From Neelides folsomi (lineage: Eukaryota > Arthropoda > Collembola > Neelipleona > Neelidae): a stretch of DNA of 64,000 bases. The stretch is taken from NCBI GenBank assembly GCA_034687125.1, contig JAQGBZ010000119.1, positions 62,001 through 126,000 of the forward strand, given 5' to 3'. The notes below the pieces were generated by a model, which saw only the letters and a program-made list of their open reading frames with translations, was not told where the DNA came from and did not search any database. Below are positions 1 through 64,000 of the stretch, one piece after another. A program made the translations under genes and the position numbers. The stretch's first letter is position 1; each line of letters begins with the position of its first letter.

Positions 1-685
1 ATATGTATCTACATATAATATATCTGTACATATGAAACCTTATTTTTCCAACCCTTTTCAAATATATGGAATAAGAGATACATGTCCTTAATTACAATAT
101 CCATTAATAAATATTTAGATGGGAGCTCTTTTCCTAATCTACTTACCACGTTCAGAGACGCTGATTCACGTCGACTTTCAAACCCCAAATATATCACATT
201 TGCATAAGATGACCGAGGGTATTAAATCCGAGAGCTTTCCCCCCTTTATGCTCAAATTCGAATAAAGTCAAAAAGCATCTCATTAACCCAAATTTTGAGA
301 ATTTCTACTTTGATAAGCTAAAATATACACATTTTCATGGTTTTTATCTCTCAGCCTCCTCGTAAGATCCTCAGCTTAATGAAACCAGTCGTTTTTTACG
401 AACCAAATTTATAAGCAATTGCCTTTGCCTTTACTACAATATTATAAGATATGGACCTTTACCAGTTTGGAGATTCTTTCTTACTTAACGATCTTCTTGT
501 TTAATAACAATGTGACATAATTGATTCCAACAGAATCACCCTTTAGTCAACATTTAAAGATAAGACTGATTTAAACACCAAACATAATCAAAGTAAATGA
601 AAAAAGCTCTTAAATCTCTTCAAATTTATGACTGAAGAAATTTTATTATTATGTAGCTTAAGTGTCTAATTCTTTTAGTTATGTA
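1..685. other. non-coding, AT-rich, nothing recognised
   Basis: No open reading frame with protein-like composition, no terminal repeats and no RNA gene signature was seen. The short frames here are rich in Tyr, Ile, Phe and Lys, as expected from random AT-rich DNA. Confidence 0.6.
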
Positions 686-693
686 CTCTCTAT

Positions 694-1174
694 TAGGGAT
701 GTCTTATTTTGGTTTATCGTTTACCGATAAAAATTGAGTCGATAAATCGAGAAATTCGATAAATTATCAAATGCAAAATTCAATAAGATTTACTGGGATT
801 TATCGAGATTTTGGGGAATTTTTTGATTAAAAACATGATTTAATAAAAAATCTTTAATTTAGATTATTCTATAAGTCCAAATAACCAATGTATTTATCAA
901 TTTTTAGTTATAATATAAATGAAAAATATATTTGAAACAAGGCGAGCAGATTGTTAAAATATTTAAATTTAATTAATCATAATTTTTTAATTAAAATATG
1001 ATTTTTTGACACCTCATTAATAGATAATGCCATATTTTAAATTTAAAATCATAATTAATAACTTTTTTCAATTTTTCCATATAGATATATCGGTTTTTTA
1101 TCGATTAATCGGTAAATGGAATTTCGATTTATCGTTTATCGGTATTTATATTTTTATCGAAACTGATATCCCTA
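694..1174. mobile_element. hAT-type MITE, 481 bp, with 8-bp target duplication
   Basis: The element begins TAGGGATGTC and ends with the near inverse GATATCCCTA, giving a 10-bp terminal inverted repeat with one mismatch. It is flanked on both sides by the identical 8-bp direct repeat CTCTCTAT (686-693 and 1175-1182). An 8-bp duplication is the hallmark of the hAT superfamily. The ends carry many subterminal copies of CGATAA/TTATCG in both orientations, which are likely transposase binding sites. There is no coding capacity, so it must have been moved in trans by a related hAT transposase. The intact target duplication and clear ends suggest a fairly young insertion, but age cannot be measured from one copy. 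Confidence 0.88.
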
Positions 1175-1182
1175 CTCTCTAT

Positions 1183-4100
1183 ATGAAAAATAATGTTCTA
1201 TATTTCATTTTACAAATACAAATACAATAATATACATAGTTTACACAGATATAATAACTAATTAATTTCTTAAAATAATACCTTTATACCATATATGAAA
1301 TATCGTATTGTAGCGTAAAATACGTATGAAGTATACGCTATTATACCTATTACCATACGTAATATTTACTATATTTTATTTATAAAATTCAATATTAGTA
1401 CAGTAGATATAATGGATTATTATCAGTATTATGTGTATGGTAGCTATGGGATAAAAAACGGAGTTGCTGACCAAGTTCATTCATAATTTAGTTGGCTTAG
1501 ACAGTGAGACGAAAATTTAATGTCAAGATTAGGGAACATTCATTGAGAAGAATTATGTACACGACAAATATTTATATATGTATGAGTTTATATGAATGTG
1601 TACAATGATGGTGTAATTCACATTCTCATCTCCATCTTCCCCTCTTTGTCCACCCAAACCCAAATGATAAATTGATCATCAAAGATCCCTCTTGTATTTC
1701 TACAGGAGCAAATGGAGGGGATATTTCCTTATCTAATCGACACTTGATGGATCGTTTTGGGCACCAAGGGACAAGAGTCTGCATTTAGAATACAATATGC
1801 TTTTTATTATATACCTACATGCTTATATGTATTTATGTTGTATACTGAGTAGTAGTATAGTAGACATGTTTATATAGTATATATTGTAAATATAAAATTT
1901 TGCATCTATCAATATTATTCATGTTTAGTTAAAAATTATATGTAATGGATATCTTTATAAAACTTTATCGCTTATAAAAGGATTTTCTTTCCCTTAAAAT
2001 AAATTTTGACTTTTATAAAGAAAGAAAAAGTTTTAATCTTTTCCTACCAGTCTTTATTTAAAGATTCTCAAGGCGGATTGAACCAATTTTCCAATTTCCT
2101 CATTTTCAATTTCTGAAAATCTCCGCCGTTCCTCAGAGACGGAGAAGAAGCTTATTCTTTCAAAACACTGGTTATACTAAGAAATATACTATTAGTTATA
2201 TCTCGGAACTAATTTGAGTCTCCACTCGGGACTCGGATTGATGAAAGGGGGAATATTGTAAGAGAGTGAAAGTGGGGCTTTTCTTGCAAGGGGATTTCAA
2301 TCCCCGTTAGATTTCTTATTATTATGCATAAGGACCAACCTCCCTCATCTTCCCACAAATCTTTAAAAGGGCCTTCTCAATCGTTTTATATTACAAAATG
2401 GACTACAATGGAAATAAACCAACCAAAGATATTTCAACCATTCTTTTCCAGACTTTAACATTCAAAAATACTCAAAATTTGCCTTTATCGATTAATAACT
2501 CGACCACGGTAAGCTTTTGGGAAAAAATGACTATACAGAAGGGAACAATTAATTTAGAATCAAATAGCATTATTATTTTCCGCCCTTTGACCCTTTAAAG
2601 GGTCAAAGACTTTCACAAATAGAGATTAATCTACATAGTTTATTTATTATTTTTTTATTTAGATATATGGCAAATAATTTAGTAAAAGTAATTGGTAGAA
2701 TAAATACAGAATTCACTATCTAAAAACCTCTTTATTTTTTTCCTCAATTCATTTCCCATCCAATTTTCCATCGAAGAAGTGAAGTGAATGGAAAAGAGAT
2801 AAAAGGAATTGTTTCGGAACTCCAACGGGTCGTTTAGTCCAAGTTTGTTCTCGGATTAAAGTCAGTGGTTAATCAGAGTCTGTCTATTATGCTCATTTTG
2901 GAGTATACTGACATTGGAGAATTGTTTTCTTATGGGTCGAGGAACCGCAACAGCTCCTGGCCCCAATCCTTTCACGTCTCATCAATTAAATCCTTTCCAA
3001 GGTCCAAATCGGAGAAAATCCATCCTAAACTTAAAACAAGACCTTTTATACACAGATAACATCTAACTTACCCTTAGTTAAGTTACTTAGATATGTTACA
3101 TATACATTCTTATGCTTTTCAACCGTGGAGAAGATTCTGCTCAATTACAATCACAATTTCCTTCTCAATTTCAAACCCTTTTAAGACAATTGAATCAAAT
3201 TGAATTTTTCCTCTTTCCTTCCTATTATTTACAACCAATTACTTACGCCACTTCATCAATTAATATTAATTTATATTTCACCATGTAAGGTATTCATTAG
3301 AGAAAATAGCTCCATCAAATGGAATTTATAAGATAAACAAAGTCCTTTACTTAACAATTAAGTTAAACGAACAATAAAGCACATTAAAATAAAAACCTTT
3401 TGTTGGCTCTTACATTTTTATCTATAGTATGTATTAAATACCATATATATGTATGGCATAAATACCTATGGCATATGCCTAATTTTATTATGTAAATAAC
3501 AGTAGTTGTATTACTGCTAATAATTAAGGTTTCTAAACACTCCTTCAATTTTATTAAAGGGGATAGGATAAATATTGATGGGAGCAGAAAGAGGCGGTTC
3601 AGGATAATCACAACAGAGACCAATTTGCAAAAACGTGAAGATGGGAATTTAAAAAAAATCGGCTCGCCTTCTTAATTTGTTTTTGTTTTTTGAAGGAGGT
3701 GGAAACTCCCACACCCACCGTCCGTCACAAGGAGTGCAAATGAATGTTAAGGAGAGCTTTGGGTGGCCTTTGGGCTTCATCATCTTCCTCACGAACCTTT
3801 TAACCGCCAACATGAGTTTTTAATACCAAGTTATAATATGGCCATTCCGGAATATGAATTCATACATTGAGAGAAAACCTGGGTAATTTATGTGGCTGTG
3901 AGAAGATTAGATTAAGGAATGAATAGAAGAAGCCGTTGAATTCTCTCTTGAATTAATGAAACGCCTTTTCAACATACAAACACTGGATTAATTCGAATTC
4001 TTCAAACAAACAAAGACCTTTAGAATGCATTTTCCTTCAAGCATTTTTTATTCATGAACTCTCTAACCTTTTGTTACTATAACACACAAAATTTATTTAT

Positions 4101-7100
4101 TTATTTATTTATTAAACATCCAAACTCAGATTCATCAAATCACCTGTCAAATCTGTAAAATATAACAAATTCATGGTGCCTGATATGAAAATCATATATC
4201 ATTATTATAGTATGTATATTGTACTCGTTTTGTCCAATACAATATAATATATGTATATTATATTAAGTATGTATATACCATACATACATACTTAAAGGTA
4301 TAATATCAATTATTAAATAAATATTAAACTTGGATTAAGATTTGTTTGGGTTTTGGCGGAAATGTTCGTGTCTTATTTGATAATTCGATGAGGATATCCG
4401 ACCATGCGTGTGTGTTTAATGCAGATCATAAATAGTTTATTAACATAATATTTCCCCTTAAGGCTCGAGCTCTGCCCTGTGAACAAAACATTAAAAATTG
4501 AAATGACCAGGACGAGACAAGTAGAGGTGAAGATGAGTGATTGTAATTGGAGAAAGAACCGCCTTTAAACGTCGCCGTGAATTGGGAACCGTTGGAAGGA
4601 ATTCACATCTGCATAGTTAAAAACTCAAAATGTGCTTTTCATGATTCAGAGATTAAAGAGAAATAAGGAAAATAATAAATGTTGGTTTTCACCTATAATC
4701 TTTACTACGCTACCTATACTGTATACTATATATTGTATGTACTTACTTAAATATTCTATGGGTATTTACAACAACGCGTGGTTGGATTGAAGGTGTGGAG
4801 GTTGAAAACCACTGAGATTGTGGAATTCATAAATAGCCAATAATTCTCTCACCAGCCACCACGGAAGGTCCGCTGTTGGGCATGGGAGTTTAATGAGAGT
4901 AATGGAGATTCACTCATGGGGAGGATTTGGCCCATAATCATCCTCATATAATAATAGTAAACCCTGACGGCCAATGAATCTCCCATTATTCCCTACACCA
5001 TATATACTTACTATATAAATATCTCAAGAGTTGAAAGATGCGTAAGATACGTGAAGGGATGTACAGCATGTAAGTATATTAGTATAGGAAAGCGAGTAAA
5101 ATGTTTTTTCTCTCTCGTTTGCATACTTAACTCGCTAATTCAAATAAGAATTACGAGCAATTGTCCAAGTAAGCTAGTAATAAATAGTAATATGGAAAAG
5201 TATACCTTCTCCATTTCAACATTCTTCCTTGCTATTCAAAACCAAGTTTTTTTCAACATCAATAACGAAATGTACACGGAATTTGCACATGCTACTTATA
5301 CATTCATAGAGTATACATATAAGATACCATACAGTGTATGGTACTTGGGTAATTAAGTATGCATAAAATATATAGTAATATGTAAATACAAATATGTAAT
5401 TATACATAAATATTATTGTCACATTACAAGTAAATACGTATTATAATATAAGATAGCCATTTTTCTTTTCTTTTTCCTTGTGGGATATAGCGTACATATT
5501 GTATATGAATTATATAGTATGTATTTAGTATTTCATATTATGTATACATCACTTGTATGATTTTCTTACCTGAAATAAATATAAGGATACAATGTACCTT
5601 AGTAAATGTACACTTATGAAGTATATTTAATGGAGGGATTTGGCGGATGATTGATTAACTCGATAGATCCTTTTTTGCATTTTGCGGAGGGAGCGGCAAA
5701 GGTTGGTTGAATCCAAAGTGAATCACCCACCTTGTCCACTCACCTGTCCCTCAAGTTCCCAGCTTGAGGTTTGGAAATCCATTGAGACCAATCCCGCCAC
5801 ATTCACCACCTTCAACCAGAATGGAGAAAATATGTGCAATATTTCACTCCGCACAGGCCGACGGATGAGCCATAATTATTTTCCACTCGACTCAATTTCC
5901 CAACCCCGAGATACTTCAACCAAATTCCATTTGAAAAACCCTCATAGTTACACATAGTTAAGTATATGTTATATAATGTGTTTTTCCATTGTCCATCCTA
6001 ACAAATTCCAGGAGTAGATTTATTATAAAAAGGTTTATCAGGATCGTATGGCGGATCAGCGTGTATTAGATATTCATATTATGTTGCTTTCTGGAATGTA
6101 AACCAAATGGTGAATGGATAAGCCCGGGATAAACTGAATAATCGGAATTTTGCAGAGGATAAAATATGAAGTCTGTCAAAGAGCCGTTTTTGTGTAATTG
6201 ATAGGGATTGGAAAATGGGTTGGGAGTTTGAAGGTGAAGATTGGGACTCTTTTATAATAAATAGCCGAGGAATTCAATTTAAACGGAGAGTTGATGCGAT
6301 GTTTAGTTTCATTCTTTCTCTCTTCGCTCTCTTAAGCCCCGTTTGTAAATTGAGAGTGGAAAAAGGTGTTCAGAGAATGTGGAGATCTCTTTGTGGAAAT
6401 GGACGGGAAGAAATAGATTGGAAGAAGTCACGGTTCGCTTCTTTAACTCCCTCATTCAAGAAACCTCTCGGTTGAACCACATGGAACACTCGGAGAGTAA
6501 AATGAAGTTGAGAGAAGTTTGAAGCTCTTAAGACATCAAGATTGAACTTTTATCTCAACCCTTCAATCTTTTTCTCATTTGCAATATCCTCCCTCATCTC
6601 TGTCTTAATGTTAGAGAAAATGGCAGTGAGATATATGAAACTTGGATTTATTATTTACTCATTTGAATAAATATTTTAAAATTTTAATTCCTCGTTTCAT
6701 ATACATAAAATAAAATGACTAATATTTATAAATTTCTAATTGCCAATTATAAATACTTTAATTGTTTTTTACATTAATTTCTTTACATTTATCTTAATGT
6801 CATTATAGTAATAAGACTATTAAAGTAAGGATAAGTATAGCATAAAAGAAGTGCAGTATTGTATTTCGTATTGCAAAAATGATTAAAGTAATTAGAGGCA
6901 CAGAGTGTTATATATTTTAACTATTGTGATTTACTCACTTTCAGTCATGATACTAAAAAAATTAATTGGAATTACTTATCTTATACTTACAGTACAAGTG
7001 TCAATGTAAATAAATTGAAATCAATTAAATTTTGAAAAACTTTTATTTAAATGTATGTGAGAATCAAGGGGGATTTGTTTCCGTCTTTAGTTTTATAAGG

Positions 7101-10100
7101 CTGTTGACCGTCGAAAGCGTTTCATCTCTTTTCCCTTTCTCAGACTTCAATGGGAAGTTGAAGTCAAAGAGATTGAAAGTGATGCAGAAACAGGAAGAAA
7201 TTACCAGCTCAAGTGGATAGTTCAGTTTTTCGGGAAGAAATTCATGGAAGAATTAAGGAAGTCGCAAAATCCCCGTCCCTTCACTTTTATTCTTCTCAAA
7301 CCCGTCCAAGAACACAAATGATGAGGGTCATAAATTGAACACAATTTCAAAATCTTCACATTACTTCCGAATGACTTAAAACAAGCTTGGAAATGATGGT
7401 AGAATTAAAATCACCATTTGTTCGTTATTTTGATTCCCCATACTTAATATTAGATAAAATGAACAATATTAATATTACTAATTGTATTCATTTCTACATA
7501 TAATAATATTTATTATCTTTACATTATAACATAATTAAAAGTGCGATAATAAATAGTTAATTAATTCATTGTGGTAATAATCCATTTGGTAAGAAAGTAA
7601 GAAAAATGACATTTCATCCACAATGCATCTATGTAGATATGTAAACCGACTATAGGAAGAGTTATGTGAATAAAATAATAAATTGGGGCTGAGAATCCTG
7701 AGAGAATAAATGAGGGCAAAGATAAAAGGAGAGTTTGATCTGTGAAAGAAAGGGGAAATCAAAATGGGCAAGGTGGGAGTGGAAGAATGAAGAGCTCGAG
7801 GAGGATGGAGGGGATCATAAAACATTTTATTTCCGTTTTCCTCTGCTCTCCTGCCCTTTCAAGACCCTTCAAACGAGAATCCGCTCTTTGCCCCTCTTCA
7901 CACACCCCATATACACCATATATATTATATTTGATCCATGAAGCTCATCTTCCAACTCCAGCCCTCTGAGTGATATTCTGATGAGAGGAGGGTGAAATAA
8001 AAATCTTTTATATATTGCTTTTCCCTCCTCCTCCTCCGACCCTCATGGGGACGCCTCAATGAGGAATACACATACTCATATACGCACATATAATATATAT
8101 GGTATATCAAACCCCGGTTTCCTCGTCAAGATCATGGGGGGGAATTACAAATTTTACTGCACCAATCGCCCAAGAACCAAACCTTATAAATATAAGTGTA
8201 CTTGTATGTATCTCTGTAATCTATGTATGGTATATCTTACCATATGTACTAACATGTTATATTAAGTTATAAATATTAAGTGTATAGTATATAAAGAAGG
8301 AATATATTCATATAATAGAGCACTTTTATAGTCGCATATATTGTATATGGGGATCTTAATAGGAAAACTTAGGTAATGGGAGTGAAGTTACTCACAATGG
8401 GATGTTTAAGATGCTTAATAAAGGAGTTTTATATGAAGTGTAAGTAAGTTGTTGAAATGAATCTCCTTTGATTCCTCATTCCAATAGTTTCTTTCCCAGC
8501 TTCATTTTAATTTACAGAAATTTCATTACGAGACAAATTGAGCTAACGATCAATTCAACTTTCTTTCAACAAAAGGCTTAGAAAGAGTCTTTTTTATTTA
8601 GTAGTGATATCCATGTTTATGGTTAGTGCTTTGATTTATGTTCATTTAGTTAAATTTTATTAAAAAATATATGAAAATTTCAAAGTATTTGGTCATTTTG
8701 GATTGGTCCAATTGGTTGTTTTCCAAATTTGGCCAACTCCTCAAATTGTGTGTGGGAGTAATTGGAGTAATACGAGAAAGTATTTTATATTTAAACTTAA
8801 GTTGTTAATTACAAAGAGAGCCGCCACTTGGTTCTCCGAGTGATGGGAAGAGAAAACTTATTTCATTATCTTGGCTCCAACAAGAGCAAATTTCGTCCTC
8901 AACTCACAAAGACTTTGTAAACAGGTAATGAAAAATTAATTACCAAAAATTATTCTTGCTAAACTAAGTAAGGGATAAGTGGGGAGAGAAATAATATTTC
9001 CTGAAATATGAACAAAGTTTCTCCTCTCATATTTAATGGACCTGCGGAGGAAATGGTTATGAGATCGGATTTATTTTATACTCACAAAACTTCTTGACTC
9101 CTCATCAAAGGAACTTTACACAAAACCTTCCTTCATTCTCAATTGTCCCCTTACCATGAAATTGAAATCCCTTTAAAACTTACATATGAAATTGATTGAT
9201 AACAAAGAAAGAATTTTTAAATCTCCCAAAAACGTCAATTTTCCAATTGTCCGTATAACTTGTAGTTATTCATGGTTTATAATATTTGTACTGTATGTAC
9301 CATACCTATATATAATCTCTTGGTTCTTATATTCTCTTATAAGTATTAAGTCATCAATCCCAAATATAACTGTATTTGCATGTTAAACATTGTTGAATAT
9401 GCAATCCATACAATATACCATATTATGTATCATACATAGGTATACAATATGTAGTGAGTATAGGCAGAATATATACCTGTACAGTATAGCAATATGGTTG
9501 CTCATTTACATATTTAAGATTGAATAGGGGAAGTGAAATAACTCTGAAACCAATTCGCCACCAGAGGATCCAATTTAATTTAATTTCTCTTTTCAAATGC
9601 ATAAGTATATACTATAGGTATATTTATTACTTTCAAATAGAATCATTTGATTGTTTCCCATAATTTAAATTTCCTTTCTATAAATGAATTTTCCTTTTCT
9701 GCCCTTTTCCTAATCAAATATTCCACTCTACAATGCTCAATTATGAATTTCCCATCTATGAACTCTATATTTATGCAAAGGAGCTCAAATTGAGAGATTT
9801 CAATAGAATGATTTCTAAATATATTCATTAATTAAAAAGGAAGCTTCCTATCAATCACACAAAACATTTCCTGGACCTACACTATTGAACATACTTAAAG
9901 TTAGATAAGTAATTATATGTTCTAGGCTGTAGTTACTTAATAGCATTATTACAATACTTGCATGTGTTGTTGTTTAAAGAATAAGCAAAGGATAAGATAG
10001 GGAGCACATCAAATCAAATTCCTGTTTAAATTCCTCACTCACGTGAGGGGAACTGAGGGAGACCTTGGCGGCCTTCTATATGTGAATTCATGGAATTCAT

Positions 10101-13100
10101 GGAGGGGAGTCAGAGTCACTAATTACTCTTGCTGGGATGTCGCTTAATTAATTCGGGGCAATTAGCCGTTTCAGAACGGAAATCTATCTTGTGGGTTGAG
10201 GTTGAGTGAGGAAGATCTCCGAACTACTCTTGCCATATCTGTTAAGGGAATCTTTCAAGTAAGAAATATACTTTATTTCCGAGACTAATAGTGGGAGATG
10301 GTCCTTACTTACTTAAGTACCTTGTTCTAATGGATCCTCAATGCATCTTCTTTATCTCTTCATCTTCTCCCACACTCACCAATGCTTAGAACCCTCAGGA
10401 TAGGATCAAATACATATACTTACAACATCCATCCACATCCATCACCACTTGCAGAATCTATCACAAAATGTAATTAAAAGTTGAGCGAAATTTCTCCTAA
10501 TTACTGCAAACTCCCAATTTCAATTTATTGCTATATAGAACAAGAAACAATATAAATTAGATATTTATTTAATTGTATTATTGCAAGTAATCAGGGTTGA
10601 TTGCACTGATGTCAAAAACAAGTCAAAAAATTAAAAAAAGATTTATCGCATATAGGTAAATAAAACTTGTTCTTATCTTCTATGTACCATAGTACTATTA
10701 GAAAGGTATACAATATGTATATGGAAATCCAACGTCCCATAATGGCAATTTAAACCAAATTAAATGATAAGTCATTTAGCTATAGAATTATTTATTAAAG
10801 AATAATACACCCTTGATGAAAAATATGCACGTTTAATTTGTGAAATTTGAACTGATAGGAGATTTTACCTTTAGTTTTGGTACACTACGTAGTGTTTAGT
10901 CAGAAAGGTGCATGTAAGTATATAGAATATTGTATCAATTCTTTTACATATATTCGTATATTTCATACATATTTATATGTATGAATCTTTGAGCTCTCCT
11001 TTATGGCCTTTCTTAATTCATAAGGGAAATCAAAAGTTTTCCACGTTATGTTAAGAAAAGTGTTGAGCTCCGCACTTCCCTTTAATCCAATTTTGTTGAA
11101 CCCCAAAGCAACCTTTGCCTTAAACTCACTTCAAGAAAATCAAGGTGGAGTGTTTAATGAACGAGATTCAAAATTATTTAAAACATCGTACATTCATCTT
11201 TCAAGAGTTTGAGTAATTAAAACCTAAAAGAGAAAATGAGTTAATTGCATTCAAAACTTTAATTTTTAGTAAAATGTTTAATATATTACAAAGCTAGAGC
11301 TAATAACTAATACGCAATGTATGAGAAATACCATAAATAAATTTTTGCATATTTATATTGTAATAAACGTATTATAAGATTACGTATTATATTTTATAAA
11401 TAAGTAAATATATTTCAATGAATAAATGTGTTCTAATCGGTTTGAGAAGTGAGCCGGATTTATTTGAGTCACAGGAGTCTCGTAGCAATTATGTAAATGA
11501 AGTTCTTTATCTTTTCACTCTCAAATCCTTTCTAAGGAGAACGAGGGAGTTTCCCATAAGGAATCTTCAATTCTCGAATGTAAACTCAAACATGATATTA
11601 ACAAAAGTCTATGCTTTATAAAGCATAACGGTGTGATTTTAAGACCTTAGATATTTTAAGAGGGATTTATAATATATAATATACAACTCCCATTCCGCCC
11701 CTTTTCCCTATACTTCAATATAGGACCAAAAAGGGAAGACGAGATTTCTCACTTTTTAATAATACGAAAGTTTATTCGAACATTTAACCAATTTATTCAT
11801 TACATTTCTTTTTTTTATTTGGTTAAAACTCCCACTTGCGGACTTGTTTATGTTTCATTCAAACAATTTGAGATTCCATTGGGTGGAGTCGATCCAAAAA
11901 TATTTAACATTTTTTAATTCTCAAATAACAATTGGATCATATGATTTGTATTTTTAGTCAACTTCTCGGTGGTCGCTTCCGTCTGGCCTTCAATTTCTTC
12001 CAAAGTGTGACCTTTGACGTTTAAAAACAATTTATGCAAAGTGGTAGACAAAAGCGATATTTTAAAACCAGAGCATACATAAATTGTGTGTACACCTAAC
12101 TACCATATAACATGTATCAATATGGTATTAATGTAGATATGAAATATATTTTAAGATGGATGAGATGAACGGAGTAATTCGCATATGCTAGTTATATGAA
12201 AGGAAACACTTGTAGTTGTATAACCTTTGTAGATTTAACGTGGAGTTGAAGGGCGCATTCATTTGATTAACTCTTGGGGTTCGGTGGAGGGAACGGCGGG
12301 TATTTGTGGCTTTCATACTTGTTGTCTCCTGACATGGGCCATTATTTTTCTTTCGCCTCTTTTTCTCCTCCCCAGGAAAATATTTATGGAGGCCGTTTTT
12401 AGAACCTACGAGGATGTTTCTCTTTTAACCTCCCACTCTTCTCCCTCTTCCCATTCCGACCATATTTCTCTCATTCTCACAGACTTACAAAAAGACTCGC
12501 CAAAAATTTTGCTACAAATACAAAAACATCCTTTCCCTTTTTTTCACAAATACAACGCCCTTTTACTTTTCATGTATACTATAAACAAAGTTATGGCATG
12601 TTTTATAAATTGTTCATTTTTTTAAAGATTACATTATTAAATATTATTAACATAATAATATTTAATAATATGTTTATATTTAAAGATACTTGTACATATA
12701 GTTAAGATTATTGCATATACTATGTATATTTAAAGGTATTAGTACATATATAATTTATTATTCAAAACTGGCTTTTTTTTGTAGATTTGGGGTTTAAGTG
12801 GATGTTTAGAGCCAGCTCTTGAAACGGATTTTAACGATTTGCCGTAATGAGGAAAGTGATGGTGGGGGGATTTTCATATTAATCCATAATGGGTCATGTC
12901 CTCGAGGCAGATGGTAAGAGTTAAAAGAGCTCTTATCACTCTCTCGTCATAATAATGCGGGATCTGAAGTCCCTCATTGAGAACTCCTGGTTTAAGAGAT
13001 CGTGTCGTCGCGAGGGAGAGAAAGCACTTGGCCATTTACTCCCAGGTAAAACACTTTCCCCGTTTCTCTGCCATTCTTCTTTATCTCAAACCACCGTGAC

Positions 13101-13509
13101 AAGTAAAATGGACAAAAGGGTTGGAATTTGGAGAAAAAAACTTTCCCCCTTTCATCTTGGATCCACGTGTGATCTGTCGAAGGGGAGGGAAATGAACCAA
13201 CAACCAACACGATGGTCTTCTCACGTCCCTAATTAAATGAGGGTGATCAAGTGAGATCCTGGTGGTTCCAGACCTTAAATGGAAATCTCTTCAATGTACC
13301 ATTTAAAAGTGTTTGATGTTCAAATACCGACTCGGAATAATTCCAACAGGATCGGAAAGAAAGACCTTTATTTCCATTTATGTCCACAGATACGGGTTGA
13401 TGAACATTGGTTCATTTACCATGTTATAATCATGTACACACAGTACACATCGAGTATATGGAGCTCAAAAGGAATTAAATGCATTTACTTCTCTCGTTCC
13501 TTTTAAATA
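1183..13509. other. long non-coding stretch
   Basis: About 12.3 kb without a supported gene. Open frames up to 120 codons occur (for example 12263-12625) but are low-complexity, lack domain signatures and have no splice partners that I could find. The sequence alternates between ordinary AT-rich DNA and islands of alternating purine-pyrimidine steps (TATGTA, ATACCATA, GTATAC), for example near 1320-1460, 4180-4310, 5280-5560, 8220-8350 and 9280-9500. No terminal repeats or target duplications were noticed here. Confidence 0.5.
4091..4113. repeat. (ATTT)n microsatellite
   Basis: A perfect tetranucleotide run of nearly six ATTT units in a locally AT-rich stretch. Confidence 0.9.
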
Positions 13510-13909
13510 AATCATATGGGGTGCGAGCGGGAACTCGCGGAATAATCAAATAAAATTGAGGTCATCCTAGTTAATATTAAATTACAGTTGTTTAAAATAA
13601 AGTTTTTTGATCCTTTCACATTTATTCTGATAGAGAAAAATTGTCTCTACAAAATGTGATAAAAACCAATCGTAGTTAATTTCTTAACTAAGAATCAAGA
13701 TCATTCAGAAGAGAAAGGGCTTCATTTCTCTGCGGAATCTTCAAGGACAACCGAGATTAATTTCAATTATATTTGATCCGAAGCACTTCAAGTGTAAAAA
13801 TTAAGTGCACATTAAACTTTTAGTAAATTATTATCCGGAGAGCAACGATCCTATTTCTTTCGAAATTTCAAGGCGTTAAGATACTAACAAAAATCTGAAT
13901 CTTTTGAGA

Positions 13910-14437
13910 ATGGCGAATGACGGCAACGAGACTCCAAAGGTCAAAAGAAAGCTGTACGACCCCAATGTCGACATAACACCCGAGGATGGAAAAGATGATA
14001 ATTACAACAAATTATATCAAATGTTCTTACGAATTAATGAAAGCATGAAGGAGGGATTCAAGAAAATTGACATCAAATTGGAAGCAATCGAGCGATTTGA
14101 AAGTTAATCAGCTGTTATGAAAGAAAAAGTGATCTCCCTTGAAAGAACTGTCAGCCAACAAAATGAAATAATCTAGAAGCTCAGGGAACAAGGAGAAAAC
14201 AATGACAAAGAACTCAGAAAGAAGAATCTAATTGTTAAAGGAGTACCCGAGAAAGAGCGTGAATACACAAAATCATTAATCGAACAAATTCTCCACTTAA
14301 GTGGCACGTATCCGTTCACCGAAAGTCACAGAATAGGACCAAAAAACAAAAAGGGAATAAAGTATAGTCCGCAGCTACAGGAAATCCTTAATGTTACTGA
14401 TAATTCGACCATGAGCATCTTGCGGGGAAAAGGTTGA
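13910..14437 (+). pseudogene. LINE ORF1-like protein, degenerate
   Basis: Translation from the ATG at 13910 gives a protein that opens MANDGNETPKVKRKLYDP and runs in one frame for 175 codons to the TGA at 14435. It is interrupted by in-frame stops at 14105 (TAA) and 14174 (TAG). The middle is a charged heptad-like segment (KIDIKLEAIERFE, then VISLERTVSQQNEII), which looks like a trimerising coiled coil. It is followed by an RRM-like segment with RKKNLIVKGVPEKE and SHRIGPKNKKG, the layout of ORF1 RNA-binding proteins in many arthropod non-LTR elements. The C-terminal zinc knuckles seen in some clades are missing. In LINEs this protein coats the element RNA. Clade cannot be decided without ORF2. 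Confidence 0.65.
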
Positions 14438-14483
14438 ACCTTCAAAAGGGGTTGGGAGGTTTCCTCACGTTCATTGAGACAGT

Positions 14484-14507
14484 GTCAGTAAATGAAATTT
14501 TACTGAC
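14484..14507. repeat. 9-bp stem hairpin in LINE 3' region
   Basis: GTCAGTAAA (14484-14492) and its perfect inverse TTTACTGAC (14499-14507) enclose a 6-base loop. It lies between the ORF1 relic and the 3' tail and may be part of the LINE's 3' structure. Confidence 0.6.
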
Positions 14508-14720
14508 GATGAGGGGACACCATCAGTGATGCGCGTTAGGGATTTACAAATTATTCAATTTTGTAAGTAACATTTTTAAAATAAGAAAAATATATTTAGA
14601 AGAATAACAATACTAGTTTTAGTTTTAATTCTAAAAATTATTGTTAGTAATTATAAATATTAAGAATAAAATGTCTGTAAGGGCGAAAGCCAATCTCCGG
14701 ACATTTGAATAAATACACAT

Positions 14721-17120
14721 TCATTGATTCATATAAATCATATGGACTCTTAAGCTCATGAAACTACTGCAACCATTCCGAAAAGACCCGAATAAATATC
14801 TATATTTACTTACCCTTAAAGCCCTTAATGTTAGTACCATGGTATATATCATACACTTGTAATATACTTACCATTTACATACATATATACAGTTCATTGC
14901 TAAATATTTACCAAAGCGTAAACAACAAGCCTTTGTCTCTCTTTCCCTTTGTGCCCAATAAGCAAATGCACAAACAATATGTGTTTATTTAAAACCGGGA
15001 ACAAGATCCAATATCCTTTTAATACCCCCATATAAGAGTACAGTATATATTTTTATTACAATCTTTTGTAAGCTGTTAATTAAACTTTGGATATTAACGC
15101 AGCTTAAGTACAAAAGAATAATCAACAATAAATCACTGCATTAATTGTGATTGGGATAAATGATTAATTTCTATCATTAAGATACATACTAATGTATATA
15201 TTATATGTATTTACGTATTACATATGGGTCTAACGGAAATCTTTCATTGTTGTATTAAATGATCATAAGATTACATATACGTATTTAAATATGAATATTT
15301 ATATGTTGGAGTTTAAAAGGATAAAAAACAGAACGTGTGGTCAATAAATTCCATTTCTCACTTTTATCTTCCCATATATCTCACATTTGTTGAGGGAAGA
15401 AGGAGTGTAAAAGAAGTATTTAAATATTTGACGAGTTACAAGGATCATTTCCACAGTCAGAAATCTCCAGCCAAATGTCATATAGTTTCTATTGGATCAC
15501 AAGCTTAAATGATGTTTTCTTCTTTATATGGTGATTCGATTAGGAGCTTAAGAACCCACAAGATGTAAAGCCCTCATAAAGCATAAAAAGAATAAAAGGG
15601 GCGATAAAACTTCTTCCTCATTTCCATTTCTCTCGAGAAGGACAAAAAGGGTCCAATTCCTATGAGAAAACACGATCATCTTATTTACATCTACTGGAAT
15701 GTCTCTACGGGCATGTATGGACTCACCAGGTGTGAAAATTAATTCCAAATACGTACATTGATATTTCATGTACTTATTCACTTTACCCCTAGTGATAAAA
15801 ATAACGTTTTGACTCGCTGGGTAAATCTAATATTAATACATACATATATTAAGATTCGATGAATAAAAAGAATGTTAAAGGAGGAAAGACTAATTATAAG
15901 AGTAACATTCAACAATTTGCTTATATTTAATGACCGTATATTGAGTAATTGAATCTCTCGTTTAAAGTCTTCTCAGGCTTTTTTATATGAAACCTTCATT
16001 TTGAAACATGATGTGTCTTGTTTAAATGAACTCATCGAGTTCTTAAAACCCTCGCTTATCTCAAACTAAACGAAGTCTAATAGCCTCCTATTAAATTACA
16101 TATCCTTTCCATTGAGAGTTTAATTAAGTAATTATGCAATTAAAGCATATTCATTCCGAATCACTCCCATGCATTTAAGTTAATATACTACCTATCTAAT
16201 AGTAAATATATATTTATATAACATACATAGGTAGTATTCAGGAATGAATGTTCACATAAAGAGAAAAGCTACATTTATACAGATAGGATACATTATATGA
16301 TATGCTTAAGTGTATTATATATTTCATCCCAGTTTGTTTATTTAGTCCGGGATATATGGAATATATAAAAGGCATAATTCCCTCTCCCCGCACTTGACAT
16401 TCCACACTTACTAATATTTATTTTTTAGATGGAGATATTTCATGAAGTATATCTCTCTAAGTAAGAGTTATGTTGTTCGTCTGTAATGGATTTGAGAGTT
16501 TCGTGTGGAGAAGTCGCCAAGTGGGAGATTTGCAATTTGGCCGCGGTGCCATTTATGATTTTTATATCCGCCATGGAAGATGTGAACTCGGGACGTAGGC
16601 GAAGGAGTTTGTTCACACAGACAACATGATGTCTGAGATTATATTTGCAAAAGTGTTCTCCTCATTAGACCCGGCGTGAGAGTGGGATGAGTCAATTATT
16701 ATTTTATGGGCTCTTGGACGGAGTTGGTAATTGAGTTAGAATGGAAACAAGGCGAGGGCCCTCACGGTCAACAACTGCACTTGTGGGGCCTCATGGTGCG
16801 GTAATTGTAATTGCAATCGGTGGATCGTATAATGGATTCACTGGGACTTGGAGTGTCGGCGAACCATGAGGTTGTAAACTATTGTCTTATTACCTTCATC
16901 TGCTCAACGGGACATTGATAGCGCGAGGGAGAAGACGATCATCATCATCACTAGATAAATATTCAACCGGATGAGTCCCATCATTTACATTTAATCACTA
17001 AATTTGAAATGATTTGAGACAAAGGGAACAAATCTCACCATCTTACAATTAGTCAAATCCTCATAAATTGATAAATATATAGGAATTCATATACCCGCAT
17101 AATTTTTGTTATTATGTAAT
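14721..17120. other. non-coding stretch
   Basis: No supported gene. The segment 16490-16930 is GC-richer than its surroundings and contains several CpG-containing motifs, but no long open frame or clear splice-site pair was seen in it. Confidence 0.5.
16185..16237. repeat. 11-bp inverted repeat with 31-base AT loop
   Basis: ATACTACCTAT (16185-16195) is repeated in perfect inverse orientation as ATAGGTAGTAT (16227-16237). The spacing of about 31 bases would give a single stem-loop of 53 nt. The loop is almost pure A/T. Confidence 0.6.
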
Positions 17121-17126
17121 ATGTAT

Positions 17127-17565
17127 CCTATACTAGGAGGGTGCGTCCAAAATGTCCGGAACGTTGCTTTTTAATCATTTCTGAGTCTGCTTTGCTTGAT
17201 AGGATGGGGCAGAATCCTGCATGAATTTCCAGTTTTTATCTTCAAAAAGGTCTTTGTTGAGTGGAAGAACAATCGGTTCAGGATATCGGACTGGTAATTC
17301 GTTGCACGAAGCTTCAAACCCTGCTCGACAAAGGGAAGTTTGGTATTCCCTCTTCAACTTACCCCAACCCAAATCATTACCGACGCTGGATGATGCTGAC
17401 GAGACTTTTCTTATTGATTTTGGAATACCCTTGATAAATTTTGGGCAAATTTTATCGTTTTGCTTATTAAAGTGCGCTTCAACTGTAAAAATCTTTAAAA
17501 AGCTTGAAAATTTTGAATCAAAGTTTGAATTACACCGCGCTTTTGTTTTATGGTCACCATTTTGA
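17127..17565 (-). pseudogene. mariner-like transposase fragment
   Basis: On the minus strand the frame at 17372-17175 contains LPVRYPEPIVLPLNKDLFED followed by KNWKFMQDSAPSYQAKQTQK. The block QDSAPxxxAKxTQ is the well-known second catalytic aspartate region of mariner-type (DDE/D) transposases. Further upstream on the same strand, in another frame, HHPASVMIWVG matches the preceding mariner block (HHPxSVMVWxG). After TQK a stop codon interrupts, then LKSNVPDILDAPS follows, like the usual WLxxNxPDFI. The fragment covers only the central part of a transposase, has stops and frame changes, and no terminal repeats were found, so it is an old remnant. It belongs to a different copy, and probably a different family, from the adjacent 1000-bp element. 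Confidence 0.75.
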
Positions 17566-17604
17566 TTTCTGGCGTTTAATAAAAGTGGCGTGGGTGGGGG
17601 GGAG

Positions 17605-17637
17605 GGCCTTCATGGGGGAGCCTTCCCCATGAAGGCC
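17605..17637. repeat. perfect 13-bp hairpin
   Basis: GGCCTTCATGGGG (17605-17617) pairs perfectly with CCCCATGAAGGCC (17625-17637) across a 7-base loop. It is strongly GC-rich in an AT-rich setting and lies between the two mariner remnants. Just downstream (17640-17650) lies GCGAAAGCCAA, an 11-mer also found in the LINE 3' tail at 14683-14693. Confidence 0.8.
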
Positions 17638-17921
17638 GAGCGAAAGCCAAAGAAAGGTAAAAATTGGGCAAGTCGGACACTATAACAGCCTCACCTAGTA
17701 TAGAGATACTATAATGCTTAGAATACAGTACAATACTGTATAGGCTACTGTCTATTGTGTATACTGTAACGTAATTATTTTTTACAAATAAATACATTGT
17801 ATAAGTGTATCTACAGGGAGGGCTGTAAATGGTGCAAAATTTTTAATCTAGATTCTTTATTTTTCTACCGATTTTTCTCTCAATAATATTTGTCATACAT
17901 CATATTACATGTTGATTAACT

Positions 17922-18592
17922 TTACTTCGTGACTTGAGCTCCATCAGCTTCAAGACAACACTGTAAACGACCTTCAACAGCTAAAACAAGCAGGATGGCA
18001 ACAAGCAAAAATTTACCTCATTGTAGCGATTGACTGTTCCATTCAAGCAAAAGTTGGCCTCGTCACACCAAATGGTCCGTTGAAGGAAAGAACTGTCTGC
18101 ATCCACCATGTTTAAACATGTACACATTCACGTTTTATTTGGGAGATTGAATTGACTTACACCATTAAATAACTTTTCAGCGAATGCAATTCTCATATTC
18201 TCCCCATCTTTCAATTCCTGGACATAGAATGCGTGAAAGAGTTTAAATGAAAGATCTTTCAACATTTTTCTAAGAGTTGTTTGGGGAATGTTTAGTTCCA
18301 ATGAAAGTCTTCGTGTTGATGTTGGTTCGAGTGGTCGGTCTCCAAATCTTTGTCTCAACAATTGAAGATTTTCACCTGTGAGAAGGGTTTTCGGCTTTCC
18401 AGGTTTCTTCTTATTAACAATGCTTCCAGTTTCTCGGAATTTCCTCACCAACCTCATTACTGTGCTACAATTTGGAGCTATTGTAGCGAATGGCCAGCGT
18501 CGAATAACTTCTACAGCTTTTTTAACCTCAGAGAATGTTTCAATTACTTAAATTCGTTCATCTTTAAAAAGACGACGGCGGTGGTCGGCCAT
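17922..18592 (-). pseudogene. Tc1/mariner transposase, broken
   Basis: The start is the ATG at 18592-18590, giving MADHRRRLFKDERI followed by an in-frame TAA at 18550-18548. The frame then resumes toward MRLVRKFRETGSIVNKKKPG and RRLSLELNIPQTTLRKMLKD, which are paired helix-turn-helix DNA-binding motifs. The protein next reaches IAFAEKLFN. About 55-60 extra bases follow, and then DSSFLQRTIWCDEANFCL continues the catalytic domain with its first Asp (CDE). After NRYNE the sequence jumps to a C-terminal remnant, GRLQCCLEADGAQVTK, in another frame. The segment holding the second and third acidic residues is missing. It is therefore catalytically dead. Confidence 0.8.
18109..18174. repeat. 66-bp block shared with 24701-24766 (copy inside mariner)
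   Basis: The 66 bases starting TGTTTAAACATGTACACATT and ending TTAAATAACT recur at 24701-24766 with one difference (a single C/T change by eye). Here the block spans the extra bases that interrupt the transposase between IAFAEKLFN and DSSFLQRT, plus about 10-15 coding bases on one side. Confidence 0.9.
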
Positions 18593-18815
18593 ATTTATTT
18601 GGCAAAATGGAAAATTAGATAAAATAGAAATGCAAACTTTCTCTAAAAAAAGTCGTTTATTTATTGTTTGACAATTTCAGATTATAGTTTGATACATGCT
18701 ACTTTATATCATTCTCCACCAAATGGTTATTCTTAAAGATTTTTATGTTTGATTATATTATAGGTAGTTATAAATAATCAATTAAAAAATTGCACCATAT
18801 ATGGCCCTCCCTGTA

Positions 18816-21800
18816 CATTACACATGTATATTGTATATAAAATTGCATATGTATATTTTTTAACTAACGATAACCCAGATGTGAAGGGGTTTAAAAGGTT
18901 TAATTACGTTAATGCAAATTCCACATGTTTTTATGATAATGTTACACATGTTTTAATTCAACATTTTTATTAATAATTTTTACAAAATTTTCTTTTTTCA
19001 AATGCTGATAAAATCCATTTATAAATAATAACAAGTTTAAATAACTATTTAGTGAACATAAATTGAAGTGAGAGGAGTGTTGTAGTAGAAAAAAGCCTGG
19101 AGGTGATTCGAGTGAGACTCAATAATCCATTGAAAAGTTTGCCGATCACTTATGGGGAAGAAGAAATAAAGCTATCAATTACGAAAATGGGGAAAACTCT
19201 GTTGATCGAAGCTTTGGCCAAGGATGAGGATGAACAACATTGAAAGAACCGACGAACCCAGATGTTTTCATTCTCTTCATCCCTTCCTCTTTTTTTCATC
19301 CAGACTCTCCTTGGTAAAATCCAAAGAGCTGTCCGGCCTGTTTTAGGAACATGAGTTGACCGAGAAGTTTAAATGACTCTATCCATCTCATTTCATGATA
19401 AGATCCCCTTTGACGAAACAATAACAAGAATTGGCTCAATCAACTTCAGGCCTTTGTCCCTCCGTGGGACCTGACCTCTCAGATGCGCCGGATAACCTTT
19501 TTTTGTCTCTTCCAACTCAGAGCAGATTTTGAATAGGGAAATGAGGAATGGACAGGATGAGTCTTCACATGCTCAATCGGATCCTATTAGAAAGAATGTA
19601 AACATCCTTTGTGGAATGAGATTCCTTAAATGAGACTTGGGCCCATTAAACCACACGATTAAGATTCTTCTGGTTCCAAGAAGGTGGAGAGAAAACAACG
19701 CGACCTTTTCAAACTCATGGCGGAGACTTGATGGGGATTGTAATGATCATTGGAATCAAGGGGAGGAACCGGCAAACACACAATGAGATGAAAAACTTCC
19801 AAATGACATCCAACTAGCTCCAGGTGAATTGGAATTGTTTAATTTATCTTTTATGCGCTCTCCAAACGACCACGAACTCTTCTTTAATTTCTTCAATTTC
19901 ATTTTATATACCTACGCTTTTTATAAACATGGAGACTTCCTCGGAGCTAAATGACATCTTTTCCCTTACAAACTCTGTTAAAACCCCTTTGGCACATTTT
20001 ATAATAATTAAAAGAAGAAAACAAGGCTAATAAAAATATCTTGATTTACATACTATATTCTACCTTATTACAGAAACATTACATATTAGATTAGATATAT
20101 TATATGAATTAATAGGAATGATATAAATATTTATATTTTATATAATTACATATTGTTTGATATAATATTTATTAATTATATTGGGTGAGTCGCTGAAAAA
20201 GTATTATGTAAGAAAGTTGTAAATAATGATGATAATCCTCTGCTTAACAATGACCATTATTAGGGATGATTTTGTGAAGTGAAGAATCAACTTGATTTTG
20301 TACTAGATGTCTTGAAGTCTGAAATTTATTGTTAAATGTGGTCAAATCCTTCCTGGCGGACATCAGAAGACCTCACAGAATCACACATAGAAAAATAATA
20401 AGCTTCTTTTAAGAACAAATATAGAAGAATCTTGTTTTTTTCTGCTTAAAAGGAAAAGTTGGAGATCTGGTCTTTGGAGATTATTATTATTGTGCCATTG
20501 AATGTTATGGAAGAGTGGGCCAGAATACATTTATTGCATCTCGTTTCAAAGAGTTTCCATGTCCAACTTATTCAAATTGTTGTTTAAAGTAGGTACTCAA
20601 TCAAATGGTAATCTTGACAGAACAGGATTTAAATATTGAATCATGAGACTCTCAATTTATATACATTTTTACAAATAATAAATCCTTATATCATATCATA
20701 TATGTATTAAATGCATTTTACACAATTGCTTTTATATATTTTAATATTACATGATGTAATACCATATGTTAACTATGCATATTATATAATATATGAATAT
20801 ATGGATCATTAATTTATAGTCAGGGAATATATAAGAAAAGTTTCTAAGTTGTTTCTTTTAGTAAAATTAACCCCGGAAATCAACATAATTTGTTGATGAA
20901 TTAAAGTGATATTTACAATTTACACATTAATAAGTTTTAAATAGAGTGATTTATTAATTATGATGAGGAAAAATCCAGAGTCAAGAGATTCTTTTTCTCC
21001 CACATTTGTCCAATGAGTAATTTAAATACACAATTAACATATATTGCGTTTTAATAAACATATATGATGTATCTTATTTATTTATTGAATGGAATAATAT
21101 TTTAAGAAATTGCAACTAGTTTCGTGCCAAATCTTAAAAAGGTAAAGTAGAAGAAAATCCTTCGAGGTGAACTAAAGGCTTTTTGCGGATCTTTGAGGTT
21201 TTATCCGTTTTATTGAAGAGAAAAAGAAGGAAATGCATTTTGGTTGTGAGATTGATTCGAGGAATTTTTAAATGCACCTGGCCTTTGGACCAAAACTTCT
21301 TCATCCCTCCCACTCAATCAAAGTGGAATTCTCCTATCTGTAATAAAAGAATGGATTGAGTCTCCTATCACTTCCCACGATGAAAACTCGATCCAAGTTC
21401 ATTTGGTCGACTCACCATGGCCAAATATTGAAGAAAGAAAAAGTGACCAAAGAAAGTCCCTCGAGAATCCACGGAGCCTTTTCTCCAAAAATTCAATAGG
21501 ATCGAAGAAAGAAAAATATAATACGATATTCGAGATAAGAAATATATAGACAAACATATATGATTGCTTTCATCTTTTTTAATAAAGAACCAAAATAAAA
21601 TTAAGAGAAATTTGAAGAAAAAAACCACTTCCATATAAATAGAGGAAATTAAAAGTTCAAAAACTTGATGAGATTTTAAGTCTTTTAGCTTAAACTTATA
21701 CAGTAATATCAATTGTATAACTAAAAGTGTATGAATTCAAAGCTTTATTTTCCTATTGATTTTGTAAACTAATTCATATCATTATTCTTTTTGCCAGTAA

Positions 21801-24700
21801 AGAATTCTCAGTTGATCTAATAGAGTGAAAAGGAAGTGAGGATATAGCCCATATCACGTAATACAATATGTAATATGGTCTATGGTATAGTATATGTAAT
21901 ATATGAATTTATGTTAAGAATGATAATGGAATTATAATTTGGAATGGTTTGATGCTCAGAGTGAAATTAAATGTCGTTCTTCATTTCAATTTTTTTGCCT
22001 CGGGTGAGGAAAAGTTTCCGACTCTTCCATCAAAACATGTCTTGAAAACATATAGAAAGAGAATAAAATGAGATTCAATTTAATCCCTTAATGCAATTCA
22101 ACCTCTCTGACGTGAAGGAGATGAAAAAATTGGTTTCTGTTTGGGGGTTCCTTCATGCTACTCCAGGTCATGTTATTAAATGTATCTGACAAATTCAAAC
22201 ATAAGTTAATTGATCATCCTAACAATCTTTCAGTCATGGAATTATAATCCATATATTAAAATACTCACATAAGTATAGTATAATTTTATGCATACTTTAT
22301 GCCTACATGGAATGTACTTTTATACTTATAGGTAGGTATCAGTAATAAGTATACTTATTCTACACTATATATTGATGTGTGGAGTACGGGATGCATGGAA
22401 TAGACGGCAAAGTTTTAAAGACTATTGACAGGTAAATTTATTTACTTGAGCGACAAAGTTTAGGCTCCCTGAATGGGAAACAAAAGAATGACCACAAACT
22501 CGGAGATAATTCTCCTTATATAGTTTACTCATAATTCTCCTTATACATTCAATTTTGTAAGCTAAACATACAAATTACACCTTGCATTACTTAAACTCCG
22601 GATTTAAGTAAAACTACAAATAAACATATATTATTTAAATTATGATCAAGCGGCTAATCAGACGTGCATCAATATGTATATATGTATGTATGAGTTAATT
22701 GTATTAAGCTATAGATTTTCTTCATAATGCGAACAAAGTTTCATCTTTAAAACCTCCATTAATAAATTCCCTGATTAGACATACTTTGAAAACTTTTATC
22801 ATTTTCTAACAAAATAATCAAATGAAGGTAACCGGGTTTGACATGACACACATTTTCCATTATCTAATATATTTATTGAAGAAGAAAAATTAGTCCATTA
22901 GATGGATCGTCTCATCAACTCAAGGATTCTGGACCTATACTATACCATATACCTATGTATATATTACATGTGCCATAGTACTGTACTTATATTTGAATAT
23001 AACTATGCTATGATACATTTTGGTACATTTGTATGATCGTTGGATTAGAATGGATAAAAAGGGTCAGAAATTGTTGAGTGCCATGTTTTTCCTTTGATCT
23101 CATAAATGATTGAGAAATCTTTCCTTCAATTTCTTTCTTCAATTGAGAGTGAGATCGAAAGTGTGGAAATAAGAAACAATAAGAACCGAGTTTGAGTCTC
23201 TTCACCCTTTTCATCTCCCTTGTGATCTCCGATCTCCCCCTTTCGACTTCAATTCGCCTTTTCCGTGTTACAAAGTCTCAAAACAAGTTTTTGGCTATGA
23301 GAAATTGTATAGAAAATAGTTTATACGGACATGTGATATAATATATATTACATACATCCAATTACTGATATTGGAGTTAAGAAATTTGTGATTTACTATT
23401 AACTTGTGAATTTTTATAAATTTTGTATTTGATTTTTTTCTTTACTTATTTCACTACTTGATTAAATGGATTAAATTTGAAATGAATAGTTTTATATAAA
23501 GTTCTCATTGGATTGGATTTCGAAGTGTAAGGAAGTAATGTAATAAATAAAAGGTTCATATCTCCAAAGAGCATAAACAAGATGAGCGGATAAAAAATGG
23601 AGGAAACGTAAGCATTATTATATGTGTAGCAACCGACGCCTCGAGTTGCTCATTTCCCTTTCTTTGAGAGCGTTTGGGAGTTTTAGGAGGGGATTGAGGA
23701 ATATTGAAGGAGAAGCTGATCTGTGAAAACGATCGTGAAAGCGAAGTAGAAAGTTTTCTACTCCTCTTAAATGGGTTTGAGAGAAGACGAGTCTGGGTGT
23801 CTTTTGTTCACAATCTCTGGCTTTTTCACATTCCTCTGAGACCCTTCGAATACACTGGAAGCAAATAACATCCGTATTATAACTACGCATAGACCAAATG
23901 GTTTCAAAAGAACAAAGGCCCAATCCTCCTCTCAAAATTCATGCCTTTTTTAAAAGATAAAATTCCTCGAGATTTTATCAACAAAATTACAACTCCGCGT
24001 GTTTTTACTAAAAGAAACAAAATTACATTTTATATTTATTAATTCAATATTCATTTTTCATTACACAATACCGGTATTTATTAAACTTTATATAATTAGA
24101 TACGATCATACGATCATTTATATTTATTAAAAAGTGATATAAGTTAATTGTATATTTAAATTACTCATTGGACAAATGTGGGAGAAAAAGAATCTCCTGG
24201 CTCTGATTCGACTTTCCCTCATCATAATTAATAAATTAATCTAGGTAAAAGTCAAGTTGGTGGGCGCAGACCGCCAAGTGTACTTCCAATGTGTTTTTCT
24301 ACCAAATCGATGGTGGTGATTACGAATCTGAGAGTTATTAGAGGGTGAAAATTAAAATTGAGAAGTTAAAGCTAATTAAAGTCAGTTAAAAACTCATTTC
24401 TTTTTAATTATTTTGTATTATTTTGTGAGTTTATTCGCTTCATTTTAGCGCATTTTGTATTTCAATTGGTTCCCTCACTTATCCTTTCTCGTTTTTGGCA
24501 CTTTTAATTTCCAATTTTCGTTTGAAATTTTTTTGTAAATTTTCATAGATACTATTTTTATGCCATATATGCCCGTACATAAAAAACGCTGATATAAAAA
24601 TATTCATAAATCATAATGCTTTTTATAATTAAATTGTTGATGTCTGAAATAAAAAAATTTTACGATTTCATATATTTATTGAATTAATAAATCAATGTGC
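18816..24700. other. non-coding stretch
   Basis: About 5.9 kb without supported coding sequence. The short frames on both strands look random. One perfect 16-bp palindrome (AATAAGTATACTTATT, 22344-22359) stands out, but AT-rich palindromes are common in this background. GC-richer patches occur near 19080-19800 and 23620-23940 without recognisable content. Confidence 0.5.
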
Positions 24701-24766
24701 TGTTTAAACATGTATACATTCACGTTTTATTTGGGAGATTGAATTGACTTACACCATTAAATAACT
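24701..24766. repeat. 66-bp block shared with mariner at 18109-18174 (isolated copy)
   Basis: About 98% identical to 18109-18174 and in the same orientation. No other mariner sequence, terminal repeat or target duplication was seen around it. The flanks diverge abruptly at both edges. Confidence 0.9.
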
Positions 24767-25402
24767 ATAGGATTGGAATATCTAAGAGAGAGGAATAAAT
24801 AAATAACGTCGAATGGAGTGATCTTCTCTTCATTTATTAAATGACATTTCTCAAATGGAATTCACAATTGTGATTGAAGAAGGATGGACGATGAGATTGT
24901 TCCCCCAATTTCATTCTCACCATCCTCATACAATAAGAGAGAAAATGGAATTTATTTTTCAATTGCCCATTTCTTTTTCTTTTCCAAACAGAATTGCATA
25001 AATTGGACCTTGTGAAGTTATGGAATTGTTTTGATCCCTTGTAGAGTGGACAAACTTTGTTTCCTCTGGGCCTCTTTTTTTACATTTGGGGTTTGAAGTG
25101 GGCGACTCGTGAATTGACAGAAAAGAAGTTGAACTCTGTTGAGTTCCCCGCCCGGTGACTGAGCCTCTGTTCTAATCATTCTCATGTCGTGTTGTCTGTT
25201 CTTCTTCATCAGCCGAAAGATCTCAAGAATCTCAAGACAATCCCAAATATCTTTTTTTGAATATCATTACAAAAGGATACAACTTTGGAATAACTTCCAT
25301 GTAAAAAACTTTATAATGTAACTACAGATAAAAGTATAATATAAAACTAACTAATATTATCAGTACAGGTATACTATAAATATGCTTACCTGTAGATATA
25401 AG
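24767..25402. other. non-coding stretch
   Basis: Nothing recognised. A 63-codon minus-strand frame (25018-25209) has no family signature. Confidence 0.5.
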
Positions 25403-25410
25403 AGTATGAG

Positions 25411-25953
25411 CAGTGTTCCCAAAAATCCGACTAGATTGAAAGTTATCCTCTCTAGTGGATAGCATTAAGCCAATAAAATTAACCAGTTTCAATTTTATCA
25501 AGTAAACAATAATGGTCTTAAAGAAGGAAGAACTAAGATGGTGAATTATTATTAACTACATTATTTATTTCGTAAAATTAAATTTTAACTTCCTTTTGAC
25601 CAGGTTCCGGTTACGTTGAATCAGGTGCGACAGTTGTCGACGCAGTTGCGACGTACCGGAATAATCGAAACATTTTAGTAGGAATTAGCAACATTGGTTA
25701 CTTGTTAAAGATGATGAGAATCGAAGCCGAATATAAAATAAATATTAAATATGCATAAGTTAATAGTATTTAAAAAACAAAAGAAAGAAACAAAATAATT
25801 TGCGTCAAATAATTATAGAGTAATATTAAAATAATATTATTTAATATTTCCGAAATTCCAAGTTATCCTCTCCACCCATTTGCAAAACTATCCAATTTGG
25901 CTATCCAGTGGCTATCCACTAGCCGGCTATCCAAACTGGACATGGGAACACTG
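25411..25953. mobile_element. hAT-type MITE, 543 bp, with 8-bp target duplication
   Basis: The left end starts CAGTGTTCCCA and the right end closes with the near inverse TGGGAACACTG, a classic hAT terminus. The 8-bp direct repeat AGTATGAG flanks the element exactly (25403-25410 and 25954-25961). Subterminal GGATAGC/GCTATCC motifs are repeated near both ends, most densely at 25885-25932. There is no transposase frame. The target duplication is perfect, so the insertion has been little disturbed. Its ends differ from those of the MITE at 694-1174 and from the hAT relic at 26.75 kb, so it belongs to a separate family. Confidence 0.92.
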
Positions 25954-25961
25954 AGTATGAG

Positions 25962-26747
25962 TCTTTTATAATATAATAATAGAAAAATATAAAAAAGATA
26001 TCTACCTTACGTAATTATTTATTTTTCTATTGAAATTTATTTAAATTGATAATTTGTGCAGTTTCATTGTCATTCACAGAATGGTTACTTTTACCTAATA
26101 ATTTCATATCTAATTCCATTTATGAGTAGTTAGCGTGATGATTTGATTATTACAAGTATTGTAATATAAACAAATAGCCAAATCCCACATATAGTAAATA
26201 GAAGGAATACAATTGAATGCCATTAGTGTTTTTTTCATATTGACATTCTAAAAAAGGCTAACTAACTTTGAACACAATGGGGCCATAATACGCCTGTTTA
26301 TTGTTTATAATGAGTGTTCATAAAATGAGTCTCCTTAGCACATCATATCCCTAACAGACAATACAGATCGATTTTAATGATAATGAAATTAATAACGTGG
26401 TAATTCATCACGAGGCAGTGAATAGAAAAATGGGAATAGGGGGTTAAATAGGAATTAATGTCAAGACAGAGGAGGATCAATTGTATATGAATTATGTATG
26501 GAGGTTTGAGATTGATTAGATGAAGGAGTGGAAGAAAGAAATGTTCCTTGTGTGACAACGAGCATCTGATGGGTTATTTATTGGGTGTATGGAGATGTAT
26601 TAAAGAATCGTCATGCTACTTATCCATACAATGGATCATACCAGAGATGATCCAAAGGACAATGCTCAAACCTGTCAACTTCTCAAATGGTCTCAAAGTC
26701 AGAAGTACTACAAACGCGGTATAATTTAAAATAAGGAGGATTATCAT
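25962..26747. other. non-coding stretch between two hAT elements
   Basis: No gene or repeat signature recognised. Confidence 0.5.
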
Positions 26748-28718
26748 TAAAGAGGAAGGATCGCATAATGCGCATAAAATCGCATAACAACATTTAACCC
26801 TTGTCCTTCTATTAATATTTTAGATGTATGCGAATCGTTAAATTTAATTAAGATTAATCTAAAATGTATCAAATAAATTGCATAAAAAACAATTTGAGAT
26901 TTTCGAAAATAAAATGCATAAATAAGAAAAATTTTAACCTGAATAGTTTATCTCACTATTAAACTTTTAAAATGTCTAAAACAAAAGATTACATCATTTA
27001 AAAGAGTTTTGTTATTTCCAAATAAAGGATTTAAAGTAAAAGACGATTAATTATTTTGCGAATTTTGCAATGAAATTGTAGACTACTTATGGAAATCGGT
27101 AATTAAACTTCACCTTGAATCGAGGAAGCACACAATTAGTCAAAGTTTCACCAAATATTTAAATTGAATTAACTCGCTTCTCTTTATTGTTTTTACTGAG
27201 TCCTGATAATCGTGGCAATGTAAATATTTAAATTAATTTGGTCAAGTAAAATGAAATTAAATAAATACGATTTAAATTTGCTCAATTATAAAATGTATTT
27301 TTTAATTGTACTTTTATAGAGGAAAGCCTATTGTGATTGTGGTGGATGAAATAGTTGACATGAAAAGGCAAAAAGTATTGAATATTCTTGCGAAGCCACT
27401 TGAGCTCAGATCAAAGTTCTGATTTATCGCTTCAACAATAATCGAAGAATTTAATGCAAAAGAAGTAACGAAGCAAATCGATTTAACTTTAAACAAGTAC
27501 ACAATTGACAAAGAAAATATCCTTGTGCTTTGTTCAGATAATGTTGCTTATATGATCCTCGTTGGTTCAAATCTTAAAGGAGTATGCCCACGGTAATAAA
27601 CTTCTTAAAAATTAGTATTTTCAATATAAATATTCAATACAAATATGTTAATATATTGCATATTTTTTTAGATTACTTCATTCTACATGTTGGGCGCATA
27701 TTCTTCACTTAGTCGCTGAAGAAATTCGTTTGAACAAGGAAATACCTGACAAGTTCATTTCTTCAATGAAAGCTGCGCTTGTTAAAACGCCTCATCGCCG
27801 GAGTGAGCTAATTGCCTCATTGAAATCTCGAGGACACAATTCTAAACTTCCACTTACTCTAGTTTTGACTCGATGGATGACCTGGATTGAAGCAGGAGCT
27901 TATCATTATAAGAATTTTGATGCCATTCAAGATTTTATTGAGAATTCTGCTGAAGACAGTTTGGCAATGGAAAGACTTAAAAAATGTCGAAAAATGCCAA
28001 TTTATTGACCGAATTGTCAATCCTAAACAAGATTTACTCTGGCATGAAAAGCTCAATGAATTTGCTCGAAAGTGACAATTTAGCAGCTTCAGATGTATGG
28101 TTCAATCTCAAGGCTATCGATGGTCTTTTGAAATCAGTCAGAATTATTTCAAAGAAACTTTAGCTTTACATGAATCAAAAACACCCAGCTTTGTCATTTT
28201 GAAAAGATATTCAAATTTTTGATCCTAAAAAGCCGCCAACCATTTACATGATCATAAAATACCTGAAAGTCTTTTGCCTTTTTTAGACAAAGAAATTCCT
28301 CATCGTGAAATTATCCGATACAAAGTATTGATAAAAGAATTTAAACTGGGAATTTTTAATTCTGGAAAACCATTCCAGCGAAATTCCTACCTTGAGTCAA
28401 TTGGCACTAATTACTTTATGTGTTCCATAGAGCAGCGCATCTGTCGAAAGGAGTTTTTCACAACTAAACACAACTCATTTAAGAACAAATTTTAAGAATG
28501 AGGCTCTTGATATTAACCTTAAATTGTGTTTTAATAGTGAGATGGCTATTGATTCTGGATTGTATGAAAATGAAAGCGAATCAGATACTGATTAAATAAA
28601 TTAATAGATTTATAATATAATAATGTATGTAATTTAAATTTTGCATAATTTCGCATAATTCGGAAAAATATTTGCATAATCCTGACCTCCAAAAACGCAT
28701 AATTTTGTTCTCTTTAAT
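26748..28718 (+). mobile_element. hAT transposon relic, CGGBP1-like, about 2 kb
   Basis: The relic carries a broken hAT transposase gene (26972-28595). It is bracketed by clusters of GCATAA: three copies at about 26763-26788 and four at about 28644-28705, all on the + strand. The outermost matching inverse repeat is TTAAAGAG (from 26748) against CTCTTTAA (to about 28718), but no 8-bp target duplication could be matched, so the exact ends are uncertain. Several frame breaks make it inactive. It is not the source of either nearby MITE, because the terminal sequences differ. Confidence 0.72.
26972..28595 (+). pseudogene. hAT transposase with BED finger and hATC motif, broken
   Basis: Recognisable pieces occur in order. 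An N-terminal zinc finger reads LFCEFCNEIVDYLWKSVIKL then HLESRKH (C-x2-C...H-x5-H, the CGGBP1/BED type). A catalytic-core piece reads PIVIVVDEIVDMKRQKVLNI. Next come ENILVLCSDNVAYMI and KGVCPR. A probable 79-bp intron (27593-27671) splits the Arg codon, and LLHSTCWAHILHLVAEEIR follows. Then comes TRWMTWIEAGAYHYKNF, and finally SSASVERSFSQLNTTHLRTN, the hATC dimerisation motif, ending ESESDTD before TAA at 28593. At least two in-frame stops (one TGA at 27420) and three or so frame shifts separate these blocks. The gene encoded a cut-and-paste transposase. It now looks dead, although it keeps the finger that in vertebrate CGGBP1 was co-opted for DNA binding. Confidence 0.75.
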
Positions 28719-31149
28719 ATTTCTTCTCCCTACTACACCCATCTCTGTATTTATTAATGGTCAACCCGAGGGAGATGAGAGGAAATGAGAAAAAACCAAA
28801 CTCATCGGTGTCTACAAGGACCAAATATTTCAACGGCACTTGCACATTAATCCAACGTGGTCCTTAACACTGAAGGACTCCAACACAGCCACATGTGTTG
28901 TTCCTGGGGCGGGTTGGCATGTTGACGACTCGACCTGCTCATGAGATTCCTCGTCCCCCTCCTTCGACTATTTATGACGGGTCGGAGTGAATGGATGATA
29001 CACATGGGGGTTTGGTATACAACCACCATACTATTATATACATAACCACACACTGTAATATTCACTAATACACATAGGTAAGGTCCTTACCTCCTTACCG
29101 TAAGTATATATCTTAACTAGTGATTCTCTTAAAAGTTAACATGGAGAAATAATGTTCGTATATTCAAGTCCTCATATTAAGGTTTGTGTGTATGCACATG
29201 TGTTTATTTTAATACTTCTTAAAATCATGAATGCTGAGTTTCCTCGTGATGGGTGTGAAGATCCGCTGAGGTTTAATACACAAAGACAAGAGGTTGATTC
29301 TTTCAACTTTACCTGCTATAGAGATAGAGAGATGTCCTGTGTATTGCTAAGAACTTACTCACGCACACTTAAAAGAGAAAACAAAGGAAGTTTTATTATG
29401 CACAAGAAGATATACGTTTTAAGTAAGAGGAGTTGTAAAGTGGATTTATTAGGAATTGTAAAACCTAAGCTCGGCTCTAAGTCCATATGCATTATTATCC
29501 AAAGGGGCGTTTTCCTCGATTCAAACCATCAAGGAAGATCTTCAATTCTTCATCACAGAACAATGAAAGATTGGATATATTACATATAGAGTTAATATAA
29601 CAACCTTTGACTAACATGGACAACAATCCAAATTATTCCTATTTATATTGTTAGAATATTAGTTTTTTATACTATATAAATATGTATCCTAGTTATATGA
29701 TAAGTTTATTTTTATATTTTTGTTATCATTATCGAATGTAGCTTTATCCATAGAAAGCTTATCTGGTTGGGATATTTCATTTAATAATTCATGAAATGAT
29801 TTCCTTTTTTAAATTATCCCCTTGTGAACCTTAGATGACCGATGAGCGGATTTATAATTTATGAGTCCCTCTTTGTTCATAATTAATCAGCAAGTGATTC
29901 AACTTGGGAATTGAAGTCTCTTCCTCATGTATAAATGTGTATTGATATCATAGCCGGAGCTCAATTTGGAATGGAATTAAGGAACAGGATAAAGGCATTA
30001 TAAATATGGGAAGAGCGATGAATAAAAAATTGGATGGGTTGAATCATTGAGTTTCTTTTTCATCCACCCGCTCTGATCAATCTCTGCTTACAACTCCAAC
30101 TACTGTAGAAGAACAAAGTGTTAAAATTCCATATTAGGAAAATGGCCGAGACAACAATGGCGGCCCATTTTTAATGATATTTGGCCCAAAGTGAGGGTTT
30201 ATTAACTTTGGGAATTTGTGAGGGGAGAAAGCGGGAGTTTAGCGGGAGGGGGATTTTCGAGGGTCGGTTTCTTTTCCACAAGATCGTCTGAGAGAGAGCG
30301 AACCCTCGCTTTCGGCGAGATTCGTCCCTTCCTCAGTCCCTCCATAAAAATGGAGATAATTGGATGAATGGAAGGACTAAAGCGGAGATCCAAGTTACAA
30401 AATCACAATTTCCCTCTGTCTACACATTCCCCATCATTGGCCATTGACTCCGAATTTCATGGGGAGGGAGTTGGAGTGAAAACGCCATGAATTATGGCCA
30501 TTCGCCTCCCATTTAACTCCCGATACATGTAAATTGAAGAGGATAATTCCAATTCACTTCCAGACTCCCTTTTAGAACAAAAAAGATGAAATTCCAAGAT
30601 CCCTCTCCACTTTTACCACCCTCGGAAATAAGGCCCATTTATTTCCAATCACACCAGATGAGTCAAACTGTAATTAATTGTCAATCGTTTACTTGTCAAT
30701 TTTGTAAAGTTTGTAAAATGAGTCAATAGATAAAGAGTCAGAATGCTTCACTACTTCACTTTGCTTTTCATACACCAATGAATTCACATACATATTATTT
30801 TAGAGTAAATGATGAGATGATGAGAGGCGAGTGCGAGATAATGGAGGACACACAATTACCTATTCAAATACTTTTTAATCATATACATACATACATATAT
30901 ATCTACCATACCATACACCCTAATAATAAACTACCTGTATATGAATAGAGATGTACAAATACTTTTTATCTCTTATTATAACTACTCATATCTTTATGCA
31001 TGTTTATGAACCTTACAAAAGAATGAATGGATTTCTCACATTTAAGTATTAAAGTTCAATATTTGTCTCATTAAACTCATTATCTTGACTCACTTTTTTC
31101 CTTAAATGACCAATGATGTAAAAAGTGAATATTTTTGGATTGAATCTGT
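28719..31149. other. non-coding stretch
   Basis: Contains a 145-codon open frame (29152-29589) with no recognisable domain, biased composition and no supporting splice sites. I treat it as chance. GC-richer, CpG-containing sequence appears near 30200-30420. No transposon ends seen. Confidence 0.5.
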
Positions 31150-32260
31150 GTTGAATTCCTTTAGTATGGATGGAGCATAGGTGGATCAGTAGGGAAGGAG
31201 AGCAGCCGCGGTGTGTTCAACCGTCAAAAACGGAGGGAGGATCGGAAGGGTGCATTTGAAATTAAACCGGAGCTCCGCGGAGCTCCACAATCCCCCGAAT
31301 CTCCGCTTCCATATTAATTTAATACAAATAGCGATCCGAGACCGATGGGAATGAATGAATAATATAGAAATATGTCTTTTTGAGGGTGCAGAAGTGGAGG
31401 GAAAAAGGGATCGGAAAGGATGAGTGAATCAGATAAAAAATCCCCTCCATTCCACTTCATCTCGCATTCTCGGATAGCTAAGAAGGAATGTAATTTAATT
31501 GAAACCCGACTTAACGAACCTTAATCTTAATACATCAATGTGTCTCAGGTAAAAGAAATCGATTTGATAAAGAAATGTCTATAGCAACACATACATATCT
31601 ACAAAATATGTGTATTATACTATACCTCAAGCAATATTTTACCAAATACAAAAATTCTTTTGAATTTCATATACTTATTCTTCTTCATATGTACTATACA
31701 ATAGATATAACTTTCTCTACATCTTCATTAAATGTCTATTAATTACATAAATACATAAATAAATCAATTATGTATATGTATTATAAATGTAAAAATATGC
31801 AAAATTTTAAAAATATTAAAATAATTCTATTTGTTTTATTAATTAGTTTTTAATTAAGGTTGGTTTAATTTATTGATTTTGATCTTCATTGAGAGATCTT
31901 TTTGTATCTTCACACGCATCTTTGTTCATATTTCTTTTTGGATTATTTTGGATTATTAGTGAAGATGGAATGGGTCTGAACGGGAGAGGGGAGATAGGGA
32001 GATTCATCCCGAGTTTGTTCGCGAGTGTTCGCCAGTCTTGGCACTGTTGGTTGCCTTCAATGGGAGTTTTTGGTCCCCCTCCCAACTCGGAGGGTTCGTT
32101 GGAGCTCTCAGTTGACCCGCAGCTGCCAGCCGGAACCCTCGTGTGTTTTCCTCGCTCTCGCCATTCACTTGGCGAACTCAAAACAACGAGCGATTTCCGA
32201 CGGCCCAAACAAACCTGCCAAATTCTTTAAAAAGAGTCATTTCAAAAGTCTTTCTACGAT
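31150..32260. promoter_or_regulatory. two GC-/CpG-richer islands, possible promoter or untranslated exon
   Basis: Segments 31180-31330 and 31930-32225 are markedly richer in G+C and in CpG than the surrounding DNA. The first holds an 18-bp perfect palindrome (31269-31286), and a good 5' splice-site-like CAG/GTAAAAG lies downstream at 31546-31552. The second holds an initiator-like TCAGTT near 32108. Overlapping open frames of 79-113 codons on both strands are probably a by-product of the base composition. A promoter and untranslated leader exon for the cadherin gene downstream is one reading. Nothing in the sequence proves it. Confidence 0.25.
31269..31286. repeat. 18-bp perfect palindrome
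   Basis: GGAGCTCCGCGGAGCTCC reads identically on both strands. It is fully GC-rich in its core (CCGCGG) and so is unlikely by chance in this AT-rich DNA. Confidence 0.85.
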
Positions 32261-35200
32261 ATAAAACCCCATTAATATACACAATACATTTAATTACACT
32301 TTCTACTCCCACATGAGTCCAATAAACCGAAAAGTCAAAAGTGAAGGTTTGGAAGTCTCAAAGTTTTGACAACTGAGATTTACATTATTTAAATATATCT
32401 CTCATTAGGTCACCGGAATTTAAAGGGAAGTGATATTTAAATAGAATTAAATGGTTGAAAAAGTAACCGACAAAAATTTACCCGTTTTTACACCTTTGGC
32501 GATATAAACCCGACTTTACTAAACCCATTTTCAAATTATTTAATTTACTTACTTGTGAGGGAGAGAAATATTATTTGAATCTTTGACACGGTTATTTATC
32601 AATGGAAATGATGATGGAGGTTAGTAGGTGGACATTTGGTCAATATCTTTTATTATGAATCATAATTTATGATTAAATAATAGTGACGTGAGTGAAGTGA
32701 GGTTTTTTTTAAATAAAAAAGATTTTGCAAATTTAACCAAATGTCTACTTACGGCTGTGCTTTGAGATCCTTGATGTGAATGGATCTTGTGAACTACGCC
32801 AAGACGTCGCGGTGAGATATATAATAATAGTTGTGAGTGACAAGTTGTCCACCGCAAACCTTCCTTGTGTGGTTGTGATTGTGACGACGTCTTGAACAAC
32901 TCCTAAATACCCAAATGGAATTATGGTTCAGATGGCCCTTGAGGAGTTAGGCGGGTAGAAGAAGGGGAAAAGTTCTCCTGGAGCTTCGATCTGATAGTAA
33001 GATGAAATTAAAATTTTATTTAATTTAATCCTCCTCATGAGTTCGTAATGAGCTCGTCTCGTACGCATTTCTCCCTTTGTAGGTATTTACACGAGAACGT
33101 GAAGATTTCTCTCTCCCGGATTATTTTTTTTCCATCTCACGGTTTCCCATTTTCATAAATTTTATTCCCACTCATTTATTTTTCATCTGTTAACATGTTC
33201 AGAATATTTTCCAGTTTTTAAATTCCAAGTCGATCCTTCTGTTTCAACTTTACGGAAATGGGGAAAGGATCTCTTGGAGTTCTTCACCATCTTAAAAGAG
33301 GATTAGGGAAAGAAGATAAACGGAGGGTTTTTGAAGGAATTCATTTTTCTCTTCCGCTCTCACACTTTTAACATCCAAACATTCCTCCAAGTTCTAACTC
33401 ATCCTTTCCAATTCCTAAAAACTTTTTAATTCTACGTTCTTTAAATCATTCCCTTAATGTCTTTTTAATTTTTCATAAAATGGGAATCTTTAAAAGTATG
33501 CGGAATCAAAACACAAATAGTTTCAATACAAATTCAAACCCTGTTCAACTCCTCAATTTCCATAATCCAATATTAATAGATATTTAAACCTTATGATATA
33601 ACTTGAAAGGAAAATTAAGTAAACCACACGTCAAATATAGGGAGAGAAATGTATTATAAGTAGTTATAAGAACCCAGACATATGATTACCATGATCGGCC
33701 ATTTTACTCACACTCATCACGTTGTAATTACAAGCTCATTTATATGAGTATTAGCTTCTCTTCTCTACAATTATGAACAGTCGACTTGAGGAGTATTTAT
33801 TCATAACCCCCAATTCCCACCTATTATTATGCATTCATGCATGCAAGATATTATTGACTACAATACGGAAGGAGTTTAATGTCCTTTGCTCCCAAACTCC
33901 TTCAACAATTGAATAATGAGGAAAATCCAAACATTTTACAAACATTTCTTTAAATGTCAAAAAATTTAGGTAGAAACAAGAAAGCGTCATTTGAGGAATA
34001 AACTTTTTAAAAGTTAAACAATAAGTTCATTGTCATTTTCATACTTTCCCTCTTCTTCTCCTTATTCATCAATTTCAACTGTACTGTAGTTACTTAAAAA
34101 ACGTCTTTAAATATTCCCCTAATTTATCCAATAAAATTATTTAAATTCTTGTTAAAAACTCCTGTTTTTCTCAAGATCAATGAATGCCATGTGGTAGATT
34201 TCTCCCTTCCGCAAAATTCTTTCTTCAAGCCTTTTTCAATTCCAACTGTTTAAACACAATTTAAAGGTCTGCACTTTAAACACGCAGTCGTCTTTCTGAA
34301 TGAAAAGTTGAATATATTAAATATGTATTCATATTATAGAGAGTATTTATGTATTTGTATGTTTAGTAAAATGATAAATATATGAATAAGAATGATAAGT
34401 GTAGGAGAGATAATACTAAATAAATAAAAAATATTTTGATGAGTATGGAAAGGTGTAGGAGGAAACTCAGAGAAGTGACATTAGAAGGAAATGAATGGCT
34501 ATGAGTTGAGTTACAAGTGGAGTTAAGGAGTTACAAATGATTTTTTCCTTGCAAATGAGGAATGGCGAATGAAACCTCGTCCATGTTGGAGAATAGGAAA
34601 ATTTCTTTTCCCATTTTCACTTATTCTCTCTTCACTTGAGAAATTGGGGTTTGGAAAAAGAGGATATTTCAACTCGGCATTCCCGCCAACTTCACTAATG
34701 AATGAATCCTGAGTTAAACATCCGGTTCAACTCGAACCGTCAAAGAGGATATTATAATAGTAAAAACAAGTCGGACGTAACATTAATAGAATATATTTTC
34801 TTCCTTGGATTGGAACACCCGTGTTGGGCCATTATTTACTAATGCTTGTAAGAAGATAAGAGGAAGCTTGGAAGTATATTACAAATGGTATTAGTAGTAA
34901 TATAATGAACTCCATTGGTGCTCCTTGTCCAATATTCTCTTTTATGAGGGAATATCCCTTCTTTCATTAGACATGGACTTGGGGGGAATGAATAACAAAT
35001 GCTGGGAGGCTGAAATTGAAAAGAAGCCTTAAAAGAATCTCGAAGGAACAGACCATCCCTTCTCAATTATCCAGAAAAGAAAAGGAAAAATGAGTCGTTC
35101 GACTCACTTTTCACTCCAAGGCCTCTCCCGATTCTTTCCACCATCCAGATGAATAGAAACATCCTTCCTCTAACCCACAAACTCATACTGATTAACTTTT

Positions 35201-36520
35201 TACCTTTTCAAGAGACATTTCTTGAACAGAATAATGTTCAAATCTTTTCAAACAGTAAGACTTTGATTGATTTCAAGACCCAATCATAAAAACACAAAAA
35301 CATCCAAAGAATTGTATTTGTACAATTTTGTTTACTTTAGAAAATTTTTTAAAAATAAGAACGAAGCGCAAACCAATACTTAAATCAAAAATCGAGTTTA
35401 AATTATGATTGATATGACAAATACATAATTATGTACATTACATATAATGTTATAGGTATAGGTAGAGTTAATACTTAATGTGGATTTAATATGAATTTGT
35501 AATGATTTAAAAGTTATATACCATTTAATTAATTATTTAAATAATTGTCAATTTATCATAGTAGCTTTATTTTAACGAGTGTTGATTAAATGGGAAAAGG
35601 CAAAGAGGTTGAGTTCGTTTGCATTGTATCATTATTGCTCAAATGTGCCGTGTTTATTTTGGCATTTGAACAAAAGAAACTTTTCCCAACTCGTTATTAT
35701 CCCGTAAATGTTATTAATCTTGGTAAATGCATCGATTCATTCTCGGCTCCTTTAATAATTCTCATTGTTGAGGATTTATTTGGTTGGTGGGGGCCTTTAG
35801 AGGTAAATGGAGAGAAGAGATATGGAAAAACATGAATGATAGTAGCCGGTATCGCAACCAAGCTCCTATCAACTACTATTAAATACACATCAACTACATG
35901 AAATATATAAATCCAACCCGTCCGCATATCTTACATAGAATACAAGTAAGCAGATATTAATACAAGAACGATATTTGGACTGTTTATCCAAGGAACGAAT
36001 TGTATGGAGCGGGATGGATCGAAAAATGATTATCATGATGTTCAATATCCCATATATAAATATATAATGTTATTTATATGAGAGTATGGGAATATGTATA
36101 GCTCATTGGATTCGGCCTTAAGAGAACTGATGATGGTCGGATTTGAATGAGGGAAGAGCCTTTGTATGTTCCATTGACAGGAGCGGCTTCGTTCATCAGA
36201 CCCATTGACAACTTGGGATGGTGGTGACCTTATTACATATAAAACCAATATTCCCCTTCAGACCTCAAAGGGGAATGGGGAAATTAAGAGGAACCAATTC
36301 CATGTTCAATGACTCAGTACGGACAGACATTATATTCACTCGAAGGTTACCAAATGGTATATAGGAAATGAGTATAAATCCCGATCCGAATCTCAAATTT
36401 GAGCCATAAAATGTCCTTCATCTGGGTGAATCCGGGTGAATCATCCCGCATGGGTCTCACGGGGACCCTCATTAGAATAATACTTTAATTGCCTTCTCGA
36501 GGAAGTGAGGGAATCCTCTT
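32261..36520. other. non-coding stretch
   Basis: No supported gene or mobile element. Open frames up to 81 codons (35590-35835) have no recognised motif. Confidence 0.5.
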
Positions 36521-36870
36521 CAGATCTTTTAATTCTTCTTGTCGCTCGAGGCTGGGAGGTTTTGTGGTCCAAAAGGAAACTCCACCGCTACCGTGTTCCA
36601 GGTCCAACAACCGGAGCCCGATGGTGATGAGATAATGGAGGAAAGATTCAAACTCCGCCGCTCTTTCTTGTCACGGACTAATAAGGAACTTAAGGGAAGG
36701 GTTGGCATACAATCGCCCCTTCTTTTTAATACTCCTACCAAGAACCTACGAAGGTTCTTGAGGGGAAAAGGCGAGTGCCGACGGGATCCCGAAGGGCCGA
36801 CCAAGGGCACCATAGCCCAGCTGCTTGCCCTAACAACCCTCCAACCTCCTCCAGTCCATCCATATGATAT
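36521..36870. other. GC-richer island with overlapping open frames, unassigned
   Basis: The segment is open on the + strand (36539-36925, from a TTG) and on the minus strand (36529-36939). Neither translation has a domain that I recognise. The + strand frame contains charged stretches such as MEERFKLRRSFLSRTNKELK. The tail of both frames runs into simple AT repeats, so at most the 36539-36860 part could be real. A 9-bp perfect hairpin lies at 36739-36760. It could be an exon of an unknown gene, a regulatory element or neither. Confidence 0.2.
36739..36760. repeat. 9-bp hairpin with 4-base loop
   Basis: CAAGAACCT (36739-36747), loop ACGA, and the perfect inverse AGGTTCTTG (36752-36760). Confidence 0.75.
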
Positions 36871-37966
36871 ACATAAGTATATGGTACATACAGTGCATAT
36901 ACACATGCATGAAGTACATATATAATATATATTGTTCATATATTAGATACAATTAGTATATTGTATTTAGTATGCTAGTTAGATGAAGGATTATTGGAGC
37001 AGTTTGTATTGGAAGAAATTAAAATCCCGGAGGGCGAGCGAAGGTTCATTGTGTCTTATCCATAGGGAGATTCTTTCCAGAATCTGTTTGAGAATCAGAG
37101 GAGATCTCCAAGTCCCGATGGTATGTATGTGTGTAATTGGCGTCGAGAACAGACTGTGTGAGTTTTGTTTTGGGATGGCGATGGTTGCATTCCTCCAAAC
37201 TCCCTATGCACTTATTACTCCAAAGGTTTCAAAATCTCTCTTTATATTCTCCCTATACTCTTTAAAGGTATTATATGTTCGTATCTCATGATGGTGCAGG
37301 CAGATTGGTCCCTTCTGATCTATGTATTCTATACATACATGTATAAGTACTATTAAGTATACGTGCCTCCGGAGTGGGAGAGGCGACTGCCATGTGCTTT
37401 TTGAGCCCCGGGCTTCCTATAGGGTCCAGAACTCAAAATAGAAGAATAGAGAACCCACGTCGAGGGATTGGGAAAAGGTAGTCTCCGAAAATACGAGTAC
37501 ATATTTAGAGAAGCCTTAAAATATTCCCTGGCACATGTTCCTTTTCCTCACCCGTTCCTCCTCCTTTTGTAGGAACGAAATTTCCACTCGCACACAACAC
37601 CGAGAGAGTTCCTCTTTGAAAACCTTTCCGGACACATTTGAGCCCACAGCCCAAAGACTCAGATTTCAGGGCATTTAGTCCAACAAGATATATGAATACG
37701 TATGTATTATATATGTGGGAAATAAATTGGAGTTGATGGCTCGTGGTGGAGACGAATTTCGCCGGGGCTGATTGTGTGCACAGAGGTTGCCTTGAAAGCC
37801 AGGTGAGTGGAGAAGACGAATTCTGGTCTGACAACAATGTCACCATCTTGAGAGATCCCTCACTCTCGTCCGTCTAATTCAACGAGTATTAAACCCCCAT
37901 TTTTTACTTCTTGTGGGCTCAAAGGAAGCGAGAAACCTCAGGAATAAAATCCCTCTCATTCTCTTC

Positions 37967-37987
37967 GGCCCAAGTGCCACTTGGGCC
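37967..37987. promoter_or_regulatory. 21-base inverted repeat, dyad-type binding site candidate
   Basis: Two perfect 10-base arms, GGCCCAAGTG and CACTTGGGCC, are separated by a single C. Each arm carries CAAGTG/CACTTG, which is an E-box (CANNTG) and also the core of NK-2 homeodomain sites. This suggests a dimeric protein-binding site, although only the symmetry is certain. Confidence 0.4.
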
Positions 37988-38222
37988 CATAATATATTAT
38001 TAGATATACAAGTTGATATATATTGCGCAGAGGAGTTTTGCTAACAATAACTACTTGCCCTCGTCTCTCATCATTCCGCTCAAAACTCGGCGACAGAGAA
38101 ATCCTCCCTTGATGGGAGGAATAAATGTTCTCGCAAGGGAATCCCAAAGCATGAATTTTATATTCGAAAAAGCCGGTGTGAGATGTCACCCAGGTTTTTA
38201 CATCTCTCTAATCTTTATGTCA

Positions 38223-38223
38223 A

Positions 38224-38263
<40 letters not shown>
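38223..38263. repeat. compound (CA)n(TA)n microsatellite
   Basis: About eleven CA units run directly into about nine TA units. Confidence 0.95.
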
Positions 38264-41200
38264 CAATATATATCAATCGTCAATCGAGTTCATACAACAC
38301 AACACACATATTGTATACATAGTATATATGTAGGTATACAGTGTAAAATACACAAATGTAAACGTAAGTATTATATATGGTATGCTCTTACTGTCAGAAT
38401 ACACTTTGGGTGTAATGGAAGGTTTTATTCCTACGCATAGTGCAACTTAGTATCTATTAAATTATCATAATACTGAAGACTTGAAGAGTCCGTGGACAGA
38501 CGCATGGAGAATACAGACATCAGTTTTTTTCCAACGAGAGAAAATATCATATGGAAGGTTGTAAATTGTCCATCATTAGCTAAACAACATGGAAGAGGTC
38601 TGGAAGTTTAAAATTTCAATTGAGCAAAAGAACTCAACCACGTTTGTGGTATTTTAAGCAAATTCCATTTGGGTGCTCTTTTTGGTCATTCATTCCGCCA
38701 TGTGGCATTCCATCAATTTCATTAAACTCTCAATGCCGGGAGAAATTCATTTCAAATGCACCTAATTACATACTACTTTCTATGTACATATTACATTGTA
38801 ATATATTTGGAGGTATATGTACCTACTAGACTGTACTCTTTATGTAAAGCCTTTTATGTAATATGTATTATGTATCTATGTAATAATATATGTAATTATA
38901 TTGAAGAGGAAAAAGGGTTATTTATTACTTATTCAGTGTCTCTCCATTCCAGGCTCCAATTTCATTCTGTAGTTTTATTAATAATGTGGGCCCATCTTTT
39001 TTAATGCACTTTGATCGCCCAACTCCTCGCCCCTTGGTGTGAGTTCAATATGAGGAATTTGACCTACTAATGGTATTAAATTAACCATAATTATTACAGC
39101 CGGCGTTCTGAGTAATTGTAATGTTAAACGACCTCCCTGATACATTTATTATTTTTATATAAACGCATATTAATTACCCTAATCCCTAGTAAATAAATAC
39201 TACATATATTCTGTACATGTGTTAGATACATTGTATTTATATGATTAAGTTTATCACAAGGCTTTATCTTAATTTCTCAATGTGAGTTGAAGAATAACCG
39301 CTGTGTGACTTTGTTGGTCATTTAAGCAGATTGGAATTCTGAGACGAGTCTTTGGAAGAGATTAGTCAATAATAAATTATTTGGCGAGGAAAAGTATTTT
39401 CCTCGTCATTCATTTGATAAGAGTTAATCCCCAGCTTGGAGATATTCCCTTACTACACACCAAATTGAATATACACACTCGTTTGGAGGAATGCGAAAAT
39501 TTCATTTATTTATCATCATAATATCTCTAGTGTAAACACATACATTACATAGGTATGTGTAGCAAAACTAGTAGGAACCTATTTAATATAAAAGGGTGGA
39601 TTATGAGAAAAATGTGAAAAGTTAAATGCCTCCAATTTGTCACTGTAAAATGTGTAATATGATGAGAGAGGTTTTTGGCGATGATGATGAGTTTCCCAGA
39701 ATTACGACACTTTCAATGTAACTACCCTCAATAATTGAATGGATCATTGTTGGGAGTAAAATAATGATAACCAAGAACCCTTCTAGATACCAATTGGTAT
39801 TTGGGTAGTGTGGAAACCGATGTGTTTTCAATCAAAGGTCATTCCGTGTAACACATCGAATTTTTAATAATTTTTGGAATATTCTTGAGAAATAATAATA
39901 TTGGTAATATCATAATAACCAAGTTTATTATCCCTGGATGACTTGACTGACATTGAGACACGATGAGACGGAGAGCTTCGGGCTCACTCAATTTCAAGAC
40001 CTGGAACATCAGGAACTTGAGGATTCCTTCACGACGACCCCTGGGAGAAGAGCAAGTTTTACATTTTCAGCTTTCAACCCTAGAAGTAGAACAAGTCTCA
40101 ATTTCAATTTCATTCAATTTATCAACCATTTTGAATATTTAAAATATTTTCAAATTTCACATTTATTTTTCATGAATTAAGTCAAGCTAAATGCCAAGTT
40201 CCTTTTATCTTTATAATTTAAACATAAAACGTGGGAAAATAAAGAGTTGGGTTTTAAGTTGTTTTAGGCAAAATATTGAATATATCTGGAAATTTATTTG
40301 GAACAAAAAGTGGTTCAAAGTCTCTAAAGATTCGTTATTAAACAAGTGGTGTCTGGGGATGTTTAAAAAATAAAATATTATTTTCAATTCCTTCCCCACT
40401 CATGAGAGTTGTAAAAAGGTATTAAGTGAGTTGTTAAGGATCTTGGGGAATCAAAGTGGCTAAACGAGGAGTAGAAATAGAAACCACGTCTCTTCCCCAA
40501 CAACCAGGAAGGATGAAATGCATAGGAATACAAATTGTAAACATATTCCGCACTTCCACCATCACCTTGTTTGCATTAATAGTTACTTTGCTAAACTCTC
40601 CTTGTTCCTTTCCCACTTCCACTCAAAGAAAAATTTTCATAATGTTCATTTTCAATAACAATGCTCAGACATGAACGTAAGAACCAACCTGGGATATAAA
40701 AGTTTTTATGACTTGATCAAGAATGCCTGTGCATCTACATTAAATTTAGTGTAAATTTAACATTCATATTACAATACATCTATATATTTCTGTCCATGTA
40801 TATTATATATCTACATACATCCTAGTAATATATTTATGTACTTATGTATAACTTAATGTTAGTTCAACTTGTAGATCTGTTTTATCTCTGTTTGTATAGA
40901 AGATTATTAATCTCAAAGGTATTGAGTTTATCAATGTAACTTCCTTTTGTTGAACATAGGACACTATACGAATATATAGTATAAGTAGATTCAACTTGTT
41001 CGTATAATACAGATATAAAATATACTTATGTATGGTAAATATATGTATTAAGTATTATGTGATTTATTTATTTCTCCGAGTCGTAGAGTTGAGGAGAATT
41101 CATAAGAAACTCTTGGTTTTGTTCTTTGAAGGTGTTGACTCTTCGTGGCGTGCCATCGTCACTCTTGAGATCCACATGAGATGTTATTTATACAGCCAAG

Positions 41201-44200
41201 GTATATCTCATGCACATAAAGAACTTTGATCAACAACGTACCTTTTTACCTTGTTTATGAAGAGCGTGTGTGTGCACTTGCATTCAAATCCTCATTTCCA
41301 TATCATCCATAACTCAGAGCGAGAATGATTTCTTGCAGATTCTCTCAAGGAGATCCATTTGTCTATATTCCAATAGTAAATACACTTACATGTTTTTCAA
41401 ATTAAAGTATTCGTCTGGAATGGACGGGTTCAATGGAGCCGCCAGAGCCAATAACTCATATGCATAAAAGTATTATGAATTCCCTTTTTATCAAGAGTCT
41501 TTTCAAAGATTCACTTTTCTTCATTGTCACTCTCCGGCTATCAATACGGTTCGTATTTGATAACACACGCACCGTGCACACACTTGCAACAGTTTGTCAC
41601 TCTCTTCCATTAAGTGCCACTTGAGTGAGTTGAATTCAAAGTAGCAGAGGAATTGAAGACCTCTGCACCTATAGAATATAAATGACCATACCTTTCCTTA
41701 TTTCCTAAAACCTTTCTTATATATCAAAATCCATTAATGTCATGAAACGACTGAACAAAACTTTTGAATATTAAACTTTTATACTTCTTCACTTTACGCA
41801 AACTCTAATATTTATTATTCGGCTCTAAATAAATACTTACCATTTAAGTTTAACTGCATATACCATATTCCATTTGGTTTTTTTATCCATTGTATTGTTA
41901 TAAGCTTTTGTTTCTCCAATCGGCCTGATAAGTAAAGTTGAGTGAATTGTATAAAATGATAAGTATTATTTTATACGATTAACTATGATTAAATTTACAT
42001 TAAAGGGAATTAACAAGTGAACAGCTAACAAATTCATTTAAGTAAATACATTTAGTTAAGAGGTGAGGAATGATTTATTATTTAACTTTACAAACCGTAA
42101 TTTGATTAATTGACATGTTAGCTACTAAACAATTTTCATATTTTTCTATAGAATTGTGGGTTTATTGAGGGAGTGTTTATGTGAAACTTTTAAATGATTT
42201 TAAATGTTTTGGGAATTTCGGCTGTGGTGGAAAAATTCTCGAACTTTTGTTGTTTTCTTTGTGGCTTGCTCAAATATATATGTTCAATCATTTTCCTGTC
42301 CACTCTGCAAGATTGAATAATACTTAAATAGTAAACAGGGAGAGAATTGCGAAAAAAGAATCAATTGGTAAATTGAATCCTGTAAAATTGGCTGAAGAGG
42401 AAATAGAAAACTATGGGAATTTTAAAAGACTTTCAATATACTTTTACCATTTCCGGATTAAAGTTTCTTTTCCCCCAAACAATTTTTTATTGACTTTTGA
42501 AATGTGGGATTTTTTAAATTCATTTTGTTTCATCTTTTAGAATTTATATTCGTTTTGATAACCAAAATATTTTGATGTAATATCATTCACTATAAATGCA
42601 AAAAAAATTCATGAAAATAACATAACAAATTTGCATAATAAGTACTATATGTATAATATAGCTACATACATACTTGTACTAGGGACAAAAGTAATAATAT
42701 ATGGTATATATTAGTAGTTTATAGGCTATGTATTATTAAATAAAGTTAGTGAAAATATTGGAGTTTATTAGAATCAACGCAGGGCCACGAAACAAATTTC
42801 ATCTTTTTTACTCAACATGGAAGAATGCAAAGGTGAATATTGAAATGAAAGAAATTTGATTTTATAAATTGAATTGAATCCGTGTTAGTAAGAACTGTAA
42901 AAGTATGTAAGTTTATATTCTTTGGGCCCAATCCTTTGAACCGGATGTGGTAGTAATAAATGAGTAAATTTGTAGAGTTTGACGTCGGGAGTATGTAATT
43001 CCCTTTGTTGTCAACATGTCTTTCTTTCATCCATGTAAAGAAAGTGCAAATCTCGTCGTGCAATTCTTTCCATCTCCTCATAATGGCCAACCCGACGTTG
43101 GTTCCTTTCAAGGGAAGAGGAAAGTGCAAAAGAGCGAAAGGCAATTTCCGTTTTATTTTCTCCTCCCGTCTCCCTTCTTACACAAGAAGGAATGGAAGAC
43201 GAAATGAAAATAAATACATATGAGATATATACCACTCTTTGGGTGTACAAAGGGACTCAACATAGGAATGTACATACACACGTAGAGCACATCCCCTCCA
43301 ATCTCTCATTTCATGAAAATGTTCTTCGACTCACAGAGAGAACAACTCAAGCCAAACTTAACAAACGCTGTGTGGTCGGTTGGTGCTGATTGCCATATGG
43401 CTTCACTTTACTTTCATTCCTTCCCAATGGAACAATCCGATTATCCATATATATATATAAAATAATCTGAAAGATCATGGAATATATAATACCTATATCC
43501 AAATACATACTTATTTAACCAGACATAAGAAAATTTCTTAATCTAATTAATACTTAAATCATTTGTAACTTTAGGTATTAATTGGATAGTACAGATATGC
43601 ATCAGTATTCATTACACATATATGGTAGAATTGTTATGAAGGGAGAATTTTCTATACTTGTACATTTCGTCTTTAATCCGGACTTTTAATCAGGATTTAA
43701 ATATCTATTGAATTTGAGTGGATTTACCAAATACTTAGTATTAAGCTCAATATACATAGAATTGGATTAACATTTGGAATGTAGTATACCTAAGTATTCT
43801 TACATTCATATGATTCAAGGAGGGTTTAAATTTCAATGTGGGAAAACACTTTTGTAATTGAATTGGATCAGTAGTATTTCCCTTAAATAATAGGAAGAAT
43901 ATTTATTGTAAGCTTTGTATCCTTGCATTAAAATCTAATTTAATTATTCAACTCCTTTCACCATGAATTTATGAATGAATATAAAAGCCACTTATGGACC
44001 TTGCATCCAACCATGGTTTATTCATCAACGTTATCAAATATTTATTCGTTTGAGAATCTCATTGAACTAATTCATTCGGAGTCGTCTGGTTGCTGCAGAT
44101 CTGGCTTTTATCGTCAAATTTCAGGAAACCCAATAAATACTTTCTAAGAATTTAATCACTCGCATTTATATGCAATTGATGAGAATTGGTCCTTTTGAGT

Positions 44201-47200
44201 GAGGGTTAAGTGGGATACAATTACCTAATTATCATTGAAAGCATAAGTGGATATTTTAGCTATATTGACAATTATGATTTACAAAAAATAAAATTAATGG
44301 ATCTAAAGTCTAACTTAACTCACAGAATTAATACATTTGTTCTTACATAAATATATCTACAAATATACGTAGTAGATACGTATACTCTACAGTTGTACTC
44401 TACATTTAAATATAGTATTTACATACATAAATATATATCTAGTTTATATATTTTGAATGTATGGAAAACCATAACAAGTTTTTCAAATCTTAAACACGTA
44501 ATGAAATAAAAATGAATAGATCGGGTACTATGTTTGCCAATGTAGTTATTACCATCTTCCCATATTTATGTATTCTCCACACTGTGGGTGTCGTTACATT
44601 CCATTTTCCTACCAGACGTTCTTGAGCGAAATTAGAAAACACACCGAGAATAAAAAGTGGGATGGGAGAAAGCTACAAACATATTGGCAACCATAAATAC
44701 AATATGCATGGAACGTAATGGAGAACCTTGTTTATGATAGCGTTCATTACTCCTTGCCTTGTTGCTCACTCCGCCAACTCGCCCTTGTCACTTTTATTAT
44801 TGATTTTACATCCACAAATTGACGAGAAAAACCAACTCCAATACAAAGCTCACCTAAATATTTTTAACAAAATTGGTTCTATAAAACGTAAAAGAATTCA
44901 AACTTATTGGTTCAAAATTCTTGGTCCATCGTTTCAAACAATTCTTCCTGACGAAGTCAAATCTTGGTCCTACACATATTATATATTTATATATACATAG
45001 ATACTTACATGTATGTCCATGTTATTCCCAGCCGTTCCAACCTTCCCGAAACCCAATGAAGAACAATATGAAAGCAGGTGATGGAACGAGGGAGTAAATT
45101 GCTTAAGAACCTCGTAAAATAAACTTGACTCCTTTTTCTTTCCAAATGATCCACACCCTTTGCCCTTCTTTTTTACGAATGAATACTTTGGAGAAACCTG
45201 GAGATTCTCCTTCTTCTGTATTATTAACATTCACATACTCACAATTTTGTTCTTTCATTCTCAAAAGAATAATTTCCGAGAACAGTTATCATTTATTTTT
45301 ATGAGTGCATCTGTTTCGCAAATGAATATATGTATATATGATTCTCATTCATTAAATCCATTTAACTCCTGTATTTGACTTCTATGAAAAAATCAACTTC
45401 TACGAACAAATCACAATGTTAAAGTGTGAACATATCCTATTTATCTCATGTATGAATGTAATAAAATTATAATAAAATCATATTATGTATTTAGTAAATA
45501 TTCGATACACTTAATATAAATATAAAAATATATGGCTGTAAAAATCTCACATTTTGAATAGAAGTAAGATGGAGAATTTGAGTGTGTTTATTATAAGAAA
45601 AAATCCCTTTTTCGGAACCCGAGTTGACGTCGTTTAAGGAAGTCGTCTAATGGTCTGGCAGAACTAAAAATTCCGCCTTGCCAGCTTTTATTCTTATCGA
45701 TAGGGAAAATGAAAGGGATTTTTTTTTAGTATTTTGAGAGACTTTTCTTGAGTCTTTGACCATTACCACTCACAGCTTCTTTTCCACAATATGCGCCCCC
45801 ACTTTTCCTCCCCAACTGGGGATTTTTGTTCAACAGAACTCCGACCCAACTTCACCCATAATCTCTCAAAACTCAACTTTCTTTCCTCAAAGAATATGAA
45901 ATAATCCACAGCTACTCAACTTGTACTTACGACTTTACGTCTCCAAAGTGAGTATATAGGGCCAATATGAGAAATGAAATAAAAGTGTTCTTTACGAGGG
46001 AGGAAATGTGATGAATCAGCAAATGAACATCATCATCATTTTCCCCTTCATTATGAAAACCCGGGTTTGAGATTCCCCATTTGGGCTAAATGAACTCCCG
46101 GGCTTGAATGAGGATTTTAAATGACAGACCCAACAGGGTCCTTTTGTTCTTTAAACAATTTAAAATACTTTGAAATAATGAGAGAAAAAGAGTTTTAAAG
46201 AAACGAATACATGTTATGATGTATTATATTATCTTTTTACTCATCTGTCTGATAAAGGAAGGAAATGGAAAATGCCGCTATTTCCTGCTTTTTTCGTCCT
46301 TCGTGACCGTCTAGACCATGTCATGATCATCCTCGTCACACTTTCAACGAAAAATATATTTTGGGGTTCAAAATAGTCTGTGAGCATCAGTTCAATTAAA
46401 TATAAACTTTTGGGTTTTATTCATGGTACTTCTCTGCACGGGATTTGGAGTACACTTAAACATATTTTGTCTACCTACAAAGGTAGAATAGAAAGATACC
46501 TAGATATATTTATTGTAGAGTATGAGTAGAAGAATGTATAAACGATATTTAAGGGATAAAACTGTTACTCCACTTGTATGAATAAAGAGAATGATGGTTG
46601 AACATGGATAAATGGAATATGGATATTTAAAGTATAATGGTCGTTTCTCCCCATTAGCCGCCGCTCTCTTCCAGATCTCTCACGGCAAGTCCTAAATTGA
46701 AAATTATGGAAATTCTCATTCACCAGTCATTCACATTGATATTTCCAGACTTCTCTCCAAAAGGAAGGGAGAATAAATAAACCTTCACAATTCTATCTTT
46801 CATCTCCCATATCGCTCTTTTTCCTTATTAAGATAAAAAGAGTCATTCACTCACTCATAAACTCAAAGGCACTCCAAAGAAAAGACATTTCAAATACATA
46901 CAAAGAATGTAATAAGTTTGATATTCAAAATCCTATTTAGTGCATTTACACCATAAGGAACAAATGAACAAATCAGTCTTTTATAATCCTTGTATATAAA
47001 TACTGTACTATTACTTATTACACTACCTAATAGTAAATATTTAAATACTGATATTAATATAATACCTATATTAATTCATTAATGAGCAAATTATTAAATA
47101 GACACATGTATTTAAAATATAGTACAAGTAGAGTATATATGGTACGTAAGTATATATGAGAGATACCTAGTACTTTTCATGTATAATATTATCCAGTAGT

Positions 47201-47448
47201 CTGAAAATGAGAAAATGAAAAAAACTGTTAAATTAACATGGCATGGGAGTGTTTTAAAATCCTTTGAATCCTCTCTTGATTTGGTTTCTGGTGAGAGATT
47301 TGAAATGGAAATGAATAGGAGCACATGTCATATGGAATTATTCTTCTCTCCGCTATTTCTTTGCAAGACTCATTTTCCTCTAATCTTTGCATTTGATCTG
47401 TAGGGATTCCCTTGGGGATTTTTCACTAACTTTTCCTTTCATTTCCAG
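38264..47448. other. non-coding DNA upstream of the cadherin start codon
   Basis: About 9.2 kb with no supported coding exon on either strand. A 12-bp palindrome AAACCCGGGTTT occurs at 46057-46068. TA-repeat islands recur (for example 43446-43461). If the acceptor at 47447-47448 is used, this is the 3' part of a leader intron. Otherwise it is intergenic. Confidence 0.5.
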
Positions 47449-47476
47449 AGATGCTGAATGAACGAGAGAGGAAATC
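47424..47476 (+). other. 3' splice site and end of 5' UTR of the cadherin gene
   Basis: A pyrimidine-rich tract (CACTAACTTTTCCTTTCATTT, with CTAAC as a plausible branch point) leads into CCAG ending at 47448. The 28 bases that follow, up to the ATG at 47477, would be the last bases of the 5' UTR. This predicts an untranslated exon further upstream. Confidence 0.55.
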
Positions 47477-48444
47477 ATGAATCTTGGGTGGACGATTTTC
47501 CTCCTCCTCGTCATCTCGTTCGGACGAGTCCTTTCGGATAGCAAGAAAGGAAATGCAGAGGGACTCAACACCTTTCGATTCACTCAAGAGTTCTACAATG
47601 GGTCCGTGGCAGAGAACTCCATGGGCTCCACCATGGTCACTCCAACAGAGAAAATGGGGGTTTGGAATAGGGAATCGAGGACGAGGGTCGAGTACCGGAT
47701 CCTTGCTGGAGACTCCCACCATTTATTCCGACCTGAAGCCCGGCAAGTGGGAGACTTTTGCTTCCTCATCCTCCGAGTGAATAACAACGAGCGGAGTTTG
47801 AATCGCGAGATGAAGGAATTGTACAAACTGTCAATTCGGGCCGAACTCCACGACGAGGTCCGGGACGAGGAAAGTCTTCCCGTTGGATCAAACCTTCCCC
47901 CCTCTTCCCTGAGGAGCGAAGGAGAGAATTCAAATGAAATTATTGATTTTGGGAAAGAGGCAACCGGAGCTGACACGACTCCGGACACTTTAAAACCTAT
48001 GAGTCTCAAGAGGGAGAAGGGAAATGGGACACGACGAGGACGAGGGCCAAAGGCACGCGGGGCCAGGAGGATCCTCAGAGACGACACCGGTCGAAGGACC
48101 GGGAATAAACCAAGAACCAAAAACCGGAGCGGAGAGAAGCGAAAAAACCGAAAGGAAAAAGATCTCATCAAGTCAACTTTCCCCATAGTTCCTTCCACTT
48201 CGACCACGTCGAAGCCCACAACCCCCAAAACTACCACAACCCCGCCGATTCAAAACGGGAAAGCTCTTCGAGTCACCGACACGACCGTGTTCATTCGAAT
48301 CATCGACCTTAACGACAACGTCCCTGTATTTGAAAACCCAACCTACGATGTGGCAGTTAATGAAGATGCTCCGGTGTTGTCGAAAGTGGCAAAGATCACC
48401 GCTGCGGATGCAGACATTGGCCGGAATCGTGAAATTTACTACAG
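47477..48444 (+). CDS. kug: kug coding exon 1: signal peptide, EC1 with basic insertion, start of EC2
   Basis: Residues 1-323 (last codon split AG/C). The ATG at 47477 is chosen because a hydrophobic signal sequence follows at once. EC1 strands run from about residue 31 (NTFRFTQEFYNGSVAENS) to 122 (YKLSIRAEL). They resume at 268 with DTTVFIRIIDLNDNVPVF, which carries the canonical calcium motif DLNDNVP. Between them lies a 140-145 residue insertion that is acidic at first, strongly Arg/Lys-rich at 178-230, and Thr/Pro-rich at 234-258. N-glycosylation sequons occur at NGS (41) and NGT (183). The donor is ACAG/GTGAGG. Confidence 0.92.
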
Positions 48445-51400
48445 GTGAGGTTTAAATTATTCCAAGATTCATTCCATGCAGGGAAGCTCATCAGAATGCC
48501 AAAGGAGTTCTGGTTCTAAACTTCTGCAGAGGCAATAATGAGTCAGCTTCTGAATTCTAAATTCAATATTTCCCTCCCATAACCCGCCTTGAGCAGTTCA
48601 CAACCTTGGTCAGCCCATGAATTAAACTCAGATGCAACTGCTTTTTTCATCATCAACACGACTCGTAAATTATTTACGTCCGCAGACCCAAACTGCATCA
48701 CTTGACATTTCAGGAATGTCACTCTCTTGGAAAAGTCTTTCCTCCATAAATATTTGCAGAAACTCCCCTTGACACTTTGAAGAACTTTAGAAGGAAAAGG
48801 AGAAATGTGTACACAAATGAACCAAAGTCATAAATCATCTCGTAAATGATCCAAAGCCCAATCGTCACTCTTTTCGATTTCCCCATAAGCTAAAATGACT
48901 CAGAAATATATTAAATTCCTCTCGTAAGCACTATGTGTTAACGACACTATTAATATTCCATCTACGGTTAGCATTGCTAACTTAGCAACCAACAGAATTC
49001 TACATCAATTATATATATCAATTCGTATATATACAGTATGTAAATACATATACCGGACTGTATATATTAAATATCTCCCTCGCCAATTTGCACTTCATTC
49101 ATAATTCCCCATTTTTATGCATTTCTCAATGGCGCTAAACAGGTAGTAAGTCATATATTTAACCAATCTTTTTATCCTTATCAGCTCTGACCATAAAGAC
49201 ATACGTATGATAGTTCTACCTATAGTATACATACTCTACACACCATCATTATCATTATACAACGTATAGATATTTATATACAATAGTAATAAGAGTAATA
49301 AGAAAGATGTATAAATAAAAAAATGTATTAGATTGTAGGTTTTTATATATAGTGTGGGTATTTATTATATGATAAGAATTGGATTTGAAACATGAAGTAT
49401 AACAAGTTTCCTTTTCTAGTTCGTTTTATTCCTTTAACAATATGTGAGAGTCAAGTTGATGAAAAATGATCTTTACGTCTTCTCACGTCGAGAGCACTCA
49501 CATTGATGAGTTATAATACCCACTCAATGAAAAAGTGATTGTAAAATCATGCTGACACGTCCTGAGATAAAATGCTCGCCTTTGAAAGAATGAGAAATGG
49601 AGTTTATTTTATGCTCCTTGGAATAATACCTTACTACAGAGTGAGCTACAGCCCTCCAATGCTTCATACATGAGAAATGCGAAATGTATTATGTATAGTT
49701 ATATTAACAATAATGCCCGAGGGAGAGTAAAGGCAGTGGTGAATTGTTAATGGAGACCAGATGAGGAAATTTACACATCAGTTCAAAGCCGCGAATTCAT
49801 TATCAATTATAATTTAACAACTTTGTCCCAACTTTTGTGTGTTTTATTTCACAGATATTCAAATGTGAAAATCATACGGGAAATTCAAATGCTTATTTAA
49901 TTAAGCTTAGGGTCATTCGATTACTTAAACTTACTCTCGTCAATCTCCCGTTTAAATCCATATTTGTAAGGATATTAATGGATGAGGAAATTAAGAGATT
50001 CGCTCTCAGGAGCGATAAAAGCTTTTAAACACAATTTATTCATTTAAATGACGCTTGCAGCAAGTAAGTATATTTAAGTGTATGTTAATTTAAATAAAGA
50101 TAGGTAGGTAAGGTAGTTATGCATCGAGAAAGTTTTCTCACTTTGGATTTAAATACTTCTCTACCAATTTCCATAATTTTAAGCGTAATTTAAACTTTAA
50201 ATAGTAAAATTCCTGGCTGATCAACGTCGGTTGATCTAGTTGACATTTAATTAGGATATATAACTCTTAATCACTTAAGAGTTTTCTATTTTGTAAAATT
50301 GTAATTAGAAGCCCAGTTGAAATAGAAAAAAATTATTTAATATCGTCCTATACATCGCGATGCATCTCGAACCGCTTTTCATTCGCGCTTTGATTTCGAA
50401 AGGAATTCACATTTTCATTTCCTTCAATTCTTTTTGGCTTCAGTTTAATCAGTTTCCTTTTCGGTTTTATTCCTTTGTTAAATGTCTCATTTTTATCCGG
50501 ATAAAATGGATTTTAATCAGCGCCAACCGTTTTTAACAATTTCCTTTTTAATCCTCACCTCACTTTATTTATTTTTTATTTTGGGTTTTTATAAAATCAT
50601 CATACGTATTGTTTTCTCACCATTTCGCTAGTCGATTTCAATTCTATAATTAATTCCAATTTTATAATTTAAATAGTTATAATGCAGAAATAAAGACCTT
50701 CATTCAGAGCTTCCTTTTCCTTAGATTTTGTCCCGATTATATTTATTCAGAGACGATAAGAATACAGGTGTTAGGTGAAAGGAAAAAAGGTTTTTGTGTC
50801 ATAAAAGGACTCTTGTTGTTCAAAGAATTGAATAAATGGTCTTGTAGTAAAATAAGTTTGAAGAATCTATAAACTATCCGAACTTTGTAGACCTCGTGAG
50901 TTTATTTTATATCCCTCTGCTTGTCTATTGATTCGGGCCCAAAGAGTTTATTTATTCTTTCACATGGTTGTATTTCCCAAAGAGGGGTTGGATTTATTAT
51001 CCGCCTTCGTTTTTCTACCGGGTAAAATAAATTAATAATCTTTAATTTTAGCCTGTCGGAGTGGAGTGATCATTGGACGATCGATCCGATTACGGGGATT
51101 CTCTCGCCGGTTCGTCCGCTCGTGGGTCGGGCCGACGGGTCAAGACAAAAAATCTCAGTCAGAGCCCGGAACCGATGGAACGCCGGAGGAGGAAGTTCCG
51201 CCAACGTCAACATCCTCGTCCGCCCTGTCAACCGCTACGCCCCCCACATCTCGACCATCACCCCGCCCCAGGTAAACTTCCCATCCTCACGTAGACATAA
51301 TTAACCAGCCTTCATGAGTCAGGGTGTGGGCGAGGATTCATGATTTCCTCAAAGCCGTTCCCGCTCCTCGTGGATGGTTAATGAACTGGATAATTGAGTT

Positions 51401-54400
51401 GGTGAAGTGGAAACAGTTCTTATTAACCGTCTTATTAATGGGATATTTAAGGGAAAAGTTGACTTGGTCTTAACCGATCAACTTCTCTCTTGGGAATGAG
51501 AACATGTTAATTTGGTCCAAGTGAAGGGAATCCTCATCATTCCGCCCTTCTGCTTTTAAAACTCATTGGTTTCATCATGGGCTCAAGACGTTCAATTTGG
51601 TTTGATAGGTTGAAGCGAGGCCTTATGGGGTCATCTACTCTGTCGTCAATGTAAGGGATACTGACGAGGGCGAAAACGGTCTTGTTGACCTAGAGATAAG
51701 AGAGGGCGATCCTAACGGAATATTCCGAATTACACCTACCAAGACCAAGAATGAATTTTACGTCGAAATGTCTCCGATCATTGCTCAAAACATGGAATGG
51801 AAAGCGAATTCTGGAAGAGGAACTTTCAACCTCACACTTCGAGCAACTGACAGAGGAATTCCCTCAAAGAGCTCAGAAAAGGTAAAAAACATTATTTTAT
51901 ATACCAGATTGTAAGTATAGTTTAAAAGTATAATTTACTTATTTTGACAAACATAAATAAGATTCTCAACAACACATTTACACCAATGTTTTCAATTTTA
52001 ATAATTTATACAATGGAGATTCGAGAAAGATTTGAATTTCTGAAAGGATTTAAAAGATTCATGAAATTCAAATTTTGAAATGAACAATAGTTGATTTATG
52101 TATATATAAAAATACAGAATTTTGTATTTTTATGCTTTTTAGTTTCCTAAATGGTTATGGATTTTATCAACATGAAATCCTTTCATGTCAAATAGTTGTT
52201 AAACTTAAAAGGCGTGGATTCTTAATTCAGTGTCGACTGGATTTTTTTTCTCACTTCCTTTCCATCCTCTCGGCTTCCTCACCGCCCTATCTCAAAGAGA
52301 TAAAAAGGGAAATCCTGGGTAGGAATAATGAGATCGATCAAGCTTTCATTTAACTTTTTTCCAAAAGGCCCAAGTTTTCCTCAGGTAGCTCAACCAAATC
52401 CCCAATTGACTTCTCGCTCCCCCTCGAAGATAATGTAAATGAGATATGGAGAACTAATAGCCAATTTACTCTTCCTATTTAACTGGCTCGGGAGAAGCTC
52501 AAAGGCTATCAAGCCAATTTGTTCCCATCTGCATTGTCAAACTTGGATTTTCCCCCACTCCATTTTTCCTAATTTCATTCGTTAGGATCAGGGTTCAAAT
52601 TTACGATTCAATTTATCAGCTCCCCATCTCGACAAATAATGAAGAGTTTCCTCGAACGTTGATGGGGCAAATATATTTATTAAGATTTGGCCCCCATTGA
52701 ACCTCCCTTTTTTCCTCTTAATTATCCCCTTATTAGTCAGAGGAAAGAGAAGGAGAGGAGGTAAAAGCCATCACTGCCTGGCCCTGAATTGTTATTTATT
52801 TCCCCGCTCGACATCCACAATAACCCGTATCAGATCTGAGATGAATAACGAGGCTATCTAATGCATATACGTATAATAGTGCATTGTTTCATTGGTTAAA
52901 TAACTAGTTCAAGATATGGACCATAGCAGAAATGAATTTTGAGCCTTCTCAGGGGAATCTGGCCATTATTTAATAATCTCATCGTCTTCCATAAATATCA
53001 TGAGTAAGATCTTTGAGGTGAACTTTATAAGCCCCATGCAAACTTGAGAGTTCATGGTTCGAGTAATATTCAAATTCCTATGTTTACCCAAAAAGAAGGG
53101 GAATATTGGACCAGTAAATAACACGTATGAGTTTCTCTTTCCACACACACCTTGGTTGTAAAAAGAGGATTGAAGAGGAATTAAGGTGAGGAGCGGAAAT
53201 GTGTGGAAATGCAAAACGCGGGTCTTCAATCACCCTTTTCATTTAATTACTTAATTACAAAGGCCCTTTCCTCTTCGGCTTATTTGTTGGAATCTAGAGT
53301 GCAATTTAAATTGTTGTGGTTAAAGTAAATATCAGACTCACTTCATCACTGTTGAGAGTCATAAAAAAGTAGTTTCCTTCTAATACCATTTTCACATGAA
53401 AGTTCATTTCAACCTTGTATTAAGATTCATTTATACAAACTTACATTGTTAATATGTATCCATACATTATTATATAATTATACATACATACTTAGATACA
53501 GGAATACATGGGCTGTATAAAATATAAGGTTTTATTTTTCACCATTTTATGAACATGTGTTGATGGAAATTCATAATTTTATTTCTAGGACTTAGAAGTT
53601 CGGATTTCCGATTTCCTCTACGACAATTCCCAATCTGCCGTTTTTGACAAGGATGTTTATGAAGTTGAAATTAGCGAACGAGCCCCGCCACATTCAGTTG
53701 TTTTCCGTGTTGGCCGTCCTCATCCCAAAGTTGTTCTCAGCATTTCGAGCGGAAACGACGGTGACGACTTTCTGCTCGAACCCAAATCGGGGGTTTTATA
53801 CACGGCCAAATGGCTCGATGCTGAAGTGAAGTCAACGTATACCCTGACCTTGGATTCTCATGACACTCGACCTGGACGCCATTTGGGCTCAAGACGAGGA
53901 CAATCCGTGGCCAAAGTGGTTGTGAGAGTGAAAGATGAAAATGATTCTGATCCTGTTTTTGACCTAATGCCCAAGGAGCTCACTCTCAACGAGAACGAAG
54001 GGGTTGGGACACGAGTGGCCAAAATATCCGCGAGAGACAGAGATCAAGGAGAAAATGGGTAAGATGAATGATTTTCTCACAATATGGGCGATAAGCTCAT
54101 GAAAATATTTTCATTACTTCCGTATAAGACCAACATTCTTATAGGAAATAAATAAATAGTTTTTTTCTTCATTTTATGACTTTGGGTGTGAAATAGGATA
54201 TAAAAGAAATATGGCGATCTGTATCGTGTACATTGAGTTATTTACCAATTTTCAATATCAAGTGTTCTTGAGATCCCATTTGCTCAATTGGATAGATATA
54301 CCTTATAGTGACATATTTCCGAATATAATCACTGATTGTGCGACCATACCTAGTTTATGTATGGGAATAAGAAATATATAGAATATCTTTTTGTATCTCC

Positions 54401-57400
54401 TCTGTATTGTGCTAATATTTCCCATTTAGGTTCATACGTATTATATTGGCTTGAACGGTCTGATATCCGGAGAAGGGGAGAAAATCATTTGTGTGGATTT
54501 TCCTTCTCCATTACTAATGTGTTTGTCTTTGAGAAGAGAAATTGGAATTGGGTTTTCACTCCTTTTCACAACCTAAAGGAGAGTTGTATATTAGTACATA
54601 CACATATATGTATTCATGTGGTTCCTCACATTAGATATTTGCTTCCGGAGACGAGTTGTTTGATTTTGAATCTGATTTTTATCCTTTTGGCCCATCACAA
54701 TCCTGCCGCTATAAATATGTATGCATAGGACGTAGGAACACAACAACGAGGGAACATTACTTACTTGCATAAATAAATAAGTAGGTTTAAGCGAACGGAG
54801 TCCATAGGGTAAAATATGAGCCCACAAATCAAAAGGATTTTCGACCCACGAGGGGCTCAAACTTGAATTATCTCTTTGGATTATCAACATGCGTTCTTTA
54901 TTTTTGAGATTGCCACGGAGTCGTTTGCTAATTTCCATGTAAAAGGAACAGGTTTGATGCGGAATTCGGTTCCTGCATATTTAATATCCAACTTGAGGAT
55001 TTCGCATTTAGTTTTGGGAAGAAGGAGGGATAAGTTTAAATAAATGGCTAGCTACATATTCCGAAAGTCAATGAGAGAAGAGGTATGTAATGGGATCCCA
55101 TTTCCTCACCATAGGTACGTGACGTACAACATTGCCAATCTCAAGGCGGTTCCCTTTTCCATCGACCACTTCACAGGGGATCTGAAGACGAGCCAGGTCC
55201 TGGACTACGAAACCTCAAGGCGGATTTATACATTGAGGGTCCGGGCCTCCGACTGGGGCACTCCCTCTCGTAGAGAGTCAGAGATGATCCTTGTGGTCAA
55301 CTTGAAGGATGTGAACGACAATCGGCCGTTGTTTACCGTCACCAATTGCCGAGCTCTTCTGGATCGCTCCATCAAATTCGAAACTGAGTTTGGACGACTT
55401 GAGGCCATCGACTTTGACAGAGGTGACTCTGTGGCTTATCGAATCGTAGGAGGGAATGAAGACGGATGTTTCAGTCTTGACTCAACCACTGGGAAACTTC
55501 GTGTCATGTGTGATCTAAGGGACTTTAGAGCCATCAAGAGATTTTTAAACGTGACAGCCACAGACACTGAATATTACTCGGACGTCATGACAATTAAGAT
55601 TGAGCTCAGCGACGGACTTCGATCCATCTTCAACAAGTCGGAGAATTTGAAGAGCGGGCTCAAATTGTTCTCAACCAGTCAGTCAGTATTTGAATGTCAA
55701 GACACGGGCGTGGCGGATCGTTTGGCCCGAGAAACTCAAGAGTCTCATAACAACAATGAAATTGACGAGAGCGAATTGGCAGAAAGCGGATTCCCTCCTT
55801 TGCTCAGCCGATATGGAGAAAATGTCCATGGCCCGTCTTTCATCGACTTTCCAAATGGGATCACGGTGAGGAAGTTTTTTTAATATTATAACAAACTTAT
55901 GCAGATCAGATCTTTTCAGACTTTTTGAGATCGATTTTCTCGTGATTTGAAAAAAATTTTGTGATGAGAATCAAAGTTTAGAGAGGAAGATCATTAAATT
56001 TGTTTTTGAGTCTTTGGATAATGTTGGGAACGTGGAGGCGCCCCCCACTTCCTCTCCCACACAATGAAGAAAAAGGGGAAAGTATTGGGGGCATTTATAA
56101 GAACTTGTGTACTTTATAAGTATTAGACTCCCTCAAAGTGGAAATGTAGAAAACCAGACATTTAGTATATATAGTTATGTGAAGAGAACGTCGCCTGTTT
56201 TCATTTCCTTTCGAGTGTTGTTGGTCTCTCTGAGGGTTTTGCCTCGACAAAGGACCCTCATTCGTCTTCCTTGTTTTTGTTTGTATGAGGCTCCCTGGTA
56301 AGAACGGCGTGGTTGGGGGAGAGAAATGAGACAACTCCCCGAGTTTCATTTTGAGGAATATAAGAGAGAATGAATTGGTATATATGTATGTAGTTTAATT
56401 GACTAAAAGATGGAAAGAAATTCACTGCCAACTTCGACCGCATTTTGGTCCTAATTAATTTCTAATGATTTGTCTTGATGGGAATATGTAGGTGAATGAA
56501 AGCTCGGAAGTTGAAACGGTCGTGTTTAAGATCAAAGCCAAGGATTTAGACAAAGGCTACAATGGACTCCTCACCTTTGTCATTTCTGGTGGAGACGAAA
56601 TCGGCGGGGTTTGGGACATCCGGGGTATTGAACCGAATGGGGAATTCCAAGAAGCTCATCTCATCCTCGCTGCTCCGCTTGATCGAGAAGAAATCCCAAA
56701 TTACGTTCTCAACATCAGCGTCTGGGACCAAGGGAAAGCTCCGAAGCACATGTCCAGACTCCTGCCAATTAAGGTACACAATCCCACGAACTTCATTTTC
56801 CCCCAACTCTTTAATTAGAGGAAATCTCCCACGGCTCAATCCCATTTTATACATTCACCTTCTTCATCCATTCTATTTCACCGATAGAAAGCTAATGCTT
56901 TCCTAACACTACATACATATAATACAAATATATAGTTACAAGTTTAACTATAATATAGGTATTTTATCTTTCATATCTCCCACGCCCATCCCTTATCTAC
57001 GCTCGGCTTTCTCCATTCAATGGCTTAATAAATAGTTAGATAGGCATAGACTTGGGAAATTGAATCCTTCTCACGTACTCACAAATCCCCTTTTACCTTT
57101 GGAATAATATTGAGATAAGAGTTTAGGAAAAGTAGGGATAAACTTTTCACTATTGATTTCCATATTCGCCCATCCTGAACATTAAGTCATGTATTAGGAA
57201 ATCACACTTTAACAAAGTTGATACTTTCAGAGGCTTCTTTCCCCCCATTTTATCTACCAAGAAAAAATAAATAATATTGGAGAAAAAATAAATTCTTCAA
57301 TTTCTATTTTTTTGTCTACCTGTATATCATTTAAATACATAGATAGGTGTGTATACCTATATGATATACACTTACACATATTAATATGTATTTGAGCGCA

Positions 57401-60400
57401 TTGCATTATTAAACACATAATAAATGATATTTCAAACTTTTCTCATTATTTTCTCAGATGGTTAAATATGATTAAATTGGATTTTAGCTTTCTGAATATT
57501 GAAACTAAGCTTATAATTTATATAAGCTTTTTGTAAATTTGTTGATAATTTGTTAGGTATTGGACTCCAACGACAACCCTCCAAGATTTGCCAAGTCAGG
57601 GATGAAGATCAAATTTGGCGAAGGGGATGCTCTTGTTGGAGAAACTCTCCTTCAAGTTAGTGCAACAGATGCGGACGAAGAAGGAAGTCCAAATTCTGCC
57701 ATTTCTTTCCGTCTTCTCTCCGATTTCCCAGAATTCACCATTGATGAGAAGAGCGGCGAAGTGAAATTGATGAAGGAGCTCGACCGAGAGCGCCAAGACA
57801 AATACGAAATACTCGTCATGGCCGAAGATAATGGAAGTCCCAAACGGCTTTCTTCCATTGCCGTCCTAACTCTCATTGTTGAGGATCGAAATGATAATCC
57901 GCCGCGGTTTGAAGCCCTTGGACCAAATAGCAAATCACGAGTGGCTAAAATCCGCGAAGATTGGCCGGTCGGCGGGCTTGTGACGCGGGTTTTTGCAAAA
58001 GACGATGATTTGGGTTCAGCTGGTGAAGTTCGTTATAGTCTCATTGACGCCAGTTCTGACTTTCTTCTCGATGACCTCTCAGGTGTGATTCGAGTGGGTC
58101 GGAAATTGAACTATGAGAGGAATTCCATTTATAATCTCACGATCCGTGCACGAGACTTGGGTGCTCCGTCTCTTTATTCAGACACTTTCATCGTGGTCGA
58201 GGTGAGATTTGACTTTTTTCCCCACTCGAGGTTTAATGACGTTAAAGAGAATATGAATGTCTTTTATCGCTTCACACGTCCAGGCTAATGCATTATAAAC
58301 ATTTATATGGGTTTTGGGTCCAAGTGGGACAAATTCAAGAGTTTTTATACATTGCGTAAATGAGTTGTTCAAACAATTTGGCTGGGGGAGAATGAGTGGA
58401 TTGGTTAAATGATTAAAATGGAGGTGAAAGTCGTGGATTTATTTACCAACTCAATTTACTTCCATTTGATAGAAAGGATAAGAGAACAAATGGGCTGGTT
58501 TGAATATCCAAAACGTGTTTATTATTTTTTTTCACGCCCGGGTGACTTTGGCTCATGATTTACTTAAGGAATTAATTAATTAATCGTGTATGCTATAGGC
58601 TGCGAGTAATTATTCAATATTAGGTAATCGTTTTTCCAATTATATTAATTAATAGCATTTATATATATACTTTAATTAAATATAGTTATTTAATGATCAA
58701 TAACTAATGGTTAGTTTGGTTTAATTTGGTTTAATTTGGTTCAATTAAGTTAATTATTCGAGTTTTGAATATTATTTTATTCTATGGCCAAATAAAGAAG
58801 TAGGGTAAGAATTACCAAAATGAATACAAATGGAATTTATTGCAAAATCAATTCCTTTGGACCGACATTGGCATTGACATTGAGAAGTATTGATTATTGA
58901 TCAAATGATTTGGCGTGTCAATGGCACACACGAACTTATTATTTGCTTAATGTTTTCAGATTTTCGAGGTTCGGGACCGAAGTCCTCTCATCTCATTCCC
59001 AGACATCGTCGTGATGGCCAAAATCCCCGAAAATTCACCTGTAGGATCGATAGTGACCTCGGTGTCTCCCACAGTTTCCCCAGACAATAAATATCCCGGT
59101 GTGTCCCTGAGCCTCGAAGGCGAGTCAAAGTTCCTCTTTACCGTTTCTCGTGACGGAGTTCTTCGAACTGCGAATGTTCTGGATCGAGAAACGAAATCTT
59201 CTCACTGGTTGACCGTTGTGGCCAGAACGGCCTTTTCTTATGGCCCTGCTTCTGACACGAGTGTGGCCAAGATGGAAGCTTTCATTGAAGTTGAAGGAGA
59301 AAACGATTGTGTTCCTCTCTCCGTATCCCCAATGTACAGGACAGAAGTTGTGGAGAATTCCCCGGTTGGTCTTCTCCTCCTTAAGATAGAAGCCTTTGAC
59401 TGTGATGATGACAACCAGGGGTTTACCTTTACCCTACGGGGTTCCAATCCCCATTTCACAATTTCTAGTTCAGGGGAGTTGAGGACTTCGGCCGTTCCAT
59501 TGGACAGAGAAGAGACCGAAGAACATATTCTTGAAGTGCTAATATTTGACACGGGCACTCTACCACTCAATTCAACCACCAAAGTGACAGTGAGTGTGAG
59601 AGATGAAAATGACAACCATCCACAGTTCCTATTTGGAAGCGGCGTTTACTTAATCCCCGAGTTGGGGCAAGATGTCCAAGGAGATGAACCATTAGATGGA
59701 GACAATTTTATTGAAACCGAAGAGGAAGAATTTGAGGATGGGCTCAAATGGTCCGATTGGCAAGTTCTTCCTGAAGAAATGATGGAAGACGAAGGGAGCG
59801 GAGACGGCGATGAGTTTGAAGGCATTGGGTGGAAAAAGATCTTCAGGATTGTTGGGTTCGACGGAGACGAGGGCCGGAATGGAACCCTCACTTACCGGCT
59901 CAAGTACCAAGTGAATTCAAATGGGGGTGAAGGGAAGGGCACGGACGTGTTTTCCATCCACCGCGAGACTGGAGAAATCTTCACAAGTGCGACGAGCATT
60001 AAGGGAGAAACAATACTCAAATTTGTGATTGAAGCCTCGGACGGAGGTTTCCCAATGCCGCTAAAGGCCGAACGAGAGCTTGTTCTGAGAGCCAAGGGAA
60101 TTCGTCCCCGCCCTGCTCATCACCCGCCCGTCCTCCTCACAACTCAGGATGCCGTCTCATTGACCACTAAGGAAAATCCGGGATACACCGTCGAGACGAT
60201 CGATGCCTTTGACTCGGATGGTGATCAAATTTGGTACGAAATCGTGTCAGGGGATCCGCAGAGGAATTTCTTCATGAACCCCGACTCTCAGAATCTCCTA
60301 CTTGCAAAAAGAATCTCTTCAAGACAAGAATTCACACTTAATATTAGTCTTAGTGATGGACATTCCATCGTTTATACCAAAGTAAGTATTTTATTACATT

Positions 60401-63122
60401 TACAATTTTAATTACAATAATTAATACCGCTACATATTCATTCATATTCATAACTTTTTCATATTTGTTAACTTATTTATTTAGTAATATTACGTAGATA
60501 TGAATTTATATTTTTTATGAATTAAACATATGTTTGTTTAATTTTTTGAATTTAGATTCTATGGTACCATGTTTGTATGTATTGATATTTTTTGAATATA
60601 CTCGTAGAGTAGTTGTATAGTTATTTTGGCAAATATGTTCAAAGGAATGAACTTATGTTTGAAGAGCATTTATTCCCATAAGCTCCGCGTATCTTTGAAC
60701 CCCGATCCAGTAAATAATGTATTCTGGGTGTATTTACACATGATGCATGGTCTCAGGGCGTTCGAATGCAATTTGAAATTGTGGGTTTGAGAACTCTCAT
60801 TGGCGTTGTTCAACTCCCCCATACGATTTCCTATACATCATCAGACCATTTGAATTCCTCGTCTTTTTTCCTTCGAGTGTAATTGACCGTGTGTAGCCAT
60901 TCCAAATTCCCCTTGTATTTTCTCTCTCTTGGAAAGTTTTGAAAGGTTTTTTTCCTAATGGACTCATTTTATGACCCTCTTATTTTATCCTTGCTTATTA
61001 CTGATAAACCCAATGACTACACATGGTCCCTTACGCATTTATGTATAAAAAGCTGATTCAATCCAACCAGTCATTTGAGAAGACCCGATTTATGGTCGGA
61101 AATGAAATGGAATATTTGTTTACATGCTTTTTTATAACATACAGTTAAAATAACTAAATATATCACTAGTATATGGTATCGAGTAATATATCCTTCTCAA
61201 TAGGTGTTGGTGTATATTAAATAAAGTTACTGGTTACATATCATACGCTTAAGGTCTCGAAGAGGAAATTAACGAGTTATTAGGAACTTCCGATCTGGAG
61301 TTTGAGGAAGAAAAAACTGAGCGGGATTCTTAACTTTCTCAAAAGAGGAGGAGGAAGGGGAAATAAATTCCCCTTTTGACAGTTAATTACTTTTGAATGG
61401 TCCATCGCACATTGAATTTAGTGCGATAGGAGATTCTTTTCCCCGACTATCAAAATCCTCACTACTTTCTCACACATATACACATTGACCTCAATTTCCG
61501 GTTCCGAGTTTGATATCTCTGGAGAACAGAAGGGGGATCTTGGTTGTGCTAAATCATTCAAACCGTCTCAAAACTTTCTCATATTCATTCATTCCAAGGC
61601 TTAATTTTCACTTTGCCCTCCCGTTTCATTCAATTAAGGGAAATAAAGGAAAATTAATTGGGCGGCGGAACAGTCATTTAGAGCCCTTATGTAGATGTCA
61701 TCATTACTCTTTTTCCCACTTTAAATATTTACTGCTCTTCTCCCAAACTCAAATATATAAATGTACCAAATATATATAAACATACATTTGTGTATAGAAA
61801 ACTATATATATATATAAGTATCTTATGTTTGGTATAATACTTACAAATGGTTTCTAGGAATTTTCTTCAAGTTTTCATTTTCTTGGTTCAAAATAGTCGG
61901 AGAGACCAAAAGTTTCACAAATATATTTATTTAAGCCTTCCACCTTTCCGTGTGAGTTGAAGAGTCTTATGATTTCATTAAAACTACTTAATCATAATGT
62001 GGAAAATGTTCGTGTGTGTGTTTGTATGGAAAATGGAGATCCTTTTTGGTCTCCATGTTCCAACCCAGGCATTTCCCGCACACGTCTCGGAGTTTAATGC
62101 TTATGTATATAAGTAAGTAAAGTATAATAAAGATAAGGATGAGGACATTAAATGGCATATGAAGATAGTTGGCGGAGATTAACAGCGGGTTTCTCAAACT
62201 AACTATATTATATGATAATAATATTATACCAGATACAATCAATGGCTCAAGGGCATAAAATTTTGAATTCCTTCATTTGAGTTCATTTTATGAATTTGTG
62301 AAGTCATTTCCTCCTGTATGACTCAAAACATGATATTTGCATTACATTCACAAGGATAAATCAAGATTGGGGGGATTTCCATTAAGAGCCGGAGTTGTAA
62401 ATATCATAAAGGTGGATTGTTCCCAACGAGGAGACTCTTCGCATTCATGGTGGGAATCCACAATGATCTTATTGTGTAGTATTTATTCATTCAATTCGGT
62501 CATGGTAGGACTATATTGTAGACAATTAATTGGTGGAATATAATAATATACTGATATAGGTATATATTCGTAATCGACAGGGCAATGGTTTAGATATAAC
62601 CAGTTTCCATTTATGAGGTTTGTAATTTATTCCATGATGATTGTTTTCCAGGTCCTTGTTCGAGTGATCGAGAGCGAAGAGATTTCTTCCTTGATGTGGG
62701 AAGAGGAAAATTACACGGCCGAGATTCCGGAGCTTTCCCCTCACTCCGACCCAAACCATCTCGTTAGTCGAGTGGGAATCAAGGCGGATAATTGGACCTC
62801 GGGAGGAGGGCCGATCCTTTACGGCTTCCACAATGCTCAAGACACTCGGTCCCTCAAACTCTTCACCATCGACTCGGTGTCTGGGGAGGTCCGTGTGGGC
62901 AAATCCGGGCTTATTGACCGAGAAACAATCTCAACCCACATCCTGACCATTAAAGCCAAAACGCTCTCTCTCACTGATTCCCAGAGCTTCGTCCGGTTAA
63001 CCGTCAACGTTCTCGACAGCAACGACCACGCACCAATGTTCCTATCGGGAGTCGACGGGGGTTCGCCGCGAATTGAGCTTAGGATACCTGAAACAATCGC
63101 TGTAGGAACTCGCATTGCCCAG
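47477..63122 (+). CDS. kug: Fat-like giant cadherin (kugelei / FAT1-3 family), N-terminal 1834 codons, gene continues past the window
   Basis: This is a very large cell-surface adhesion protein. In Drosophila its homologue (Fat2/Kugelei) polarises basal actin and drives collective follicle-cell migration. Nine exons join in frame, each with GT donor and AG acceptor, into 1834 codons. Residues 1-20 are a signal peptide (LGWTIFLLLVISFGRVLS). Fourteen cadherin repeats (EC) follow, and EC15 begins. Assignment to the Fat-like group rather than Fat/FAT4 rests on collinear blocks that I recall from FAT1: EC1 with VGDFCFL and SLNRE; EC5 with GENGYVTYNI and RVRASDWGTPSRRE; the CxDTGV spacer after EC6; and EC13 beginning after RPRP. 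FAT1 has 34 repeats plus laminin G, EGF and cytoplasmic parts, which would lie further right. The base composition is richer in GC than the surrounding DNA. Odd features are a large basic insertion in EC1 and an acidic one in EC12. Confidence 0.9.
48445..51051 (+). other. kug intron 1 (2.6 kb)
   Basis: Opens GTGAGG and closes TTTAATTTTAG, phase 2. AT-rich, with TA-rich tracts around 49000-49400. No element or nested gene seen. Confidence 0.85.
51052..51271 (+). CDS. kug: kug coding exon 2: rest of EC2
   Basis: Residues 323-396, reading SLSEWSDHWTIDPITGILSP onward, with the usual FxIDPxTGxL strand pattern of a cadherin repeat. EC2 ends in RPVNRYAPHI, which lacks the DxNDN calcium ligands; the same linker is non-canonical in FAT1. 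Codons are GC-rich here. Acceptor TTTTAG, donor CAG/GTAAAC. Confidence 0.9.
51272..51608 (+). other. kug intron 2 (337 bp)
   Basis: Opens GTAAAC, closes TTTGATAG, phase 0. Nothing else recognised in it. Confidence 0.85.
51609..51881 (+). CDS. kug: kug coding exon 3: EC3
   Basis: Residues 397-487. VNVRDTDEGENGLVDLEI carries the DTDEGENG calcium-binding turn, and TFNLTLRATDRGIPSKSS is the typical cadherin A/TDxGxP block. A sequon NLT lies in this block. The exon is an exact multiple of three (91 codons). Donor AAG/GTAAAA. No long ATG-initiated frame exists here, so an ATG-based ORF scan would miss it. Confidence 0.88.
51882..53588 (+). other. kug intron 3 (1.7 kb)
   Basis: Opens GTAAAA, closes TTATTTCTAG, phase 0. 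The short frames in it are random-looking. Confidence 0.85.
53589..54058 (+). CDS. kug: kug coding exon 4: EC4 and start of EC5
   Basis: Residues 488-644 (last codon split GG/G). It begins DLEVRISDFLYDNSQSAVF, a linker without calcium ligands, then EC4 (KDVYEVEISERAPPHSVVF). It ends EC4 with VKDENDSDPVF, which is close to canonical, and enters EC5 with LNENEGVGTRVAKISARDRD. The GENG at the end is completed across the junction into GENGYVTYNI, a strong check of the splice. Donor GG/GTAAGA. Confidence 0.9.
54059..55114 (+). other. kug intron 4 (1.06 kb)
   Basis: Opens GTAAGA, closes CCTCACCATAG, phase 2. Contains open frames on both strands near 54357-54938 with no recognised content. Confidence 0.85.
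55115..55865 (+). CDS. kug: kug coding exon 5: EC5, EC6 and Fat-like spacer
   Basis: Residues 644-894. EC5 reads YVTYNIANLKAVPFSIDHFT and is among the most conserved parts of the family (RVRASDWGTPSRRE). It ends in LKDVNDNRPLF with full calcium ligands. EC6 follows (VTNCRALLDRSI... GNEDGCFSLDSTTGKLRV). After it comes a non-cadherin spacer, about 809-882, containing FECQDTGVADRLARETQES and SRYGENVHGPSF, the counterpart of the CDKTGV spacer in FAT1. Donor ACG/GTGAGG. Confidence 0.93.
55866..56491 (+). other. kug intron 5 (626 bp)
   Basis: Opens GTGAGG, closes GAATATGTAG, phase 0. Nothing else recognised. Confidence 0.85.
56492..56773 (+). CDS. kug: kug coding exon 6: EC7
   Basis: Residues 895-988, reading VNESSEVETVVFKIKAKDLD then KGYNGLLTFVISGGDE. 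A sequon (NES) lies at the start and another (NIS) in YVLNISVWDQG. The exon covers nearly one whole repeat in 94 codons. Donor AAG/GTACAC. Confidence 0.9.
56774..57556 (+). other. kug intron 6 (783 bp)
   Basis: Opens GTACAC, closes AATTTGTTAG, phase 0. AT-rich, with TA-rich tract near 57310-57400. Confidence 0.85.
57557..58201 (+). CDS. kug: kug coding exon 7: EC8 and EC9
   Basis: Residues 989-1203. It opens with the canonical linker VLDSNDNPPRF, contains EC8 (SATDADEEGSPNSAISFRLL, LDRERQDKYEILVMAEDNG), a second canonical linker VEDRNDNPPRF, and EC9 (REDWPVGGLVTRVFAKDDD). Acceptor TTGTTAG, donor GAG/GTGAGA, 215 codons, phase 0. Confidence 0.94.
58202..58959 (+). other. kug intron 7 (758 bp)
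   Basis: Opens GTGAGA, closes AATGTTTTCAG, phase 0. Contains a short imperfect tandem run of the 10-mer TGGTTTAATT at about 58717-58745. Confidence 0.85.
58960..60381 (+). CDS. kug: kug coding exon 8: EC10, EC11, EC12 with acidic insertion, most of EC13
   Basis: Residues 1204-1677, the longest exon. It starts IFEVRDRSPLISFPDIVVMA, a linker without DxNDN. EC10 ends in VEGENDCVPLS, a partial motif. EC11 ends in the canonical VRDENDNHPQF. EC12 opens normally (VYLIPEL) but is split by about 50 extra residues rich in Asp and Glu (1441-1492), and then resumes IFRIVGFDGDEGRNGTLTYR. EC12 leads through AKGIRPRPAHHPPVLL, a family-typical linker without calcium ligands, into EC13 (ENPGYTVETIDAFDSDGDQI). 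Donor AAA/GTAAGT, a strong match. Confidence 0.94.
60382..62651 (+). other. kug intron 8 (2.27 kb)
   Basis: Opens GTAAGT, closes TTGTTTTCCAG, phase 0. AT-rich, no nested element recognised. Confidence 0.85.
62652..63122 (+). CDS. kug: kug coding exon 9: end of EC13, EC14, start of EC15
   Basis: Residues 1678-1834. The join DGHSIVYTK/VLVRVIESE restores the last strand of EC13. EC14 follows (EEENYTAEIPELSPHSDPN... GLIDRETISTHILTIKAK), ending in the canonical VNVLDSNDHAPMF. EC15 begins RIELRIPETIAVGTRIAQ. The donor CAG/GTCAAA is weaker than the others, but an in-frame stop follows four codons later and the repeat is incomplete, so splicing here is required. Confidence 0.88.
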
Positions 63123-64000
63123 GTCAAATATCCATAATATCATTTTTAAATAAAATCTCCTTCTATGACATTTACTTAATTTATGCAAAATGAATAGATC
63201 ATGTTGAGCCAAGGAGAAACTTTTGTACCTAGAATAGATGGAAAGAAGGAACTTTGTCGAAAATATCTATTTTATGGATTGAAAAACAGATTTGAATGGA
63301 ATGGAATGGAAATCAGCGTATGGGAAATTGAATTGATAGATCTCCATTTATGCATATTTTCAATTTCACACTTCATCTTAAAGATGTTGGATGGGAATGA
63401 TGGGGATTTTACATCAACAGAATTTTGTAAGATTATTTCCCGGACTTATGTTTCTATCTAAAGGAGTTTGAGTAATGGGGAGATTGGAGAATTCATGATC
63501 TTCATAATTGGTACATGGATGGAAGAAGGATGAAGAATCGGCCCTGAGACCCGCACTTACTTGCTCATTGGCTCGAAGTTGAAAGGTGATTATGAGGATG
63601 TATGATTCATTCCTGGATTCCCAACATCCAGAGAAATGGAGTGAGACAGGAGAAAATGGGCTGAGGGCTGAGAGAGTCGGAAGGAGTGAGGCTCTTCATC
63701 TTGTCCGTTCCGGAGCGTAAACCTTCTCTCTTTTATATCATTGGAAGTCCGAGGAATGCTGAGAACACTTCGGGAAATTGATCATATAATAATACATAAT
63801 ATGGGAGGAGGGGCGGCCTCAATTCTTCCACCCGCCGCTATTATATTATTCAGGAAGATTATAAGCGGCGGGGCTTGGAGAACTTTCTAAGAAAGGCTTG
63901 GATCTATTATGTATGATCCTATATATGAGTATGATCCCACTCTACTATACTGGACTAAACATATCTACTATACTTAAATAAAGTAGATATGTATGTGGAA
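63123..64000 (+). other. kug intron 9, runs off the window
   Basis: Opens GTCAAA. No acceptor followed by cadherin-like sequence was found before the right edge, so the next exon lies outside. Confidence 0.75.

Follow-up and report, generated by a model that had tools for sequence, protein, structure and literature searches.

A large, charged and probably disordered insertion in the first cadherin repeat of a Fat-like protein of Neelides folsomi

The Fat-like subfamily of giant cadherins (Drosophila kug/Fat2; vertebrate FAT1, FAT2 and FAT3) and a protein encoded in the genome of the collembolan Neelides folsomi have a common order of domains, from a long run of cadherin repeats to the cytoplasmic tail. 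They differ in the first repeat, EC1, in which the region between strands F and G comprises about 15 residues in human FAT1 and about 138 residues in the collembolan protein. Does this additional segment belong to the protein or is it an intron, and what might it do at the tip of the ectodomain? Here, these questions are addressed for a window of 64,000 nucleotides (bases 62001-126000 of contig JAQGBZ010000119.1, from here: C119), with searches of the entire genome (840 contigs, 75.1 Mb). Coordinates without a contig name are positions within the window.

The first coding exon found for this gene is located at 47477..48444 on the + strand, as judged from its open frame, its translation and the donor site cag/GTGAGG that closes it at 48445. 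The frame is open from 47462 to 48448 (328 codons) and yields 323 residues from the ATG at 47477, comprising a putative signal peptide (hydrophobic residues 1-20, 47477..47536, assigned by eye), EC1 with its insertion and the start of EC2. An antisense open frame of 218 codons also runs across EC1 (47593-48249, − strand); it had no Pfam match and was rejected as a gene, being probably a side effect of composition. Scans of prokaryote and viral contig collections with the EC1 exon found no relative, as expected of such collections.

The cadherin-repeat exons run across the window and for about 22 kb past its end. The long run of repeats is followed by laminin G, EGF repeats, a transmembrane stretch and a cytoplasmic tail ending in THITQV, the last two recognized by eye. 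A rough, virtually spliced model of the gene has 4778 residues and is free of stops; several of its junctions are uncertain, and repeat numbers are therefore approximate. Pfam searches with five pieces of the model returned Cadherin, Laminin_G and EGF matches, and domains were also assigned with a rough HMM. Based on this domain order and on the FAT1 sequence, we take the gene to encode a Fat-like (kug/FAT1-3) giant cadherin, probably of the kug/FAT1 type. The locus is distinct from the genes on contigs C484, C58 and C241, which we assume, by eye from sequence, to be Fat, Dachsous and a Celsr/Flamingo-type gene, respectively; the Fat gene contains single open frames of up to 1511 residues. In a PDB search, Fat4 was present and FAT1-3 were not among the 60 listed of 109 matches.

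The first 10,000 bases of the mitochondrial contig (C742, 15,157 bases in all), read with code 5, carry nad2, cox1, cox2, atp6, cox3 and nad3 on one strand and nad1 on the opposite one, the names being given by eye. The arrangement looks like the ancestral one of arthropods and does not favour a copepod label. ARAGORN, run with the bacterial code, found no tRNA on this contig, and 18S sequences occur in the genome only as fragments at contig ends.

A reading of this DNA from the letters alone (from here: the sequence-only reading) had described a large basic insertion inside EC1 at 47843-48277, residues 123-267. This span is exact, residue 123 starting at 47843 and residue 267 ending at 48277, and the insertion itself is borne out. 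From strand positions, distance counts and the coding signal, the insertion proper was assigned to residues 125-262 (138 aa, 47849..48262, + strand) in the F-G loop. These 138 residues separate strands A to F (47573..47848, + strand; placed by sequence and by strands in two low-confidence models), the last of which is YKLSIRAEL (residues 116-124), from strand G (ALRVTDTTV, from residue 263), which together with the linker reads ALRVTDTTVFIRIIDLNDN (residues 263-281, 48263..48319, + strand; placed by sequence).

The size of the insertion was measured by pattern search as the distance between the DRE-type motif and the DxND linker. The sample comprised 47 repeats in four proteins of the same genome (9, 18, 17 and 3 repeats), the window gene and three other giant cadherins; the count covers repeats that show both of these motifs within one open frame, uninterrupted by an intron. 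The distance is 165 in EC1 of the window protein and 24-36 in 44 of the 46 other repeats. On inspection, the two outliers, 52 and 130, turned out to be pattern errors (a wrong starting motif; an unrecognised linker that was skipped). For EC1 of Fat and of Dachsous the distances are 27 and 24. As these are comparisons within one genome, the size observation holds without the FAT1 sequence: the F-G loop of EC1 does carry an insertion, which at about 138 residues far exceeds every other F-G region measured.

The F-G loop of a cadherin repeat lies at its N-terminal end. Because no repeat lies above EC1, the insert would constitute the outermost tip of the protein. For EC1 of PCDH24, the F-G loop is described near the XDX-top motif, and calcium site 0 is discussed there (PMC8691648). 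AlphaFold was run on the single sequence and with an alignment (A3) containing eleven pieces of other repeats of the gene, and both models were poor (mean pLDDT 43.6 and 46.4, respectively). Six rows of A3 had the ends of their F strands on G-strand columns; the alternative alignments A1, A2 and A4 looked worse and were not used for folding. In both models the insert is nearly all coil, between strands near residues 114-126 and 265-277, and no helix or strand of at least 3 residues lies wholly inside it. Strand edges enter its ends, the first strand extending up to residue 126 in model 1 and a bridge lying near 258-262 in model 2. Because of these edges and the poor models, it is mainly the sequence that supports the F-G placement; the models agree with it without proving it.

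Is the segment coding? Codon scores were trained on 38 exon cores (4311 codons) chosen by cadherin motifs, with the 17,368 intervening bases serving as intron, although these could include unrecognised exons. The GC content of the insert is 0.526, compared to 0.482 in the exon cores and 0.344 in the introns. Its codon score of 0.441 in the reading frame compares with 0.10 and 0.144 in the two remaining forward frames and with 0.024, 0.242 and −0.217 on the reverse strand. Exon windows (n = 76, leave-one-out) scored 0.121-0.602 with a mean of 0.388, while none of 648 intron windows was open or reached the score of the insert. The score was likewise reached by none of 2000 base shuffles, and 6 of 2000 further shuffles stayed open. 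The synonymous-choice score per codon is 0.132 for the insert, 0.144 for the cores and 0.270 for the EC1 flanks. Since scores based on amino acids favour any translated segment, these values speak for coding character and not for function.

The opposing reading is that the segment is removed, partly or wholly, from some mRNAs as an intron or exitron. Exitrons as described in PMC4484396 resemble the insert in being stop-free coding segments inside an exon, and a donor-like site is indeed present at its edge: GAG/GTCCGG near the insertion start (47858..47863, + strand) scores 8.3, in the range of the gene's own donors. Weaker splice sites than those of other introns and a GC content above that of introns, both reported for exitrons (PMC4484396), would also fit. 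Splice matrices were built from the gene's own introns, with 27 of 38 junctions kept (at least 3 bits at both sites) and 11 dropped; this 3-bit filter is in part responsible for the minima of the kept range (4.2 for donors, 4.2 for acceptors and 10.1 for pairs). The dropped junctions, with acceptors as low as −2.2, probably have misplaced boundaries. Within the insert, no acceptor scored above 0.3 with the final matrix, against 4.2 to 12.5 in the 27 kept introns, and with an earlier matrix of 11 introns the best one reached 2.1 (at 48012), against 5.5 to 12.7 for introns. A pyrimidine-rich AG at 48188 scored 0.9 with the 11-intron matrix and is out of phase with the 47858 donor. Hence, a donor is present but a usable in-frame acceptor to match it is not, and the best frame-keeping pairs in the insert, 8.4 (102 nt) and 7.7 (153 nt), stay below the kept-intron minimum of 10.1. 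Moreover, the GC content of the insert is higher than that of the gene's exons, whereas Arabidopsis exitrons are described as lower than exons (PMC4484396). Removal as an intron or exitron from some mRNAs is thus very improbable in our estimate. As the coding score and the lack of a credible 3′ splice site together imply, a constitutive intron across the insert is unlikely, in line with the earlier argument from the open frame and the family-conserved flanking strands.

Three blocks follow each other along the insert: an acidic, Ser-rich one (residues 122-178, net charge −8, 47840..48010), a basic one (residues 178-231, 48008..48169, net +17) and a mucin-like one rich in Thr, Pro and Ser (residues 232-261, 48170..48259), all on the + strand. 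The dense Arg/Lys tract and the Thr/Pro-rich tail of the sequence-only reading were both found, the former with 14 R and 9 K (23 of 54 residues) and the latter with P, S or T at 20 of 30 positions. The basic block also contains two N-glycosylation sequons, NGT (183) and NRS (216). A charge scan in 50-residue windows, with starts up to residue 4000 of the model, placed the most basic window of the ectodomain on the EC1 insert (+18; the best elsewhere was +8). Charge-hydropathy indices of −0.29 (insert) and +0.09 (EC1 flanks), together with the coil in the low-confidence models, predict that the insert is intrinsically disordered. We regard it as very probable that the insertion is real, retained in the protein and disordered.

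A basic segment at this position might be a processing site, with proprotein convertases cutting the Arg-rich block to give a two-chain EC1 or to remove the tip. The minimal R-x-x-R sites reported earlier at residues 186, 194 and 222 are present, though a fourth at 198 had been missed, and all four (48032..48151, + strand) lie in an exposed, probably disordered segment. Their number is at chance level (3.2 expected from shuffling, P(≥4) = 0.41), and the R-X-K/R-R motif is absent from the insert, which leaves the earlier suggestion of furin-type cleavage weak. R-X-K/R-R motifs occur three times elsewhere in the model: RMRR at 2374, RAKR at 3977 and, within the cytoplasmic tail, RYRR at 4674. 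The RAKR motif is encoded beyond the window (C119 142614-142676), after the final cadherin repeats and before the EGF/LamG part. It sits about 800 residues from the C-terminus, where a FAT1-like p85 cleavage would fall, FAT1 being described to yield a p85 fragment (PMC3953070). RAKR would be compatible with a FAT1-type first cleavage giving a p85-like fragment and is a likelier site of first cleavage than the EC1 motifs. On this evidence we consider processing within the insert improbable.

The explanation that we prefer overall, and to which we give about an even chance, is a real coding insertion in EC1 that forms a disordered, charged extension of the tip and possibly binds glycosaminoglycans. 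Disordered and protruding from the membrane-distal tip, its basic block could serve as a flexible charged tether for acidic matrix or cell-surface glycosaminoglycans, a weaker part of the proposal, and such a tether could help to concentrate the Fat-like protein at contacts or matrix. If O-glycans are attached, the Thr/Pro part would act as a stiff spacer. Fat2 is reported to recruit Lar and to act in trans together with it and one or more unidentified transmembrane proteins (PMC9576270), and syndecan to bind LAR through heparan sulfate (PMC4795781); on this basis, heparan sulfate in the vicinity of Lar might be a ligand of such a flexible basic tip. Residues 177-232, a range chosen post hoc, contain three heparin-type XBBXBX patterns, where shuffling gives 0.77 (P(≥3) = 0.03). 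From the composition and these three patterns, glycosaminoglycan binding appears conceivable, and we propose it tentatively. Against such a role, the acidic first third of the insert (net −8) could neutralise the basic block.

Less weight, well short of an even chance, is given to a near-neutral, low-complexity expansion of the loop in which the charges are incidental. On this reading, the F-G loop of EC1 would tolerate growth because there is no repeat above it to pack against. Consistent with a neutral origin, the insert had no Pfam match (E up to 10), its DNA and its peptide matched only themselves in the genome (the DNA search ignoring very common words), internal repeats are weak, and the same protein carries a second large insert at about EC11. 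A tandem-repeat origin was rejected, only two short and weak internal arrays being present, and a PDB match to MRE11 (E 0.9) was attributed to composition, leaving no meaningful PDB match. However, the order of the blocks and the extreme net basic charge exceed generic low complexity. The codon score is also at exon level, though any translated sequence would fit this. A limited search of the open literature (titles and the starts of abstracts) found no paper on a comparable EC1 insertion.

The second insertion, at about EC11, comprises 55 residues (59665..59829, + strand), was identified in the charge scan of the model and is acidic, with 22 D/E, 1 K/R and a net charge of −21. It holds the most acidic 50-residue window of the ectodomain model (−21), of opposite charge to the EC1 insert. 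Another long charged insertion is located in a later cadherin repeat of the gene (C119 132704-132853). Of the leads from this analysis, the contrast in charge between the inserts in EC1 and EC11 is the most interesting. Conceivably, the two (+18 and −21) form an electrostatic latch, either in cis, with the tip folding back onto EC11, or in trans, with an antiparallel pair of Fat-like molecules registering EC1 beside EC11. On charge values from sequence, we consider such a latch a long shot; if true, the length of adhesion would be set by charge and not by a folded EC1-4 interface.

How do these results relate to known cadherins? Fat4 and Dachsous1 are described to bind along EC1-4 with 14 salt bridges, and EC4 of Fat4 to have a split beta1 strand that carries an insertion, along with an extended beta6-beta7 (F-G) loop, the significance of the latter being given there as unknown (PMC9935876). 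The beta1 insertion contacts EC1 of Dachsous1 (PMC9935876). Fat4 EC4 thus resembles the case reported here as a Fat cadherin with loop insertions, its beta6-beta7 loop being the equivalent of the F-G loop; it differs in that it is EC4 and known from a crystal structure (PMC9935876), whereas the present insert is in EC1, comprises about 138 residues and is predicted to be disordered. The insertion is ordinary in kind and large in degree; it lies in the outermost repeat of a Fat-like cadherin and is probably disordered.

Partner recognition in the Fat-like branch is less clear than for Fat4 and Dachsous, whose EC1-4 interface is solved. If the insertion is neutral, it shows only that EC1 can accommodate a longer free F-G loop. 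A long, charged and disordered segment at the tip would mean that a clean surface on EC1 is not required, and the insertion may provide a natural insertion/deletion test of tip chemistry in Fat-like signalling.
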